DNA from: Clostridia bacterium
Lineage (GTDB): Bacteria > Bacillota > Clostridia > Christensenellales > Aristaeellaceae
Reading direction: 5' to 3'
Length of the DNA: 64,000 nt
Assembly: GCA_017547285.1 (NCBI GenBank)
Contig: JAFYQB010000113.1
Span: 1 to 64,000, forward strand
Numbering within the stretch: the first letter of the stretch is position 1; each line of letters starts with the position of its first letter. This document shows positions 1 to 64,000 of this stretch, in pieces. The notes beneath the pieces are model-generated. The model had not been told where the DNA came from. It ran no database searches and saw nothing but the letters and a program-made list of their open reading frames with translations. A program made the position numbers and the translations under genes.

Positions 1-26
1 ACAGCAACGCACAGGTTCCTTTTGTG

Positions 27-860
27 TTATTTTTTTGCACATAAAGATAATAAGCGCTTGATATCCGGCAAGGACAGATGGGGAAGTTCGTTTATGGCAT
101 ATTCCTTCAACGCTGTCCGGATCAGTGCTGTGCCCAGATAATAGCCAACATCGGAATGCCCTTCAATACGGACCCAGTCGCCGAAAAAGTGCTGAATGCT
201 CTCGTTATGTTCGATTCTTCGGATGTATTCGGCAAACAATCTGGTCTTGTTTTGGGTACACCAGTTCAGCCAGCCATCCTGATCCTGATGGAAAAAGGTT
301 TCGTTCTGGCAAAGCGTTTGCTCAAAGAACATGGCAATACCTTCGGAATAAAGCTGCCAAAGCGCTTTTTCTTCGGGTGTTTCTCCGCCCCAGGCCAATT
401 TTCGCTCCTGATGGTGCCACAAATGACCAAGCTCATGGTAGAGCAAGGCGAGCATGCTCTTTTCATCATACCAGTTTAGCTCTATGATTTTTTCAATACC
501 AAGCAGAACGACCGGTTTCCCATTGACAGTAGCCGCCCAACCTGCGCCATTGCACAACCCCAGATACAAAACAATGTCGGCATCTATGGCAGTATGAAAA
601 TATTGCCAGATCGCTTCATCCAGATGAATGACAGCCGATTGAAAAGAAAGTTGGAGCTGAGTCAGCTTTTCCGTCTGGTTTGCTGCTGCGTTCAAAACCG
701 GCAGAACGTCACGCTGAAAATCATAGCATGCAGAATCGTTTTCAATCAGTTCGATTGCCGCCGGATAAACGTTTTGCATATAATGACGCCAACGTTTTAA
801 TGAGAAAAGGCCGTCTTCGTAGCAGAGATGAATGCTGTTAAGCGAATCAATGATTTGCAT
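27..860 (-). CDS. Putative zinc metallopeptidase, HExxH type
   Basis: A 277-residue protein with the zinc-binding and catalytic motif HELGH at residues 142-146. A glutamate follows at about residue 173 (SEGIAMFFE), a plausible third metal ligand, so the fold is probably a gluzincin-like peptidase related to the DUF2268 type. The C-terminal stretch around GYYLGTALI fits that group. No signal peptide or membrane segment is visible, so it should be cytoplasmic. The ATG start lies 3 bases after the stop of the upstream PIG-L gene, so the two probably form one transcript. The substrate is unknown. Confidence 0.75.
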   Translation of the reverse strand: MQIIDSLNSIHLCYEDGLFSLKRWRHYMQNVYPAAIELIENDSACYDFQRDVLPVLNAAANQTEKLTQLQLSFQSAVIHLDEAIWQYFHTAIDADIVLYLGLCNGAGWAATVNGKPVVLLGIEKIIELNWYDEKSMLALLYHELGHLWHHQERKLAWGGETPEEKALWQLYSEGIAMFFEQTLCQNETFFHQDQDGWLNWCTQNKTRLFAEYIRRIEHNESIQHFFGDWVRIEGHSDVGYYLGTALIRTALKEYAINELPHLSLPDIKRLLSLCAKK

Positions 861-863
861 GGC

Positions 864-1652
864 TTACTTCGTCATGATCTCCACCAGTTCATCCGTCAGC
901 TTTCCGCCGTACTCGTTCCACTCAAAGGCCTCGGCGTGCTGCGTACCTTCGGGCAGCTTGTCGGGGTAGAGCTTGGCAGCGCGGGAGAAGCGGCGGTGCA
1001 TCTGTTCATGCAGCAGCTTGGTCTTTTCGTCAAAGGTGAGTGCATTTTCAATGTCTTCCCATCCGCCAATCCACGGCAGCCACTCGTAGAACTGGGAAAC
1101 GTGGCTGAGGGTAGCGCCGATCTTGCGCTCTACCACATCATCAATGGGAACGCAGAGATCCGCTCGGAAGGGCGTGGGGTTGGTAAAGTGATCCCACATG
1201 GACAGAATCACCGGCGCTTTGCGCAGGGCGGGAACCTCAGGGCAGAACAGCGGTACACCTACCAGATAGGAACAGTCCATCACCAGCTGGCCGCAGGCGC
1301 GGTGATCGGGATGATAGTCGCAGGTGCGGTGGGTGATGATCACATCCGGCGCGATTTCGCGGATGCGCTTCATCAGCATACGGCGGTAGGGAAGGTCGGC
1401 AGTCAGCTCACCGTCCGGAATGGGCAAAGCTTCATAGGTAAGGCCCAGGATCTCGCCGGCCTTTTCGCATTCGCCGGCGCGACGGGCGATCAGTTCTTCA
1501 CGGCTCATGGTTTGATGACCTGCACCGCCATCCGTAGCAGACAGGAAAAAGACCTCATGGCCCTTTGCAAGCATTTTCATGGCCAGACCAGCGGCCATCA
1601 GATCACAGTCGTCCGGGTGTGCACCAATCACAAGAAAACGATAGGATTTCAT
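864..1652 (-). CDS. PIG-L family deacetylase (LmbE-like)
   Basis: A 262-residue protein with the family's zinc-binding AHPDD motif near the N-terminus (residues 11-15) and a downstream HPDH motif (YHPDHRACG). These are the usual metal-binding and catalytic signatures of the PIG-L/LmbE fold, which removes acetyl groups from N-acetylglucosaminyl or similar amino-sugar conjugates. Length is typical for a cytoplasmic bacterial member. The start has a good ribosome binding site (AAGGAGG). It precedes the metallopeptidase gene by 3 bases. The exact substrate (BshB-like, chitooligosaccharide or other) cannot be told from sequence. Confidence 0.88.
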   Translation of the reverse strand: MKSYRFLVIGAHPDDCDLMAAGLAMKMLAKGHEVFFLSATDGGAGHQTMSREELIARRAGECEKAGEILGLTYEALPIPDGELTADLPYRRMLMKRIREIAPDVIITHRTCDYHPDHRACGQLVMDCSYLVGVPLFCPEVPALRKAPVILSMWDHFTNPTPFRADLCVPIDDVVERKIGATLSHVSQFYEWLPWIGGWEDIENALTFDEKTKLLHEQMHRRFSRAAKLYPDKLPEGTQHAEAFEWNEYGGKLTDELVEIMTK

Positions 1653-1751
1653 ATGCGTACCTCCTTATAAGGAGCAATGTTCTGTTATTTATAGTATACC
1701 ATGCCTGGGGATCAATTGAAACGGAAAAGTGGAGCAAACGAGCCCTGAATG

Positions 1752-1783
1752 AAAAAATCCGTTCCGCGAAAAGCGCGGAACGG
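1752..1783 (-). terminator. Rho-independent terminator after the RNA methyltransferase gene
   Basis: A 9-bp stem (CCGTTCCGC / GCGGAACGG) with a short loop. Read on the minus strand it is followed by a run of six T. It lies 27 bases past the stop of the minus-strand methyltransferase gene. Confidence 0.8.
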
Positions 1784-1809
1784 GATACAGGGGATGCGCC
1801 CCCTGCCTG

Positions 1810-2919
1810 TTATTCGTAAATATAAAATTCGCACTCCAAACGTCCGTTGTACAGCCTGCGCTTTTTGCTGGCACGCTTGCCGAAGGAACGTTCAAAGGCC
1901 GGGTCTGCGGTGATGACGGCCAGCTTCCAGCCGGGATGACGTTTGAGCAAAAGACCGATTTCACGGTAAAGTTCGCGAGCGCTTTTCTGGTCGCTCAGGC
2001 GTTCGCCATAGGGCGGATTGATGAGGAACACGCCGGGCTCGCCGTCCAGCTGCAAAGTTCGCAGATCCTGCTGTTTGACCTGAATACGGTTTTCAAAGCC
2101 CGCCTGTTTGATGTGGCGGCGGCTCAGTTCCAGTGCTTCGGGGTTGATGTCGCTGCCAGCAATCTGGAAGTCTGTCTGTTCATCGTAGGAATCAGTCAGT
2201 TCTGCGCGAAGGGCCTTCATCTCCGCCTGCGGCATGAAGGCATATTTTTCGCAGGCAAAGCTGCGCCTGATACCCGCTGGGCGGCTGATGGCCTTGATGG
2301 CGGTTTCAATCAGCAGTGTGCCGGTACCGCAGCAGGGATCGTACAGACGAACGCCTTTGCGCCACGGGCTCAGATCCACCAGCGCAGCAGCCAGCGTTTC
2401 GCGCAGCGGCGCTTCGCCGTTCCAGGTACGGTAGCCGCGGCGGTTGAGTGCATCACCGGAAAGATCCAGCGTAATACGGGCCAGATCGTTGACAATGGCA
2501 ATGTCAATGGGGTAAACCACACCCGTCTCCGGCAGGCGGTTTACGCGCAGCTTCTGCATGAGCCGCTGAACGATGGCTTTTTTGCTGATGGACTGACAGT
2601 CGCGCACGCTCATGAGCTGGCTGCGAACGCATTTGCCGCTGACATGGATGGAGGCGTCCCTCGTCAAAAGTTTCTCCCACGCAATGCTGCTGACAAGCTG
2701 GAACAGCTCTTCAAAAGTGCGCACTTTTTCTTCTGCCAGCACCAGCAGCACGCGGTCCGCCGTGCGCAGGCAAAGGTTGGCACGGTATCCGTCCAGCAGA
2801 GTGCCTTCAAAGCGCGCACCGCCGTTTTCGGCACGGGCGGGGATATTCATTCGCTTCAGTTCGTTGGCCGCTACGCCTTCCAGGCCGAAGGCGGCGGTAG
2901 CAAGAAAAGTATAAGACAT
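1810..2919 (-). CDS. THUMP-domain class I SAM-dependent RNA methyltransferase (YpsC/RlmL-like)
   Basis: A 369-residue protein. The N-terminal part carries a ferredoxin-like and THUMP RNA-binding region, and the C-terminal half is a Rossmann methyltransferase with a glycine-rich SAM loop (DPCCGTGTLLIE) and the N2-guanine methyltransferase motif NPPYGER. This matches the YpsC family, half of the bifunctional 23S rRNA enzyme RlmKL, which methylates a guanine of 23S rRNA. An open frame extends upstream, but the start at 2919 is chosen because TAAAGGAG sits at ideal spacing before it and the protein begins with the family-typical MSYTFLATAAFGLE. Confidence 0.88.
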   Translation of the reverse strand: MSYTFLATAAFGLEGVAANELKRMNIPARAENGGARFEGTLLDGYRANLCLRTADRVLLVLAEEKVRTFEELFQLVSSIAWEKLLTRDASIHVSGKCVRSQLMSVRDCQSISKKAIVQRLMQKLRVNRLPETGVVYPIDIAIVNDLARITLDLSGDALNRRGYRTWNGEAPLRETLAAALVDLSPWRKGVRLYDPCCGTGTLLIETAIKAISRPAGIRRSFACEKYAFMPQAEMKALRAELTDSYDEQTDFQIAGSDINPEALELSRRHIKQAGFENRIQVKQQDLRTLQLDGEPGVFLINPPYGERLSDQKSARELYREIGLLLKRHPGWKLAVITADPAFERSFGKRASKKRRLYNGRLECEFYIYE

Positions 2920-3012
2920 AGATAACTCCTTTACATTGAGCTGCATTGCCGCAGCCAAGGGGATTATAGCATGGAAAACGGGAAAAATACAAGCGAATGG
3001 AGGAGAGAGAAA

Positions 3013-3375
3013 ATGTACTTTTGGGTCGGGGCCATTGGTTATCCGCTGATTGAACTGGCGTATCGCCGCCGTACGCATCCGTCCATGGCTTTGGCCGGAG
3101 GACTGGCTGCAATGGCGCTTGGCCGCATCAGCCAAACAGACCGCCCGTTGTGGCAGCAGGCGCTGCTGGGCGGTCTGGTGATTACGGGAATTGAGTACGG
3201 CATTGGAAAAATGTTCAACCGTCGCTATCGCGTGTGGGATTACCGGAATATGCCGCTGAATGTGCAGGGGCAAATCTGTCTGCCCTTTACGCTGGTTTGG
3301 TGTGGGCTGAGCGCGGCGGCGGTTTGCCTGTTTACAGAATGCCGCAGAGCAGGAAAATGGCTGCGCCGCCCATGA
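3013..3375 (+). CDS. Small membrane protein, putative ABC-transporter type IV family (PF06541-like)
   Basis: A 120-residue protein with about three hydrophobic segments and the motif YRVWDYRNMPLNVQGQICL, which resembles the conserved Y..MP.N..G.IC signature of the PF06541 family. Function in that family is poorly defined. The start at 3013 is preceded by GGAGGAGAG. An earlier in-frame ATG at 2971 lacks such a site. The gene is alone on its strand, and its last 44 bases overlap, tail to tail, the end of the EamA exporter gene on the other strand. Confidence 0.65.
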   Translation: MYFWVGAIGYPLIELAYRRRTHPSMALAGGLAAMALGRISQTDRPLWQQALLGGLVITGIEYGIGKMFNRRYRVWDYRNMPLNVQGQICLPFTLVWCGLSAAAVCLFTECRRAGKWLRRP

Positions 3376-4228
3376 TCAGGCCGAACCACTGGCGGCGACT
3401 GAGTTTTTCGTGCCAGAGCAGAACGCCTGCCAGAATGTTGAGCAGCATAAAGCCGCCGTTGACCACAGGGTAGAAGATGACGGCTTCCATCACGCCGGCC
3501 AGATACATGTTGATCTGGTTGCACAGCGCAATGCCGATGCCGCAGACAATGCTGAAAATCACCAGCTTGCGGATGCGGTTGGCGGCAAGAACGGTCACGT
3601 TGCCGCCTTTTTTCAGACTGACGCGTGCAGCGGTGAAGGAGAACAGCGCAGAAACGATGAAGGCGATCACCAGAAAAATGCCCAGTTCATCCTTGTGGGG
3701 GGAGGACTGGTGCAGCTTCTGCATCACGCCCACGCCGCCGGAGCAGAGGAACGAACCAAGACAAAGCAGCAGCCAGCGCAGCGACATGCCGGATTCCCTG
3801 TTGGATGTATCCACCGCACAGGCGATGGAGATGAGCATGAGCGCCATGCCGAAATACTGGCCGGTGGAGATGCTTTCGCCAAAGAACACCATGCCGGACA
3901 GCGAAGGAATTACCATGCCGCAGGCGATAATTACGTTGGTGTAGGAAAGCGGGCCGTTTTCCAGCGCTTTCATGGCAAGCACGGCGCACAGGGCGGTGAT
4001 TACGCCGAAGATCACACCCAGTCCCAGCGTATACAAACTGGGTATGCACAGACTGCCGCCCAAAAGGGCAATCACAGCCAGCGTGGCTGCGGAAAGAATG
4101 CTGGAAAGCGCATTGAAGGTGTGCAGGTCGGCAGCGCCGTGGATTTCCTTTTTGCAGAAATCATTGCGCAGAATGCCTGCGGACAGAATGTTCATCAGAA
4201 CGGATACAATCAGGAGCAGAGCGTGCAT
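3332..4228 (-). CDS. EamA/DMT-family membrane transporter
   Basis: About 298 residues with roughly ten hydrophobic segments arranged as two repeated halves, each ending in an EamA-like helix (ENGPLSYTNVIIACGMVIPSL in the first half, EAVIFYPVVNGG in the second). This is the drug/metabolite transporter layout. The start at 4228 is chosen because the protein then begins with a transmembrane helix (MHALLLIVSVLMNILSAGIL). It lies 31 bases after murI and is probably co-transcribed with it. The transported substrate is unknown. Its 3' end overlaps the small membrane-protein gene on the plus strand. Confidence 0.8.
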   Translation of the reverse strand: MHALLLIVSVLMNILSAGILRNDFCKKEIHGAADLHTFNALSSILSAATLAVIALLGGSLCIPSLYTLGLGVIFGVITALCAVLAMKALENGPLSYTNVIIACGMVIPSLSGMVFFGESISTGQYFGMALMLISIACAVDTSNRESGMSLRWLLLCLGSFLCSGGVGVMQKLHQSSPHKDELGIFLVIAFIVSALFSFTAARVSLKKGGNVTVLAANRIRKLVIFSIVCGIGIALCNQINMYLAGVMEAVIFYPVVNGGFMLLNILAGVLLWHEKLSRRQWFGLIMGGAAIFLLCGIL

Positions 4229-4259
4229 TGGGAAACAGCCTTTCTTTGGTGCTGAAAAA

Positions 4260-5033
4260 TCAGGCTTCGGGGGAGCGCCACAGGGAAAGCATGTGCTGCA
4301 TGCGCAGGATCGGTTCCTCACCGTCCAGCGAGGAGAGGAAGGTAACGTTTCCTCCGGGACCGGCAGACAGAAGGTTTTCTTCTTCCAGCCTGCGGCGCAG
4401 CTGACGTACCGTGCCAAGGTTGCCGTCGATCAGCGATACATCCGGGCTGAAGAAACGGCTGATGGTCTTGCGCAAAAACGGATAATGCGTGCAGCCCAGC
4501 ACCACAGCCTTGATATCCTCATTTGCATAGGGCGCAAACAATTCTGCAAGCAGTTTTTCCACACGAGGACCGGAAAGCTGCCCGTCCTCCACGCATTCCA
4601 TCAGGCCGGAGCAGGGGAGGGGAATGGCGTCCTTGCCGTAGAGGGCCATCAGCGCCTGAAATTTGGGCAGACGGATGGTGTTGCGGGTCGCCATGACCAG
4701 CACGCGGCCATCGCCGGGCAAAAGGGAAGCAGGCTTGAGCGCAGGCTCCATGCCAATAATGGGCAGCGGCAGTTCCTGCCTGAGCTGTGCGGCAGCCACG
4801 CTGGTAGCGGTGTTGCAGGCGATTACGATCGCCTTGCATTCGCGCTCGATCAATGTATCCACTGCGGCGCGGGTATATTGATAGACGGTCTCCGGCGGTT
4901 TGTCGCCATAGGGGATGTTGCGTGTATCGCCGAAATAGATGAAATTTTCTTCCGGCAGTATGCGCAGGGCTTCGCCCAGCACGCTTATGCCGCCCAGACC
5001 GCTGTCCAGAAAACCAACGGGACGATGATCCAC
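4260..5033 (-). CDS. murI: Glutamate racemase
   Basis: A 257-residue cytoplasmic enzyme that interconverts L- and D-glutamate for peptidoglycan synthesis. The two catalytic cysteines are in the family motifs CNTATS (Cys73) and GCTHYP (Cys181). The N-terminal substrate loop DSGLGG is also present. The start is a GTG at 5033, supported by GGGAGGTGG ten bases upstream. An ATG a few bases earlier is out of frame. It sits between a MATE exporter and an EamA exporter on the same strand. Confidence 0.96.
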   Translation of the reverse strand: MDHRPVGFLDSGLGGISVLGEALRILPEENFIYFGDTRNIPYGDKPPETVYQYTRAAVDTLIERECKAIVIACNTATSVAAAQLRQELPLPIIGMEPALKPASLLPGDGRVLVMATRNTIRLPKFQALMALYGKDAIPLPCSGLMECVEDGQLSGPRVEKLLAELFAPYANEDIKAVVLGCTHYPFLRKTISRFFSPDVSLIDGNLGTVRQLRRRLEEENLLSAGPGGNVTFLSSLDGEEPILRMQHMLSLWRSPEA

Positions 5034-5089
5034 GGTTCATCCACCTCCCAAATTTTTATTATATCCCGAGGACACGGGTTTATCAACCG

Positions 5090-6415
5090 CTATACACGCA
5101 TGTACAGGTATTTGCCGCGCACAAAACAGATGGTTGTACAAAGCAGGCGTACATACATGGAGATGGCGTTGGCCAGAAACACGCCTTTTGCACCAAGCGT
5201 CCAATGGTAGCAGAAAAGATATGTGAGTGGCAGTCGGATGATCCATACGCCGAAAAGCGTGATGATCATCACAATTTTGACCGCGCCGCCTGCCTGCAGC
5301 TGGGGAATGAGCGTGTTCAGCGATACGCCGGGAATGACCATCAGCAGCGCAAAGAAAATGGCGGAAGCAGCTGCGGCCTGCACGGCAGGGGCATCAGAGT
5401 ACAAAGGTGTCAGGCGGCTTCTTAGCGCGATCAGAATACCGCCAAGAATCAGTACGCTCATAACCGCCATGCCCCACAGTTTCCAGCCGTTCCTGTGTGC
5501 TTTGGCATATTCCTTTGCTCCCAGCAAATGACCGGTGGTGGCAAGGGTAATGGCTGAGAAAATGGTCTGCGGAAGTCCTGCAAAGGAATACAGTGTGTTG
5601 GCTACATTATACGCGGCAGCTTCAAAGGTGCCAAGGCCGATGACCATGGAACCTGCGATCAGATAGCCTGCCTGTACGAAAACAGCTTCAAACGATGCGG
5701 GAAGACCGATGTGGAAGATGCGTTTAAAGGTGGGGAAATGAGGAATGAAAATACGCCGCAGTTTGAGCGCAAAGCGGTGGGAACGGAGCACTGCCCAGAT
5801 GGCCAGCATCATGCTGCAGATGCGGCACAGCAGATTGGTGAGGCCTGCGCCCGCTACACCGGGCATGAACACCCGCAGGAACAGGAAGGCAAAGCCAAGC
5901 TGCAAAATGCCTGTGATCACATTGATCAGCATAGCGGTCCTGCTGTCGCCGGAGGCGCGCTGCATGCTTACAAGCACACTGGTGAGCATCAAAAACGGCA
6001 GGGACAGGATCAGTACCCGGAAATAAACAACGCCTTCGGCCAATACTGCCGGCTCGGCATTGGGCATCAGCAAGGAAAGCAGAGGCACGGTAAAGATGAG
6101 GCACAGGATCATGATCACAATGGAAAACACACCGCTTAAAAGCAGGGTCTGCTCCGCTACGCGCGATGCTTCACGCTGGTCATGCGCACCCAGCAAACGC
6201 GCACACAACACGCTGGAACCGGTAGTGAGCATGGTAAGAGACGCTGTTATCAAGCTGATAATCGTGTTGCTCTGAGAGATTACGGTCAGCGAGCTGCCAG
6301 AAATCCCACCGATCAGCGAGGAGAAAATCAGGTTGATCAATGTGGATGCTACGGTTTCAAAGATCACCGGTAAAGCAAATTGCAGCGTGGGATTCTTGAT
6401 ATGCGGTACTTTCAC
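5090..6415 (-). CDS. MATE-family efflux transporter
   Basis: A 441-residue integral membrane protein with about twelve transmembrane segments and the two-fold MATE architecture. The N-terminal half has PVIFETVASTLINLIFSSL and LLGAHDQREA, and the second half has GLPASFEAVFVQAGYL. It is expected to export drugs or metabolites against a Na+ or H+ gradient. The best start is a GTG at 6415 preceded by AAAGGCGG. It ends 56 bases before murI and may share its transcript. A distant relative lies at 56080-57450. Confidence 0.9.
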   Translation of the reverse strand: MKVPHIKNPTLQFALPVIFETVASTLINLIFSSLIGGISGSSLTVISQSNTIISLITASLTMLTTGSSVLCARLLGAHDQREASRVAEQTLLLSGVFSIVIMILCLIFTVPLLSLLMPNAEPAVLAEGVVYFRVLILSLPFLMLTSVLVSMQRASGDSRTAMLINVITGILQLGFAFLFLRVFMPGVAGAGLTNLLCRICSMMLAIWAVLRSHRFALKLRRIFIPHFPTFKRIFHIGLPASFEAVFVQAGYLIAGSMVIGLGTFEAAAYNVANTLYSFAGLPQTIFSAITLATTGHLLGAKEYAKAHRNGWKLWGMAVMSVLILGGILIALRSRLTPLYSDAPAVQAAAASAIFFALLMVIPGVSLNTLIPQLQAGGAVKIVMIITLFGVWIIRLPLTYLFCYHWTLGAKGVFLANAISMYVRLLCTTICFVRGKYLYMRV

Positions 6416-6493
6416 GGCGCGCGCCGCCTTTCGAATAGATGATAGGCCAGTAGTATTGTACGCGTATTAACCGCCAGCGTCAACCTTGCACGA

Positions 6494-6522
6494 TTGCTCC
6501 TGTATAAAATATATGCTATAAT
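6494..6522 (+). promoter_or_regulatory. Predicted sigma-A promoter of the dehydrogenase operon
   Basis: TTGCTC at 6494-6499 and a perfect TATAAT at 6517-6522 with 17 bases between them. The start codon of the first operon gene is 43 bases downstream. Confidence 0.65.
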
Positions 6523-6564
6523 ATGGATACGTTGTTTTGACAGTTGCATACGGAGGAGAAAGCC

Positions 6565-7770
6565 ATGAAATCGATTGGCACTTATTTTCAGAACGATTCC
6601 CAAAGGCCGCTTGTGTACGGCGAGGTGGATGTGATCAACCCGCCGAGAAAACGCCTGCGCGGAGAACTGGAAAAGGCGGGCATACTGGTTCATCCCGTGC
6701 TGGTGGGCTTCTGCGGTACGGATCACGAACTGATGCAGATGGGCCGTGCCGGAAAGCTGCAGGCCAAATTTCCCGCCGGTCAGAACCGGCTGATCAACGG
6801 ACATGAAGGCGTGGTGTGGGTGCCCGGCCAGAACCGTTTTGCCATTGTGCTCATCCGCGGCGGCGACAGCATTGACCCCACCCGATATACGGAGGATGAA
6901 AGTTATTTCGAATACGGCTGCGATCAGGCGGACGGACTTTTCTGCGATGAGATGTATGTGAATCCTGATATGCTGCTGGATATTCCGGAAGGCTATGTGC
7001 GGGATGGAAAACTGGCGCTTTCCTTTGCCAAGAAGATGGTATTTCCCGATCCCTTTGCCTGCATGCTGTTCCAGTTGGAACGCATGGAGGATCTGGGCAG
7101 CGCACACAACTTCCGTCAGGCGGCGCGCAGGCACTGCTGCAGTCTGGAAGAAGCCCGTGCGATTGCGGCAAATGAGATTTTTGACCGTACAGTGATTTTT
7201 GGACTTGGCACCACAGGTATGTTCATCGGCGATATTATCCGTCAAAAGCATCCTGATGCAAAGATCGTATTTGTCGGTCTGGATGAACCGGAAAGCGATA
7301 AGGTGAGATTTGCGCTGGAACAGACGCATGCCGCCTATCTTCAGAATGATTTCGCATCTGAAAAAGAGCTGGCAAAAGCCATCTGCCATATGCTGGACGG
7401 GTGCGCTACCCTGTTTGTTGCGGCAAGCGGCACCGACGCCGATCACAGGATCGCCTTTGAACACGGGGTACTGGGCTGCAACGGCATTTATAACAGCTTT
7501 TCCCTTGGCCCGAAGGTCAGTTATGATACCATGCCATTCGGATTCCAAAACCATTTGATTTTTGGTTCCATCAACTTCCGGCAGGATCATATGGAACAGG
7601 CGATCCATATGCTGGCAGGAAGCCGTTATGATGAAATCGTCGGGCTGATCGACCGGGAGGAATTTGCCGCCGATCCCATCGGCGCATATGAAAATAAAAT
7701 TTTCTGCAAGGGCGCTCCCATGAAAACCGCTGTTATCTGGAACGCCGAATACATCGATATCAACCGCTGA
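6565..7770 (+). CDS. Zinc-type medium-chain dehydrogenase, glucose-dehydrogenase-like
   Basis: About 401 residues. The N-terminal GroES-like domain has the zinc-site signature GFCGTDHE followed by NGHEGVV, as in glucose 1-dehydrogenases of the MDR family. A Rossmann segment follows (VIFGLGTTGMFIGDI). It should oxidise the C1 or another hydroxyl of a sugar with NAD(P)+. The start at 6565 has GGAGGAG at ideal spacing; a TTG further upstream is rejected. It is the first gene of a three-gene operon with a glycerol-1-phosphate-dehydrogenase-like enzyme and an Amidohydro_2 hydrolase. A sugar dehydrogenase followed by a lactonase-type hydrolase would fit non-phosphorylative sugar oxidation; that pathway is inference. 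Confidence 0.82.
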   Translation: MKSIGTYFQNDSQRPLVYGEVDVINPPRKRLRGELEKAGILVHPVLVGFCGTDHELMQMGRAGKLQAKFPAGQNRLINGHEGVVWVPGQNRFAIVLIRGGDSIDPTRYTEDESYFEYGCDQADGLFCDEMYVNPDMLLDIPEGYVRDGKLALSFAKKMVFPDPFACMLFQLERMEDLGSAHNFRQAARRHCCSLEEARAIAANEIFDRTVIFGLGTTGMFIGDIIRQKHPDAKIVFVGLDEPESDKVRFALEQTHAAYLQNDFASEKELAKAICHMLDGCATLFVAASGTDADHRIAFEHGVLGCNGIYNSFSLGPKVSYDTMPFGFQNHLIFGSINFRQDHMEQAIHMLAGSRYDEIVGLIDREEFAADPIGAYENKIFCKGAPMKTAVIWNAEYIDINR

Positions 7771-7784
7771 ATCAGGAGGATAGT

Positions 7785-9149
7785 ATGGCTGTACAGGTAC
7801 ATTATGATCAGGACTGCAAAATGAGCATTACCGGCGTGGAATGTAATTGCGGCTGCGAACATCGCGTCATTGACAAGGATATTTACATCGGCAGGGGATT
7901 GATTGAACGCATTCCCGGCTACATTCAGCGCCGCGGACTGGGCACGCACTGCGTGCTGGTGGCCGATGACAACACCTACCGCGTGGCGGGCGAACAGGTG
8001 GAAAAAACGTTGAAGGCTGCAGGCTTTGATGTGGTTCCCTGTGTGATCCACCGTGAAAACGACATGCTGCCGGATGATCTGTCCTGCGGCGAAGTACTGC
8101 TGTCTATTACCCGTGAAACAGAGTTCCTGATTGCAGTAGGCAGCGGTACCGTGACCGATACCACCCGCATCAATGCGGAGCGCACGCATCTGCCCTTTGT
8201 GTCCGTTGGCACCGCGCCCTCCATGGACGGCTATGCCTCCGCAGTCGCGCCGCTTCTGCACCGCGGACTCAAGATCCAGCGTCCGGCTGTGTGTCCGGAG
8301 ATCATTGTGTGCGATCTGGATGTGCTGGCCACCGCGCCCATGCATATGATTGCCAGCGGCGTGGGCGACGTGCTGGGCAAGTATATTGCCAAGGCGGACT
8401 GGCAGCTGGGGCAGATCATCAACGGCGAGCCCTGCTGTCCCGTATGCGTGGAAATGGTGACCAACGCGGTCAACGCGCTGGTGGACAATGTGGATGAAAT
8501 TGCACAGAAAACCGAAAAGGGCATGCGCATTCTGATCGAGGCGCTGCTGCTGGCGGGCGTGACCATCATGATCATCGATAACACCCGTGCTGTGGCTTCC
8601 ATCGAACACAACATCGCCCAGTACTGGGAAATGATCCTAGTGCAGCGCGGCATCGAACCGCCCATGCACGGCGCGTCCGTAGGCGTATCCACGCTGCTGG
8701 TATGGCCGCTGTTTGAACGATTTGCCAAGGAAGATTTGAGCAAGTTGGATCTGGATGCCATTCGTGCCAAACGCATCTCCCGTGAAAAGCGCGAACGCTG
8801 GATGCTGCATGCCTACGGCGAAGAAGGCGGCAGGCAGATCATGCGCGAAAACCCCGGCGATTTCCTCACATGGGAGGAGCAGGAACGCCGCATCCGCACT
8901 GCGCAGGAACGGTTTGAAGAGATCAAGGCAGTGATTGCAGCCATGCCTCCGCTGGAAAAGATCAAACAGGTGATGATGACTCTGAACGCCGAAATGACGC
9001 CCGAGGAAGAGGAAATCCCGGAGGATCTGCTGCGCTGCTCCATGCACTGCGGCAAGGATTACCGCACCCGCTACACGCTGTTCAAACTGATGGATGAATG
9101 CGGACTGCTGGAGGATTATCTGGCAGATTATCCCTATCCTTTTGAGTAA
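7785..9149 (+). CDS. sn-Glycerol-1-phosphate dehydrogenase family protein (AraM/EgsA-like)
   Basis: A 454-residue iron-type alcohol dehydrogenase homologue. The NAD-binding motif GSGTVTDTTR and the following GTAPSMDGYASA are the hallmarks of the glycerol-1-phosphate dehydrogenase branch. His residues in the second half (MHGASVGVST) fit the metal site. Known members reduce dihydroxyacetone phosphate to sn-glycerol-1-phosphate with Ni2+ or Zn2+, and in Bacillus the homologue araM sits in an arabinose operon. Fourteen bases separate it from the upstream dehydrogenase, and a strong AGGAGG precedes it. The C-terminal part, about 100 residues, is charged and helical. Confidence 0.85.
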   Translation: MAVQVHYDQDCKMSITGVECNCGCEHRVIDKDIYIGRGLIERIPGYIQRRGLGTHCVLVADDNTYRVAGEQVEKTLKAAGFDVVPCVIHRENDMLPDDLSCGEVLLSITRETEFLIAVGSGTVTDTTRINAERTHLPFVSVGTAPSMDGYASAVAPLLHRGLKIQRPAVCPEIIVCDLDVLATAPMHMIASGVGDVLGKYIAKADWQLGQIINGEPCCPVCVEMVTNAVNALVDNVDEIAQKTEKGMRILIEALLLAGVTIMIIDNTRAVASIEHNIAQYWEMILVQRGIEPPMHGASVGVSTLLVWPLFERFAKEDLSKLDLDAIRAKRISREKRERWMLHAYGEEGGRQIMRENPGDFLTWEEQERRIRTAQERFEEIKAVIAAMPPLEKIKQVMMTLNAEMTPEEEEIPEDLLRCSMHCGKDYRTRYTLFKLMDECGLLEDYLADYPYPFE

Positions 9150-9161
9150 GGAGGAAATGTC

Positions 9162-10034
9162 ATGATTGACGCACATGCCCACCTGTGGCTCAAACAGGAC
9201 GGAGTGGCGGACGGCCTGCCCGTTTACCATATCGGCGGCGGTCTTGCCCAGTTCGGTGCAGTGAAAAAGCAAATGATGCCTGCCTACATGAACGACGGCG
9301 TGAACAGCGCGGAACGCTTTTTTGCCAGCATGGATTTTGCGCAGGTTGCCGGCGCAGTGATCACGCAGGAATATATTGATGGCAATCAGGATCACTATCT
9401 GCGCGAAGTTCGTGCGCGCTATCCGCACCGTTTCCGCGTATGCTCCCTGTATGAAGAAAAAGAGCCCGTATACGATGAACTATGGATGGATGGCATCAAG
9501 ATCCCTGCCTTCCGCCTCCGTGATCAGAACCTGACCCACCATGAATCGGCCTTTGCCTTTGCATCAAAGACCGGTCGTTTCATCAGTATCGATCTTGCGG
9601 ACGGCGATTTGCAGACAGGCAGTCTGCTGGAGATGATTGAGCAGTATCCCGATGTCAAAATCGCCATTGGCCATTTCGGCATGTCCAACAAGGAGGGCTG
9701 GCAGGCGCAGTTCCGTCTGGCCTGCAATCCCAATGTATATGTGGAAAGCGGAGGCATCACCTGGCTGTACAATGCCGAATTTTATCCCTATCCTTCCGCT
9801 GTGCGCGCCATTCGTGCGGCAGCAGATATCTGCGGCATGCACAAGCTGATGTGGGGCTCGGATTATCCACGCACCATGACTGCCATTACTTATCGCATGA
9901 GCTGGGATTTTGTGGAAAAAACGGATGCGCTGACGGCGGAGGAAAAGCAGATGTTCCTGCATGATAACGCCAAAGCATTCTATGGATTCGATGACCTGCC
10001 CGAAATGCCGTATGTGCACCACATGGCAGAATAA
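9162..10034 (+). CDS. Amidohydrolase family 2 (TIM-barrel metal hydrolase)
   Basis: A 290-residue TIM-barrel protein beginning with the metal-binding motif DAHAHLW. A central histidine lies in IAIGHFGMS and an aspartate in WGSDYPRT near the C-terminus. Together these are the PF04909 signature, shared by sugar lactonases (fuconolactonase type) and ring decarboxylases. Placed 12 bases after the AraM-like gene with AAGGAGG, it is the last gene of the operon. A lactonase acting on the product of the first dehydrogenase is the most natural reading but is not proven. Confidence 0.8.
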   Translation: MIDAHAHLWLKQDGVADGLPVYHIGGGLAQFGAVKKQMMPAYMNDGVNSAERFFASMDFAQVAGAVITQEYIDGNQDHYLREVRARYPHRFRVCSLYEEKEPVYDELWMDGIKIPAFRLRDQNLTHHESAFAFASKTGRFISIDLADGDLQTGSLLEMIEQYPDVKIAIGHFGMSNKEGWQAQFRLACNPNVYVESGGITWLYNAEFYPYPSAVRAIRAAADICGMHKLMWGSDYPRTMTAITYRMSWDFVEKTDALTAEEKQMFLHDNAKAFYGFDDLPEMPYVHHMAE

Positions 10035-10050
10035 ACGGTTGGTTTAGCAG

Positions 10051-10079
10051 TTGACAATCATTACCTTGGGGGATATAAT
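10051..10079 (+). promoter_or_regulatory. Consensus sigma-A promoter for greA-lysS
   Basis: Perfect TTGACA at 10051-10056 and perfect TATAAT at 10074-10079, with a 17-base spacer. A leader of about 140 bases follows before greA. Confidence 0.85.
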
Positions 10080-10223
10080 ACTTCAGTATCTCTGTACCCG
10101 CAGGGAGAAACGCCTTCATCGCCCGGAACGCCGGACGGTGGGGCTTTGCATTGTTTTTTTTGCGGGTGAAGCAGAACATGACGAAATGTAAAAACGGCGT
10201 GCCGTTGAAAGGAGCTGCCTAAA

Positions 10224-10703
10224 ATGGCGGAAGAAAAAAAGGTAATCCTGACTCGTGAAGGTTACGAGAAGCTGGAAAAAGAACTGAACTATTATGTAAG
10301 CGTACGCCGCAATCAGGTTGCGGAGCAGATCGCCATTGCCCGCGGTTTCGGCGACCTGAGCGAAAATGCCGAGTATGATGAGGCCAAGAACGAGCAGAGC
10401 CGTCTGGAAGCCAAGATCGTTGAAATGGAAAACACCCTGCGCAACTGCATCGTTGTGGAGGATGATGAAGTTCGCACCGACGTGGTCGGCGTAGGCAACG
10501 CCGTAAAGGTATTCAACGAGACCCTCAAAAAGGAACAGGTCATCACCATTGTTGGCGCCAACGAAACGGAGCCCTCCAAGCTCAAGATCAGCTCCGACAG
10601 CCCCATCGGCGCCGCCCTGCTGGGCGCCAAGGTGGGCGACGTGGTGAGCGTGGATGTTCCCATGGGCGTTATGAAGCTGAACGTTCTGGAGATCAGCCGC
10701 TAA
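10224..10703 (+). CDS. greA: Transcription elongation factor GreA
   Basis: A 159-residue protein with an N-terminal antiparallel coiled coil (about residues 8-75, including [13 protein letters not shown] and [16 protein letters not shown]) and a C-terminal FKBP-like domain ending [14 protein letters not shown]. The acidic tip residues of the hairpin are within [10 protein letters not shown]. GreA stimulates cleavage of backtracked RNA by RNA polymerase. It has a strong AAAGGAG and is followed 38 bases later by lysS, a common gene order in Clostridia. Confidence 0.96.
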
Positions 10704-10741
10704 TTTACTCCATTTGCCTTGTACGTAAGGAGAGTTACGAC

Positions 10742-12244
10742 ATGTCCGAGATTATGGAAACTCAGAATCAGGAAATGATTCAGCAGCAGCTGAGCGAGCA
10801 GGAAACCATCCGCCGCGAAAAGCTGCAGAAGCTGGTGGAAGCGGGCAACGATCCCTATACCATTACCCGCTATGACCGCACCCACACCTCCCAGCAGATT
10901 CTGGATAACTACGATGCGCTGGAAAATCAGGAAGTCTGCATTGCCGGCCGTATGATGGCACGCCGCATCATGGGCAAGGCTTCCTTCGCCCATCTGCAGG
11001 ATAACGATGGCAAGATTCAGATCTACGTCAAGCGCGACGACGTGGGCGAGGAATCCTACGCCGCCTTCAAGCAGGACGATATCGGCGATATCTTTGGCGT
11101 AAAGGGCTTTGTGTTCAAGACCAAGACCGGCGAAGTCAGCGTGCACGCCAGCGAGGTCGTGCTGCTTTCCAAGTCCCTCAAGCCCCTGCCCGAAAAGTTC
11201 CACGGCCTGACCAATACCGATATGCGTTACCGTCAGCGCTATGTGGACCTGATCATGAATCCCGAATCCAAGGATGTGCTGGTCAAGCGTTCCAAGATCA
11301 TCAACGCTATCCGCCGCTATCTGGACACCCAGAACTTCATCGAGGTGGAGACCCCTGTGCTGGTGCACAACGCCGGCGGCGCTGCTGCCCGTCCCTTCAT
11401 GACCCACTTCAATGCGCTGGATGTGGACATGAAGTTGCGCATTTCTCTGGAGCTCTACCTGAAGCGTCTGATCGTTGGCGGCATGGAGCGCGTGTACGAG
11501 ATCGGCCGCGTCTTCCGCAACGAAGGCGTGGACACCCGTCACAACCCCGAGTTTACCCTGATGGAGCTCTATCAGGCCTACACCGACTACCACGGCATGA
11601 TGGACCTGACTGAGAACATGTACCGCTATGTGGCTCAGGAAGTGCTGGGCACCACCACCATTGTTTACAATGGCGTGGAAATGGATCTGGGCAAGCCCTT
11701 TGAGCGCATCACCATGATCGATGCCGTCAAGAAGTACTCCGGCGTGGACTTCAACGAAATCCATACCCTGGAGGAGGCTCAGGCCATCGCCAAGGAACAT
11801 CACATCGAGTTCGAGAAGCGTCACAAGAAGGGCGATATCCTCAACCTGTTCTTCGAAACCTACGTAGAAGAACACCTGATCCAGCCCACTTTCGTGATGG
11901 ATCACCCCATTGAGATTTCTCCCCTCACCAAGAAGAAGCCCGGCAATCCCGAGTACGTGGAGCGCTTTGAGTTCTTCATGAACGGTTGGGAAATGGCCAA
12001 CGCCTACTCCGAGCTGAACGACCCCCTCGACCAGCGCGAGCGCTTCGCCGCCCAGGAAGAGCAGTTCAAGCAGGGCGACGAAGAAGCCAACCATACCGAT
12101 GAGGACTTCCTGAACGCGCTGGAGATCGGCATGCCCCCCACAGGCGGCATTGGCTACGGCATCGACCGCATGGTCATGCTGCTGACCGACTCTTCTGCCA
12201 TCCGCGACGTGCTGCTGTTCCCCACCATGAAGCCTTTGGACTGA
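10742..12244 (+). CDS. lysS: Lysine--tRNA ligase, class II
   Basis: A 500-residue class II lysyl-tRNA synthetase. An OB-fold anticodon-binding domain (about residues 60-170) precedes the catalytic domain. Motif 2 ([13 protein letters not shown]) and motif 3 ([13 protein letters not shown]) are intact. The last 36 codons lie in a 108-bp stretch repeated perfectly at 46363-46470. The 3' end was therefore the integration site of the island, and the final codons (encoding ...MKPLD and a TGA stop) were probably supplied by the island. The displaced tail on the right ends in ...MKPVD and TAA. The enzyme remains full length. Confidence 0.97.
12127..12234 (+). repeat. attL: left copy of the 108-bp direct repeat (lysS 3' end)
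   Basis: Base-for-base identical to 46363-46470. It covers the motif 3 region of lysS through the codons for ...FPTMKP. Upstream and downstream of this block the two copies differ at many positions. The crossover core lies somewhere inside it. Confidence 0.9.
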
Positions 12245-12290
12245 AAAAGGCTTATGGCGTAAGGGCTTGAGCGATTTCGGAACCTGAAAA

Positions 12291-12322
12291 GTACACCAAT
12301 TACACCAATTGGTACACCAATT
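12291..12322. repeat. Arm-type repeats beside attL
   Basis: Three closely spaced copies of an ACACCAAT motif (GTACACCAAT, TACACCAAT, GGTACACCAAT) lie 57 bases past the left core. Related GGTACACCA copies lie beside the integrase gene at 46216-46249, and a diverged set lies at 46526-46557. They are good candidates for integrase arm-binding sites. Confidence 0.6.
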
Positions 12323-12350
12323 TAAAGCATAAGGGATTAAGAACTACCTG

Positions 12351-12386
12351 AATCAGCATCCTCATAAGAGGGTGCTGATTTTTTGT
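12351..12386 (+). terminator. Terminator of greA-lysS, island copy
   Basis: The stem AATCAGCATCCTC / GAGGGTGCTGATT is followed by a run of six T. A near-identical hairpin lies after the right lysS tail at 46607-46640. Confidence 0.85.
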
Positions 12387-12444
12387 ATAAACTAAGAGAG
12401 CAAAGTGATCGTTTGATAGTGAGAATCATTCTTTTGCCCCTCTG

Positions 12445-12543
12445 TTTTGAATCAACTTTCAAACAACTTTGAAGCTAGATTGATACTACTTTCAAACAAC
12501 TCTGACACATCTTTTGAACATCTTTCAAACTACTTTTGATAGA
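12445..12543. repeat. Nine-unit 11-bp tandem array, left end
   Basis: Nine head-to-tail 11-bp units, e.g. CTTTCAAACAA at 12456-12466 and again at 12489-12499, CTTTGAAGCTA and CTTTCAAACTA. On the minus strand the consensus reads about WTGYTTSAAAG. The unit length equals one helical turn, so all units face the same side of DNA. The array lies between the lysS terminator and the 3' end of the WYL gene. A second nine-unit array in the opposite orientation is at 44712-44810. Confidence 0.75.
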
Positions 12544-12557
12544 AAAACGGCAGCCAA

Positions 12558-13697
12558 TCATTCGTCGGCTACCGGATCAGGATTGTACTCCTTATAAATC
12601 TTCGTCAGGTATGCGTTGAACTTCTTTACCGCTTCCTCGTTGCCCACCAGCTTCACCCTGCGGCCAAAGCCCAAGAGCCAGCCATAGAATTGCTCGCTGA
12701 CATCAACAAAGGCAGAAAGCGAATAGAACTTGTCATCAATCTTGCTGTATGTCACACCCTCAGTTCCAAAGCGTTCTACCATCGTATCCAGCAGAAGGAA
12801 AAGAAAATGAATTTCAACAAGGGTGGTGTTACCGCTGAACATGGAAAACGTGCGCCGGGCGAATACCTTCATATCGATCTTTTTGAATTCTTCTTCGCAT
12901 TCACGCTCTATGCCTGTCAGTTCAACATACTTCATACGATCAACGCGATAGGGGCGCGGCTTCTTGGTCTTATCATCAATCGTAAGCAGATAGTAGTTGC
13001 CTTCGTTGATCATCAGGCAGAACGGATTGACGATGTATGGTTTGCCCTGGCGGCGCTCCACTTCATTTTTGACGTCGTTGATGCTGTGCTGAAGGTACTT
13101 GAAACGGATTTTTTCTGGCGTGTGTGCCGCACCATCTTTTGTGGGGCTCATAGCGGATCTGATGATGGAGATATTTCTCAACACCGTTTTGCTATTCGTC
13201 TTTACACGGTCGACCAGAAAGGCATCATGCCTGATTTGATCTCCATAATAGTCGCTGCCAAAAGAACAGATTGTGTTGACCAGGCGTTTGGCATGTCCTT
13301 CGTTGATGAATTTGGAGGCATAGATGCACTCTGCCATCAGACGCAGGTCGTAGAAGTTGACACTGCGCCTGCGCACGTAAAATCCTTTGCGGTGTTCGTC
13401 ATAAACAATGGCCTTCAACTTATCAGACCTGTCGTTTTCAAGCAGCTCAACCGCTTCCTCGATTGTGCACCCTTTGTCCAGCATGAGCAAAACACGGTTG
13501 ATTTCCTTGATGTCCTCATAGACGGAGCGCCGTTCTGCCTCAATGCCAAATTCGTCAGCAATATCTTCAACGATCGCTTTGGCGCTGACAACATGATCTT
13601 CATCAGAGTTTTTCAGAAGATATTGGAGCACAGCAAAAGACTTGTATTTCTGATGAGGCCGTTTGCCGCTTTTCGGGCTGGTGCGCTTTTCAGACAT
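12558..13697 (-). CDS. WYL-domain transcriptional regulator
   Basis: A 379-residue protein: an N-terminal winged-helix region (about residues 20-100, including ADEFGIEAERRSVYEDI), a central WYL-type ligand domain (about 180-280, with NPFCLMINEGNYYLLTID and PYRVDRMKYVELT), and a C-terminal WCX-like extension. WYL regulators often sense nucleotides or DNA damage and are common in mobile elements and defence islands. The start at 13697 has GGAGGCG; a longer frame upstream is unsupported. The gene points toward attL, with the 11-bp array just past its stop. A diverged C-terminal remnant of a homologue lies in the same orientation after the right lysS tail. Confidence 0.85.
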   Translation of the reverse strand: MSEKRTSPKSGKRPHQKYKSFAVLQYLLKNSDEDHVVSAKAIVEDIADEFGIEAERRSVYEDIKEINRVLLMLDKGCTIEEAVELLENDRSDKLKAIVYDEHRKGFYVRRRSVNFYDLRLMAECIYASKFINEGHAKRLVNTICSFGSDYYGDQIRHDAFLVDRVKTNSKTVLRNISIIRSAMSPTKDGAAHTPEKIRFKYLQHSINDVKNEVERRQGKPYIVNPFCLMINEGNYYLLTIDDKTKKPRPYRVDRMKYVELTGIERECEEEFKKIDMKVFARRTFSMFSGNTTLVEIHFLFLLLDTMVERFGTEGVTYSKIDDKFYSLSAFVDVSEQFYGWLLGFGRRVKLVGNEEAVKKFNAYLTKIYKEYNPDPVADE

Positions 13698-13908
13698 GGG
13701 ACGCCTCCAAAGAATGGGATGAAATAAGTATAACATAGGCGGCTGTTGGATGGAATTTTCAGCGTCCCGAAAATTTTACTTTTTCAAAAATTTGAGGTAA
13801 AATAAAGAAAAACGGAGCCTTTGAGGCTCCAAGGAGTTACGGAACATTATGTTACACTTCACACCTATTTCTACACTGCGCACAACATAGGGACTGCGCG
13901 CTACCGTA

Positions 13909-14160
13909 AGCAACAATCCATATCACAATCAGCATATCAAAGAAATAACCGAAGCGATTGACAAAACGGTTTTTGAGATCCAGATGCACTATGATGAGAT
14001 CCTGCAGCTGATGCAGCAGGAAATTGATGATCAGAATGTACGTATAGAATAGTTGGAAGCTCAGCTCAAGAAGCCACAGACTGTTGATGTATTCGCACGG
14101 CTGAACATGAAATCTGTAAAAGAGGTACGGGATAAGATCCTGAATATGTTGAAATTCTGA
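13909..14160 (+). pseudogene. Decayed reading frame with an internal amber stop
   Basis: Read on the plus strand, this stretch encodes a charged helical segment (ITEAIDKTVFEIQMHYDEIL, then DDQNVRIE), a TAG stop, and in the same frame LEAQLKKPQTVDVFARLNM up to a TGA at 14158. There is no start codon and a stop lies just upstream at 13888. The composition looks like a coding coiled-coil tail that has lost its front and gained a stop. I do not recognise the family. The rest of the gap between the WYL and XRE genes shows only short hairpins. Confidence 0.4.
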
Positions 14161-14242
14161 TTCTGGTGGCTGGTAGCCAGTGGCGGCAGGTTTGGGAGCA
14201 ACTAAAATACGGGACGCCCGAAAGGGCATCCCGACAAATGTA

Positions 14243-14276
14243 CAGGGAGCAACTGTCGGGTTGCTCCCTGTTTTCT
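14243..14276. terminator. Hairpin terminator past the XRE regulator gene
   Basis: The 11-bp stem CAGGGAGCAAC / GTTGCTCCCTG has a six-base loop and a T-rich plus-strand tail. It lies directly after the minus-strand XRE gene and could act in both directions. A second small hairpin (GGGACGCCC / GGGCATCCC) lies just before it. Confidence 0.55.
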
Positions 14277-14280
14277 GTGT

Positions 14281-14496
14281 TCAAATTTTTTCGCCTGTTT
14301 CAGGGTCAATAAAAGAAATTTCCAATTTTAGGCCCAAAGCTTCGGCGATCTCTTGCAGATCGGTTTCGGTGAAATTGTCGCGTTTCATTTTGTGGTTGAA
14401 ATTTTGGGGAGTTACACCGACGCGTCGCGCCAGTTCTGCTTCTGAAATGTTTCCCCGTTTTACCATTGCAACTCGAATGGATTGTACCATGCTCAT
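14281..14496 (-). CDS. Small XRE/Cro-type helix-turn-helix regulator
   Basis: A 71-residue protein that is almost entirely a lambda-repressor-like HTH: SEAELARRVGVTPQNFNHKM is the turn and recognition helix, followed by TETDLQEIAEALGL. The short C-terminal strand (LEISFIDPETGEKI) is common in small mobile-element regulators. It is transcribed divergently from the 14669 gene, and a 14-bp palindrome overlaps its own -35 box, so it probably represses itself and the divergent operon. Ribosome binding site AGGAGG. Confidence 0.85.
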   Translation of the reverse strand: MSMVQSIRVAMVKRGNISEAELARRVGVTPQNFNHKMKRDNFTETDLQEIAEALGLKLEISFIDPETGEKI

Positions 14497-14519
14497 GATA
14501 TCGCCTCCTACGCTACAAG

Positions 14520-14548
14520 ATTATATACTATTTCGTATTTGACGTCAA
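14520..14548 (-). promoter_or_regulatory. Promoter of the XRE regulator gene
   Basis: On the minus strand TTGACG (14543-14548) and TATAAT (14520-14525) have a 17-base spacer. The -35 box lies inside the palindrome at 14537-14550. Confidence 0.7.
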
Positions 14549-14550
14549 AT
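14537..14550. promoter_or_regulatory. Predicted operator: palindrome ATTTGACGTCAAAT
   Basis: A perfect 14-bp palindrome between two divergent promoters. It overlaps the -35 box of the XRE gene and lies about 40 bases before the plus-strand promoter. It is a likely binding site for the XRE protein. Confidence 0.6.
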
Positions 14551-14588
14551 GAAATGCTATTGTATATACGAAAAGATTGATTTTATTA

Positions 14589-14617
14589 TTGACATTATAT
14601 ATTTTTTAGTATATAAT
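14589..14617 (+). promoter_or_regulatory. Consensus promoter of the left-module operon
   Basis: Perfect TTGACA at 14589-14594 and TATAAT at 14612-14617 with a 17-base spacer. It drives the genes at 14669 and onward. Confidence 0.8.
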
Positions 14618-14668
14618 ATTACTTGTAAGAACGGAACACGGTTCCGGCAAATCAAAGGAGGATCCCAC

Positions 14669-14938
14669 ATGAGCAACCCCAACATGGAACCCAAAATCAA
14701 AGAGCTTCTTGAACTCAAGCGCATGAAGGAAGAACTGGAAGCGGAAATCACCAGCATGGAAGACGAAATCAAGCAGGTCATGGGCGACGAAGAAACCCTG
14801 ATGGCCGGTGCTTTCAAGGTCACATGGACGCCCTACACCAGCACCCGCTTTGACAGCGCCCGCTTCAAGAAAGACCATGCGGAGCTTGCCAAAGCCTACA
14901 CCAAGACCACGACGGCGCGCCGCTTCTCCGTGAGGTAA
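14669..14938 (+). CDS. Small coiled-coil protein of mobile elements, function unknown
   Basis: An 89-residue protein. Residues 8-40 form a charged coiled coil (ELLELKRMKEELEAEIT). The C-terminal half (AGAFKVTWTPYTSTRFDSA and KTTTARRFSVR) resembles small phage or integrative-element proteins often found near YqaJ/RecT-type recombination genes. No function can be assigned. The start at 14669 has AAAGGAGG; an earlier in-frame ATG at 14549 is upstream of the promoter and is rejected. It is the first gene of a short operon. Confidence 0.7.
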   Translation: MSNPNMEPKIKELLELKRMKEELEAEITSMEDEIKQVMGDEETLMAGAFKVTWTPYTSTRFDSARFKKDHAELAKAYTKTTTARRFSVR

Positions 14939-14942
14939 GCAT

Positions 14943-15164
14943 ATGGAACTGATAGCACACGAACGATTGAAGCGCATGAGCGCGATGATATCAGGAGCCA
15001 TAGCATTCTACGAAATCGAAGGCGACGAAATCATCCAAGGGCTGCGGCAACAGCAAAAGGATGGCTTGGTCACTGGAATGGAAACCATGGGCGCGGCGCT
15101 CTACTGGCTGAGACGGCAGATGGAAGCCTTCATCAGAGAAGCGGACGCAAACGAAAAGGCCTGA
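14943..15164 (+). CDS. Small hypothetical protein
   Basis: A 73-residue, mostly helical protein (MELIAHERLKRMSAMISGAI...). It begins 4 bases after the previous stop, which supports translation in the same operon, although a clear ribosome binding site is missing apart from GTGAGG. No recognised domain. It lies just upstream of the ArdC-like gene in the island's left module. Confidence 0.6.
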   Translation: MELIAHERLKRMSAMISGAIAFYEIEGDEIIQGLRQQQKDGLVTGMETMGAALYWLRRQMEAFIREADANEKA

Positions 15165-15273
15165 ACGCTCGGCAAAGCATTCAGACCAGCAACCCGAAAC
15201 CTACTACAGAAACGGGGAGCAAGGAAAGTATATCACAATCGCCTTGCTCCCCACAAGAAGGGAGAAGCGAAAA

Positions 15274-16098
15274 ATGGATATCTACAAGGAAGTCACCGAC
15301 CGCATTATCGCCCAAATGGAAAATGGTATCATCCCTTGGCGTAAACCTTGGATAGCAAGCAATCAAGCCGTCAGCCATGTGACCGGCAAAGCTTATAGCC
15401 TTCTGAACCAGATGATGCTGGGCAGGGCTGGCGAATATGTCACCTTCAAACAGTGTCAGCAGGAAGGCGGCAAGGTCAAGAAGGGCGAAAAAGCCAGCAT
15501 GGTTGTCTTCTGGAAATGGGTTGAGACCGAAGACGAAGAGACCCACGAAAAGAAAGAGGTTCCCTTCCTTCGCTACTACAACGTCTTTCACATCAGCCAG
15601 TGCGAAGGGCTGACCGCCAAGTATGACGAACCGCTTCCCGCCACAGCAGATCCGAACGAAAAAGCCGAAGCTTTCATCGCTGACTACCTCCTGCGCTCTG
15701 GTGTGAAGCTGACCCATGAAAGCGGCGACCGTGCTTATTATCAGCCCGCCTTTGATCGCGTAGTGATTCCCTGCATGGAGCAGTTCAAAGAAACCGCTGA
15801 ATACTATAGCACAGCATTCCACGAACTGACCCATAGCACCGGCCATGAAAGCCGTCTCAACCGTCTTGACCGCACAGCCTTCTTTGGAACCGAAGCATAC
15901 AGCAAGGAAGAATTGGTTGCTGAAATCGGAGCCGCCGCCCTTGTCAATCACGCTGGACTTGAAACAGCCGCCAGTTTCCGAAATAGCACGGCATATGTAC
16001 AGAACTGGCTGAATGTGCTGAAGAACGACAAGCGCTTCATCGTCAGCGCCGCTGGAAAAGCCGAAAAGGCCGTCAAGTTGATTCTGAACCACGAATGA
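15274..16098 (+). CDS. ArdC-like antirestriction / ssDNA-binding protein with zincin domain
   Basis: A 274-residue protein. Residues 1-125 form the ArdC N-terminal single-strand DNA-binding domain (IPWRKPW and a YYNVFHISQCEGL segment are characteristic). The C-terminal half is an MPTase-PolyVal-type metallopeptidase with HELTH at residues 183-187 followed by TGHESRLNR and a downstream EELVAEIGAA that supplies the third ligand. Such proteins protect incoming single-stranded DNA of plasmids and conjugative elements. An upstream in-frame TTG is rejected in favour of the ATG at 15274, preceded by AAGGGAG. It strongly supports transfer by conjugation or mobilisation. Confidence 0.9.
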   Translation: MDIYKEVTDRIIAQMENGIIPWRKPWIASNQAVSHVTGKAYSLLNQMMLGRAGEYVTFKQCQQEGGKVKKGEKASMVVFWKWVETEDEETHEKKEVPFLRYYNVFHISQCEGLTAKYDEPLPATADPNEKAEAFIADYLLRSGVKLTHESGDRAYYQPAFDRVVIPCMEQFKETAEYYSTAFHELTHSTGHESRLNRLDRTAFFGTEAYSKEELVAEIGAAALVNHAGLETAASFRNSTAYVQNWLNVLKNDKRFIVSAAGKAEKAVKLILNHE

Positions 16099-16266
16099 TG
16101 GACGGAGTGCCCAGCAGGGAGAAAAATCCCTGCTGGGTGTGTAAAATAATACACCTATATACGCTGATACTTTTTCATCGGTCTCCATCGACGGAGAAAT
16201 GCGGCTTTGGAGACCTGATATTGTGTAAAATAGCGCAAAACGGTTTTCATTTACAGGAGGAACAAC

Positions 16267-16857
16267 ATGGCAAAGATATACGCATACGCCCGCTGCTCTT
16301 TGGGCGAAGAACACGGCCAGGATCTGCGACGCCAGACGCGCGAACTGGAAACGGCTGGCGCGGAAGAAATCATCACGGAACGCGAGCACGGAGATAAAGA
16401 AAAAGCCTGTCTCAACGATTTGCTGGAACGTATGGAGCCACACTCAACGCTGATGGTGTGCGAAGTCAGCCGCCTTGCCAGAAGCACGAAAATGCTGTGT
16501 GAGATTATCAACATCATCAAGGAAAAGCATTTGCGGCTGGTTATACTGGGCAGCATCACCGTGGACTGCAGGAATGGTGAGATGGATTGTATGTCTGTGG
16601 CGTTTCTGCAAATGGCAGGTGTTTTTTCGGAAGTGGAACTGCAAATGACAAGGGCGAGAGTACGAAGCGGTTTGGCCAATTGCCGTGCTCGGGGCGTTAA
16701 GCTAGGAAGACCACGAAAAACGAAGGAGGATATACCGGCTATCTTTTTGAAGCACTATCCGGCACTGATGGAAGGGAAGATGAATGTATCGGAGCTGGCG
16801 AGAGTGTGTGGGTTAAGCAGGCCGACGGTGTACAAGTACATGAAAATGGTTGGATAA
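16267..16857 (+). CDS. Serine recombinase (resolvase/invertase family)
   Basis: A 196-residue protein with an N-terminal catalytic domain. The nucleophile serine is at residue 11 in YARCSLGEE, with an expected active-site arginine in CEVSRLARST. A helix E region follows, then a C-terminal HTH (VSELARVCGLSRPTVYKYM) preceded by the usual GVKLGRPRK hinge. It is small-type and complete, so it acts as a resolvase or invertase rather than a large integrase. It may resolve element dimers or flip a local segment. Strong AGGAGG. Confidence 0.9.
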   Translation: MAKIYAYARCSLGEEHGQDLRRQTRELETAGAEEIITEREHGDKEKACLNDLLERMEPHSTLMVCEVSRLARSTKMLCEIINIIKEKHLRLVILGSITVDCRNGEMDCMSVAFLQMAGVFSEVELQMTRARVRSGLANCRARGVKLGRPRKTKEDIPAIFLKHYPALMEGKMNVSELARVCGLSRPTVYKYMKMVG

Positions 16858-16861
16858 GAAA

Positions 16862-16888
16862 AGCCTCTGCGCTAATCGCGCAGGGGCT
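16862..16888. terminator. Hairpin between convergent recombinase and DUF4393 genes
   Basis: The 11-bp stem AGCCTCTGCGC / GCGCAGGGGCT (one wobble pair) lies in the short convergent gap. There is no clear T run, so it is called a terminator on position. Confidence 0.45.
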
Positions 16889-16905
16889 ATAGTTATTCTG
16901 AAATT

Positions 16906-17694
16906 TCACTTAGTTAGACATACCCGAGTAAACTGTTTTCCAAAGTTATTAATAATGATAGCTTGCTCGCTCATTTTTACATCGAATTCTTTCCCGAAAT
17001 TTTCGAACATAGAGATACGAGCTAATGTAAATGGATGGTCTTTCAACCCCTGATAGTTCTCGCTGATTATAGCCTTCTCTTTTATTGTAATTAATCCAAG
17101 CCTCTGAAGATTGATAATCGAAGTCGACACAAGGAATGGGTCAGCAATGGGGGTTAATTCAACAACAAAATGATTTGGCATTGCGTTTGTGTAGACTTTT
17201 GTTGAGCCTTTAACGACAAATCTGATTTCAGCGCATCGAAGCTGTCCATATTCAGTGATTGTGTTAAGCACTTGCGCATCAATAGGGCTCATTTGCTTGA
17301 TAGCATCAACAAAGGAAGGATGGGCTTGACAAGCCACTCTCGTATCCATAGCAGATGCCAGCAAATTCTCATACATTTCACGCAATTCCTCCTCATCGTA
17401 TGTATAGCGCAATGCTTCTAAGATTGGACCTGCTATCATCGTTGGGGGAACTTGAAGATATTCTTCAGGGATATCCTCAATTTTTTTCTTCAAATCTTCT
17501 TCGAAGGATTCGAGCTTATACTTGAAAGTCAAATTAGCTTGTTTGACAGGATAAAGTACGACATTGTTGAAAAAACCAACAACAGTGGATAATACACCGT
17601 CAGCCTGCTCAACTGTAGCAGGAAGATTTTTTTGAAGTGCATCAGAGGTTGAGGAAATCACATCCGGCAAAACAGATGGTTTATTATCATTCAT
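16906..17694 (-). CDS. DUF4393 / Abi-alpha family protein, putative phage defence
   Basis: A 262-residue protein matching the abortive-infection alpha (DUF4393) pattern: a hydrophobic-amphipathic N-terminus (GFFNNVVLYPVKQANLTFKY), a central helical block (PPTMIAGPILEALRYTYDE, then ELREMYENLLASAMD), and a long beta-rich C-terminal region. Homologues appear as single-gene defence candidates on mobile elements. The start at 17694 has AGGAGG six bases upstream; the longer open frame above it is not supported. Mechanism is unknown. Confidence 0.75.
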   Translation of the reverse strand: MNDNKPSVLPDVISSTSDALQKNLPATVEQADGVLSTVVGFFNNVVLYPVKQANLTFKYKLESFEEDLKKKIEDIPEEYLQVPPTMIAGPILEALRYTYDEEELREMYENLLASAMDTRVACQAHPSFVDAIKQMSPIDAQVLNTITEYGQLRCAEIRFVVKGSTKVYTNAMPNHFVVELTPIADPFLVSTSIINLQRLGLITIKEKAIISENYQGLKDHPFTLARISMFENFGKEFDVKMSEQAIIINNFGKQFTRVCLTK

Positions 17695-17764
17695 GGGTAT
17701 CCTCCTCAAATAACCGTACTTTACTATTGTGTGTAGTGAAAACAAGTTACTTTGTTGACTGAGC

Positions 17765-17989
17765 CTACATCTCCATCTGGGCGGCGACACAAGCACTTTC
17801 ACTGGTATGGGCTTCTGTACATTTGGCGAAGCCATAAGCATCCATGACGGAATTATCATTTGCCTGATGGACTTTGCACAGTTCCGACGGCATGGCTGCT
17901 TCATCGTACAGGTCTGCCAAACTACAACAACCACTTATATTGTATCTGATTTCCAGCAAACTTTCAATGCGCTCGGGCAGTTCGGTCAT
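17765..17989 (-). pseudogene. C-terminal remnant of an MmeI-like restriction-modification / DNA methylase gene
   Basis: About 75 codons encoding SLADLYDEAAMPSELCKVHQ and NDNSVMDAYGF. This resembles the C-terminal tail of class I DNA methyltransferases of the MmeI/type IIL kind, where LYDPLTMPPEL...KAHQ..D..V..AYG is usual. Full-length family members are around 900 residues. Nothing upstream (above 18,000 on this strand) continues the gene; instead a terminator and the cargo begin. It marks where the cargo cut into the backbone, or where a restriction system was lost. It could also be a free-standing small gene, which I consider less likely. Confidence 0.5.
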
Positions 17990-17999
17990 AAAGTGCAAA

Positions 18000-18030
18000 G
18001 CTGAGGCTTATATAGTGCCTCAGCTTTTTC
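18000..18030 (+). terminator. Hairpin terminator at the left edge of the cargo
   Basis: The 8-bp stem GCTGAGGC / GCCTCAGC has a nine-base loop and is followed by TTTTTC on the plus strand. No intact plus-strand gene precedes it, so it may be a leftover of a lost gene or serve the minus-strand AraC gene as a bidirectional terminator. Confidence 0.6.
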
Positions 18031-18071
18031 TATTCGCATGAAGTAGGACCGTATAAGATGTAAAAAAGCGT

Positions 18072-18887
18072 TTATGTATTGAGTCTACGGTATTGCGCTG
18101 GCGTAATACCAGTACGTTGCTTGAAATAACGAACAAAATAGCTAGCACTTTGAAAGCCAGACATTTCCGCAATAACATCCAGCTTCAAATTGTGGATGAC
18201 AAGCAAATCCTTTGCTTTTTCTAAGCGCAGATTGAGAAGATAATCAATAGGTGACACATTGTATGCTTGATGGAAAAGACGTCGAAAATGGGTTACACTA
18301 ACGCCACACAAATCAGCTAACTTCTCCAATGTGATGCATTCGGTAAAATGGGAAGACATGTATTCTTGAGCAGGCAGGGTTTGTTGATAGGCAGCAGGGT
18401 TGATGGTAGCGCGCACTTTGGAAAGCAGAATATCATGCATAATCTGATAAAGCAGACTTGAAGCTTGTAGCCTGTACCCAAGTTGTTTTCCTTCCCAAGC
18501 GTGGACACATTTTTCAAAATTTTTTTCAAAACGATCAAAATCTGCCGGATGAAGAATGGTAGCTTCTTCAAGTGGCATGTGTGCAGATAAGTCGCCCTCC
18601 ATTCTGAAGTTAATTGTATAATGAAGGCATTCTTCTACATGTTGTGGGACCGTTAGAAGGTATGAAACAGAGGCGGGAATGATGGCAACATCGCCTGGAA
18701 ACAGTCGTTTGCATTTGCCATCTTGATAGTAATATTGCATTTCACCTGTAGAAATACAGGTGACACCCCATACTTTTCGTCCCTCACGATATGCACTCCA
18801 TAGGTCTCCCTTAGGAGAGTTATGTTTGTGAGCCAGTGTGATTTCACAGATGCGCGCATCAAAATCGTGAATTCCGCTGGAAGCCAT
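18072..18887 (-). CDS. AraC-family transcriptional regulator (cargo regulator 1)
   Basis: About 271 residues: an N-terminal cupin-like sensing domain (FPGDVAIIPASVSYLLTVP is the typical strand-turn) and a C-terminal AraC double HTH (LEKLADLCGVSVTHFRRLFH; second helix pair ending SASYFVRYFKQRTGITPAQY). The start at 18887 gives good spacing to AAAGGTG; an ATG at 18896 is also possible. It is divergent from the isomerase-led operon at 19030 and probably controls it in response to a sugar. Confidence 0.88.
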   Translation of the reverse strand: MASSGIHDFDARICEITLAHKHNSPKGDLWSAYREGRKVWGVTCISTGEMQYYYQDGKCKRLFPGDVAIIPASVSYLLTVPQHVEECLHYTINFRMEGDLSAHMPLEEATILHPADFDRFEKNFEKCVHAWEGKQLGYRLQASSLLYQIMHDILLSKVRATINPAAYQQTLPAQEYMSSHFTECITLEKLADLCGVSVTHFRRLFHQAYNVSPIDYLLNLRLEKAKDLLVIHNLKLDVIAEMSGFQSASYFVRYFKQRTGITPAQYRRLNT

Positions 18888-19029
18888 ACCAACCATCACC
18901 TTTCTGCGTTCAGTATAAAAGGCTGAGAAAAACCTGTCAATAGAAAATGGACAGATTGTGATAGAAAGGGTCGAATGGTGGATTGAACGTTTTATATGTT
19001 TTGGGCAAAATAAAAATGAGGTGATTCGT

Positions 19030-20472
19030 ATGATGCGTAAAAGCAAAATAGCCATTGTACCACTTGGTCATGAAATCTATTTTCAGCAGTTCCCGACCCT
19101 TTATGATGAGCTTGTTCTGAAAGCAAATGAACTTATCGATCTTATGGATGACTCTACAGAGGCCATTATCACCGATTATGTGTCCAATATTGATGAGGCT
19201 TATCGCGTGGTGCAGGAACTTAAAAAGCAAGATGTCGATGGCGTTTTTATGCTTTTGACAACCTATCTGCCCTCCATGCTGGCATCTCCGTTTGCGCTGT
19301 ATTTGGATGTACCGCAAGTGCTGATTGCTGTTCAACCATTGGATGCACTGGACTATGAACGCTGCACCACCTACATGCAGCTTGCCAATGATGATGTATG
19401 CGCCATGCCGGAAATTGCAGGCGTGTATTTACGATTGGGCAGAAAGATGCCCCCTTGCATCGTGGCGGCTTCCAGTCAGGTAGAAGAATTAAAGCGTGAA
19501 TTGCAGAAGTGGCAGCACGCCATTGCAGCCAAAGGTGCTTTTAAGTATGCCATTTTTGGTTATCTCGGTCATACTTACGAAGGCATGTATGACATGCACA
19601 CTGATCCCACAGCCTTTTCCGCTGCATTTGGAGCACATGTCAAGATGCTGGAAATGTGCGAACTTGCGCGTTATGCTGATGAAACCACCAGTGATGAAGT
19701 GAGTGCAAAATGCGATACAATCCGCAGAACCTTTGAAATTTGTACGCCTTCCAATGATCCGCTGACAGATTATGTTCAGGAAGATGATCTGGATTGGTCG
19801 GCCAAAATGGCGTGCGCATTGGATAAGCTTGTGGAGAAGAATCATCTTACAGCACTGGCTTACTACTATCGCGGCGAACCCAATACTCTGTATGAGCGTA
19901 TCGGTGCTGGCTTGATCGTAGGTAACACCCTGCTGACCAGCCGTGGCATTCCTCTTGCCGGTGAAGCTGATTTAAAAACGGCGGCTGCCATGCTGATCAT
20001 GAAGAATCTTGGCGGCGGCGGTTCTTTTGCCGAACTGCATCCCTTTGATCTAAGCACCAATGCAATTTTGATCGGACACGATGGCCCGCACAATATTGCT
20101 ATCAGCAACGGAAAGCCGCTCCTTCGCAAACTCAAGAAGTATCATGGAAAATCCGGTTGCGGTATCGGCGTCGAATTCAGCCTGAAGACAGGTCCTGTAA
20201 CGCTTCTGAGCATCAGCATGCAGAACAATGGACGTTTCCGTTTGGTAGCTGCCGAAGGTGTGTCTTTGCCGGGGAGCATTCCGCAGACCGGCAATACCAA
20301 CACTCGTGTTACTTTCCCGGGCATGAGCGTTACGGATTTCTGCGCCCGCTGGTGCGAAGCCGGTCCAACGCATCATCTTGCGTTGGGTGTGGGTAAGCAT
20401 GTGGATGCTATCCGTGCCTTTGCTCGCATTATGGATATGGATCTGACTGTTATAGGTTCCTCGGAAGGATGA
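19030..20472 (+). CDS. L-fucose/L-arabinose isomerase-superfamily protein
   Basis: A 480-residue protein with the sugar-isomerase fold of the fucose/arabinose isomerase superfamily. The N-terminal Rossmann-like domain spans about residues 1-170 (DVDGVFMLLTTYLPSMLAS), and the metal-binding C-terminal part has GIPLAGEADLKTA, AELHPFD and GHDGPHN, whose Glu, Asp and His residues are likely Mn2+ ligands. It should interconvert an aldose and a ketose. The start at 19030 has GAGGTG; the frame upstream is rejected. It is first gene of a four-gene operon with an alpha/beta hydrolase, a GH99-like enzyme and an epimerase-like TIM barrel. The sugar is not known. Confidence 0.78.
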   Translation: MMRKSKIAIVPLGHEIYFQQFPTLYDELVLKANELIDLMDDSTEAIITDYVSNIDEAYRVVQELKKQDVDGVFMLLTTYLPSMLASPFALYLDVPQVLIAVQPLDALDYERCTTYMQLANDDVCAMPEIAGVYLRLGRKMPPCIVAASSQVEELKRELQKWQHAIAAKGAFKYAIFGYLGHTYEGMYDMHTDPTAFSAAFGAHVKMLEMCELARYADETTSDEVSAKCDTIRRTFEICTPSNDPLTDYVQEDDLDWSAKMACALDKLVEKNHLTALAYYYRGEPNTLYERIGAGLIVGNTLLTSRGIPLAGEADLKTAAAMLIMKNLGGGGSFAELHPFDLSTNAILIGHDGPHNIAISNGKPLLRKLKKYHGKSGCGIGVEFSLKTGPVTLLSISMQNNGRFRLVAAEGVSLPGSIPQTGNTNTRVTFPGMSVTDFCARWCEAGPTHHLALGVGKHVDAIRAFARIMDMDLTVIGSSEG

Positions 20473-20479
20473 AATATCG

Positions 20480-21508
20480 ATGAGTGAAGATATCCACATC
20501 TCGCAGAAATATAGAAGTGCATATGAAGAGGGGATTAGAAAGCTAATTGATGAACGGCGTATTGAAGCCGATGAAGTTCGCAAAGCTTTTGCATCTCCAC
20601 AAGGGGTTGCGGCCCAACCAGAGCTCTACCGTAACAAGCTTCGTCAGATGCTCGGGTGGCCTCTAACAAAGCCTACCCGGGAAATGAACAAGCTGATCGT
20701 CTGTGAAGAAAAAATGTTGGAACCAGACATTCTTATGCAGCGCGTTCAGATTGAAGTTCTTTCAGGGCTGCCCTTTTATGGTATTCTGTTGATCCCGCAA
20801 AACCGGGAAGGAAAAATGCCTCTGGTTATTTCTCAGCATGGAGGATGGGGAACGCCTGAGCAAACGGCTGACCTGCATACGCCAAACAATTACAAGGGTA
20901 TGTCTCTGAGATTGGCAAGAGAAGGGTGTATTGTATTTGCACCACAGCTCTTGCTGTGGCTTGAGGAAGAAGAAATGGAAGGCCGCGTGGCTTACGGGCT
21001 CAAGCATCACCGTACGCAAAGGGAACACGAACTGCGTCAGCTTGGTGGAAGTATCGTAGCGTTGGAAGTGTACTCTATCATGTGTGCAATTGACTGTCTG
21101 TCAGCTTTGCCACAGGTAGATCATACCCGAATTGGTATGATTGGCATTTCATATGGGGGCTTTTATACGCAAATGACCGCTGCGCTGGATACGCGCATCA
21201 AAGCAGCGGTTACCAATGCGTTTTTCAACGAGCGCTATCGTTATTGCTGGCATGATTTTTCGTGGTTTGGATCGGCATTCCAGATGTTAGATGCAGAAAT
21301 CTGTGGTTTGATTGCCCCTCGTCCGTTATGCATTCATGTTGGCACAAATGACAAAGTGTTTGATTATACTGGGGCCGTTCGGGAGTTTGAACGTCTCAAG
21401 CCATATTTCGCAAACACTCCGGAAAACCTGCACTTCATTCTCTCTGATGTCAACCATACGCTTACAGATAGCGGAGAGGAAATTGAATTCCTGTTGAATC
21501 ATCTATAA
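20480..21508 (+). CDS. Alpha/beta hydrolase, dienelactone-hydrolase / acetyl-xylan-esterase-like
   Basis: A 342-residue alpha/beta hydrolase with the nucleophile elbow GISYGG (Ser224), an oxyanion-region HGGWG at 120-124, the acid Asp in TNDKVFD and the catalytic His in DVNHTLTD. No signal peptide, so it acts in the cytoplasm on imported material. The N-terminal helical cap (about 90 residues) is like that of carbohydrate esterases of the CE7/CE15-like broad group. It lies 7 bases after the isomerase gene. Removal of an acyl or uronate-ester group from an imported sugar is a reasonable guess. Confidence 0.78.
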   Translation: MSEDIHISQKYRSAYEEGIRKLIDERRIEADEVRKAFASPQGVAAQPELYRNKLRQMLGWPLTKPTREMNKLIVCEEKMLEPDILMQRVQIEVLSGLPFYGILLIPQNREGKMPLVISQHGGWGTPEQTADLHTPNNYKGMSLRLAREGCIVFAPQLLLWLEEEEMEGRVAYGLKHHRTQREHELRQLGGSIVALEVYSIMCAIDCLSALPQVDHTRIGMIGISYGGFYTQMTAALDTRIKAAVTNAFFNERYRYCWHDFSWFGSAFQMLDAEICGLIAPRPLCIHVGTNDKVFDYTGAVREFERLKPYFANTPENLHFILSDVNHTLTDSGEEIEFLLNHL

Positions 21509-21528
21509 TTCATATGGAGGTGTATCCC

Positions 21529-22689
21529 ATGAAGAAGATCCCGGTTTACGCATGGTATTTCCCCAATTGGCATCCTGGCGATCCGCTGAATGAGCAGTGG
21601 CATGGCAAGGGTTGGTCGGAATGGCGCTGTGTGCAGTATGCGGCGCAGCGTTTTGAAGGGCATCAGCTCTATCATCCGCTGTGGGGTTATGAGGATGAAT
21701 CTGATCCTGCCGTCATGGGAAAGAAAATCGATACTGCTCTTCAGTACGGCGTTGATGGCTTTATGTGGGACTTCTATTGGTTTGAATCCACGGGCGGCTA
21801 TCGTTTGAAGGCTTTGGAAGCTTTCATCGAAGCGATGAAAACCCGCAAAAATTTCAAGATGGCATTGATGTGGTGCAACCACGATCCTGTTTATGTACAC
21901 CCCGCACCGTATTATTCTCCCGGACGTGAACTGATCTCCGGTGATCTTTCTGAAGAAGGTTTTGCCAAGGGAGCGGACTACATTATTGAAAAATGCATGA
22001 CGCAGGACTGGTACATGACTGTGCAGCATGAGGGCAAAGAAAAGTTGTACTTCATTATGTGGGCGCTTCAGAAGTTTGCCGCTGGCCTTGGAGGCATTGA
22101 AAATGCACGCCGTGTATTGGATGCGTTCCGTGAAAAAGTGAAAAAGGTATGCGGCAAAGAAGTGTATCTGGCCACTTATCCCACTTCGCTTCCTGGTTAC
22201 GGTAATGGCAAGCCCGAAGAAGTGACCGAATACCTGAAGGCCTTTGGCATCGACGGATGTATTACTTACGGCTGGCCTGTCAGACCCGATCCTGACGATG
22301 TGTGGCCTGTGACCCAGTACAGCCGTTATGTAGATAAAGGCATCAAGCTCTACGAAGCATATACCAAAAATGTCAATTTGCCTGTCAACATTACCGTAGT
22401 GCAGGGTTGGGACAGCAGCCCCAGAACCGTTCCTTCCGATATGTATGAGCCCAAGCGCGCTTTTACCTATGAGTGGATCACGGATCACAAAAATCCGGCA
22501 GATTTCAAGCGCGCTCTGCTTGCAGCCAAGGAATTCTATCAGAGCGATGCTTCCACCGGCGATTTCATCACGCTGACGACCTGGAACGAATGGACAGAAG
22601 GCAACTTCATGGAACCCACGGTTGAGCAGGGTTATAGCTGTCTGGAAGCTGTGCGGGATGTGTTCGGCACGCAGGAAGAGCCCCGGTGA
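21529..22689 (+). CDS. WbsX / GH99-like glycan enzyme
   Basis: A 386-residue protein beginning with YAWYFPNWH and HGKGWSEW, then GVDGFMWDFYWFES and a C-terminal TTWNEWTEGN. This is the typical pattern of the WbsX (PF14307) family, whose fold is that of GH99 endo-mannosidases. No signal peptide, so it is cytoplasmic. An ATG at 21514 overlaps the ribosome binding site, so the start at 21529 (after GGAGGTG) is chosen. Members in carbohydrate operons are presumed glycosidases, though biochemical data are sparse. Confidence 0.8.
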   Translation: MKKIPVYAWYFPNWHPGDPLNEQWHGKGWSEWRCVQYAAQRFEGHQLYHPLWGYEDESDPAVMGKKIDTALQYGVDGFMWDFYWFESTGGYRLKALEAFIEAMKTRKNFKMALMWCNHDPVYVHPAPYYSPGRELISGDLSEEGFAKGADYIIEKCMTQDWYMTVQHEGKEKLYFIMWALQKFAAGLGGIENARRVLDAFREKVKKVCGKEVYLATYPTSLPGYGNGKPEEVTEYLKAFGIDGCITYGWPVRPDPDDVWPVTQYSRYVDKGIKLYEAYTKNVNLPVNITVVQGWDSSPRTVPSDMYEPKRAFTYEWITDHKNPADFKRALLAAKEFYQSDASTGDFITLTTWNEWTEGNFMEPTVEQGYSCLEAVRDVFGTQEEPR

Positions 22690-22706
22690 TCAGGTAGGCA
22701 CATATT

Positions 22707-23519
22707 ATGCTGCCCATTGGAATGACATCTAAATTTCTGGCAACCTCCACGCCCGAAGGATGGCAGGAGGTTGCCGAAGCCGGATTTGTCAACTTCGAGC
22801 TGGCTTTCGATTGTATGATGGCTCATCAGCAAAGCGTAGAGGCGATGAATGCGGATGCTGTTCTGCGGCGCAGCCATGCGCTGAGCGCTGGCATGAACAT
22901 TTCATCGTCACATCTGCCGTTTGCCTTCTTCTTTGACTTCAGCGCAAAGGATGAAGCAGCGCGCAAACGCGCCATGGAGATCCAGACGGACACGCTTCGG
23001 ATGATTTCCGACTGGCAGATTCCCATTGCCGTGGTGCACGCCAGCGCCGAACCGATTGGCAGCGAAGAGCGTTTGGAACGCATCATGTGGGCAACAGAAA
23101 ATCTTGCCATCCTCGGTGAACGTGCCAGAAAACTTGGCGTAACGCTCGCACTGGAGGTGCTGCCCCGCACTTCGCTTGGCAACACTTCGGAAGAACTGCT
23201 GCAGATTTCCCAAAGCGGTACAGCGACCAAACTTAATCTGGACTTCAATCACCTCATGAAAGAAACGCATTTCGATTTCATTGACCGAACCGCCGAACAC
23301 CTGATCACGACCCATTTGTCCGATTATGATTTGGTCAACGAACGCCATTGGGCACCCGGACTCGGTGATGTTGATTGGAGCGGATGCGTGAAACGCCTGA
23401 TGGAGCACGGCTACAAGGGCCAGCTCATGCTGGAAGTGCGCGACACAGCTGCCATCCCCGGCAAAATTTCATCAGCCCGTGAAGTTATGGAACTGCTGCA
23501 GGGTGCGCTGAACAAATAA
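22707..23519 (+). CDS. Sugar phosphate isomerase/epimerase-like TIM barrel
   Basis: A 270-residue xylose-isomerase-like TIM barrel (AP endonuclease 2 family). Metal-ligand regions are visible: VHASAEP, LALEVLPRT with its glutamate, LNLDFNHLM, and HLSDYD followed by LMLEVRD. Such enzymes include inosose dehydratases, tagatose epimerases and hydroxypyruvate isomerases. It is the last gene of the 19030 operon, followed by a strong terminator. Paired with a fucose-isomerase-like enzyme, it probably handles a rare ketose, but the reaction is not determined. Confidence 0.82.
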   Translation: MLPIGMTSKFLATSTPEGWQEVAEAGFVNFELAFDCMMAHQQSVEAMNADAVLRRSHALSAGMNISSSHLPFAFFFDFSAKDEAARKRAMEIQTDTLRMISDWQIPIAVVHASAEPIGSEERLERIMWATENLAILGERARKLGVTLALEVLPRTSLGNTSEELLQISQSGTATKLNLDFNHLMKETHFDFIDRTAEHLITTHLSDYDLVNERHWAPGLGDVDWSGCVKRLMEHGYKGQLMLEVRDTAAIPGKISSAREVMELLQGALNK

Positions 23520-23524
23520 TCAAA

Positions 23525-23556
23525 AAGGTTCCGCATGAATCGCGGAACCTTTTTTC
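23525..23556 (+). terminator. Terminator of the isomerase operon
   Basis: The 10-bp stem AAGGTTCCGC / GCGGAACCTT has a seven-base loop and is followed by a T run. It lies 5 bases after the stop codon at 23519. Confidence 0.9.
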
Positions 23557-23588
23557 TTGTTTGCTAATCAATGCATTTGGTGGTAGCG

Positions 23589-24302
23589 TCACATTTGTTT
23601 GCGGCAGCCGTCAACAAGGTAATTCTGTCCGGAAACATAGCTGGCTTCATCGCTTGCAACAAACAAAATTACATTGGCCATCTCGTCATAAGTTCCGGCA
23701 CGGCCTACAAACGAGAATTCCTTCATTACGTCACTTCCTTCGGGAGCAACGCTTCCTGGAGAAACGCAATTGACCGTAATGCCTTTATCGCTTACCGCCT
23801 TTGCAAGGGCTTTGGTAAAGGCAATCACAGCGCCCTTCGACATGGAGTAATCAACAAACCAGCTCAATCCGTACACACCTGCAACCGAGCCAACATTCAC
23901 GATTCTGCCATAGTGATTTTCAATCATGGATGGCAGCACAGCATGTGATAAATACATCGTACCCAGAATGTTGACATCAATCACTTTTTTCCACTGTTCG
24001 GAGGTGGAATTGACAAAATCGGAAAGGGGAAAGATACCAGCATTATTCACAAGAATATCGATTCTGCCAAATCTTTTCAGCGCAGCTTCAACCGCGTTTC
24101 TGGCGTCCGCTTCGTTGGAGATATCAAGGCTGATTTTCATGACATTGCTGGTATACAGTTGAATTTGTTCGTAAGTTTCCGTCAAATCTGCAATGTCAGC
24201 CAGAACAACGCGGGCTCCCTGGCGTGCGAAGCTGATCGCTGTCGCTTTGCCAATCCCCTTGGCAGCGCCGGTAACAAAAGCTGTTTTCCCTGCGAAACGC
24301 AT
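23589..24302 (-). CDS. Short-chain dehydrogenase/reductase
   Basis: A 237-residue classical SDR. The cofactor motif TGAAKGIG lies near the N-terminus, NNAG in the middle, and the catalytic tetrad includes Ser in VNVGSVAG and YSMSK (YxxxK). The D in VLADIADL after the second strand suggests NAD(H) preference. It is third in a minus-strand operon with a NAD-epimerase-like protein and a type I dehydroquinase-like enzyme. Oxidation or reduction of a ring or sugar hydroxyl is expected. Start supported by AGGAGAG. Confidence 0.9.
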   Translation of the reverse strand: MRFAGKTAFVTGAAKGIGKATAISFARQGARVVLADIADLTETYEQIQLYTSNVMKISLDISNEADARNAVEAALKRFGRIDILVNNAGIFPLSDFVNSTSEQWKKVIDVNILGTMYLSHAVLPSMIENHYGRIVNVGSVAGVYGLSWFVDYSMSKGAVIAFTKALAKAVSDKGITVNCVSPGSVAPEGSDVMKEFSFVGRAGTYDEMANVILFVASDEASYVSGQNYLVDGCRKQM

Positions 24303-24326
24303 TTTTGTTCACTCTCCTTGATTGGT

Positions 24327-25334
24327 TCAAACAATTCCTTGATCTGCCAGATACTGATCCATACGATCGTTAACAGGCTGTGTGTGTTTCAGATCTTCCA
24401 GCCTGATTTTGGCAAGTTCAGCTTTCAGGCCATCCTTCAGCGGCATCAGATCGCTCTGTTTCAGGCCTGCGACTTTCAACACTTTGCTGTTATCCACGAC
24501 CCGGTCAAAGCATCGGTCATAAGTAAGCTGCTGCCTTATGTGAATATTGCCGGGGCCAATAATGTTCAGATAATCCTCCATATTGACGGTTACATATTTC
24601 AGATTACCTATCTCACGATAAATCTCGGCCACTTCGCGCCATGTATGATGCTCGGCTGTAGCAAAGGTATATGCTTCTCCGTACGCTTCAGGATTGAGAA
24701 TGATGGCAGAAAACATTTTGGCCAAATCACCGGCCCAGCTCATGGTCGCCTGTTTGTCCATGGCTTCTTCGGGAAGCACCACCGTTTTTCCGGTTAGCAG
24801 TCTGTACACTACGGTATTTGCCTCAAGGGTTACCAGCTGAAAACGATTGCTGGAATAGGTAATCGCAGGACGAACGATCGACCAGTTCCGATAACCGGAG
24901 GCCTTGAGCACTTCTTCCTCCTGCGCCTTGTAAATGGAATAATCGCCCGAGTTGAGGAATGCTTCATCCGTCTCAGTGTCTAGAAGTCTAGGGGACGCTT
25001 CCGTAATCGGCGTTTGACTATCGGCGTAAACACGATAGGTAGAAAGGAAAATGTAGTGTTCTGTATTTTCCAGATAAAGCTTATCATACCGGCGGAATTC
25101 TTCAGGACTGAAATACACCAGAAAATCCACAATGGCATCGTACTTGTTTTTTAACAGGCTTTCCAGAAAAGGAATGTCTTTTCCATCACCCTTGATGTAC
25201 GTAAGCATCGGGTGATCAGAAGTCATATCATCCAATGACAGAGCATCCACCTGATAGCCTTTTTGAATCAATTCCGGTACCAAATAAATGCCCATAGCAC
25301 CTGTAGCGCCTATCACCAAAATTTTTTTACTCAT
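24327..25334 (-). CDS. NAD-dependent epimerase/dehydratase family protein
   Basis: A 335-residue extended SDR-like protein: GATGAMG nucleotide-binding motif at the N-terminus, then a central YSIYKAQEEE segment where YxxxK is altered to YKAQE in context. Because Tyr-x-x-x-Lys is imperfect (YSIYK fits best), catalytic chemistry may be preserved with YSIYK. The C-terminal region is like that of isoflavone-reductase or CSP41-type NAD-binding proteins. GGAGGAG precedes the start. It lies 24 bases both from the dehydroquinase-like gene and the SDR. Confidence 0.78.
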   Translation of the reverse strand: MSKKILVIGATGAMGIYLVPELIQKGYQVDALSLDDMTSDHPMLTYIKGDGKDIPFLESLLKNKYDAIVDFLVYFSPEEFRRYDKLYLENTEHYIFLSTYRVYADSQTPITEASPRLLDTETDEAFLNSGDYSIYKAQEEEVLKASGYRNWSIVRPAITYSSNRFQLVTLEANTVVYRLLTGKTVVLPEEAMDKQATMSWAGDLAKMFSAIILNPEAYGEAYTFATAEHHTWREVAEIYREIGNLKYVTVNMEDYLNIIGPGNIHIRQQLTYDRCFDRVVDNSKVLKVAGLKQSDLMPLKDGLKAELAKIRLEDLKHTQPVNDRMDQYLADQGIV

Positions 25335-25358
25335 TGTTTTTTCTCCTCCATTGCTTTG

Positions 25359-26120
25359 TTAAAAACCTAATCCATCACGAATCGTTCTTGAAGTGGATAA
25401 AAGCGGCTGCTGTACAGTGGAGTAAGCATCATGCTCGTAAACGCAGAGATGTATGCAGTTGCCCAAATGCATGCCAATTCTTCTGTGGATAGCGCTTTCG
25501 CCAATACTCAGAAACAAAAAAGGAGCATCCAAATTTTCTTTTAAGAGATTGGTAATTCTCAGATTCTCTATTTGCTGCTCCATATTATCGGCAGCGGTAA
25601 CAATTTTGACGATATCAGCGCCTCTGCGCTTGTGCTCCATAGCGATTTCAAGCACGCGTTCAGCCGGTGTGAATTTGAGTACATGAGATGACATTAAGAC
25701 CTCTGCGCCTTTTTGATGCAGCTGATCAATCAAATGCATCTGCTTTTGAATGGCTTTTTCCGAAACAGCCAGTTCATCCGGCTGTTTGTCGAACAGATCG
25801 CCCATAACATCGCAAAGCGTAGCGCCGCAATCGGCCAACGCCAGCAAACCGGCAGCCAGCTCATCATCTGTTTTATCGGCATTGGAACTGCTTCTGCGGT
25901 AGTTTGTAACATAAACAGGCTTTCCCTGCATTGCGTCCAGAATTTTTTTGTACGTCTTTTCATTTTGATATTCTTTCTGCAAGGATTCCACTTGCAACCC
26001 AAAAGCTTCAGCTCCACAATGCAATGCATTGTAGATTCTGCCAATGGCTATTTCCGGTGCTTTGCATTGGAGCATTACGGTAAGCAAGGCGTTTTGATGA
26101 TCCAAAAATGATTTTTTCAT
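25359..26120 (-). CDS. Type I 3-dehydroquinate-dehydratase-like Schiff-base enzyme
   Basis: A 253-residue TIM barrel similar to type I dehydroquinase (AroD). Key residues are present: the catalytic His in SSHVLKFTPAE (about residue 146), the Schiff-base lysine in GADIVKIV (about residue 172), the substrate arginine region in AIHRRIG, and a STVQQPLLS loop near the C-terminus. Lying in a sugar operon instead of with aro genes, it may dehydrate or cleave a cyclitol or keto-sugar acid. The ATG at 26120 is preferred over a GTG at 26129 because GGAGAGG is better spaced. Confidence 0.75.
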   Translation of the reverse strand: MKKSFLDHQNALLTVMLQCKAPEIAIGRIYNALHCGAEAFGLQVESLQKEYQNEKTYKKILDAMQGKPVYVTNYRRSSSNADKTDDELAAGLLALADCGATLCDVMGDLFDKQPDELAVSEKAIQKQMHLIDQLHQKGAEVLMSSHVLKFTPAERVLEIAMEHKRRGADIVKIVTAADNMEQQIENLRITNLLKENLDAPFLFLSIGESAIHRRIGMHLGNCIHLCVYEHDAYSTVQQPLLSTSRTIRDGLGF

Positions 26121-26190
26121 AGACTGCACCTCTCCAACTGTTGTTATTTTTACTATAACGATATCATTTGTTTAGCGCAATGTGCTTTGC

Positions 26191-26259
26191 GATACTTTTT
26201 AACGTTTCTGATACTTTTTTATGATTGCGCTTGTGATTCAACAACTATTACCGTATAAT
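26191..26259 (+). promoter_or_regulatory. Regulatory region between dehydroquinase-like operon and AraC gene
   Basis: Two direct copies of GATACTTTTT (26191-26200 and 26210-26219, start-to-start distance 19 bp) are likely AraC half-sites. Downstream are TTGTGA (26231-26236) and TATAAT (26254-26259) with a 17-base spacer, a promoter for the AraC gene at 26277. Confidence 0.55.
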
Positions 26260-26276
26260 GAAAACGGAGGGAACAT

Positions 26277-27050
26277 ATGGACATAAGCAAACTGATTGTT
26301 ACAAAAATCGACCTGATCACAACGGCTGTTTATGATAATCCAACGAAATTACAAATGAAACACAGACCCGGTTTTGGATTATCATTTGCTATATGTGGTA
26401 AAATCGTATTTCGTCACAAAGGGAAGGACTATTTGCTTGATCAGGAGCATGCGCTGTTCTATCCCAAGCACGCGACCTATGAGTTGGATTGTCAGATACC
26501 CGGACTTTTTACGCTCGTCAATTTTGACTGCGCAGAAGATGATGCTTTCGATGAATTTGTCAGTATGAAAGTCAGTGACAGCGACCACTACTTAAAGAAT
26601 CATGTCTTGCTTGAAAAACTTGATTGTGTAAACAAGCCCGAGCATCTGCCGAATTGTTTGGCGCTGATCTATGATACCTTTTCGCACTTACAGGAGAGTC
26701 TACAGAAAGAAAAGACTTTACCCGTACTGCGCCCTGCAATCAGTTATATCACAGAGCACCTTGCCGATCCTGCTCTTTCTAACATCCAACTGGCTAGCTA
26801 TCTTGGGATCAGTGATGTATACTTCCGAAAATTGTTCAAGACCAATTTCGGTATCTCTCCGGGGCAATATATTCAAAATCAACGACTGGAAAAAGCGAAA
26901 GAGTTACTTACTGCAAGCCAAAGTTCTATTACTCAAATTTCTATGTGTTGCGGTTATACCAGCATTTATCATTTCTGCAGAATATTTAAAAAGCAGACGG
27001 GATATACGCCGTCCGCTTTTCGTGAGCTATTCCGAAATAATTGTTTGTGA
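26277..27050 (+). CDS. AraC-family transcriptional regulator (cargo regulator 2)
   Basis: A 257-residue protein with an N-terminal cupin-like sensor (about residues 20-120, DYLLDQEHALFYPKHATYEL) and a C-terminal double HTH (NIQLASYLGISDVYFRKLFK; second motif ending YHFCRIFKKQTGYTPSAF). It is divergent from the dehydroquinase-like operon, so likely controls that operon and itself through the GATACTTTTT repeats. It is convergent with the next AraC gene, the two sharing a terminator. Confidence 0.9.
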   Translation: MDISKLIVTKIDLITTAVYDNPTKLQMKHRPGFGLSFAICGKIVFRHKGKDYLLDQEHALFYPKHATYELDCQIPGLFTLVNFDCAEDDAFDEFVSMKVSDSDHYLKNHVLLEKLDCVNKPEHLPNCLALIYDTFSHLQESLQKEKTLPVLRPAISYITEHLADPALSNIQLASYLGISDVYFRKLFKTNFGISPGQYIQNQRLEKAKELLTASQSSITQISMCCGYTSIYHFCRIFKKQTGYTPSAFRELFRNNCL

Positions 27051-27059
27051 CCTTTTTTG

Positions 27060-27087
27060 ACGCCTGATTGCAACAGGCGTTTTTTTA
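27060..27087. terminator. Terminator between two convergent AraC genes
   Basis: The stem ACGCCTG / CAGGCGT has a seven-base loop and is followed by seven T on the plus strand. An A-rich stretch on the other side allows use in both directions. Confidence 0.8.
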
Positions 27088-27092
27088 TTGGA

Positions 27093-27836
27093 CTAAATCG
27101 TTCTCTCTTTTCGAATTTCACTCGGTTTCTTTCCTGTATGAGATGCAAAAATACGCCGAAAATATGTTGGAGAATGAAAGCCTAATTGCAAACTGATTTC
27201 ATCAACGGTCATATCACTTGAGACCAACAATTCAATCGCACGGTTAATCAAACATTTTTGCTTGCCAGCATTTGGAGGATAGCCTCTTTCAGAACGAAAA
27301 GCAGCATAGAGTCCTGATTCGCTAATTCCGCAATGACGTGCAACGTCCGATATATGGTATTCGGTATGTGCCGCCATATATTTTTCAGCCTGGCTTACGA
27401 TGTATTCTTTGCTGCAGACGTTAACTGTACGCATGTTTTCCGTCAAGCATCCAACCAGTAAAGAAAAGGTACTGATCGTTTGAAAGGTAAGATTTTTGTT
27501 CAAATAGAGTTTGTTGTTAAGTTCGTATGCCATGGCAGGTGCTTGGATTTTTTGCAATGGATAGCTTTTTTCATGAAACAGTGGAAAATGTTTAAAACCA
27601 AAGGAGTCAAAGCGAACAGTTCCCTCATTCGTCCACCATGACTGATAGGAAGCATTCAAAGGAATATAAAAGAAGTCGCCTGCTTCAAGCAAAAGCTCTT
27701 CATGTTCTGTCAGGATTCTTCCGTTTCCTTCGCGCATATATGCAAAATAGTGGTAGGGAGATCCGCGGCGATTATCAGTATGACGATACTTTGAAAAGCT
27801 TACATCATAAAAGGCAAGCTCCTCTTTATAATCCAT
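27093..27836 (-). CDS. AraC-family transcriptional regulator (cargo regulator 3)
   Basis: A 247-residue protein: an N-terminal cupin-type sensing domain (LLLEAGDFFYIPLNASYQSW) and a C-terminal AraC HTH pair (ISDVARHCGISESGLYAAFR; second motif ending SPTYFRRIFASHTGKKPSEI). Divergent from the MDR-Gfo/Idh pair and the importer that follows. Two 13-bp direct repeats in the shared upstream region look like its binding sites. Distinct from regulators 1 and 2 in sequence. Confidence 0.88.
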   Translation of the reverse strand: MDYKEELAFYDVSFSKYRHTDNRRGSPYHYFAYMREGNGRILTEHEELLLEAGDFFYIPLNASYQSWWTNEGTVRFDSFGFKHFPLFHEKSYPLQKIQAPAMAYELNNKLYLNKNLTFQTISTFSLLVGCLTENMRTVNVCSKEYIVSQAEKYMAAHTEYHISDVARHCGISESGLYAAFRSERGYPPNAGKQKCLINRAIELLVSSDMTVDEISLQLGFHSPTYFRRIFASHTGKKPSEIRKERTI

Positions 27837-27852
27837 TTTATATCACTTCCAA

Positions 27853-27920
27853 TTTTGCAGAATAGTGATTGGTGTTTTGTAGAATAGCACGTGGTGAAGG
27901 CTCTGTCAAGCGGCTATAAT
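27853..27920 (+). promoter_or_regulatory. AraC-type operator repeats and promoter upstream of the MDR gene
   Basis: TTTTGCAGAATAG at 27853-27865 and TTTTGTAGAATAG at 27875-27887 are direct repeats 22 bp apart (two helical turns), the spacing expected for tandem AraC half-sites. A perfect TATAAT -10 box at 27915-27920 follows, with a poor -35, as in activator-dependent promoters. Confidence 0.7.
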
Positions 27921-27964
27921 ATAAGTAACAGGACAAGTCCATATGAACAGGAGGAAGATTCATT

Positions 27965-28984
27965 ATGAATCAAAGGCGTATTGTATTCACCGCACCTGGC
28001 AAAGCGGAACTTTTGGAGGATCAAATTCCCTCTGTAGGGCTTCATGATGTACTTGTAGAGTTAGCTGTTTCCACTATCAGCAGCGGTACAGAGCGCGCAA
28101 ACGTATCCGGCGATACCAACATCAGTCCTGATAGGCCGCTGGACAAAGCGGTTTTCCCACGTTATGGCGGATATAGCTCGGCCGGAACAGTTATTCAGGT
28201 TGGCGCTGAAGTCAAAAACATTCATATAGGTGATCGTGTAGCACTCATGTGGAGTACGCACAATCAGTATGTTTGTCTGCATGAAAAGAATGTAACTGTT
28301 ATCAACGATGAAAATATTTCTTTTGAAGAGGCAGCACTATGTCATATCGGCACATTCCCGCTTGCGGCCATCCGTAAGTGCCATACCGAAATCGGAGAAG
28401 CTTCTATTGTGATGGGTCTTGGTATTTTGGGTCAAATGGCCATTTTGCAATTGCGTGCAGCCGGTGCAGTTCCTATCATCGCGGCCGATCCGGTAAAAGA
28501 AAAGCGTGAACTGGCGCTCCAACTGGGCGCGGATTATGCGTTTGATCCTTTTGACGAAGCTTTTATCAAGCAGGTAAAGGCTGTATCAAACGGAGGCGTG
28601 AGCGTTGCTATTGAAGTAACCGGCGTAGGCAAAGGTTTGGAAACGGTGTTGGATTGTATGAAGCGCTTTGGTCGCGTTGCTCTGCTTGGATGTACGCGCC
28701 ATTCTGATTTTACCATTGATTATTATCGCAAAGTACATGCTCCTGGTATTACGCTGGTTGGCGCTCATACCAGAGCACGTCCTGAAGAAGAATCTCATAA
28801 CGGCTGGTGGACGGCTCAGGATGATATGAAAGCTCAGTTGAATCTGCTTTCAATGAATCGCTTGAACTATCGTCAGCTGATCGAAGAAACCCATTCGCCG
28901 GAAGACGCTCCTGAAGTGTATCACCGTTTGTGCACTGAAAAGAACTTCCCTGTTGTTCAGTTTGATTGGAGGATGCTGAAATGA
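27965..28984 (+). CDS. Medium-chain dehydrogenase (MDR superfamily) paired with Gfo/Idh gene
   Basis: A 339-residue MDR protein: an N-terminal GroES-like domain (SVGLHDVLVELAVSTISSGTE) and a Rossmann domain with VMGLGILGQMA. It lacks the structural-zinc cysteine cluster, and the catalytic-zinc ligands are altered (SSGTERA in place of CGTD), resembling the BchC-like branch. Its last bases overlap the following Gfo/Idh gene by four (ATGA). MDR-Gfo/Idh pairs or fusions act together on sugar rings in some pathways. Strong AGGAGG. Confidence 0.82.
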   Translation: MNQRRIVFTAPGKAELLEDQIPSVGLHDVLVELAVSTISSGTERANVSGDTNISPDRPLDKAVFPRYGGYSSAGTVIQVGAEVKNIHIGDRVALMWSTHNQYVCLHEKNVTVINDENISFEEAALCHIGTFPLAAIRKCHTEIGEASIVMGLGILGQMAILQLRAAGAVPIIAADPVKEKRELALQLGADYAFDPFDEAFIKQVKAVSNGGVSVAIEVTGVGKGLETVLDCMKRFGRVALLGCTRHSDFTIDYYRKVHAPGITLVGAHTRARPEEESHNGWWTAQDDMKAQLNLLSMNRLNYRQLIEETHSPEDAPEVYHRLCTEKNFPVVQFDWRMLK

Positions 28985-29979
28985 AGCCGGTACGTATAGC
29001 ACAGATTGGCTCTGGACATGACCACGCCCCTGCTGCCTTCAAAACATTGCTAAATCTGAAAGAACATTTTGATTTGATCGGCTTTGCTGAATCAACACCC
29101 GGACGCGAAGTACCTGAATTGTACAACGAAGTTCCGCGCTATACGGTTGAAGAATTGCTCGCAATGCCTGATTTGGAGGCTGTTGCCATTGAATGCGAGG
29201 AATTGAACGCTACTGCTGTTGCCCAAAAATTTGCCGATAAGGGAGTGGCTATTTATTTAGATAAGCCCGGCAGCCCGAATGCTGCTGCTTTTGATCATTT
29301 GATGGAAACCATCGAGCAAAAGCATCTGCCTTTTCAGATGGGATATATGTACCGCTACAATCCGTCCGTTCAAAAACTGATGGGCATGGCGAAACGTGGC
29401 GAACTGGGTGACATTTATTCTGTCGAGGCACACATGAGTGTTCGTCATCTGAACGAGAAACGAGAATGGCTGGGGCAATTCAAGGGCGGGATGACATATT
29501 TCCTGGGCTGCCATTTGATTGACATGGTTTTGCAGCTTCAGGGCGAACCGCTTGAAGTAATCCCGCTCAACTGCTCCACGCATATTGAGGATGTCCACAC
29601 AGAGGATTTTGGTTTCGTAGCGTTCCGTTATGACAACGGCGTGTCCTTCATCAAGACATGCGCGGCTGAGGCAAACGGTTTCTACCGCAGGCAGCTCGTG
29701 GTATGTGGCAGCAAGGGAACCTACGAGATCAAGCCTTTTGAAAAGCACGAGAGCGGCGGAATGCAAAGTTCGCCCACGACGGTTGCGCTGGTAAAGGACA
29801 ACCCGGAGCACAAGTGGCATAATTTTGCTCAGCCGCAGGAGAACGTGGTTCACGATCGTTATGAAACAATGATGCAGCGTTTTGCACAGTCTGTGCGCGG
29901 AGCAGAGAACGCGTACCCGTGCAGTTATGAAAAAATGCTCTTCCATACGTTGATGAAGTGCTGCAAAGTAGGGTATTAA
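28981..29979 (+). CDS. Gfo/Idh/MocA family oxidoreductase
   Basis: A 332-residue protein: an N-terminal Rossmann domain (RIAQIGSGHDHAPAAF, then VAIECEELN), a DKPGSPN motif in place of the usual EKP, and a C-terminal alpha/beta domain (MGYMYRYNPSVQKL, with GCHLIDM providing the probable catalytic His). Such enzymes oxidise or reduce sugar or cyclitol hydroxyls with NAD(P). The ATG overlaps the preceding stop, indicating translational coupling. It is probably cytoplasmic. Confidence 0.88.
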   Translation: MKPVRIAQIGSGHDHAPAAFKTLLNLKEHFDLIGFAESTPGREVPELYNEVPRYTVEELLAMPDLEAVAIECEELNATAVAQKFADKGVAIYLDKPGSPNAAAFDHLMETIEQKHLPFQMGYMYRYNPSVQKLMGMAKRGELGDIYSVEAHMSVRHLNEKREWLGQFKGGMTYFLGCHLIDMVLQLQGEPLEVIPLNCSTHIEDVHTEDFGFVAFRYDNGVSFIKTCAAEANGFYRRQLVVCGSKGTYEIKPFEKHESGGMQSSPTTVALVKDNPEHKWHNFAQPQENVVHDRYETMMQRFAQSVRGAENAYPCSYEKMLFHTLMKCCKVGY

Positions 29980-30127
29980 TTTCTTTCCAAGCCCAAATAC
30001 AAGAAATTAACATGCAATTTAGACCAGAAAACGGGCGAAAATGCAAAAAGTTCGGATAGCGCAACCAAAGAATTATTTTGTACAATACGGATAGAAAAAG
30101 AACGTTTGCGAAAGGTGGACGTTGTCC

Positions 30128-31060
30128 ATGATGATGAAAAGCCCTGTTCTTTCGGCAAGGAAATGGAAAAAGCATTTGAAACAGTTCTGGCCGCTGTATC
30201 TGTTTCTTTTGCCCGCCCTTCTGGATGTCATTATCTTCCGCTATGCACCCATGTACGGTTTGCAGATTGCATTCCGTGATTTCAAGATCCGCAAGGGCTT
30301 TTGGGGCAGCGAATGGGTGGGTTTGGAGCACTTCATCAAGTTTGTAAATGCACCTAACTTTTGGCAGTTGTTGCGCAACACACTTTCACTTTCTGTGAAA
30401 TCTCTGCTGTGGGGTTTCCCGGTGCCTGTGATCCTTGCACTGATGCTCAACGAAATCCGTTCCTCCAAGATCAAGCGCGTTGTTCAAACGATCACTTATG
30501 CGCCGCACTTCCTGTCAATGGTTGCCATGGTTGGTTTGATCAATCTGGTGCTGGCCAGAGAAACTGGTCTGATCAACCACCTGCTGGTTGCGCTTGGATT
30601 TGAACGCAAGAATTTTCTGATCATGCCTTCCGCTTATCAGCCCATCTACATCCTGTCCGGCATCTGGCAGGAAGCAGGCTGGGGTTCGATCATCTATCTG
30701 GCTGCGCTTACCTCTGTTGATCTGCAGATGCTGGAAGCCGCACAGATTGACGGTGCCAACCGTTTTCAGAAAATTTGGTACATTGATATTCCGTCCATCC
30801 TGCCTACAATCGTCATCATGCTGATCATGCGTTCCGGCTCGCTGCTGAGCGTGGGTTATGAAAAGGTATTGCTGTTGCAGAACGATATGATCCGCGATGT
30901 TTCGGAAGTTATTTCTACCTATAACTATCGCATGGGCATTTTGCAGGGCAAGTACAGTTACACCACTGCCATCGGTCTGTTTAACTCAGTGATTAACGGT
31001 ATCATCCTGCTGGCTGTGAACAAGATTTCCAATATTGTTACCGAAACGTCGCTGTGGTGA
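30128..31060 (+). CDS. ABC sugar transporter permease, LplB type (cargo importer)
   Basis: About 310 residues with six transmembrane segments. The LplB signature is FRYAPMYGLQIAF after the first helix, and the EAA loop that contacts the ATPase is EAAQIDGANRFQKIWYIDIP. It forms a heterodimeric channel with the YtcP-type protein encoded next. As usual for this family, no ATPase gene is in the cluster, so a shared MsmX-like ATPase elsewhere would power it. The start at 30128 fits AAAGGTGG; an upstream TTG is less likely. Confidence 0.93.
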   Translation: MMMKSPVLSARKWKKHLKQFWPLYLFLLPALLDVIIFRYAPMYGLQIAFRDFKIRKGFWGSEWVGLEHFIKFVNAPNFWQLLRNTLSLSVKSLLWGFPVPVILALMLNEIRSSKIKRVVQTITYAPHFLSMVAMVGLINLVLARETGLINHLLVALGFERKNFLIMPSAYQPIYILSGIWQEAGWGSIIYLAALTSVDLQMLEAAQIDGANRFQKIWYIDIPSILPTIVIMLIMRSGSLLSVGYEKVLLLQNDMIRDVSEVISTYNYRMGILQGKYSYTTAIGLFNSVINGIILLAVNKISNIVTETSLW

Positions 31061-31070
31061 GGTGAAAGAC

Positions 31071-31994
31071 ATGAGCGTTAAGCAGCGCAATACAAAAATT
31101 CGTCAGACACGAGTGGATGCGATCTTCGATGTCATCAACTATACCCTGATTACGCTGGTCGTTCTGGTCTGTATCTATCCGCTGTACTACACAGTCATTG
31201 CTTCCTTCAGCGATCCGCTGGAAGTGACCAGAGGCAATGTAACGGTTTGGATCAAAGGTTTTACGTTTGACAGCTACAAAACGGTTTTTGATTATAAACC
31301 TTTGTGGCGCGGTTACCGCAACACGATCATCTATACCGTCGTAGGTACGGCTTACAATCTGTTCCTGCTTTTGCCGGCTTCCTATGCGCTGTCCCGAAAG
31401 GAAGTCAAAGGCCGCGGACTGTTAATGGGCATTTTCGTGTTCACCATGTACTTTGGCGGCGGCATGATTCCCACTTATTTGAACATGAAAAACCTGGGTC
31501 TGCTCGACAGTATGCTGGTTATGATCCTTCCCGGTGCCTTCAGCGTATACAACATGATCATTACCAGAACATTCTTTGCAACCAGTTTCCCGAACGAACT
31601 GGCGGAAGCAGCTCGCATAGACGGCGCAGGCGAGGCGCGAATCTTCTTCCAGCTCGCGTTGCCGCTCTCTACTGCCATCATCGGCGTTATGGCTCTGTAC
31701 CATGCGGTTGGTCACTGGAACAGTTACTTCTCCGCGCTGCTGTACCTGAGCGATACCAAGAAATATCCGCTGCAGCTGGTTCTTCGTGAAGTGCTGATGC
31801 AGGATAACGGCATTGCAATTAACATGGACAGCATGACCACCGAAGAATTGATGGATGCAGCCCGCAGACAGCGACTGGCTGAAACCATGAAATACTCCGT
31901 AATCTTCATTGCCAATGCGCCCGTACTGGCGCTGTATCCCTTCGTGCAAAAGTATTTTACCAAGGGCGTTATGATTGGTTCTGTTAAAGGTTGA
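31071..31994 (+). CDS. ABC sugar transporter permease, YtcP type (cargo importer)
   Basis: A 307-residue, six-helix permease. The segments PLYYTVIASFSDP, ALSRKEVKGRGLLMG and YFGGGMIPTYL are characteristic. The EAA loop is EAARIDGAGEARIFFQLALP, and the C-terminus (YFTKGVMIGSVKG) is the family's near-invariant tail. It starts 10 bases after the LplB gene with GAGGTG. It is the partner of the 30128 permease. Confidence 0.93.
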   Translation: MSVKQRNTKIRQTRVDAIFDVINYTLITLVVLVCIYPLYYTVIASFSDPLEVTRGNVTVWIKGFTFDSYKTVFDYKPLWRGYRNTIIYTVVGTAYNLFLLLPASYALSRKEVKGRGLLMGIFVFTMYFGGGMIPTYLNMKNLGLLDSMLVMILPGAFSVYNMIITRTFFATSFPNELAEAARIDGAGEARIFFQLALPLSTAIIGVMALYHAVGHWNSYFSALLYLSDTKKYPLQLVLREVLMQDNGIAINMDSMTTEELMDAARRQRLAETMKYSVIFIANAPVLALYPFVQKYFTKGVMIGSVKG

Positions 31995-32076
31995 GCACAA
32001 CCGGCCTGAAATGCTGTTGGGGAGCGTGCATAAACGGCGGAATTGTGCTACCATATATGAAAGAGAGGGAAAACTC

Positions 32077-33756
32077 ATGAAGAAAATGATGGCTCTCATC
32101 CTTGCGCTGATCCTCTGTCTCAGCAGTGTATCCGCGCTCGCGCTGGAATCCAACATCAATCTGGACTCCACCTGGCCCGTTGTTAAGGAGAAAATCCCCG
32201 TAACCATCGGCGTTGTACCGCAGAACAACGGTGAGTATGATCTGGACAATGTATGGACGCTGCAGTACTTCGAAGAGATGAGCAATCTGGACATCACCTG
32301 GCAGCACATCGAAAGAGCTTCTGCTCCCGAAAAAATCCCGCTGATGCTGGCTGGCGATACCATGCCCGACGCTATCCTGGGTTACAGCAAGATGAATCAT
32401 GCGGCGCTCGTGCAGTACGGCGTTGATGAAGGCATGCTCTATCCCATCGATACCCTGCTGGATTACATGCCCAACTTCAAGGCGATGCTGGATGCAAAGC
32501 CTGCTGTAAAGGCCAGCCTGTACGCTTCCGATGGCCATTTCTATGGTCTGCCCGTTATGGCCGACGGCTCTGACTCCTACATCCTGCGCTTCTTCATCAA
32601 CAGCGATTGGCTCAAGAACGTAGGCAAGGAAATGCCCACCACTCTGGATGAGTTCTACGATGTGCTGGTGGCCTTCCGCGATCAGGACGCCAACGGCAAC
32701 GGCGATCCCAGCGATGAAATTCCTGTTTCCGCCGCATGGAATGAAGGCTACTCTCTGCGCGCCTGGATCCTGAACTCTCTGGGCTTCTGCACCACCGGCA
32801 ACAACACCGCTTACTACTATAAGGAAGACGGTTCCTATGAAGCTGCTTACATCCCCTATCGCAGCGAGTACAAGGAATACCTGACCTATATGAACAAGCT
32901 GTGGAACGAAGGCCTGCTGGACCTTGATATGTTCACTCAGACTCAGGCTCAGGTAGACGCCAAGCTGACGGATAAGCGCTCCGGCTTTACCACCGTTTCT
33001 GCTCCTCAGGCCGTTGATCCCACTTCGGAATTCAGCTGGGAAGCTGCCAAGCCCCTGACCAGTGCCCTGAACGCTACTCCCATCCAGCCCAAGTCCGCTC
33101 CCATCGGCAATCCCGGCTACTTCTTCATCAACAGCAATTGTGACGAAGAAACCGCCGCTGCTCTGGCCAACTTTGGCGATGCTTTCTTTACCGTTGATCT
33201 CTACAACATCCTGCAGGTCGGTCCTGAGTACGTGGAAGGCGAAGCTCCTGCCATGACCGCTGAAGGTCCTCAGTACATGAGTGGCTACGGCGCCTTCTGG
33301 AACGAAGAGACCAAGGCTCGCGATTGGGTGTTCGATACCGCTAACTACGCCAGCGCCTGGGCTTTCCGTACCACTGTGATCTCCACTTGGGCTCATCCCG
33401 GCTACAACGGCAACGGCAACGATGAATGGATCATCGAATGGGGCACCAAGTATCCCGAATCCACGCAGGGCAAGTTTGTTGCCAACGGCATGAAGCATGA
33501 TACCTGGCGCATTTCTGCTAACAAGTGGCAGACTCCCTATGCCAAGTTCGTGATGCCCTCTCTCTTCTACACCGCAGAAGATCAGGCTACCGCTAACGAA
33601 ATTGCAACCATGATGAACGACTACGTCGCCGGCATGGAAGCCAAGTTCATCACTGGTGAACTGTCCATCGAAGCCGACTACGACAACTTCGTTAAGACCC
33701 TTGAAGAGTATGGTGTGAACGGATACATGGACATCCTCAACAAGTACGTCAAGTAA
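32077..33756 (+). CDS. Extracellular sugar-binding protein of the cargo importer
   Basis: A 559-residue family 1 solute-binding protein with an N-terminal signal peptide (MKKMMALILALILCLSSVSA) and no clear lipobox, so secreted or held by other means. The mature part has typical binding-protein blocks (TMPDAILGYSKMN, YGLPVMADGSDSYI, DANGNGDPSDEIPVS). It belongs to the long LplA-like group that binds oligosaccharides for LplB/YtcP permeases. The codon use is rich and C-ending, as for a highly expressed gene. A strong terminator follows. Confidence 0.92.
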   Translation: MKKMMALILALILCLSSVSALALESNINLDSTWPVVKEKIPVTIGVVPQNNGEYDLDNVWTLQYFEEMSNLDITWQHIERASAPEKIPLMLAGDTMPDAILGYSKMNHAALVQYGVDEGMLYPIDTLLDYMPNFKAMLDAKPAVKASLYASDGHFYGLPVMADGSDSYILRFFINSDWLKNVGKEMPTTLDEFYDVLVAFRDQDANGNGDPSDEIPVSAAWNEGYSLRAWILNSLGFCTTGNNTAYYYKEDGSYEAAYIPYRSEYKEYLTYMNKLWNEGLLDLDMFTQTQAQVDAKLTDKRSGFTTVSAPQAVDPTSEFSWEAAKPLTSALNATPIQPKSAPIGNPGYFFINSNCDEETAAALANFGDAFFTVDLYNILQVGPEYVEGEAPAMTAEGPQYMSGYGAFWNEETKARDWVFDTANYASAWAFRTTVISTWAHPGYNGNGNDEWIIEWGTKYPESTQGKFVANGMKHDTWRISANKWQTPYAKFVMPSLFYTAEDQATANEIATMMNDYVAGMEAKFITGELSIEADYDNFVKTLEEYGVNGYMDILNKYVK

Positions 33757-33789
33757 AAGACATTCGCGCTAATCATTATTAGCTCCCCC

Positions 33790-33825
33790 AAGGCCGCAGC
33801 GGCTGAAGCTGCTGCGGCCTTTTCC
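33790..33825 (+). terminator. Terminator of the cargo importer operon
   Basis: The 11-bp stem AAGGCCGCAGC / GCTGCGGCCTT has a ten-base loop and a short T run. It follows the binding-protein gene by 34 bases. Confidence 0.85.
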
Positions 33826-33863
33826 TTCGTGTTAGCCCTATTTCCTGTATTGGAGTGAACCGC

Positions 33864-35996
33864 ATGACTGAAACAAAAAAAAGCAAGCGTCCTTTTCTGC
33901 TGAGGTTGATGATCAGCACCTTGGCAGCGTGCATGATCCCGATGCTCTTTTTATCCGTGCGTTTTTTTCAGACTCATCGAGACTCCTTGCAGATCAGCGA
34001 ACAAACCCGCCTGCATGATACTGCCAATCGTCTTGCAGCACGAATGGATGAATTCATGCAGAACATTGAGAGCATCCAATATCAGCATCGAAAACTACAG
34101 TACCTATCGGATTCTGCATTAAAAAGCAGCGTTTCAAGTGAAATGGAAGCCATTGAAATGCTTGCAATCCTGGCAAACAATCATCCCTTCCTTTATGAAA
34201 ACGGCTTTGTGCTTTTGGACACACCCAATGTTGTCTATGTTTCTCAAGGTAAATATCAGCTTAAATATTTTGCATCCCAGGTACTGGCCACGACGGAAGC
34301 TGACTTTCTCAATAAAGTTGATCAGCTGACAGGGCCTATGTTCCTGCCATGGAATGCTGACAGACTGTACACAATATACCTTTATCCGGAAAAGCGCATC
34401 TACGCTCATAAACCTGCCCGCATCAGTCTGTATATTGTTACAAGAAGTTCCCTGTTATCCGCAATGGATCATCTGCTTGCAGATGGATGTGAACTGGATT
34501 TTATAACTGATCGACAGGGACAAATCATTTACCAAAGTGCGGATAAAATGGCTGCAGATATCTGGGCAAATAAGGATACTGCGGTATTGAACATAGATGG
34601 AAAATCAATTTACCGTGATCAAGCGGTTTCTTCTACAGGACTGACGGTCTATCTTCACAAATCGGAATCAGCTATGGCTCAAAGTTTTCAAAAGGAAATG
34701 AGCTATTTGATGCTGGTTCTTGCCGCAATTGTCATTGCAACCATGCTTTGCGCATTGCTTACCGTGTGGTACAACTATCAGCCAATCAGACAGGTCATTT
34801 CTGAAGTAGATACCAGCAGCTCTGCCTCTAACTCCAAGAGTGAAATTCACTTTTTGTACGATGCGTATTTTCATCAGAAAAGTGAACGGCAGAAGTTGGA
34901 AAGCAAGGTGGATCTCCAACGAAAAATGATCCTGGATCGTATTTATAAGTGCCTGCTCAATGGCCGTCCTCTTACCAATCAGGAATTCGACCTTCTGCAT
35001 TGGCAGAACCGTCATTTCTTTGTGGCAGTTGCAGACAGCATGGACGTGGGCATGCTGGAGTCGGAAACTATCCAGTGGCTTGACGATACCTATCATATTC
35101 GCGTAGTCAGCATGAAGGCCGACCGGCTCTATGCGTTTATCTGCCTGGTGAATGATAACAGCCGTCAGGAGCAGACGCGCTTGACGCAGCCCATCATGCG
35201 TGCCCTTATTTCCGGTGCGCGGCTGGGTGTAAGCCGTGTGTATCAGACCATGGATGACTTCCGTACGGCTTACACCGAAAGTACTTTGGCAGAACAATCC
35301 ACCCTTGAAAGCGGTGTGTATCACATTGATGATGTGACCGGTCAGCAAAAAACGCTGTTCTTTGAAAATAATTTTGATACCATGCAACTCATTAACCAGC
35401 TGCATAACCATGATGAAGCGGCAGTGGACAGCGTGCGCCGCATGATGAAGAACATCGACTGGAATGCGCAGGACAAAAACATGCGCCTCTATTCCGAGTT
35501 TCGGCTGATGGAATACCTGCGCAATGCCTTGAGCAAGGTTGGCATTCTTTACGATGAAGCACGCTTTGCCCATATCATGGGTATTCAGGATCAGACCCAG
35601 CGTACAGATGCTTTGTGTATGCTGATTCGTGATTCGCTGAAGCAAAGGGAAGAACAGCTTTTGGTAGAAAAGGATCAGCTGGCGCAGGAAATGATGCTTT
35701 ATATCGAAGAACATTACTGCAACAGCGAATTCAGTCTTGAAATGCTGGCGGAACGCTTCGAACTTTCTGTAACAGCCGCCAGCAAAGCGTTCAAGGATGT
35801 AACAGGAAGCAATTTCAAAAAGTATGTGAACGAGCGCCGCATGATGCATGCAAAGCTTTTGCTGGATACAACGCGTGAAAGTGTTGCTGCGATTGCGCAG
35901 AAAGTTGGTTTTTCCTCGGCGTCCTATTTTATCCAGGTTTTCAAAAGCTCGGAAGGTATGACTCCTGCCAACTGGCGTGAACAGAAAGATTCCTGA
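33864..35996 (+). CDS. Membrane-bound AraC-type sensor regulator (cargo regulator 4)
   Basis: A 710-residue protein. A transmembrane helix at about residues 15-36 is followed by an extracellular sensing domain of about 240 residues (dCache-like), a second helix around residue 275-298 (LMLVLAAIVIATMLCALLTV), a long cytoplasmic linker, and a C-terminal AraC double HTH (LEMLAERFELSVTAASKAFK; end SASYFIQVFKSSEGMTPANW). This layout lets one protein read an outside sugar signal or a loaded binding protein and control transcription directly. It sits between the importer and the GH127 operon, probably regulating both. The ATG at 33864 has GGAG; a GTG nine bases earlier is less likely. Confidence 0.87.
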   Translation: MTETKKSKRPFLLRLMISTLAACMIPMLFLSVRFFQTHRDSLQISEQTRLHDTANRLAARMDEFMQNIESIQYQHRKLQYLSDSALKSSVSSEMEAIEMLAILANNHPFLYENGFVLLDTPNVVYVSQGKYQLKYFASQVLATTEADFLNKVDQLTGPMFLPWNADRLYTIYLYPEKRIYAHKPARISLYIVTRSSLLSAMDHLLADGCELDFITDRQGQIIYQSADKMAADIWANKDTAVLNIDGKSIYRDQAVSSTGLTVYLHKSESAMAQSFQKEMSYLMLVLAAIVIATMLCALLTVWYNYQPIRQVISEVDTSSSASNSKSEIHFLYDAYFHQKSERQKLESKVDLQRKMILDRIYKCLLNGRPLTNQEFDLLHWQNRHFFVAVADSMDVGMLESETIQWLDDTYHIRVVSMKADRLYAFICLVNDNSRQEQTRLTQPIMRALISGARLGVSRVYQTMDDFRTAYTESTLAEQSTLESGVYHIDDVTGQQKTLFFENNFDTMQLINQLHNHDEAAVDSVRRMMKNIDWNAQDKNMRLYSEFRLMEYLRNALSKVGILYDEARFAHIMGIQDQTQRTDALCMLIRDSLKQREEQLLVEKDQLAQEMMLYIEEHYCNSEFSLEMLAERFELSVTAASKAFKDVTGSNFKKYVNERRMMHAKLLLDTTRESVAAIAQKVGFSSASYFIQVFKSSEGMTPANWREQKDS

Positions 35997-36019
35997 TCTG
36001 TGGAAAGGAGTTACTGAAC

Positions 36020-37906
36020 ATGGTTCAACATCCTGTTATCAAAAGTGTTTATGCTCCCGGAACGGCTTATGCCGCTCATGCTGGAACGGATCGTTTTTTT
36101 CAATTAAGCAACGGCAGTTACTGTTTTGAGGGTGTATTGAAAAATGCCATCCGTTTGATTGAGAAAAAGCAGCTGATGGATCGTGACCTTTGGAAACTTT
36201 TTGTGGAACAGTTCCGCAAAGGAAATGCAGATGACCACAATCGAGGCTGGCGCTGCGAATACTGGGGCAAGATGATGCGCGGTGCATGTATGGTGTACCA
36301 GTGCGCGCCCAGCGATGAACTGTATGCCGTCATTGAAGAAACTGTGCTTGATATGCTGACAACCCAGGATCGGCATGGCCGTTTTGCTACCTATTCAGAA
36401 GAAAATGAGCTTGATGGATGGGATCTTTGGGGGCGCAAGTATATTTTCTTGGGCATGCAGCACTTTTTGGAGATTTGCAGAGACAAACAGCTGTACCAGA
36501 AGGTGCTTACTGCATTGGATCGACATGCGGACGCCATCATGAAGCGTGTCGGGCCGGAAGAAGAGGGCAAAAAAGAAATTCTGAAGGCCAGCAGGCATTG
36601 GGATGGCCTGAATTCAGGTTCGCTCCTGGAGCCCATTATGCGTATGCATCAGTTGACGGGCGATGAAAAGTATCTTGATTTTGCCTGTTACATCGTCAGC
36701 AGGGGCGGAACCTCCAAGACGAATTTGTTTGAGTTGGCTTATGAAGGAACGCTTGCTCCTTACCAGTTTCCTATCACCAAAGCCTATGAGATGATCAGCA
36801 ACTTCGAAGGCTTGCTTGAGTATTATCGCGTAACCGGCGAAGAAAAATGGAAGGTTGCCTGTATCAATCTGGCTGACAAGATTGCAGAAACAGACGTCAC
36901 GATTATTGGCTGTTCGGGCTGCACCCATGAACTGTTTGACCATTCTGCCGTTCGGCAGTTTGATGCCGAAGAAAAAGGTATCATGCAGGAGACGTGCGTA
37001 ACGGTGACCTGGATGAAGTTCTGCTGGCAGATGCTGTGTCTGACTGGCGAAAGCAAATGGGCTGACAGAATGGAGTGGTCTTTGTATAACGCACTGCTTG
37101 GTTCTGTCAATACAGATGTTGCAGATGGACTTCCGTTTGACAGCTATAGCCCCTTGCTTCCCGGAACCCGTGGCCGTGTAACGGGCGGTTTTCAGAAGAT
37201 GGAAAACGACAGCTATTATGGCTGTTGCGCATGCATCGGTGCAGCTGGTTTGGGTTTGGGAGGTATTGCTCAGGCAGTTTGCGCGCAAGATGGAACTTAT
37301 CTGAATTTTTATATGCCGGGTACTATTTCCACGCTGACTCCGGCAGGAAAGAAATTTGCACTCGAAACCCGTACGAATTATCCGCTTGATGGGCAAATCG
37401 ATATCGCTGTATCCCTTCAGCACAGTGAGAATTTTACGCTTGGTTTGAGAATACCGGCATGGAGCAAGGCAAGCCGTGTATACGTAAATCAGGAAGAAGT
37501 GCAGTGCTCCAGCGGTACGTATTTGAAACTCAACCGCGAATGGAAGAACGGCGATTCGATTTGTATTGTTCTCGATCTTAGAATTGCCAAAATTCTGCCA
37601 GAAGCATTTGGCGTTTCGAGCAGCAAAGCTCCTTATATTGCGCTTCATCAGGGCCCTGTTGTGCTGGCCAGAGATGAACGCCTTGGCATGGGAATAGAGC
37701 AGCCCGTAACATTGATGCTTGATGAAAATGGATTTGTCTGTACAGAAAATTCGGCTGCTTCGCCATTCAGCAGCATGATTGCGTTAGATGTTAAGCAGCA
37801 GGATGGAACGGTTTTTCCTGTTGTTGACTATGCATCAGCAGGAAAAACGTGGACGGAAGAATCGAGAATGTGCGCATGGATGAAGATAAAGGAGGCAGAA
37901 AAATGA
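36020..37906 (+). CDS. GH127-type beta-L-arabinofuranosidase family protein
   Basis: A 628-residue protein with an all-helical (alpha/alpha)6 domain (residues 1-410) and a C-terminal beta-sandwich. The expected Zn-thiolate active site of GH127 is visible as Glu324 in MQETCV, Cys326, and the cysteine cluster GCCAC at 401-405. The conserved WADRMEWSLYNALLG segment is also present. GH127/DUF1680 enzymes remove terminal beta-L-arabinofuranose with a cysteine nucleophile. No signal peptide, so it works on imported oligosaccharides. Its stop overlaps the following gene by four bases. Confidence 0.87.
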   Translation: MVQHPVIKSVYAPGTAYAAHAGTDRFFQLSNGSYCFEGVLKNAIRLIEKKQLMDRDLWKLFVEQFRKGNADDHNRGWRCEYWGKMMRGACMVYQCAPSDELYAVIEETVLDMLTTQDRHGRFATYSEENELDGWDLWGRKYIFLGMQHFLEICRDKQLYQKVLTALDRHADAIMKRVGPEEEGKKEILKASRHWDGLNSGSLLEPIMRMHQLTGDEKYLDFACYIVSRGGTSKTNLFELAYEGTLAPYQFPITKAYEMISNFEGLLEYYRVTGEEKWKVACINLADKIAETDVTIIGCSGCTHELFDHSAVRQFDAEEKGIMQETCVTVTWMKFCWQMLCLTGESKWADRMEWSLYNALLGSVNTDVADGLPFDSYSPLLPGTRGRVTGGFQKMENDSYYGCCACIGAAGLGLGGIAQAVCAQDGTYLNFYMPGTISTLTPAGKKFALETRTNYPLDGQIDIAVSLQHSENFTLGLRIPAWSKASRVYVNQEEVQCSSGTYLKLNREWKNGDSICIVLDLRIAKILPEAFGVSSSKAPYIALHQGPVVLARDERLGMGIEQPVTLMLDENGFVCTENSAASPFSSMIALDVKQQDGTVFPVVDYASAGKTWTEESRMCAWMKIKEAEK

Positions 37907-38883
37907 AAGCCGTATTGATCAAAGATGATCGCTCGTTGGTGTGGGCTGATGTGCCGGATCCTGTGATTAAGGCAGACGAAGTGTTGGTAAAAGTTGAATA
38001 TGCAGCATTGAACAGAGCGGACTTATTGCAGCGCGAAGGCAACTATCCGCCCCCTCCCGGCTGTCCGGAATGGATGGGCTTGGAGATTTCGGGTACCATT
38101 GTAGAAACAGGAGAAGAAGCAACAGCCCAATCGAACTATAAACTCGGTGATAAGGTATGCGCTCTGCTTGGCGGCGGCGGATATGCTGAGTATGTAAGAG
38201 TCAAGTATGATATGCTGATGCCAGTTCCAGAGAATTGCTCCATGGTAGAAGCAGCCGCACTTCCTGAGGCTTTTGCTACGGCGTATCTGAATCTGTTCTG
38301 GGAAGGCGGATTGAAGCCGGGCAACACGCTGCTCATGCATGCTGGCGCAAGCGGTCTTGCAAGCGTTATCATTCCGATGGCCAAAGCTTTTGGCGCACGT
38401 GTTATTACCACGGTACTTTCGGATGAAATTGCCGCTTCCATTGGCCACCTTGGGGCTGATGTTGTTGTGAATACCACCAAGCAGGATATTGCGCAGGTTC
38501 TGAAAGCAGAACAGGAAGCCGGTCATGCCGTTGATGTCGCAATCGACTGCCTGGGCGGGGAAGTAATGGGTAAGTGTCTGCATTATCTGGCTCACGGCGC
38601 GCGCTGGATCATGATTGCTACGCTCGCGGGTGATATGACGCAGATCGATATGCGTAACATTTATGTTCGCAACGTACGTATTATCGGAAGCACACTTCGT
38701 TCGCGCACCCCGGCCTTCAAAGCACAGATTCTTGCAAAACTGGTTGAAGAAATCTGGCCGAAAGTATCTGATGGAAGCATCAAGCCGACAATCTACAAGG
38801 TGCTGCCCATTACGCAGGCGGACGATGCCCATCAGCTTTTGTATCGCGGCGAAAATGTAGGTAAAGTTGTTCTGAAGGTATAA
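37903..38883 (+). CDS. NAD(P)H quinone-oxidoreductase-like MDR protein (PIG3 group)
   Basis: A 326-residue zinc-free MDR protein. The PIG3/QOR signature GNYPPPPGCPEWMGLEISG near residue 50, and a Rossmann motif HAGASGLASV near 145, are clear. It would reduce quinones or enones with NADPH; in a sugar operon it might instead act on an enone or keto-sugar intermediate. Translationally coupled to the GH127 gene through an ATGA overlap, with AAAGGAGG inside the GH127 3' end. An upstream in-frame ATG inside GH127 is rejected. Confidence 0.9.
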   Translation: MKAVLIKDDRSLVWADVPDPVIKADEVLVKVEYAALNRADLLQREGNYPPPPGCPEWMGLEISGTIVETGEEATAQSNYKLGDKVCALLGGGGYAEYVRVKYDMLMPVPENCSMVEAAALPEAFATAYLNLFWEGGLKPGNTLLMHAGASGLASVIIPMAKAFGARVITTVLSDEIAASIGHLGADVVVNTTKQDIAQVLKAEQEAGHAVDVAIDCLGGEVMGKCLHYLAHGARWIMIATLAGDMTQIDMRNIYVRNVRIIGSTLRSRTPAFKAQILAKLVEEIWPKVSDGSIKPTIYKVLPITQADDAHQLLYRGENVGKVVLKV

Positions 38884-38906
38884 AGAAGGTTGTACGGGGC
38901 GAAACG

Positions 38907-39962
38907 ATGAAATGGTATAACATGCATGATACTCCTCTCCAAATTTGCGGTTTGGCAGTGAAAGAGAAAGGCAAGTATCATCGTCTTCCGGATTCTATCA
39001 TTGATAAAGTTAATGCTAATGTAACAGTCATGGCAACTTATCCCGTCGGCGGTCGAGTTCGTTTTCGCACAAATTCTCCCTGCATTTTGATTCGTTATTC
39101 AGTAGGAAACGCGAAATATGGACATGATGGTTTTGGGTATATTGGCACATCCGGCGTAGATTGTTATGTAGATGGTACTTTTCGAGGTGGACGATCCTGG
39201 GGAGCAGATTGTTATGCTGATGTCAGCTTTAAAGGTGACCGGGCATGGGGATACGCTTCTCAAACTGTTGAAGTGCGCATTCAAAAACAAAAATGTATGC
39301 AAGATGTGGAAATCTATCTGCCTGCCCTTAACACGCTGGTATACTTGGAAGTAGGGGTTGAAGAAGGGGCTGACGTCACAGATCCTTCACCCTTTGCTTT
39401 TGAGCATCCCTTTGTCTATTATGGTTCGTCCATTACTCAAGGCGCTTTTGCAACTCGTCCAGGTCTCAGTTATGTAGCTCTTACTGCCCGAAAAATGGGA
39501 GCAGATTTCTACAATCTGGGATTTGCAAACGGTGCACGAGGTGAACCGATTATGGCTGAATATATTGCAAGCCTTCCTATGAGCCTTTTCGTAATGGATT
39601 ACGACCATAATGCTCCGAGTGCAGAACATCTGAAAAAAACGCATTTTTGTTTCTATCAAACGGTGCGGGAAAAGCAGCCAGCTCTTCCCATCTTGATGCT
39701 ATCCAAACCAGATTTTGATGGTAACCTTATCGACGACTGTCATGAAAAAAACGCAGCCCGTCGGACGGTTATTCTGGAAACCTATCGTCGGGCCAAGGAA
39801 TATGGGGATACAAAAGTTTGGTTCATTGATGGGCAAACTTTTTATGGCGATTGTGACCGAGATGATTGCACCACCGATAACATTCATCCTAATGATTTGG
39901 GTTTTTACCGTATGGCAGAAAAAATGCTTCCTGTAATGCAGGAAATTTTCAGTTCAATGTAA
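38907..39962 (+). CDS. Two-domain SGNH/GDSL esterase (CE2-like layout)
   Basis: A 351-residue protein. Residues about 1-160 form a beta-sandwich (jelly-roll) domain, and residues 165-351 an SGNH hydrolase. The nucleophile is Ser175 in YYGSSITQG, the Gly block is LGFANGARGE, and the Asp-His pair is in TDNIHPNDLGF. The arrangement of jelly roll plus SGNH is that of CE2-type acetylesterases. No signal peptide, so it should deacylate imported sugars. The codon use is AT-richer than the GH127 gene. Moderate GGGGCG site. Confidence 0.8.
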   Translation: MKWYNMHDTPLQICGLAVKEKGKYHRLPDSIIDKVNANVTVMATYPVGGRVRFRTNSPCILIRYSVGNAKYGHDGFGYIGTSGVDCYVDGTFRGGRSWGADCYADVSFKGDRAWGYASQTVEVRIQKQKCMQDVEIYLPALNTLVYLEVGVEEGADVTDPSPFAFEHPFVYYGSSITQGAFATRPGLSYVALTARKMGADFYNLGFANGARGEPIMAEYIASLPMSLFVMDYDHNAPSAEHLKKTHFCFYQTVREKQPALPILMLSKPDFDGNLIDDCHEKNAARRTVILETYRRAKEYGDTKVWFIDGQTFYGDCDRDDCTTDNIHPNDLGFYRMAEKMLPVMQEIFSSM

Positions 39963-40029
39963 GCGGAGCAAAACATCAGCTTTTGCATCCCGGCGAAACG
40001 ACATGAACGTTGTTCTGAGGGTATAATGG

Positions 40030-40824
40030 ATGTTTGTACACGAGAGAGAGAATATCGACCGTTTGTGGATTCCTTTTGATAGCGTTCGAACCAGCGTGTT
40101 TCTTATTCAAACTACGGAAGGATACTTGCTGTTTGACTGTGCTTCCAGTGAGTACGACATTCGTAAATTGTTACTGCCAGAATTGAAAAAACAAGGAATA
40201 CCATTTGAAGATATTCAATGGCTGTTCTGCAGCCACTTTCATTCAGATCATACGGGCGGACTGCCGTATTTGCTGAACGATCTGCCATGGATACATATTG
40301 CTGCAAAAGATAGCAGCAATGTGCCTCCAGCGTTTAAACATCGTGTTCATATGGTCTGTGATACAGAATCAATCATGAATGACTTGCAGGTTCTGTTTAC
40401 TCCGGGACATTCGGATGATAGCATCAGCCTCTTGGACAAACGAACCAATACATTACTAAGCGGCGATGCCTTGCAGCAAAGAGGAATAGGGAAATATGGT
40501 ACAGGGATTGCAAGCCCAGCTTTGTACTATCAGACCATTCAAAGAATACGCCAATTGCAGCCGGAATGTCTTCTTGCATCACATGCGTATGATCCTTTAG
40601 GCGAAAAAGCCGAAGGCACATTGGCGGTAAAGCAATATTTAGATGAGAATGAAGAATATCTTTTAACGCTTGAAGCTTTCGTGAAGAAGCAGGTGAATGC
40701 AGATACTAGCAATGCGACGTTGATTGCTGAACAATTCCGGAACACACATCCGAACTTCCCATCTTTGCCTGTTTGGACTGTACAAACGATCATAAGAAAA
40801 TTGAGCACTGACGAGCAAGAATGA
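40030..40824 (+). CDS. MBL-fold metallohydrolase
   Basis: A 264-residue metallo-beta-lactamase-fold protein with the zinc motif SHFHSDHTGG (His69, His71, Asp73, His74), a further His in FTPGHSDDS and LLSGDAL with its bridging Asp, and a C-terminal His in ASHAYDP. Likely roles include lactone or thioester hydrolysis. It is the last gene of the cargo, 67 bases after the esterase gene, followed by a terminator. The function in the pathway could be lactone opening, but that is guesswork. Confidence 0.82.
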   Translation: MFVHERENIDRLWIPFDSVRTSVFLIQTTEGYLLFDCASSEYDIRKLLLPELKKQGIPFEDIQWLFCSHFHSDHTGGLPYLLNDLPWIHIAAKDSSNVPPAFKHRVHMVCDTESIMNDLQVLFTPGHSDDSISLLDKRTNTLLSGDALQQRGIGKYGTGIASPALYYQTIQRIRQLQPECLLASHAYDPLGEKAEGTLAVKQYLDENEEYLLTLEAFVKKQVNADTSNATLIAEQFRNTHPNFPSLPVWTVQTIIRKLSTDEQE

Positions 40825-40840
40825 TCTTGCTCGTCTTTGT
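40810..40840 (+). terminator. Terminator at the right edge of the cargo
   Basis: The 10-bp stem GACGAGCAAG / CTTGCTCGTC has a six-base loop and is followed by TTTG. It overlaps the last codons of the MBL gene. Confidence 0.8.
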
Positions 40841-40980
40841 TTATCTGTTTTTGTTGTGTAGAAAATAACTGCAAATAAAATTTGTCTTCACACAAAATTT
40901 GATGTAAAATATAGGTAAGAAATGAGAAAGAATTACTTCTGATCATTCAAGTCATATAACAAAACGGAGACAATCAAATA

Positions 40981-42207
40981 ATGAGCCCCAGTATTTACCT
41001 TGAAGAAGCCCTCAAGGACGTATTACGTACGTCCAATTTTGTCCACGGCATGTTTAATCTCATCGTCGCGCCCTGCGGCAGCGGCAAAACCACAGCAGCT
41101 ATCAACGTGATTTCCAAACAGGCATCCAGCCCGCGCACAGCGCTAATTTTGATTGATACGACCAACGGCAAGCAGCGCCTGGGACGGTTGAAGGAGCTTA
41201 TACTGCCATATTCTTTCTACGAAGAAAGTCTTGATCGAACATGGTTTCCATCTGCCGAATTTGATCCAAGCAAAATCGTAGTAACCACCTATGCACAGTT
41301 TGGCGTGTGGGAATACCACAACCCAGGCTTCCACTTTTTCTTCGACGTCATCATCTGTGACGAAGCGCATAACATGATCCGCTTTCCGAACTTCAAAAGC
41401 AAAAAGAAAGACCAAGCACCTAAAATCAACTTCGCTGCCATAGCACGCGATGCCATCTGCCGCGCGGTTTGGAATTGCGATACGCTTGTGGTTGGCATGA
41501 CTGCCACGCCGGACAACATAGGCCAACTGAATTGTTGGATCAATCCCTTGCCAATTGACACGGCGGCGCTTCATCATTATGAGACCAAGAACACATACTA
41601 TTACGCCAATCTGTCTGAATTGCTGTGGTATCTTCCAAAAGGCAAACGCGGCGCGTTGTATGTAACTCAAGTGGAGAAGATGCTAGAGCACGAACAAACC
41701 GCCATTGCCGCAGGATTTAAGCCCATTTGTGTATGGAGTCCAATCGCAGAACACAAAATGACTCCCGAACAGGAAGCGGCGCGCCTCTATATTCTTGAGC
41801 ATGAAGAAGTGCCGCCGCAATATGATTTGCTTATTTTCAACGACAGCTTGGCTACCAGCATCAATCTGTACGGAGAAATGAACTTTATCATTATCCACAC
41901 TTCAAACGAATCCACCATCACCCAAGCGCGCGGCCGCTATCGCAATCATTTGGAGAATCTTTATTTGCACAGCGTAGATGAATGTGGGGTTATCGTGCCG
42001 CCGCAATACCTAAACCGCCGTTTATACGAGCAAGACTATAAAGAACTGCGCGCGGCCATTGGCATTATGGATCCCAACGATTCCAAACGTCTGCTACCGA
42101 AGGCACGATTGAAGCAGCTGTTGGAAGCAAACGGATATGCCGTCACCGAAAATTTGCGCGACCGAAAAGGACGATACAGAACCATAGCAAAACGCGAAGA
42201 CGTGTAA
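40981..42207 (+). CDS. DEAD/DEAH-type helicase-like ATPase of the island
   Basis: A 408-residue SF2-like protein. Walker A is APCGSGKTT (residues 30-38), the Walker B is CDEAHNM with DEAH at 127-130, and TATP is motif III. A later QARGRYRN segment corresponds to the QxxGRxxR motif VI. It is shorter than full helicases and lacks extra domains, so it may be a loader or a simple translocase. Comparable proteins occur in Clostridial integrative elements. The start is the first ATG after a weak GGAGAC; regulatory context is not clear. The cargo lies just before it. Confidence 0.82.
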   Translation: MSPSIYLEEALKDVLRTSNFVHGMFNLIVAPCGSGKTTAAINVISKQASSPRTALILIDTTNGKQRLGRLKELILPYSFYEESLDRTWFPSAEFDPSKIVVTTYAQFGVWEYHNPGFHFFFDVIICDEAHNMIRFPNFKSKKKDQAPKINFAAIARDAICRAVWNCDTLVVGMTATPDNIGQLNCWINPLPIDTAALHHYETKNTYYYANLSELLWYLPKGKRGALYVTQVEKMLEHEQTAIAAGFKPICVWSPIAEHKMTPEQEAARLYILEHEEVPPQYDLLIFNDSLATSINLYGEMNFIIIHTSNESTITQARGRYRNHLENLYLHSVDECGVIVPPQYLNRRLYEQDYKELRAAIGIMDPNDSKRLLPKARLKQLLEANGYAVTENLRDRKGRYRTIAKREDV

Positions 42208-42226
42208 TCTGTCTTCGCGTTTTTTG
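42191..42226 (+). terminator. Terminator of the helicase gene
   Basis: The 10-bp stem ACGCGAAGAC / GTCTTCGCGT is followed by six T. The left arm overlaps the last codons of the helicase gene. Confidence 0.85.
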
Positions 42227-42458
42227 TTGCCATTTTGGGGGACTCTTATATAGAAACCCCGAAATTGGCAACACCCTCTAAAGGGATTGGCTTTCTTCCT
42301 GCGTCAATTCGCAACGCGCAGACGCATGCGCGTCAGCGCGCCGCTCGTTGACGTTCGCGCTGCGCGCGGAAAAAGGAACCAAAACAACGAATCTTTTCTT
42401 CGACGCTCCGCAGGCGCGGCGTACATCTGCTGGGAGGACGCGACTTTCCTTGCGCTAT
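42226..42458. other. Structured GC-rich intergenic region, candidate transfer origin
   Basis: No gene is seen here. An imperfect inverted repeat (GTTGCCATTTTGGGG at 42226-42240 and CCCCGAAATTGGCAAC at 42257-42272) is followed by GC-rich, CG-dinucleotide-rich DNA with small inverted repeats (GACGC/GCGTC and CGCGCAG/CTGCGCG around 42300-42370). Such structure in a conjugation-related module can be an oriT or replication origin, but no nick-site match is claimed. Confidence 0.3.
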
Positions 42459-42914
42459 TTAGTACCACATAGCTTCTTCTGTGGCATCCTCATCCAACCA
42501 GCCGTACTGCTTAAGATATTCAAATAATTCAGTGCTCATTTTCTTGGCAAGAATAGGCTCCCCATTTGAATAATAAATCTGTTTTCCGGTTTCGTCGACA
42601 ATTCTGTGGTCATCGCTTATATCCCATCGCTGGATAGGATAGCCGCTTTCTCCAATCAGATATGTTCCGTCATAGTCGTAAAGCTCACTCTCATCACCGC
42701 AGCGGGAGTTATAATATACGTACCACTCTCGCAAAAGCGATGAAGCATGTTCAAGCAAATACGCTTCCCAGTGTCTGTAGTGTTCTTTCAGCAATGCATC
42801 TTCTTCCTCTGCGGTCAAATCGAGTTCTTCTGTTTCTTCGTCTGGAGTATCTTCAAGATATTGATCAAATATAGCCATTGCCTCTTTTTCAAATACTTTA
42901 GGGCATCTTCTCAT
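42459..42914 (-). CDS. Acidic hypothetical protein of the island
   Basis: A 151-residue, very acidic protein (long DE-rich segments such as TPDEETEELDLTAEEEDALL). The start at 42914 has AAAAGGAG; a longer frame upstream is unsupported. Residues 60-130 are aromatic-rich (REWYVYYNSRCGDESELYDYD). I do not recognise a domain. It could be a DNA-mimic type protein on charge alone, which would fit beside antirestriction functions, but that is only a guess. Confidence 0.6.
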   Translation of the reverse strand: MRRCPKVFEKEAMAIFDQYLEDTPDEETEELDLTAEEEDALLKEHYRHWEAYLLEHASSLLREWYVYYNSRCGDESELYDYDGTYLIGESGYPIQRWDISDDHRIVDETGKQIYYSNGEPILAKKMSTELFEYLKQYGWLDEDATEEAMWY

Positions 42915-42968
42915 ATGGTTTTCTCCTTTTACCGCTATTGCATGAGATGAAGCAGGAAATATTTGCAA

Positions 42969-43367
42969 CTATGTATTCCGCTTGGCTTTCTGAAGTATAT
43001 CGGACTCAATATAATAAGGCAACCGCAAATGATACTGTTCAATGTAATAGATCACTTTGGTGGTCCAAGAATATTTTCTGTCATTCATATGAACCAAACA
43101 TCCATAACCAGAAATGCACTCTTGGGTGAAACAATCATATAGGCGTGCTGCTGTGGCTATGTGTACATTGCCATTTCTCAAATATTCCAAAATCTCAGCT
43201 TCACCGGGATAACTTGATGAACAAAGTGAATCGCGCATTGAAGAAAAACCCATGCCCGGGAATAATTCATCATATTGTTCCAGAAAAATCATACCTGCTC
43301 TCACACCTTTGTTTGCTAAGAAGCGATTTTCGAAGTTTATATGATATTCTATCATAGCTGTTCTCAT
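42969..43367 (-). CDS. Hypothetical protein of the island
   Basis: A 132-residue protein with no recognised domain. It lies 54 bases upstream of the acidic gene on the same strand, so they may be co-transcribed. The ribosome binding site is weak (GCGGG), and a later in-frame ATG at 43355 is an alternative start. Sequence features are a helical C-terminus rich in Tyr (VIYYIEQYHLRLPYYI). Real coding is likely, because codon use and length are sensible and no other frame is convincing here. Confidence 0.45.
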   Translation of the reverse strand: MRTAMIEYHINFENRFLANKGVRAGMIFLEQYDELFPGMGFSSMRDSLCSSSYPGEAEILEYLRNGNVHIATAARLYDCFTQECISGYGCLVHMNDRKYSWTTKVIYYIEQYHLRLPYYIESDILQKAKRNT

Positions 43368-43474
43368 CCCGCAAACGGACGCTCACGTTTTATATAATCT
43401 CTTCCTTTGCTTCCTGTCCGTCTTATCAATCAGGATGTCGCCGCGCAAAAGAGACTGCGCGCCATGATTTTCCC

Positions 43475-43510
43475 AAAAGAAAAACGGCGAAAGAGCAATG
43501 TCTTTCGCCG
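43475..43510 (-). terminator. Terminator of the tandem paralogue operon
   Basis: Stem CGGCGAAAGA / TCTTTCGCCG with a short loop. On the minus strand it is followed by a T-rich stretch. It lies 32 bases past the stop of the second paralogue. Confidence 0.8.
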
Positions 43511-43541
43511 ATGGCAAGGTATTCATTTGTGACGTCTCCTG

Positions 43542-44021
43542 TTAGGCAGAGATTTTGAAGGACTCTTCAAATTCTACTTCGTTTTCCTCTGCCTCCGGTG
43601 CGGCAGCACTTTCTTCTTCAGCCTCTGCGGCTTTCTTTTTTTCATCAGACATGCCAAACTCCATGACTTCAGGATACTTCGCAAGAAACCACTTTTTGAT
43701 GGTAGGGTAGCGACGGGAAGTGCTGTGGCAAAGTGAAATCAGTTTCTGCTCTTTGAACTCTGCCAAGTTTTTCGCACTCTCTTCCTTGGAACCATGGGTC
43801 TGGATGTATTCTTCCATGTACTCATAGGTCAGACCGCGATAGCATTCCTTGGTTGCTTTGCGCTTAATATGTCGCATGACAACCTGATATTCCGGATAGT
43901 CCTGACGCACGCTCTGAAGGTGGGCATATTCAGGACTCATGGTATTGGTGGCAAACTTGGCAAAGGTACGATCCATAACGATGGTGCGTTTAGAATGATC
44001 GAGCTTTAGCGTATTCTTCAT
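43542..44021 (-). CDS. Island protein of unknown function, tandem paralogue B
   Basis: A 159-residue, lysine- and glutamate-rich protein. It shares a core with the gene just upstream: DYPEYQVV, then a basic stretch, then ECYRGLTYEYMEEYI here against DYPKYKVV and DCYKGLDLGFIEMYI there, and IKKWFLAKYPEVMEF against IRAWFLETYPEVEKF. The N-terminus (HSKRTIVMDRTFAKFA) also matches (HKNRTIELTKAFYNAS). The C-terminal tail is acidic and repetitive (EEESAAAPEAEENEVEFEES). TAAGGAGG precedes the start. No known domain. Confidence 0.75.
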   Translation of the reverse strand: MKNTLKLDHSKRTIVMDRTFAKFATNTMSPEYAHLQSVRQDYPEYQVVMRHIKRKATKECYRGLTYEYMEEYIQTHGSKEESAKNLAEFKEQKLISLCHSTSRRYPTIKKWFLAKYPEVMEFGMSDEKKKAAEAEEESAAAPEAEENEVEFEESFKISA

Positions 44022-44034
44022 TGGTTTTTCCTCC

Positions 44035-44523
44035 TTATGCAATCTGGGCAAGCAGGGCGGAACGGCGAGCCATCAGTTCTGCTTCCTTTTTGGCCTTCAA
44101 CGCATTATCACGCTTTTTCCGGATGTCATTTGCAGTCTTTTCTGCGTCCTTGTAGAACTTTTCGACTTCGGGATACGTTTCAAGGAACCAAGCTCGGATT
44201 TTCAGGAAAGACTCTGCCTTCAAATTCAGTTCCAAGCTTTCGTCATCCTTGGCACACAGCGTTTTGAAGGTAGCCATATTCTTCTTCTCATCATCGTCAT
44301 GCTTTTCAATGTACATTTCAATGAAGCCCAAATCCAGCCCCTTGTAGCAGTCGCGAGTGTTCTTTGCCTTCTGCTTTACGGTAACAACTTTGTACTTAGG
44401 ATAATCGCGGCGTGCTTCCTGAAGCATCCTGTATTCTTCAGTACCAAAGTTGCAGGAAGCATTGTAGAAAGCCTTGGTCAGTTCGATGGTGCGGTTCTTG
44501 TGGTTCAGGGTAATGTTAGTCAT
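44035..44523 (-). CDS. Island protein of unknown function, tandem paralogue A
   Basis: A 162-residue protein homologous to the next gene, 13 bases downstream. Its tail is basic and helical (DIRKKRDNALKAKKEAELMA) where the paralogue's is acidic, so the pair may bind each other through charge. The start at 44523 has GAGGAAC. The promoter region is shared with the divergent integrase gene and contains the nine-unit 11-bp array. Likely part of the element's control or DNA-handling apparatus, but no function is known. Confidence 0.75.
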   Translation of the reverse strand: MTNITLNHKNRTIELTKAFYNASCNFGTEEYRMLQEARRDYPKYKVVTVKQKAKNTRDCYKGLDLGFIEMYIEKHDDDEKKNMATFKTLCAKDDESLELNLKAESFLKIRAWFLETYPEVEKFYKDAEKTANDIRKKRDNALKAKKEAELMARRSALLAQIA

Positions 44524-44711
44524 AGTAGGTTCCTCTTCTTTCCGAGCTCTTGGCTCTGTCGTTTTATTTCCGAAGGGCTTGTGTCCTTCGTTGTGTCTAT
44601 ATCGTATCATAGCGGCTTTTTGAACCTGTCACTTTAACGTACGAGGTTATCATTTTTGAATTTCTTTTTGAAAAAGAATGAGCGGAGTGTGAATGCACTC
44701 CGCTCTTAACC

Positions 44712-44810
44712 ATGCTTCAAAGATGTTTCAAAGTAGTGTGGATGTTGCTTGGAAGTGTAGTCAATGTTGCTTCAGAGTTGTTTCAAAGATGTTTGGAAGT
44801 TGAGTGGAGA
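44712..44810. repeat. Nine-unit 11-bp tandem array, right end
   Basis: Nine head-to-tail 11-bp units on the plus strand, including ATGCTTCAAAG, ATGTTTCAAAG, TTGCTTGGAAG, TTGCTTCAGAG, TTGTTTCAAAG and ATGTTTGGAAG. Consensus about WTGYTTSAAAG. Same unit length, unit number and total length as the left array at 12445-12543 but inverted. It lies between the divergent paralogue operon and integrase. Confidence 0.75.
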
Positions 44811-44964
44811 TGGATTGCTGATGGAAGCAGGCGAGAATGGTAGTAACCAAAAGCGCAGCTACATTAGGATAATCTTTACTGTGTTTTCATTTACAAAATG
44901 ATATAGCATATACCGTTTTTCTTGATTCCGTTCCTTTGGTATGTTAATCTGGTGATGGTAGTTA

Positions 44965-44988
44965 TTAATTCCTTTGGAAAGGAATTAA
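44965..44988 (+). promoter_or_regulatory. Perfect inverted repeat covering the integrase ribosome binding site
   Basis: The arms TTAATTCCTTT and AAAGGAATTAA are separated by two G and end one base before the GTG start of the integrase. The GGAAAGG ribosome binding site is buried in it, so an RNA hairpin or a bound protein could block integrase translation or transcription. Confidence 0.65.
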
Positions 44989-44989
44989 A

Positions 44990-46213
44990 GTGAGAGACAA
45001 GGTAAACGAGTCAAAGATTAATCAGAATAATATTTTGCGAAAGGGGGAATCACGTCATAGTAAAGGTACTTATCAGTACAGATGGACAGATGAGGCCGGG
45101 GAGCGACATTCTGTTTATGCGCAGACATTAGAAGAACTCCGGCAGAAGGAAGCAGAGATAGAACAGGATGAGCGCGATAGGATAAAGGCAGAAGCACGTA
45201 ATGTAACAATCAACGACATGTTCAAGCTTTGGGTCCAACTCAAGCGAGGTCTGAAGGACAATACTTTCCAGAATTATCTGTACATGTACAATCAGTTTGT
45301 CGCGCCCCGCTTCGGTCAGAAAAGAATTTCAACGCTTATGAAATCTGATGTGAAGCGCTTCTACAATACACTTGTCGATGAACGTTGGCTATCCATCTCC
45401 ACGATTGATAATATTCACACTGTTCTTCATCAGGTGTTGGACATGGCGGTTGACGATATGTACATTCGCCGTAACCCATCCGATAATGTCATGAAGGAAC
45501 TCAAGCAGTCTGTTTCTTCAAGAAATGAGAAGCGTCGAGCGTTAACAAAACAGGAACAGGATTTGTTCCTTAATTATTTGCGGCAGTCTGAAAAGTATCG
45601 TCATTGGTATCCTGTCTTTGCTGTTATGGTAGGAACAGGCTTGCGAGTAGGGGAGGCAGTAGGTCTTCGTTGGTGTGATATTGATCTTGAAAACGGGATG
45701 ATTGATGTCAACCACACGCTGATCTACTACAGGCATGCGGTGAATGGGTGCTACTGCAATGTTCATACGCCGAAGACAGTCAACGGCATTCGTCAGGTTC
45801 CAATGCTTGACTTTGTCAAAAGCGCCTTCGAAGAAGAACGGCGCAACCAAGAGTTGGCAGGGGTTCGATGCGAGGCAATTGTTGATGGATACTCTGACTT
45901 CATCTTTGTTAATCGCTTTGGGCAGCCACAACATCAAGGCACTCTTAATAAGGCTCTTCGCAGAATCATTCGTGACTGCAATGATGAGATCATGCTGAAA
46001 GGCAAAAAGAATGCTCTGATGCTTCCACATTTCAGTTGTCATAGTCTGCGGCATACGTTCACAACCAGACTGTGCGAAGCAGGCGTCAATATCAAAGTGA
46101 TTCAAGACGCTTTGGGGCATGCTGATGTGTCGACGACGCTGAACATTTATGCAGATGCAACAAGAGATTTGAAGGTCAGCGAGTTCAAAAACTTTGAAAG
46201 GTATGGGACTTGA
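44990..46213 (+). CDS. int: Tyrosine integrase, Tn916-like
   Basis: A 407-residue site-specific recombinase. Residues about 20-60 form an arm-type DNA-binding domain (KGTYQYRWTDEAGERHSVYA), 70-170 the SAM-like core-binding domain, and 185-400 the catalytic domain. Catalytic residues are Arg219 in GTGLRVGE, His351 and Arg354 in HSLRHTFTTR, His377 in LGHADVSTT and nucleophile Tyr387 in NIYADA. The GTG start follows GGAAAGG. It ends 150 bases from the right repeat, the usual place for an integrase. Its target is the lysS 3' end. Confidence 0.94.
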   Translation: MRDKVNESKINQNNILRKGESRHSKGTYQYRWTDEAGERHSVYAQTLEELRQKEAEIEQDERDRIKAEARNVTINDMFKLWVQLKRGLKDNTFQNYLYMYNQFVAPRFGQKRISTLMKSDVKRFYNTLVDERWLSISTIDNIHTVLHQVLDMAVDDMYIRRNPSDNVMKELKQSVSSRNEKRRALTKQEQDLFLNYLRQSEKYRHWYPVFAVMVGTGLRVGEAVGLRWCDIDLENGMIDVNHTLIYYRHAVNGCYCNVHTPKTVNGIRQVPMLDFVKSAFEEERRNQELAGVRCEAIVDGYSDFIFVNRFGQPQHQGTLNKALRRIIRDCNDEIMLKGKKNALMLPHFSCHSLRHTFTTRLCEAGVNIKVIQDALGHADVSTTLNIYADATRDLKVSEFKNFERYGT

Positions 46214-46215
46214 AT

Positions 46216-46249
46216 GGTACACCACTGGTACACCAAAAGTACACCAATT
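46216..46249. repeat. Arm-type repeats beside attR
   Basis: Three copies of (G/A)GTACACCA (46216-46224, 46227-46235, 46238-46246) start just after the integrase stop. They match the motif beside attL. A perfect 8-bp hairpin (GCTGGGCT / AGCCCAGC, 46329-46347) lies between them and the lysS tail. Confidence 0.6.
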
Positions 46250-46267
46250 TGCCGTTCAAAGCTTTGA

Positions 46268-46480
<213 letters not shown>

Positions 46481-46525
46481 GAAATTGGTGTGGGGTAAGG
46501 GTTTGAAGAACCTTGAACCACAAAA

Positions 46526-46557
46526 GGTATACCAATTACACCAATTGGTATACCAAT
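46526..46557. repeat. Arm-type repeats outside attR
   Basis: GGTATACCAAT, TACACCAAT and GGTATACCAAT in the same order and spacing as the set at 12291-12322, with C-to-T changes. They lie outside the island and look like the left end of a second, related element. Confidence 0.6.
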
Positions 46558-46606
46558 CTACAACTTAAAACATGCTGAAAAGCAAAAAGGATTAAAGAAC
46601 TTCCTG

Positions 46607-46640
46607 AATCAGCATCCTCGAAAGAGGATGCTGATTTTTT
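46607..46640 (+). terminator. Terminator after the lysS tail
   Basis: The 13-bp stem AATCAGCATCCTC / GAGGATGCTGATT is followed by six T. Near-copy of the hairpin at 12351-12386. Confidence 0.85.
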
Positions 46641-46681
46641 GCATAAAGTAAGAGACCAGCCGGACTGGTCTCTGCTGAGTT

Positions 46682-47111
46682 TTATTCTTCATACCTTGCG
46701 GCGATGTCTGCAAGAGCTTTCTTCATGCCTTCTTTGACACTCTCAGGGCCAATGATCCTGACAGCCTTGCCAAGACCAAACACCCAGCCATAAAATTGAT
46801 TGCTCACCGCAACGGAGACGGTCACTCTAAAGTGTCTATCGTCCTCTTTCATGGCCACGACATCCCGCCCAAATCTATCCATGACTGCCCCCATCATGCG
46901 ATTCTGGAAGACCATGGTGACAGGGACAGTTTCACCACCGAACATGCTGAAGGTGTACTTTGTGTAGGCAGACATGTCCAGCTTGGCGAACTCTTCCGCC
47001 CCCTCTCTTTCAAGAGAGGCTATTTCCACATCAGCAATCATTGTGACCATAGCTTCAGTGTTGTCCATGTGATCCACTCTGAAATGCTTGAATTTGCCAT
47101 CTGTGTATCTG
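46682..47111 (-). pseudogene. C-terminal remnant of a WYL regulator, second element
   Basis: About 140 codons that align along their whole length with the last part of the intact WYL gene at 12558: FRVDHMDNTE against YRVDRMKYVE, YTKYTFSMFGGETV against FARRTFSMFSGNTT, and SNQFYGWVFGLGKAV against SEQFYGWLLGFGRRV. The reading frame continues upstream of the apparent ATG to about 47111, where an IS3 remnant breaks in. The HTH and most of the WYL domain are lost, so it cannot function as a regulator. A hairpin (46651-46673) lies just past its stop. Confidence 0.8.
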
Positions 47112-47240
47112 GATTACTACAACAACCGACGCATCAAGGCAAAACTAAAGGGCTTGCCGCCTGCAATTCACAGACAACAAGCCCTTTCGGCTGCTTAATT
47201 ATTTCCCGGACATTTCTGTCTAACTTTTTGGGGGCAGATT
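47112..47240 (+). mobile_element. Remnant of an IS3-family insertion sequence (transposase C-terminus and right end)
   Basis: A short open frame encodes DYYNNRRIKAKLKGLPPA followed by a TAA at 47195-47197, the typical C-terminus of IS3/IS150-type transposases. The bases after it (GTCTAACTTTTTGGGGG near 47218) are like the IS3-type terminal inverted repeat. The rest of the transposase is missing. It truncates the WYL remnant. Confidence 0.75.
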
Positions 47241-47242
47241 AA

Positions 47243-47291
47243 AGAGGAGACTGCTTTTTATATAAAACAAGAGACCAGACGCGCCGGTCTC
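47243..47291. repeat. Third copy of the element-end motif
   Basis: AAGAGGA, CTGCTTTTT and TATAAAACAAGAGACCAG follow each other as in 46621-46659 (AAGAGGATGCTG, T run, ATAAAGTAAGAGACCAG) and, less closely, 12364-12400. A small hairpin (GAGACC / GGTCTC) ends it. Confidence 0.45.
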
Positions 47292-47298
47292 CATTCAG

Positions 47299-47331
47299 CA
47301 AAGCCCTTGCGGTGAATCCGTAAGGGCTTTG
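47299..47331. terminator. Hairpin past the extended-permease operon
   Basis: The 14-bp stem CAAAGCCCTTGCGG / CCGTAAGGGCTTTG (one mismatch) has a five-base loop. No long T run; it lies 90 bases past the minus-strand operon. The rest of the gap to 47420 shows nothing. Confidence 0.55.
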
Positions 47332-47420
47332 TTGCCTTGCTTCAAGTTTTCAGAACCAGCACCAATCGAATCTGCCTGAAAATTCAAAGCAGTTTATGTG
47401 CCGCTTATGACGAAAACATT

Positions 47421-49118
47421 TTATCCCTTCACAGATCCCATCAGAACACCCTTGGTAAAGTGCTTCTGCAGGAAGGGATAGACGCAGATGATGGGCACGG
47501 TACCCACCATGATGGTGGCGTACTTGACGGAGTTGGTGGGCGCCCACACCTGCACTTCCGGCAGAACGTCATCCGCCAGCGAGCCCTGAGACAGAATGAC
47601 CACCTGGCGCAGCAGCACCGTGATGGGGAACTTGTTGGGATCGCTGATGTAGATCATGGCGCGCTGGTAGTTGTTCCAATGGCCCACCGCGTAGAACAAC
47701 GAGAATGTGGCGATGGAGGCCATGGACATGGGAATCACGATGTGGATGAAGGACTGGATCTCGTTGCAGCCGTCGATGCGCGCAGATTCCTCAATGGAGG
47801 CAGGCAGCTGCTGGAAAAAGTTCTTCATGATAATCAGGTTGGAGGAGGAGATCAATACCGGCAGCCAGATGGCCCAGTAGGTATTGGTCAGGCCCAGCGT
47901 GTTGGAGACCAGAATGTAATCCGGCACCAGACCTGCGTGGAACAGCATGAAGAAAATAACCAGCTTCATCATCCAGTTGCGGCCGGGCAGATCCTTTTTG
48001 GACAGCGCGTAGGCCGTGACGGAGGTCAGAACAATGTTCATGCCCGTGCCTGCAATGGTAATCAGGAACGAGTTAAGAATGGAGCGCATGGTACGCTGGG
48101 AGAAGGCGATCATTTTGTAGGCGCTGAAGTCCAGCTTGCCGAAACGGAACTGGGCCAGACCTGTGGAAGAGAACGAGCCAACCGCCACGTACAGCAGCGG
48201 AGATACCATTACGGATGCCAGAACGATAAAGAAATCGTAGATCAGAACGTCTGCCAGCATGCTCAGCGGAAGATGTTTGGGCGCTTTAATGCACACAATG
48301 CCAATGATCAGCAGTTCCACACCGAGCACCAGCAGAATGCACCAGGTAAGTGCTGCGGAGAAGAAGAGCAGTACGCTCTCCCATACTGTTACCGTGGGCA
48401 GCGCTGCGGACAGATCACCCAGCAATGCGGTCAAAGCTGTTTTGGCTTCGGTGTAGGCGGCATAGGTTTCATCCTTTACCGCTTCAGCGGCGGTGTATAC
48501 CTGCGCAGCAGCATCGTAATCCGCCTGCAGCTGGGCCACTTCCTCTGCGGTTGCGGTGGAATCTTTCTTCTGTGCATTGGTCAGCGCCTTTTTGGCTTTG
48601 GACTGGGCGCTCTTGTGTGTTTTGAGTTCTGCGGCTGCATCATCGTAAGCTGCCTTGGTATCCTGACGCAGTGCGGAGGCTTCCATCAGCATTGGCTGCC
48701 AGCTTTCAAGGCCGTCGTTCGCCGCGAGGCGTTCACCCAGCATTGCAAGCTCGGAATCGTATTCCGCCATCTGACTTGTGAGACGATCGTACTTCCGGCC
48801 TTCAGGCAGCTGATCGCGCTGGTTGCTCAGAGACTGCTGTTTGGCGGCGCTTACCTGCTCGGCAATGCTTTCCAGACCGGCGTTGAGATCCTGCCCCATG
48901 GCGGTCAGAACTTTGTCATCATCCAGAAGCGCAGTCTGCTTTCTCAGACCGCCAAGCAGCGCCTGACGGGTGGACAGGGTCTGGCGGGTGCCGCTTACGT
49001 TTACGATCATGCCAAACAAAGCAAGCGCGATCATAATCATGCCAATGACAGAAAGCGTCATGCTCTGGCGTTTGTTCAGGCGGGCTACCTGTTCATAATT
49101 CATGTCCAGTCGTTTCAT
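47421..49118 (-). CDS. YtcP-type ABC permease with N-terminal coiled-coil extension
   Basis: A 565-residue protein. The last about 280 residues are an ordinary YtcP-type sugar permease (SPLLYVAVGSFSSTGLAQF, ALSKKDLPGRNWMM, EAA loop ESARIDGCNEIQSFIHIVIP, tail FTKGVLMGSVKG). In front is an extra module: a transmembrane helix at about 20-42, some 200 residues of Ala/Lys/Glu-rich coiled coil (about 44-240), and a second strong hydrophobic helix at about 246-277. The coiled coil should lie outside the membrane. The usual family length is about 290-310. The frame is continuous, and the start has a TGATG overlap with the upstream permease gene. Confidence 0.9.
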   Translation of the reverse strand: MKRLDMNYEQVARLNKRQSMTLSVIGMIMIALALFGMIVNVSGTRQTLSTRQALLGGLRKQTALLDDDKVLTAMGQDLNAGLESIAEQVSAAKQQSLSNQRDQLPEGRKYDRLTSQMAEYDSELAMLGERLAANDGLESWQPMLMEASALRQDTKAAYDDAAAELKTHKSAQSKAKKALTNAQKKDSTATAEEVAQLQADYDAAAQVYTAAEAVKDETYAAYTEAKTALTALLGDLSAALPTVTVWESVLLFFSAALTWCILLVLGVELLIIGIVCIKAPKHLPLSMLADVLIYDFFIVLASVMVSPLLYVAVGSFSSTGLAQFRFGKLDFSAYKMIAFSQRTMRSILNSFLITIAGTGMNIVLTSVTAYALSKKDLPGRNWMMKLVIFFMLFHAGLVPDYILVSNTLGLTNTYWAIWLPVLISSSNLIIMKNFFQQLPASIEESARIDGCNEIQSFIHIVIPMSMASIATFSLFYAVGHWNNYQRAMIYISDPNKFPITVLLRQVVILSQGSLADDVLPEVQVWAPTNSVKYATIMVGTVPIICVYPFLQKHFTKGVLMGSVKG

Positions 49119-50287
49119 CAGTACACGCCCTCCTCTCCGGCCAGCTTGGCAAGGGCATTGGAGGTGACCACCAGGATCAGACTGACCACAGAACGGAAGA
49201 CGCCCACGGTGGCAGAGTAGGAATAGTTGGTGGTGCCCGCGGGGGCGGTAATGGTACCGGTCAGACCTACGTCATACACGTATGTGTCAAACACAGTGGC
49301 CACATCGCGGTTGTAGGAGTTAAGCATCAGGTAGATCTGGTCAAAGCCGCTGTCCAGGAACGAACCCATGCGCAGGATCAGCAGGGTGATGATCGTGGGC
49401 AGGATGCAGGGCAGCGTGATGTGCAGAAGCTGCTTGAAGCGGCCTGCGCCATCGATGACCGAGGCTTCATACAGCTGCTCATCCACGCCGGAGAGCGCGG
49501 CCAGATAGATGATGGTGCCCCAGCCGGATTCCTTCCAGATCAGTTCGATGATGTACATGGGACGGAACCATTCCTCACTCATCATGAAGGGAATTTCCGT
49601 GCCGCCGGCATTCTTGATCAAACTGTTGATCAGACCGTTGGGGGAGGGGCCCAGAAGCATGAGCATAATGGAACCCAAAACCGTCCAGCTCACAAAGTGA
49701 GGCAGGTACAGAACGCTCTGGGTCACGCGCTTGAAGGGCATGTTTTTGATCTCGTTAAGCAAAAGCGCCAGCATAATGGGCACAGGGAAATAGAACAGAA
49801 TGTTCAGAACAGCCAGAGAGAGCGTGTTCTTCAGGAGCATCGGGAAATCGCGGTAGGTAAAGAACTGCTTAAAGGAAAGCAGAATGGGATCCAGCCATTC
49901 CACACGGCCGTTACGGGCCAGCGTGGGCGAATAGTTCTGGAAAATGATCTTCAGGTTCAGAACCGGCAGCAGTTTGAAGATAAAATAATATGCGCCTGCA
50001 CCCAGCAGCATGGCATACAGCCAGCGGTAGCGCAGAATATGGCGCAGTTTTTTGGGATCTTTTTCATTGGTGCGGAATACCGCAAAAGACAGCAAAAACA
50101 CAACGATGCCAACGATCACCGTCAGCAGTTGCGCACTGTTGATCGAATTCAGGAGCCAGTTATTCAGGTTTTCCAGCAGGTTGCCGCCAAAAATCAGCGC
50201 AGCCAGCGTAACAGCCAGCGAAACAACCATTAAAGAAAGAGAGATTTGCCGCACGATCGGCGGATTTTTTTTCACATCCCGGATCAT
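49118..50287 (-). CDS. LplB-type ABC permease with two extra N-terminal helices
   Basis: A 389-residue permease. From about residue 85 it is a normal LplB protein (EAA loop EASVIDGAGRFKQLLHITLP). Ahead of that are two extra transmembrane helices (about 15-38 and 51-72) joined by a short hydrophilic loop. The EAA loop and length of the core fit a full transporter half. It shares one base with the start of the YtcP partner (TGATG). The start has GGAG nine bases upstream. Confidence 0.92.
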   Translation of the reverse strand: MIRDVKKNPPIVRQISLSLMVVSLAVTLAALIFGGNLLENLNNWLLNSINSAQLLTVIVGIVVFLLSFAVFRTNEKDPKKLRHILRYRWLYAMLLGAGAYYFIFKLLPVLNLKIIFQNYSPTLARNGRVEWLDPILLSFKQFFTYRDFPMLLKNTLSLAVLNILFYFPVPIMLALLLNEIKNMPFKRVTQSVLYLPHFVSWTVLGSIMLMLLGPSPNGLINSLIKNAGGTEIPFMMSEEWFRPMYIIELIWKESGWGTIIYLAALSGVDEQLYEASVIDGAGRFKQLLHITLPCILPTIITLLILRMGSFLDSGFDQIYLMLNSYNRDVATVFDTYVYDVGLTGTITAPAGTTNYSYSATVGVFRSVVSLILVVTSNALAKLAGEEGVY

Positions 50288-50331
50288 ATGATCACTCCGT
50301 CCTCAGGAATGGGGGCAGCTTTTGAAAAGGA

Positions 50332-50357
50332 GGGTCGCCCGCCGAAGCGGGCGACCC
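50332..50357 (-). promoter_or_regulatory. Intergenic stem-loop between binding-protein and permease genes
   Basis: The 11-bp GC stem GGGTCGCCCGC / GCGGGCGACCC has a four-base loop and no T run on the minus strand. Placed just after the binding-protein gene, it likely stabilises that upstream mRNA or attenuates, giving more binding protein than permease. Confidence 0.6.
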
Positions 50358-50380
50358 CTTCATTGTGCGTTAAGCTCAAA

Positions 50381-51898
50381 TTACTCGGCGTGATAGGCAG
50401 CATTCACCTGATCGATGATCTGCTGACCGCCCTTGGCCAGCCAGTCCTGACGGGCCGCTTCGAAGCCTTCGGCGTCGATGGTGCCGCTCATATAGGCAAC
50501 GCGGGCGTCAGAGATAATGGTGGCGATTTCGGTCTGCAGGTTGCGCATTTCATCGCTCATGTAGCCAACGGACATATCAACCACGCAGCGGTCTTCGATG
50601 CTCAGGCTGTAAGCGGTGATCTGCTGGGTCGCGGTCATGCCCTGACCGTAGTCCAGAGACTGCACACGGCGGGGGAACATGGAAGCAAACACTTCGCTGG
50701 AGCCGTCGTCTTCGCGTGTCTTCTTCTGTTCGTCGGAAACGGTGATCTTGCCGTCCGCATCCTTGGTGTAGTGCAGGCCTTCCACGCCAACGGCGAGGTA
50801 GATGCCGCCCTTGTCATTCAGAGCCACGCAGAAGTCGATGATCTTCTGAACGGTTTCTTCATCCTTCACGGAAGCAGTGGGGATCAGGATGCCGCCCAGG
50901 CCGCCCACGCTCAGCACGCTGTTGATCACAGCTTCGCCGTCAGCGGTGTAGAGATCCTGGTTCTGCTTGATCACGGCTTCGGGATGCACGTTGATAACGT
51001 TGGCATACTTGGTGCCGGCAGCATTGGTGGCGGTGGTGATCATGGAACCGGAAACGCCATTGGCCAGGGGGCCGTGCTTATCGGTGTTGATGGCGAAGTC
51101 GGTGTTCATGTAGCCGTTGACATACATCCAGTTGAACAGATCCAGCGTCTCCATGTACTCGTCGAAGAAGAAGTAGGGCATCAGGTCGCCGTTCTCGTCT
51201 TCGCCCCAGTAGTTGGGAGCGCCGTTCATAACAGCCAGGGTGTTGAAGCCGGCATAGGTCAGCTCGTTGTCCTTGTTGTCGCAGTAGGCAAAGCCAATGG
51301 TATCATCCACGCCGTTGCCGTCGGGGTCTTTGGTGGTGAAAGCTTCGACCATGGCCTTGAAGGTATCGATATCGGTGGGAACTTCCAGACCCAGCTTGTT
51401 CAGCCAGTCTTCACGGTACAGCACGCCAACGCGGGCAGCGGCAGCCATGGAGGGGAACAGGTAGTTGCGGCCTTCGATGGAGGTAACGGCCAGAGCGGAC
51501 TTACTGGTCAGTTCCTTCTGGATGAACTCGTTGCCGGCAAGAATGTCGGTCAGATCCCAGAAAGCGCCGTCCTTGCACATCTGAATGTAGTTGGCATTGG
51601 TGGTCAGACCGGAATTGACGACCATCACCATGGGCTGATCGTCAGAGGACATCACGGTGTTGAACTTGGTGGTGTAGTCGCCCTGAGGAGCCCAGGTAAC
51701 CTGCAGATCCACGTTCAGTTCCTTTTCAATGGCTTCCAGCACGGGGTTGCCTTCTTCGCCGGTGCAGCCTACGGGCTCAACATCAGCATAGTAGGGAACA
51801 TGCACGGTGATTACAAAGGGCGCTTCTTCCGCAGAAGCAAAGCTCATCATGCCCATCAGCATCATCAGAGCCAGCAGCAGGGATACCAGTTTACGCAT
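50381..51898 (-). CDS. Extracellular sugar-binding protein of the extended-permease importer
   Basis: A 505-residue family 1 solute-binding protein with a signal peptide (MRKLVSLLLALMMLMGMMSF, cleavage after ASA) and no lipobox. Mature blocks include DDQPMVMVVNSGLTTN, FTTKDPDGNGVDDTIGFA and YFFFDEYMETLDLFNWM. Long LplA-like type. It is the first gene of the operon with the two extended permeases, expressed from a perfect promoter, with AAGGAGG before the start. Codon use suggests high expression. Confidence 0.92.
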   Translation of the reverse strand: MRKLVSLLLALMMLMGMMSFASAEEAPFVITVHVPYYADVEPVGCTGEEGNPVLEAIEKELNVDLQVTWAPQGDYTTKFNTVMSSDDQPMVMVVNSGLTTNANYIQMCKDGAFWDLTDILAGNEFIQKELTSKSALAVTSIEGRNYLFPSMAAAARVGVLYREDWLNKLGLEVPTDIDTFKAMVEAFTTKDPDGNGVDDTIGFAYCDNKDNELTYAGFNTLAVMNGAPNYWGEDENGDLMPYFFFDEYMETLDLFNWMYVNGYMNTDFAINTDKHGPLANGVSGSMITTATNAAGTKYANVINVHPEAVIKQNQDLYTADGEAVINSVLSVGGLGGILIPTASVKDEETVQKIIDFCVALNDKGGIYLAVGVEGLHYTKDADGKITVSDEQKKTREDDGSSEVFASMFPRRVQSLDYGQGMTATQQITAYSLSIEDRCVVDMSVGYMSDEMRNLQTEIATIISDARVAYMSGTIDAEGFEAARQDWLAKGGQQIIDQVNAAYHAE

Positions 51899-51958
51899 AG
51901 TTCGATTCCTCCTTGTTTATTGGGTTGTTCTTTCGCTGCGCAGCTGCGCTTTAGTTTG

Positions 51959-51987
51959 ATTATACATCATCACACCAAAAATGTCAA
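51959..51987 (-). promoter_or_regulatory. Consensus promoter of the extended-permease importer operon
   Basis: On the minus strand TTGACA (51982-51987) and TATAAT (51959-51964) are both perfect, with a 17-base spacer. A GCGCAGCTGCGC palindrome lies in the 5' leader at about 51938-51949. Confidence 0.85.
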
Positions 51988-52041
51988 TTCTGTCTCGTTT
52001 TTGACTGATAAATACATTTGTTTTGGCGTATTGCTTTGGTA

Positions 52042-52070
52042 TTGTCAGATCGTTTTTCGCGTTGTAAAAT
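52042..52070 (+). promoter_or_regulatory. Promoter of the esterase-GH43 operon
   Basis: TTGTCA (52042-52047) and TAAAAT (52065-52070) with a 17-base spacer. The GTG start is 31 bases downstream. Divergent from the importer promoter. Confidence 0.65.
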
Positions 52071-52100
52071 AATATCAAATGAACAAGGGAGGTTTCTGCT

Positions 52101-52775
52101 GTGAATACCATTTTCTGGGCGGGTGATTCCACCGTTAAGCAAAACAGCGTCCTTACCTGGCCACAGACCGGCATTGCACAAATGTTTGATCGTTTTACCC
52201 GTCGACCGGATGTTTGCATCGCCAATCACGCTGAAAACGGCCGCTCCACCAAATCCTTTCTGGATGAAGGCCGGCTTGCCGCTATTTATGACTGCATTAC
52301 GGAAGGTGATTTTCTGTTTGTGCAGTTCGGTCACAACGATGAAAAGGAAGAAGATCCCGCCCGCTATGCAGATCCGGACGGAGAATTCTGCGAAAATCTG
52401 GAACGGTTTGCCAACTGTGCGCGCAACAAGCGGGCCGTTCCGGTGTTCATCACCCCTGTTACGCGCAGGGGTTTTGCCGATCCCAAAGCCCAATACCACC
52501 ATGACCGCTGGGCAGCCGCCGCGCGCCGCATGGGTGAAAAGCTGGAGGTCGCCTGCATTGACCTGACTGCTCTGAGCGAGGAACTGCTGATCCACACGCC
52601 GGAGGAAGTGCGCGACAGCTGGTTTATGCCGGATGGCACCCACCTGAAGCCTGAGGGTGCGATGATGTTCGGCGATCTGATCGCCAAAGCGCTGTACCGG
52701 CTGGGCGGCGAATACCGCGCGCTGCTTGCACCGGAGTATGCGGAGCGTTTGAGAGGAGAAGCCGGCAATGCGTGA
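52101..52775 (+). CDS. SGNH esterase, rhamnogalacturonan-acetylesterase-like (CE12)
   Basis: A 224-residue SGNH hydrolase with block I AGDSTVKQN (Ser10), block II NGRSTKSF, block III FGHNDEK, and the Asp-His pair in PDGTHLKPEG. The GDSTV and DGTHL forms are typical of CE12 acetylesterases that deacetylate pectin rhamnogalacturonan or xylan. No signal peptide, so it acts inside the cell. GTG start after GGGAGG. It overlaps the downstream GH43 gene by eight bases. It points to acetylated pectic oligosaccharides as the imported substrate. Confidence 0.87.
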   Translation: MNTIFWAGDSTVKQNSVLTWPQTGIAQMFDRFTRRPDVCIANHAENGRSTKSFLDEGRLAAIYDCITEGDFLFVQFGHNDEKEEDPARYADPDGEFCENLERFANCARNKRAVPVFITPVTRRGFADPKAQYHHDRWAAAARRMGEKLEVACIDLTALSEELLIHTPEEVRDSWFMPDGTHLKPEGAMMFGDLIAKALYRLGGEYRALLAPEYAERLRGEAGNA

Positions 52776-54291
52776 CCGCCTCTATCTGCCCGACTTGGGC
52801 AACGGACAATACCAGAATCCCATTCTCCTGTGCGATTACTCCGACCCGGATGTCATCCGCGTGGAAGATACCTATTATATGACCGCATCCTCTTTCAACT
52901 ATGTGCCGGGTCTGCCCATTCTTACCTCCAAAGACCTTGTGAACTGGACGCTGGTCAACTACGCGCTTCCCCGCATCCCGGAGGAGCGTTTCAATGTGCC
53001 GCGCCATGCGCAGGGCGTGTGGGCGCCCGCCATCCGCTACCACGAAGGGCTGTTCTACATCTGCTACGGCATGCCGGACGAAGGCATCTTCATGGTTCGC
53101 ACCGCCGATCCGCTGGGCAAATGGGATGATCCCGTTTGCGTGCTGCCCGGCAAAGGCCTTATCGATCCATGCCCCTTCTGGGATGACGATGGCAAGGCGT
53201 ACATCATCCACGGCTATGCCAGAAGCCGCATCGGCTTCAAGAGCTTTCTTGGCATTTTTCCTGTTTCATGGGACGGCCTGCATGCCGTCGGCGAGGATCA
53301 CCTTCTTTACAACGGCCTTGCCACCCAGCCCACCATCGAAGGCCCCAAGGTGTATAAGAAAGATGGCTATTACTATCTGTTTGCGCCCGCCGGCAGCGTG
53401 GAAGTGGGATGGCAGACGGTACTGCGCAGCAGGGATATCCATGGCCCCTATGAAGAAAAAATTGTTTTGCAGCAGGGTGACACCCCGGTCAACGGCCCGC
53501 ATCAGGGCGGCTGGGTGACCACGCCGGATGGGCAGGACTGGTTTTTGCATTTCCAGAGCAAGGGGCCCTATGGGCGCGTGATGCATCTGCAGCCCATGTA
53601 CTGGGAGGATGGCTGGCCTGTGATGGGCGATCACGGCCAGCCCGTGCTCACGCATGAAAAACCTCATGCGCCTGTCTGCGAACTCCTCGGTCTGCAGGCC
53701 AGCGATGATTTCAAGGGCAGGCTGAACCTCGAATGGCAGTTCATGGGCAATCCATCCGCCGATGGCCATGAAGTGCTGGATGGCAGGCTGCGCCTGTTTG
53801 CGCGTCCTGCGCCCGAACCCTGCGAAGGCCTGTGGGGATATCCTGACATCATTACCCAGAAGATCTGCTGCCATAGCTTTGCCGCCGAAGTAACGGTGGA
53901 CGCTTCCGAACTGGACGAGGGCGCACAGGCCGGCATGGCGCTGCTGGGCGGCGAGTACTGCGGCGCGATCGTCTACCGCACGCAGGAAGGGCTGTTCATC
54001 GGCGATCTGCGCAGCAGCGGCCAGAGTGATGAAACCACCGAAGCCGATCCTCTGCCGGAGGATACCGATACCGTGCGTATCCGCATGCAGCTGATCAGGA
54101 CCGGCGAAAAGGAAGCGCAGGCGCATTTCTATTATTATGTGGGCGATCGTCTCTGCGCCATTGGCTCCACCTTCTGCCCCGGCCGGCATACCTGGGTGGG
54201 CGCACGCATCGCACTGTTCTGCACCCCGTTCGAGGGCGGCGAACACAGCTGGGCGGATTTCAGCGACTTCCGCGTGATACCGGAGGAATAA
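52768..54291 (+). CDS. GH43 glycosidase (xylosidase/arabinofuranosidase type)
   Basis: A 507-residue protein. The five-bladed propeller of GH43 covers about residues 15-315: general base Asp in DYSDPDVIRV, pKa-modulating Asp in LIDPCPFWDDD and general acid Glu in TIEGPKVYKK. A C-terminal beta-sandwich (about 320-505, LGLQASDDFKGRLNLEW onwards) matches GH43_C2. No signal peptide. Likely releases xylose or arabinose from imported oligosaccharides. Translationally coupled to the esterase gene and followed 2 bases later by the ankyrin-GH43 gene. Confidence 0.92.
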   Translation: MRDRLYLPDLGNGQYQNPILLCDYSDPDVIRVEDTYYMTASSFNYVPGLPILTSKDLVNWTLVNYALPRIPEERFNVPRHAQGVWAPAIRYHEGLFYICYGMPDEGIFMVRTADPLGKWDDPVCVLPGKGLIDPCPFWDDDGKAYIIHGYARSRIGFKSFLGIFPVSWDGLHAVGEDHLLYNGLATQPTIEGPKVYKKDGYYYLFAPAGSVEVGWQTVLRSRDIHGPYEEKIVLQQGDTPVNGPHQGGWVTTPDGQDWFLHFQSKGPYGRVMHLQPMYWEDGWPVMGDHGQPVLTHEKPHAPVCELLGLQASDDFKGRLNLEWQFMGNPSADGHEVLDGRLRLFARPAPEPCEGLWGYPDIITQKICCHSFAAEVTVDASELDEGAQAGMALLGGEYCGAIVYRTQEGLFIGDLRSSGQSDETTEADPLPEDTDTVRIRMQLIRTGEKEAQAHFYYYVGDRLCAIGSTFCPGRHTWVGARIALFCTPFEGGEHSWADFSDFRVIPEE

Positions 54292-54293
54292 AT

Positions 54294-56093
54294 ATGTTTG
54301 ACAAGCTCCTTCAGGCGATTCTGACAAATGATCTGGAAACGGTGCAGCATCTGCTCCCCCAGCAGCCTGCGCTGATTGAACAGGAGCATAAGGGCGAACC
54401 CCTCTCGCACATTGCTGCGCGGGAGGGGCGCTTTGTCATGCTCCGTTATCTGGTGGAATATGGCTTGCGCGTCAATCTGAATGCGTTGGACAGCCGGGGC
54501 CGCGACTTGCTGCACTACGCCGCCCAGAGCGGTGATGTGGACAAGTGCCGCTATCTGGTGGAGCGCGGTGGCATGAATCCGCTTCGCGGTGATCGTGAGC
54601 TGATCACGCCGTACCACATTGCGCATGAATGCGGCCATGCGGCGCTGGAAGCCTATTTTGAGGAGGCGACTGGCGCGCCGCTGAAAGATTTCTATCAGAA
54701 TCCCATCCGCCGCGGTTTCTTCCCGGATCCTTCTATTGTTCGCGTGGGGGATGACTACTACATGGTCAATTCCACGTTCATCTTTTTCCCCTGCATTCCC
54801 GTATCCCATTCAAAGGATCTGGTCAACTGGCAGGTCATCGGTCACGCCATCGCCAATCCCGAATGGGCGCATTTGGAAGGGCTGGACGGCGGACGCGGCT
54901 GGTGGGCGCCCGATATTTCCTATGCCAACGGCCGGTTCTATATTACCGCCACACTGCGCCTGAACGACGGCGCCTTTCCCTGCCGCCGCCAGATGATCGT
55001 GCATGCTGAAAAGCCTGAAGGCCCGTACTCCGAACCGGTATTCATTGAGGAGGAGGGCATCGACCCGTCTTTGTTCCACGATGACGACGGGCGGCATTAC
55101 ATGCTCTTAAATCGCGGCGCTCGTATTCTGGAGCTGGATGAAACCTGCACGAAACGCAGGAGCGAGACCACCCTTCTCTACTACGGCAGCAACAAGCGCG
55201 CCCCGGAAGGGCCGCACCTGCTCAAAAAGGATGGATGGTACTATCTGTTCCTTGCCGAGGGAGGCACAGGCATGGGACACTGCGAAACCGTGGCGCGTTC
55301 CCGGCATCTGATGGGGCCGTATCAGCCCAGTCCCTACGGCGTGATTCTGCGTCAGTGGGATGAAAACGCCCTCATTCAGCGCTGCGGTCATGCCAAGCCC
55401 TTCTCCACGCCGGATGGCCGCTGGTATATGGTGTACCTTTGCGGACGCGCGCTGGAGGGAAAATGGACGCTGCTGGGACGCGAAACCGCGCTGGATCCCA
55501 TTACATGGACGGCGGATGGCTGGCCGGTTCTTACAGACGGCCCAAGCGTTCTGCAAAAATGTCCTCTGCCTGCCCGGGCTTTGCCTGAAACCGAGGACTG
55601 GCTCACGCCCCGTCCGCCGCGTCCCGGCATGATCCGGCAGCAGGGCGAATGTGTAACCATTTGCGGCGAGGATGAACCCATGAGTGATACTGCTTGCCGA
55701 AGCCTCCTTCTGCGCCGTCAGACGGATTTCCACTGCGAGTTTTCTGCCGTGCTCACACGCTCTTCCGCCCGAGAAGCGGGCGTCACCTGTTACTACGATG
55801 AAAACTCTTTTCTCAACCTGTGCCTGACGGGAAATGAACTGGTCGTTTACGGGCAGATCGGGTTGGAAAGCCGGGAATTTGCCCGCGTATCTCATAACGA
55901 TCAGCTGCCGCTGTTTCTGCATATCAAAACAGACGGCCTCACGCGCCGTCTGTACGCGGAGGACCGTCTGATCTGTGAACTTGAAAACGTGACATGGCTG
56001 GCCGATGAGGGGATCGCCGTAGGCAAACGCTTTACCGGCGCCATGCTTGGCCTTTATGCCATTGGCGGTGAAGCAGTCTTTACGCTATCCTGA
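54294..56093 (+). CDS. Ankyrin-repeat / GH43 fusion protein
   Basis: A 599-residue protein with two parts. Residues about 1-125 are ankyrin repeats (GEPLSHIAAREGRFVMLRYL, then GRDLLHYAAQSGDVDKCRYL, then TPYHIAHECGHAALEAYF). From about 133 a complete GH43 propeller follows: general base Asp in FFPDPSIVRV, second Asp in GIDPSLFHDDD, acid Glu in APEGPHLLKKDG, and a C-terminal beta-sandwich from about 460. The joint lies at GAPLKDFYQNPIRRG. The frame is continuous and no start site is visible at the GH43 part. No signal peptide, so it is cytoplasmic. The ankyrin part may scaffold enzymes or hold a regulator. Confidence 0.9.
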   Translation: MFDKLLQAILTNDLETVQHLLPQQPALIEQEHKGEPLSHIAAREGRFVMLRYLVEYGLRVNLNALDSRGRDLLHYAAQSGDVDKCRYLVERGGMNPLRGDRELITPYHIAHECGHAALEAYFEEATGAPLKDFYQNPIRRGFFPDPSIVRVGDDYYMVNSTFIFFPCIPVSHSKDLVNWQVIGHAIANPEWAHLEGLDGGRGWWAPDISYANGRFYITATLRLNDGAFPCRRQMIVHAEKPEGPYSEPVFIEEEGIDPSLFHDDDGRHYMLLNRGARILELDETCTKRRSETTLLYYGSNKRAPEGPHLLKKDGWYYLFLAEGGTGMGHCETVARSRHLMGPYQPSPYGVILRQWDENALIQRCGHAKPFSTPDGRWYMVYLCGRALEGKWTLLGRETALDPITWTADGWPVLTDGPSVLQKCPLPARALPETEDWLTPRPPRPGMIRQQGECVTICGEDEPMSDTACRSLLLRRQTDFHCEFSAVLTRSSAREAGVTCYYDENSFLNLCLTGNELVVYGQIGLESREFARVSHNDQLPLFLHIKTDGLTRRLYAEDRLICELENVTWLADEGIAVGKRFTGAMLGLYAIGGEAVFTLS

Positions 56094-57450
56094 CGCGGTT
56101 CTTTTTCCAGATGCCTGTAAAGTAGAGAATGACCAGCAGCAGCGCAGAAAGCCCATTGCTCCATACCACAGAGTACCACACGCTTTCCACACCCATGTGC
56201 AGCCAGTGACGGCAGATAAACAGCGTGGCAAACCGGAAGACCCAGATGCGCGAAGCGTCGCAGATCATGGTGACTTCGGTGTGGCCGCTTCCGCGGAACA
56301 GACCGCTGGTGGTATCGTTCACACCGTTGTTCCACGTCCACATGGCCATCAGCGCAAAAAACTGCGAACCCATGGCAATAACGTTGGCATCGTTGGTAAA
56401 CACGCCTACCACGGCGTTGGCGACCGCCGGGCGGGAGAAAAACACGCCTGTACCCATCAGCCACGCCACGATGCTGGCGGTGCCGATCCAATACCCCTTC
56501 TGCGCACGGCGTACCTGCCCCGCGCCCATGTTTTGTCCCACAATGGTGGCAACCGCTGCGCCGATGCCGTTGGCAGGCAGCGAGTTAAGGGTATTTGCCT
56601 TGTTGGCGATGCCGTAAGCCGCCATGGCGTCCACGCCGTAGGAAAGGGCGGTGGTGCTCATGAGCAGAAAGCCCAGCTGAAAGGCGCTGCTGCCAAGCGC
56701 TGTAGGCAGGCCGATACGCACGACTTCTGTCAGCAAAGCCTTTTCCGGTTTCATCAGCCTGAGATCCAGCCGCATTGCTTCGCGCTTGCGGTTAAGCAGC
56801 CACAGCGCCGCCAGCGCCGGAACCGCCTTGGAAACAACCGTAGCCAAAGCAGCGCCGGCGGAACCCATGCGCAAGCCCACCATCAGCAGCGGGTCCAGCG
56901 CCATGTTCAGGCTGATGCCCAATAGGTTGAGGAGCATCGGGCTCACCGTGTCGCCCTGCGCCTGTCGCACTGCCTGATAGAGGTTGACCATGAACAAAAA
57001 CGGCATATCCACCGCAACCACGCGCATGTAGGTAACTGCATTGGATAAAACAGCCCCGTCTGCGCCCAGCCACGTGACCAGCACCGGCGTGAAAGCTTCC
57101 AGCACGGCTACGCATACCGTGCAGAAAATCATGGAAGCAAACAGGATCTGGTTGGTCATTTTGCGGGCGCGTTCTTTTTTGCCAGCGCCTATGAACTGCG
57201 AAATCAATACGGCACCCGCAACGGTGAACCCGCTGCCAAAGGTAACGATCATGTTCTGAAGCGGCGATACCAGGTTGATGGCCGCCAGCGGCTCCGTGCC
57301 GATCCGGCCAAGCCAGTAGGTATCCGTCAGATTATAGAGAGTCTGCAGAAAGCTGTTGATCATGACGGGCACCGCAATCATCAGCATGGCACGCCAAAGA
57401 CTGCCGTGCAGGATCACATCTGTACGGTCAAGCTTTTTCTGTGCTTTCAC
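56080..57450 (-). CDS. MATE-family efflux transporter (second)
   Basis: A 456-residue, about twelve-helix MATE protein with PVMINSFLQTLYNLTDTYWL in the first helix, SQFIGAGKKERA loops, and a duplicated half with NKANTLNSLPANGIG and VGQNMGAGQ. NorM/DinF-like branch; not closely similar to the 5090 MATE gene. The start is taken as a GTG at 57450 with AGGAGG nine bases upstream; an ATG at 57468 overlaps that site. The 3' end overlaps the ankyrin-GH43 gene tail to tail by 14 bases. Confidence 0.88.
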   Translation of the reverse strand: MKAQKKLDRTDVILHGSLWRAMLMIAVPVMINSFLQTLYNLTDTYWLGRIGTEPLAAINLVSPLQNMIVTFGSGFTVAGAVLISQFIGAGKKERARKMTNQILFASMIFCTVCVAVLEAFTPVLVTWLGADGAVLSNAVTYMRVVAVDMPFLFMVNLYQAVRQAQGDTVSPMLLNLLGISLNMALDPLLMVGLRMGSAGAALATVVSKAVPALAALWLLNRKREAMRLDLRLMKPEKALLTEVVRIGLPTALGSSAFQLGFLLMSTTALSYGVDAMAAYGIANKANTLNSLPANGIGAAVATIVGQNMGAGQVRRAQKGYWIGTASIVAWLMGTGVFFSRPAVANAVVGVFTNDANVIAMGSQFFALMAMWTWNNGVNDTTSGLFRGSGHTEVTMICDASRIWVFRFATLFICRHWLHMGVESVWYSVVWSNGLSALLLVILYFTGIWKKNRVRIA

Positions 57451-57622
57451 CCTTTCCACCTCCTGCATTGTTTGATTTATTATACACCTGTTTGGAGCAA
57501 GCACAAACGCCATTTGCGATGTAAGCGCTGCTGACGCAGCGAGCCAATATATTTTGATGCCGGATGCAAGCCAAAGAAATGTTCAATGACAGCATTGCCC
57601 GGGTAATGCTGAATATCGTAAA

Positions 57623-57669
57623 CACCCCACTTGTCAGACCGTATACCCTGCGGTCTGACAAGTGGGGTG
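57623..57669. repeat. Perfect 19-bp inverted repeat
   Basis: The arms CACCCCACTTGTCAGACCG (57623-57641) and its exact reverse complement (57651-57669) are separated by nine bases. It lies in the 252-base gap between the MATE and FAD oxidoreductase genes, 34 bases past the stop of the latter. The T run is too short for a classic terminator. Could be a terminator-like hairpin, a two-sided operator or a small mobile palindrome. Confidence 0.8.
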
Positions 57670-57702
57670 AAATGATTATGCCGAAAGTGTGGGAACGGCT
57701 TC

Positions 57703-59472
57703 TTATTCTGCTTCAAAGGCAAACAACCGAACCGTTTCATACCCCCACGTTTCAAGCGGCGTGAGCGTAATGGATACGCAGTCTTTCAGCTCGACGGCGC
57801 AGCGCCACAGACGGTTGTGGTTGGCGGTTTCTTCTGCAATAATGCGTTCGCTGCCGTCTGCAAACTTGGCCGTAATGCGGAAAGCTTTGATCAGCGTTTT
57901 GGGTACATAGCTGGGCTGGCAGATCTTCAAACGGTTGTGAAACATGCTGCGCGCCATGCGGTTTTCCGGTTCCGGCAGGCTGTCGCGGTTCAGGTCACTG
58001 TCCGCCACCAGACGGATTCGATGAAGATCTACAGGCTCTTTGAAGGTATAGGTGATCTGATCGCCGATCGTTCCCAGCCAGGCATGCGCCTTGCCTTCGC
58101 GCGGGCGATCCACGCCGTCGCGCAGGGCTTCCAGTTCCAGACCGTCGCCGGAAAGTCTGGCGTTTTGGCACAGAGCGCTGATTTTGCGCTGAAAGTGGGG
58201 CAGATAGCAGTCGTCATCCATCAGGCGGTTCTGCAGTTCGGTCATATGCTGCTTTGCGATCTCATTCACAGTACAGCCCAGTTCCACGGTCATGGCTGCC
58301 GCCGTGCCAATGGCCTGACCCAGCAGCGCGCAGGTGGCCATTACACGGGTGGAACTCATGGCCGCATGGGTGACGGAAATGTTGCGGCCGGCAAACATCA
58401 GGTTGGGGATCTCCAGACTGTACAGGCTGCCGAACGGAATGCCGTAGGGGGAGGGAGCTGGGTGATAGATGGTGGGCGGCTCCGTGGTTCGGAACCCGGC
58501 AGGATGATGATCGTCCATGCTCCAACCGCCGTAAGCCACTTCATCCGCAAAGTTGCCCCCTGCGCGAACGTCGTGCTCGGTCATGGTGTATGCGCCCACG
58601 TAACGGCGGCTTTCACGCTTGCCGGGCAGCATGCCCACCCAGTCCAGCTGCCAGTTTTCGTGTTTGGCTTTCTGGGAGGGATCGTTTTTCAGATAGTCCC
58701 ACATACCGTAGGCCAGCGCAACCAGCTCATCGCGGATTTCTTCCGTTTCGCCAATGGTATCGCGCGTGCCGCCCAGTTCCAGATACCAGAAGTTCTCCAT
58801 GGGACTGGCCATGTTGGGCGTACGGTGGATGAGTTTGCTTTCATCGATTTTTTCTGCCCAGGCGGGGGCGATGTAGGGATGAGGTTCATCCGTTTCCACA
58901 GCCTGCAGCAGGCAGGAAAGACCCATGGTATGACTGTCCGCCGTATCCGGAGGGATGGTCTCGTTATATTCCGCCTTGGCTTCACGGCCTTCTCGGAAAC
59001 TGGCGCCAGTGAGTGGGGCGAGGATGCTGTCACCGGAGCAGTCGGCAAACAGATCGGCCTCTACCTTATGGAACTGCTGCGTCGTCATCTGCCAGCCGGT
59101 AATGCTGGCAATTTTGCCGTCCTTCATTTCGGCGTCCATGCAGGAACAGTTGAGCAGCAGGATGATGTTCTTTTCAAAACGGGCTTTTTCGTAGAGAATA
59201 CTGTCCCATACAGAATAGTTCTTGTCGGGATTGCGGTAATGGTTTTCAAGCAAAAACTCTTCCATCAGGCCGGTTTCACGGTTGTTGTTTCCGTGCGCAC
59301 CGCTTACCCACATGCGGATTTCACTGGAACAGTTGCCGCCCAGCATGGGCCGTTCGTGCATCAGCGCAACTTTTGCGCCATGCCTTGCGGCGGAAATGGC
59401 AGCGCACAGACCGGACAGGCCGCCGCCGATTACGCAGAAATCAACTTTGTGAAGGATCGTTTGGAGCGCCAT
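57703..59472 (-). CDS. FAD-dependent oxidoreductase with C-terminal beta domain
   Basis: A 589-residue PF12831-type flavoprotein. The dinucleotide motif GGGLSGLCAA is near the N-terminus, GGNCSSEIRMW follows, and the C-terminal FAD segment is MFAGRNISVTHAAMSSTRV. After about residue 440 a beta-rich domain (LGTIGDQITYTFKEPVDLHR) resembles a discoidin-like carbohydrate-binding sandwich. No signal peptide. Many genes like this sit in polysaccharide loci, but the reaction is undefined. It begins inside the 3' end of the AraC gene, 32 bases overlapping, with AGGAGG. Confidence 0.85.
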   Translation of the reverse strand: MALQTILHKVDFCVIGGGLSGLCAAISAARHGAKVALMHERPMLGGNCSSEIRMWVSGAHGNNNRETGLMEEFLLENHYRNPDKNYSVWDSILYEKARFEKNIILLLNCSCMDAEMKDGKIASITGWQMTTQQFHKVEADLFADCSGDSILAPLTGASFREGREAKAEYNETIPPDTADSHTMGLSCLLQAVETDEPHPYIAPAWAEKIDESKLIHRTPNMASPMENFWYLELGGTRDTIGETEEIRDELVALAYGMWDYLKNDPSQKAKHENWQLDWVGMLPGKRESRRYVGAYTMTEHDVRAGGNFADEVAYGGWSMDDHHPAGFRTTEPPTIYHPAPSPYGIPFGSLYSLEIPNLMFAGRNISVTHAAMSSTRVMATCALLGQAIGTAAAMTVELGCTVNEIAKQHMTELQNRLMDDDCYLPHFQRKISALCQNARLSGDGLELEALRDGVDRPREGKAHAWLGTIGDQITYTFKEPVDLHRIRLVADSDLNRDSLPEPENRMARSMFHNRLKICQPSYVPKTLIKAFRITAKFADGSERIIAEETANHNRLWRCAVELKDCVSITLTPLETWGYETVRLFAFEAE

Positions 59473-60424
59473 GCTTGTTTTCCTCCTGCATCGTTTGTTC
59501 GTTCAGTTTCATGGAGACGCCTTTTTCTACCTGTGCATATTTTTCACGGTACTCGCTGGGTGTCATGCCGGTTTCTTTTTTGAAAACGCTGGAAAAGTAG
59601 TTGCTGTCCGAAAAACCGCATTCGGACGAGGTGAAAATGATGGGCAGCGTGGTGTGTTCCAAATAACGTTTGGCCGCCTCAATGCGGATGCTGCGCACAT
59701 AGCGTGCAAAGGAAAGCTCGTTGAACTCTGCAAAGAGGTGGCTGGCGTAGGAATAGCTGATGTTGAAGCGTCTGCAGACATGCTGAAGAGACAGGTTCTG
59801 ATTGCGGAAATCGGTGTTGGCGTAACTCAAAATGTCGTAATACAGTTTTTCGCGCGGAGTGCTGAATTTCCTTTTCTCCTCTTCTGTATTATTGAAGAAA
59901 AACAGCATTCGCAGCATGGTTTGAACCGGCGCAATCTGTGCGCTCAGCTCATCCAGATCGGGGAGATCGCTGTTGAGCTTTCCGACCGCTTCAAGCAATT
60001 TGTCTTTGGGCAGGCCGTATTTCATGGCAGCCGCACATGCGCGCTCCGCGGACATATGCCGGTCGGCAGTATAACCGCTCACGCACAAAAAGCCGACGCA
60101 CTTGTTGTGAATATCCCAGATGGGGAATACCGCCTCGGTGACGCCGGCAAAACAGGTGCCGATATAGGGCGTTATTTCTGCCTTGGCGCGCACTTTGTGC
60201 TGCCTTTCTACGCAGCGCTTCCAGCAGGAAGAGGAGGATTTGATTTCCCGGCATACGGCGCACTGGTGATAGTTGTAGGGCAAAAGCTGCGGCCAGTTCT
60301 GACCGGAAATGTCCTGAATCTGGTGCAGCGTGATCCGGTATCCATAGGCTTTTTTGAGATAGGCAAGGTACTGGCGCAGATCTTCTACCAGTCCGGTGGC
60401 AATAGCGTTCTGGTTGGCAGACAT
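59441..60424 (-). CDS. AraC-family regulator with PocR-type sensor domain
   Basis: About 327 residues. The N-terminal half has a PocR-like ligand domain rich in cysteine (HQCAVCREI, then SSCWKRCVER, and YIGTCFAGVTEAVFPI), which may bind a metal or small hydrocarbon derivative. The C-terminal AraC HTH pair is LQHVCRRFNISYSYASHLF and SDSNYFSSVFKKETGMTPSE. The start at 60424 has GGAAGGGG; the upstream extension is rejected. It is divergent from the second FAD gene and importer, and overlaps the first FAD gene, so it probably controls both. Confidence 0.87.
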   Translation of the reverse strand: MSANQNAIATGLVEDLRQYLAYLKKAYGYRITLHQIQDISGQNWPQLLPYNYHQCAVCREIKSSSSCWKRCVERQHKVRAKAEITPYIGTCFAGVTEAVFPIWDIHNKCVGFLCVSGYTADRHMSAERACAAAMKYGLPKDKLLEAVGKLNSDLPDLDELSAQIAPVQTMLRMLFFFNNTEEEKRKFSTPREKLYYDILSYANTDFRNQNLSLQHVCRRFNISYSYASHLFAEFNELSFARYVRSIRIEAAKRYLEHTTLPIIFTSSECGFSDSNYFSSVFKKETGMTPSEYREKYAQVEKGVSMKLNEQTMQEENKHGAPNDPSQS

Positions 60425-60636
60425 ACACGGTTCCCCTTCCTTTGTTTTCTTGATATGCTTATTTGCAGTCGCATTCATGCTTATTATATCTTGTTTGGGA
60501 ACAGAAATGACATTTATATTTTGCTTGCAATCAGGTAAAGTTAAGCAAAAAATCAAAGGTCAAATGTGATCGATATGATTACAATAAGAAAAGAAACATG
60601 TTCAAAATGGTTTTTTATCGGAAGGAGTATACAGCT

Positions 60637-61923
60637 ATGAGCAATCCTGCATTCATTTCCATTCCTGCAGCTCAGATCCCTGTCAGCAAAGAGGTTGATG
60701 TTTTGGTTCTGGGCGCTGGCCCTGCCGGCTGCGCTGCGGCTATTATGGCTGCCCGCACGGGCGCAAAGACCCTGCTTGTGGATGCGCAGAACGCTCCCGG
60801 CGGCATGTCCACCACCGGTATGATGAGCCACTACACCGGCACTGTGGACAGCAAGCTGTACGAAGAAGTGCTGCATGAGAATGCTCTGAAGAACCATTGG
60901 CGCACCGGCGAGCGCAGCGTGCAGATCGATCCCTGCAACCATATTGTTACGTGGATCGAAATGCTGGAAAAGGCCGGCGCGGAAATGCTGATGTACACCT
61001 TTGCCGCTGAACCCATCATGGAAGGCGATACCATCAAGGGTGCGATCGTGCAGAACAAGACCGGCCGCAGCGCCATTCTGGCCAAGGTTGTCATCGACGC
61101 CACCGGCGACGGCGATATTGCCGCCCAGACCGGCGCTGAGTTCTACATGGGCCGTGAGGGAGACGGTCTCATGCAGCCCGCCACGCTGATGTTCAAGGTA
61201 GCCGGTGTTGATATGGAGCGTGCCGTATTCCCCGGCAGCTTTGAAACCACCGTTGATACCGAAAAGGGCGAACTGCAGGCGCTGGCCAAGCAGCTGCTGC
61301 CTCATCCCGCCGGCCATGTGCTGCTCTACAAGAGCCCCATCCCCGGCACGGTCACCGTCAACATGACCAACGTTATCTCCGTGGACGGCACCAAGGCTGA
61401 GGATATCACCAACGCCGAGATCGTCTGCCGCAAGCAGATGCCCGTGATCGTCAACTTCCTGCGTGAATATGTACCCGGCTATGAAAACTGCTACGCCATT
61501 GCTGCTGCCAGCCTGATCGGCGTGCGTGAGACCCGCCACTTCAAGGGCCTCTACACCCTCACCAAGGAAGACATTCTGGAGCGCCGCGAATTTGAGGATT
61601 GGGTGGTCAAGGGCGCTCGTTTCAACTTTGATATTCACAACATGACCGGCGCCAGCCTCGACGCTACCGGCGTACAGGCCAAGTTCCCCAAAAACAATCA
61701 TTATACCATTCCTTACCGCTGTCTGGTACCTGAAAAAATCCATGGCCTGCTGCTGGCGGGCCGCAACATCAGCGGTACGCACATGGCCCACTCCAACTAC
61801 CGCGTCATGCCCATGTGCATCGCCATGGGCGAGGGCGCAGGCGTTGCGGCCGCTCTGGCAGTGAAGCAGAACATCGATGTGCGCGACGTTGACGTAAGCG
61901 AAGTGCAGAAGCACCTGCTGTAA
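60637..61923 (+). CDS. FAD-dependent oxidoreductase (second, shorter)
   Basis: A 428-residue PF12831-type flavoprotein: GAGPAGCAAAIMAAR near residue 20, then GGMSTTGMM, a central DATGDGDIAAQTGA, and MPMCIAMGEGAGVAAAL at the C-terminus. It lacks the extra beta domain of the 57703 protein. The start at 60637 has AAGGAG. It leads an operon with the LplB and YtcP permeases of a third importer. Role in sugar or uronate oxidation is likely; substrate is unknown. Confidence 0.88.
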   Translation: MSNPAFISIPAAQIPVSKEVDVLVLGAGPAGCAAAIMAARTGAKTLLVDAQNAPGGMSTTGMMSHYTGTVDSKLYEEVLHENALKNHWRTGERSVQIDPCNHIVTWIEMLEKAGAEMLMYTFAAEPIMEGDTIKGAIVQNKTGRSAILAKVVIDATGDGDIAAQTGAEFYMGREGDGLMQPATLMFKVAGVDMERAVFPGSFETTVDTEKGELQALAKQLLPHPAGHVLLYKSPIPGTVTVNMTNVISVDGTKAEDITNAEIVCRKQMPVIVNFLREYVPGYENCYAIAAASLIGVRETRHFKGLYTLTKEDILERREFEDWVVKGARFNFDIHNMTGASLDATGVQAKFPKNNHYTIPYRCLVPEKIHGLLLAGRNISGTHMAHSNYRVMPMCIAMGEGAGVAAALAVKQNIDVRDVDVSEVQKHLL

Positions 61924-61953
61924 TATACTTTTTTCATAACAGGAGGAATGTAC

Positions 61954-62910
61954 ATGAAATCCCAAACAGCGGCCGCCCCTGCGGTGGTCAATCGGCCGCC
62001 TCGCTGGAAAAACACCCTGCGCATGATGAAGCGCAACTGGGTGCTGTACCTGCTGTTGCTTCCGGCCATCATCTATATCGGTACTTTCAACTACGCGCCT
62101 ATGTACGGCATCCAGATCGCTTTCCGCAACTTCAACTTTGCGGATGGTATCACCGGTAGCAAATGGGTGGGTTTGAAGTGGTTCAAGTACTTCTTCAACA
62201 GCTCCAAGTGCTGGATGCTCATCCGTAACACACTGGCTATCAGCTTCTACAGCATGATCGCCGGTTTCCCCATTCCGATCCTGTTGGCGCTCATGCTGCA
62301 CAACATTCCTTCCCAGAAGTTTAAGCGCACAGCACAAACCATCACGTACCTGCCGCACTTCATTTCTCTGGTGGTCGTGGTCGGTATGATCAGCTGCTTC
62401 ACCTCCATCAACTCCGGCTGGGTCAACACCCTGATCGAAGCCCTTGGCGGTGAACGTGTGTATCTGATGGGCAGACCGGAATACTATCGCCATCTGTACG
62501 TATGGTCCGGCGTATGGCAGGGCGCAGGCTGGGGCTCCATCATCTATATGGCCGCTCTGACCGGCGTACCGCCCGAACTGCACGAAGCCGCCACCATCGA
62601 CGGCGCCAGCAAGCTGCAGCGCATCCGCCACATCGATATCCCCGCCATTCTGCCCACCATCACCATCATGCTCATCATGCGCTGCGGCGACATCATGTCC
62701 GTAGGTTTTGACAAGAGCTACCTCATGATGAACGACCTGAACAAGGACGTGAGTGAAGTTATTGCCACCTACACCTATCAGATGGGTCTGTTGAGCGGCA
62801 AGTACAGCTACTCCACCGCTATCAGCCTGTTCAACAACGTAATCAACTTTGTTTTCCTGACTGTTGTAAACAAGTTTGCCAAGGTTGTTTCCGGCAGCAG
62901 CCTGTGGTAA
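61954..62910 (+). CDS. ABC sugar transporter permease, LplB type (third importer)
   Basis: A 318-residue, six-helix LplB permease of standard length. FNYAPMYGIQIAF follows the first helix, and the EAA loop is EAATIDGASKLQRIRHIDIP. Similar in layout to the 30128 protein and without the extension seen at 49118. The start at 61954 is chosen for its seven-base spacing to AGGAGG; an ATG six bases earlier overlaps. Partner is the next gene. Confidence 0.93.
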   Translation: MKSQTAAAPAVVNRPPRWKNTLRMMKRNWVLYLLLLPAIIYIGTFNYAPMYGIQIAFRNFNFADGITGSKWVGLKWFKYFFNSSKCWMLIRNTLAISFYSMIAGFPIPILLALMLHNIPSQKFKRTAQTITYLPHFISLVVVVGMISCFTSINSGWVNTLIEALGGERVYLMGRPEYYRHLYVWSGVWQGAGWGSIIYMAALTGVPPELHEAATIDGASKLQRIRHIDIPAILPTITIMLIMRCGDIMSVGFDKSYLMMNDLNKDVSEVIATYTYQMGLLSGKYSYSTAISLFNNVINFVFLTVVNKFAKVVSGSSLW

Positions 62911-62919
62911 GGAGGTGGA

Positions 62920-63834
62920 ATGAACATGACTGCTATTACCAAGAAAAAGCGTCACAGCCGAGAAACTGTGCAGGATCGTATCCTGGATACTGCTTTTTAT
63001 CTCATCGTTGGCATTTTCATGATCGTCTGCCTTTATCCGGTGTGGTTTACGATCGTTGCCTCCGTGTCTTCCAGCGCTGCTGTTAACTCCGGCAGAATGC
63101 TGCTTCTGCCGGTAGGCTTCCAGCTGAAGGGTTACACGTTCGTATTCAGCGATACGCGCATCCTGACCGGTTACACCAATACGATCATGTATACGGTAAG
63201 CGGTACATTACTGGGTCTGTCCTGTTCGCTGGCTGCCGGCTATGCTCTCAGCCGCAAAGACCTGCCCGGCCGCAACCTCATTATGATGCTTTTCGTATTT
63301 ACCATGTACTTTGGCGGCGGCCTGATTCCTACCTATCTGGTCACCAAAAGTCTGGGTCTGATCAACACCCGTGCGGTGCTGATTATCCGTGGCTGTATTT
63401 CTGTGTACAACATCATTCTGATCCGTACGTTCTTCCAGTCCAACCTGCCGGACGAGATGCATGAGGCGGCCACCATCGATGGCTGCGGCAATATGCGCTT
63501 TTTCCTGCAGTTTGCCATTCCGCTCAGCAAGGCCATCGTGGCTGTTATCGCGCTGTATCTGGCCGTTGGCTACTGGAACAGTTACTACACCGCCTTGGTC
63601 TATACCACGGACAGCAAACTCAAGCCCTTGCAGCTCTACATTCGTGAGATGCTGATGCAGTCCAACTCTACGGTAGACTACGAGGATCCGGAACTGGCTT
63701 CCCAGTACAATCAGATGATGCAGGGCGTTAAGTACGCGGTCATCGTTGCGGCAACGCTGCCGGTTATGTGCATCTACCCCTTCCTGCAGAAGTACTTTGT
63801 GCAGGGCGTTATGATCGGCTCCGTGAAGGGCTGA
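62920..63834 (+). CDS. ABC sugar transporter permease, YtcP type (third importer)
   Basis: A 304-residue, six-helix YtcP permease with ALSRKDLPGRNLIMM, YFGGGLIPTYL, the EAA loop EAATIDGCGNMRFFLQFAIP and the tail FVQGVMIGSVKG. AAGGAGGTGG is just upstream; an ATG at 62926 is an equally good start. Core length is normal. Confidence 0.93.
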   Translation: MNMTAITKKKRHSRETVQDRILDTAFYLIVGIFMIVCLYPVWFTIVASVSSSAAVNSGRMLLLPVGFQLKGYTFVFSDTRILTGYTNTIMYTVSGTLLGLSCSLAAGYALSRKDLPGRNLIMMLFVFTMYFGGGLIPTYLVTKSLGLINTRAVLIIRGCISVYNIILIRTFFQSNLPDEMHEAATIDGCGNMRFFLQFAIPLSKAIVAVIALYLAVGYWNSYYTALVYTTDSKLKPLQLYIREMLMQSNSTVDYEDPELASQYNQMMQGVKYAVIVAATLPVMCIYPFLQKYFVQGVMIGSVKG

Positions 63835-63906
63835 TGGTTCATTCCCTGGTTCTTGCAGAGGTGCGAATCCTCTGTTTGAAAAAATAAAAGAAAGGTGGAT
63901 AACCCA

Positions 63907-64000
63907 ATGAAGAGACTCGTTTCCCTGTTCCTGGCTCTGGTTATGGTTCTCAGCTTGAGCGTATCTCTGGCCGAAGTAACCTATCCCCTGACCACTGAAC
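63907..64000 (+). CDS. Sugar-binding protein of the third importer (5' part, runs off the window)
   Basis: The first 31 codons encode a signal peptide (MKRLVSLFLALVMVLSLSVS, cleavage expected around LAE). AAAGGTGG lies upstream. The gene continues past base 64000. Position after LplB and YtcP genes makes it the solute-binding protein of that importer. Confidence 0.85.
   Translation, partial: MKRLVSLFLALVMVLSLSVSLAEVTYPLTTE

Follow-up and report, generated by a model that had tools for sequence, protein, structure and literature searches.

The gene at positions 47421 to 49118 (minus strand) of the window, the 64,000-nucleotide stretch of DNA from a Clostridia-type bacterium of the gut or rumen analyzed here, encodes in one open reading frame (ORF) a YtcP/MalG-like sugar permease of 565 residues with a genuine N-terminal module, comprised of a transmembrane (TM) helix, an ectodomain of about 200 residues, and a second TM helix. 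The module is encoded in frame, shows a conserved architecture, and evolves under purifying selection, and it has a single origin. It is predicted to form a folded, elongated helical bundle outside the cell. A putative and still tentative role, given slightly less than an even chance, is the docking or retention of the solute-binding protein (SBP) by an extracellular scaffold analogous to the P2 region of the maltose importer subunit MalF. The general picture of importer permeases is one of compact channels, with the extracellular work left to the binding protein. A permease that brings along an ectodomain of 200 residues, in a bacterium whose SBPs seem not to be lipid anchored, makes the retention of SBPs at the surface directly testable, and module-free paralogues of the same genome offer natural controls.

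Architecture of the Extended Permease and Its Partner

The extended permease starts with a positively charged, cytoplasmic N terminus, whose first 20 to 22 residues hold 5 to 7 lysines or arginines, followed by TM1 (residues 21 to 39; 49002 to 49058, minus strand), the helical ectodomain (residues 44 to 244; 48387 to 48989, minus strand), TM2 (residues 256 to 278; 48285 to 48353, minus strand), a short, lysine-containing cytoplasmic linker, and the canonical YtcP/MalG core (residues 286 to 565; 47424 to 48263, minus strand). Both TM helices are seen in the AlphaFold model and by hydropathy, which places them at about residues 21 to 39 and 259 to 277 with about 200 residues between them. Positive-inside charge topology and the even number of added TM helices support a location of the module outside the membrane, as the earlier note had proposed.

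The Pfam domain BPD_transp_1 covers only residues 387 to 557 (38.4 bits against a gathering cutoff of 26.4), and the normal YtcP paralogues of the same genome align from about residue 288 onward, which leaves about 285 residues as extra. Matches to the PDB sequences of AlgM2 (3e-38), SugB, and MalG are likewise confined to the core, which contains an EAA-type cytoplasmic loop (EESARIDGCNE) nearly invariant across five species. The partner permease and the SBP adjoin the gene as expected of a YtcP/MalG-like importer, and the protein is read as a variant of this family and not as a separate family, with the usual architecture of about 300 residues not kept. The Pfam match, the paralogue alignment, and hydropathy thus bear out the earlier description of a normal YtcP core preceded by a helix, a long helical stretch, and a second helix. 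The term insertion does not apply since the module is an N-terminal extension, and the ectodomain, described as rich in Ala, Lys, and Glu, is instead rich in Ala, Leu, Thr, and Gln, with about equal shares of Asp, Glu, and Lys. Pfam searches with the extension give hits only at E values above 0.02 and no wall-binding domain, and sequence searches of the PDB give nothing under 0.3.

The importer genes lie on the minus strand in the order SBP (SBP_bac_8; 50381 to 51898), LplB-like partner permease (389 residues, BPD_transp_1; 49118 to 50287), and extended permease; this operon contains no ATPase gene, and a shared ATPase of the MsmX type, as expected of the family, may serve the importer. The partner has an extra N-terminal TM hairpin at residues 15 to 71 (50075 to 50245, minus strand), visible by hydropathy, as the earlier note had recognized, and without a counterpart in the sister systems. 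The short extracellular loop of this hairpin is better conserved than its TM helices, and the NCBIfam model for MalF matches the partner in its core only. LplB/YtcP-type importers (CUT1, MalFG-like, type I), such as AlgM1/AlgM2 and YteP/YtcP, belong to the same core family and share the gene order SBP-permease-permease and the EAA-type loop. In contrast to these importers, the YtcP-like permease of the window has about 285 additional N-terminal residues, and its LplB-like partner has the TM hairpin.

Authenticity and Selection

The stop codon of the partner gene and the start codon of the extended gene overlap as TGATG, which marks this start as the natural choice for translational coupling. 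When one genome per species is scanned, full-length homologues with starts at the same place are found in metagenome-assembled genomes (MAGs) of four other species. By best segment, the homologue from a goat cecum MAG (L032) is 66% identical to the extended permease, and those from two water buffalo MAGs (L033 and L034) and from L035 are 55% identical; over the whole alignment, identities of the four range from 56 to 66%. In all four loci, the SBP and LplB-like genes lie immediately ahead of the extended gene, with the permease starts at, or a few bases from, the preceding stop.

In the closest trio (L033, L034, and L035), dN/dS is 0.16 to 0.21 for the ectodomain, which marks it as a translated and selected segment, and 0.03 to 0.04 for the core, so that the ectodomain changes about five times faster; more distant pairs are left out since their synonymous sites are close to saturated. 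The TGATG overlap and the full-length homologues with the same start rule out a wrong start or a frame fusion, the explanation that the earlier note had named as fatal to its proposal if close homologues lacked the extension. An artifact in the wider sense, including a chimeric assembly or a functionless passenger, is hardly credible, as nothing in its favor was found and it is refuted by five species with the same junction, purifying selection, and the translational overlap.

The several-fold faster evolution of the ectodomain compared to the core would also suit a docking site for a different protein, be it a secreted glycoside hydrolase, an adjacent transporter, or an external factor that evolves quickly (a phage, for example). 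The divergent neighbors of the importer in the window, a GDSL esterase (52101 to 52775, plus strand) and a GH43 glycoside hydrolase with a GH43_C2 domain (52768 to 54291, plus strand), which otherwise serve as context only, could be counted in its favor. Conservation of these hydrolase neighbors does not extend to the homologous loci, however, dN/dS stays below 1, and no partner has been identified, which makes this explanation improbable. As context, the GH43 neighbor suggests plant cell wall oligosaccharides.

Predicted Structure and Conservation of the Module

AlphaFold modeling from the extension alignment alone gives a mean pLDDT of 85.9 (about 78 to 98 in the ectodomain) and a pTM of 0.63, with helices at residues 8 to 41 (TM1), 44 to 63, 68 to 76, 78 to 102, 108 to 133, 135 to 183, 191 to 239, and 256 to 278 (TM2). 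The two 49-residue ectodomain helices would each be about 73 Å long if straight (at 1.5 Å per residue). In the full-protein prediction, the core remains at a pLDDT below 50 due to the shallow alignment, and this core model is not used. For the extension, Foldseek returns no match at an E value of ≤0.001, and VIA-align reaches Z scores of up to 11.5, the level expected of any helical hairpin. Long antiparallel helices of this kind are found in F-BAR domains, the AcrA/HlyD hairpins, and other helical-hairpin proteins (Z scores of up to 11.4), a likeness at an uninformative level that carries no functional inference.

The coiled coil of the earlier note is predicted to be helical, and signs of a classical heptad pattern are weak: a period near 3.5 is often the best one but exceeds shuffled sequences only in helix B and in three of five sequences. 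With heptad periodicity this weak, helical bundle is the safer term.

Ectodomain identity amounts to 66 to 72% within the closest trio and to 21 to 36% between less close species, compared to 83 to 91% for the core. Between the two subclades it peaks at 0.39 in the membrane-proximal residues 46 to 60 and again at 0.39 in residues 211 to 225, and it falls to zero at the hairpin tip (residues 181 to 195). Tyr158, Ala161, Ala211, Lys215, and Tyr219 are invariant in all five species and, judged by their distance from the turn near residue 187, probably sit about equally far up the hairpin. Indels occur mostly at the tip and in one interhelix loop, and a length of about 200 residues is kept while the sequence drifts.

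This kept length, the position of the indels, and the low specific conservation of the distal ectodomain would all be expected of a spacer or wall-facing stalk, a bundle that supports the importer or sets its position with respect to the peptidoglycan and is constrained only in helical shape and rough length. The invariant residues in the middle of the hairpin suggest some specific contact or packing instead, the Pfam search reveals no wall-binding domain, and other importers of this bacterium work without such an addition; a spacer is considered rather unlikely. For SBP docking, the same conservation, highest near the membrane and around the five invariant residues, is a favorable sign.

Distribution and Origin

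Full-length profile searches, along the lines suggested in the earlier note, find the extended form in four further species, bringing it to 5 of 200 genomes of the same family (the own genome, G073, G078, G153, and G166, the last four being the same records as L035, L032, L033, and L034, respectively). Within its own genus, it occurs in 1 of 11 sampled genomes. With the extension alone as the query, no further extended YtcP is found in order, class, and phylum samples of about 400 genomes each; the hits in other orders, L075, L076, and L159, match over short TM or coil stretches, and the first two are not permeases.

In a tree of the permease core, the five extended forms constitute one clade (support, 100/99) whose neighbors are module free, among them the paralogue on contig C120 of the own genome. 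The sister permeases and the YtcP paralogues of the own genome lack the module, which was gained once. In the nearest module-free systems the partner permease begins directly at the core, so the hairpin of the partner most simply arose in the same clade as the module. The two additions co-occur in all five species, and the earlier view that the whole importer has been remodeled gains support from the N-terminal TM additions to both permeases in one clade.

This joint occurrence can be read in two ways. The added TM pairs may pack together, with the ectodomain mainly stabilizing or gating the permease heterodimer; the membrane-proximal ectodomain residues and the hairpin loop of the partner are among the best-conserved parts of the additions. 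Such an assembly function leaves the need for 200 residues unexplained, and the second permease of another importer with an extended subunit (the DUF3798 operon, described below) has no added hairpin as judged by eye; assembly is considered unlikely as the main role. The concerted remodeling of both permeases is also in line with the docking of the SBP.

Binding Proteins and the Proposed Scaffold

In all five species, the signal peptide of the SBP of the extended system has an AxA-type site and lacks a lipobox cysteine. Among 16 other SBPs of the same genome with a readable N terminus, pattern matching alone finds no lipobox-like cysteine in 11 and, in the remaining 5, a possible lipobox cysteine with an AxA-type site close behind. 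At loci L054 to L072 of this genome, most SBPs have signal peptides of the signal peptidase I type without a lipobox. No Omp85 is found in the genome, which is 92% complete. Judged from these sequences, the lack of Omp85 and the scarcity of lipoboxes fit a cell with a single membrane in which most SBPs are not lipidated. If secreted, the SBP would have neither an outer membrane nor a lipid to hold it.

The carbohydrate ABC importer made of the SBP and the LplB-like and YtcP-like permeases has gained, once, the TM-ectodomain-TM module on the YtcP-like subunit, and it has gained the TM hairpin on the LplB-like subunit. In the proposed mechanism, the module would act as an extracellular scaffold anchored in the membrane next to the translocation path, with its base packing against the hairpin of the partner, and would dock the unlipidated SBP or keep it near the permease pair. 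This would correspond to the work of MalF-P2, a β-rich domain between two TM helices of MalF. Precedent comes from the maltose importer of Escherichia coli, in which the P2 region of MalF contacts the binding protein MalE (PMC3150292). Both are large extracellular elements on one permease subunit. In contrast to MalF-P2, the module is all-helical and precedes the core of the MalG-like subunit, and the two are unrelated in sequence.

The consistent lack of a lipobox in the five SBPs, along with the absence of an Omp85 hit, argues for SBP docking. Several observations oppose it. Lgt-family matches are present in the genome, and lipoproteins can thus be made. The SBPs of the other species are 76 to 84% identical to the copy of the window, compared to the 21 to 36% of the ectodomain between less close species, which opposes an extensive specific interface. 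A lipobox is also missing from most of the remaining SBPs of the genome, although the module occurs in no YtcP match besides the extended permease; SBP retention thus does not depend on the module, and holding of the SBP by it cannot be the general answer in this cell.

Other Extended Permeases of the Same Genome

The extension profile weakly matches (E value, 6e-4) a BPD_transp_2 permease of 621 residues from the same family, whose operon also encodes a DUF3798 protein, an ATPase, and a second permease. Its copy in the own genome lies on contig C53 (L155, 2948 to 4819, minus strand), with further copies at L088 to L097. Like the extended YtcP, this permease has a TM helix, a charged, Ala-rich segment of about 230 residues, and a second TM helix ahead of the importer core, but it belongs to a different permease superfamily. 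The long form occurs in 10 of 297 sampled genomes of the order; all 10, the own genome among them, belong to the same bacterial family. The matches of relatives from other families, and of two from this family, begin only at residue 280. A common origin of the two modules is unsupported, as hhalign gives a probability of 12% over 26 columns at TM1 only. That another, unrelated importer of this genome carries a comparable module adds to the case for SBP docking.

An OppC-type permease of 623 residues (L156, 4192 to 6063, minus strand; contig C117) carries five RCC1 repeats (RCC1_2, 1.6e-36) between the N-terminal TM domain OppC_N and the BPD_transp_1 core, and the SBP next to it also lacks a lipobox. 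Large extracellular additions to importer permeases thus recur in this genome, as the extended YtcP, the DUF3798-operon, and the OppC/RCC1 permeases illustrate, although few of its 75 permease-domain matches (63 plus 12) have them. That one family has repeatedly and independently built extracellular domains on importer permeases to catch nonlipidated SBPs in a single-membrane cell is doubtful at present; if true, such domains would provide an alternative to the lipoprotein SBP. No paper describing an extended YtcP, an OppC with RCC1 repeats, or such an arrangement in DUF3798 systems was found in the open-access literature. A MalG-like permease of 390 residues on contig C2 (L139, 1468 to 2640, minus strand) shows, by eye, an extra N-terminal hairpin of two TM helices separated by about 45 residues.

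Other Features of the Locus

A Tn916-type integrase gene (44990 to 46213) lies near the 3′ end of the extended permease gene, in a region that also contains a helicase-like ORF (40981 to 42207). Together with the patchy distribution of the extended form, these genes hint that the region is possibly mobile. An ORF of 131 residues with only a WCX domain (46682 to 47077, minus strand) is possibly a remnant of a YafY-type regulator. The extended permease gene is mirrored by an antisense ORF of 627 residues (47337 to 49220, plus strand), which shows no sign of being a gene.
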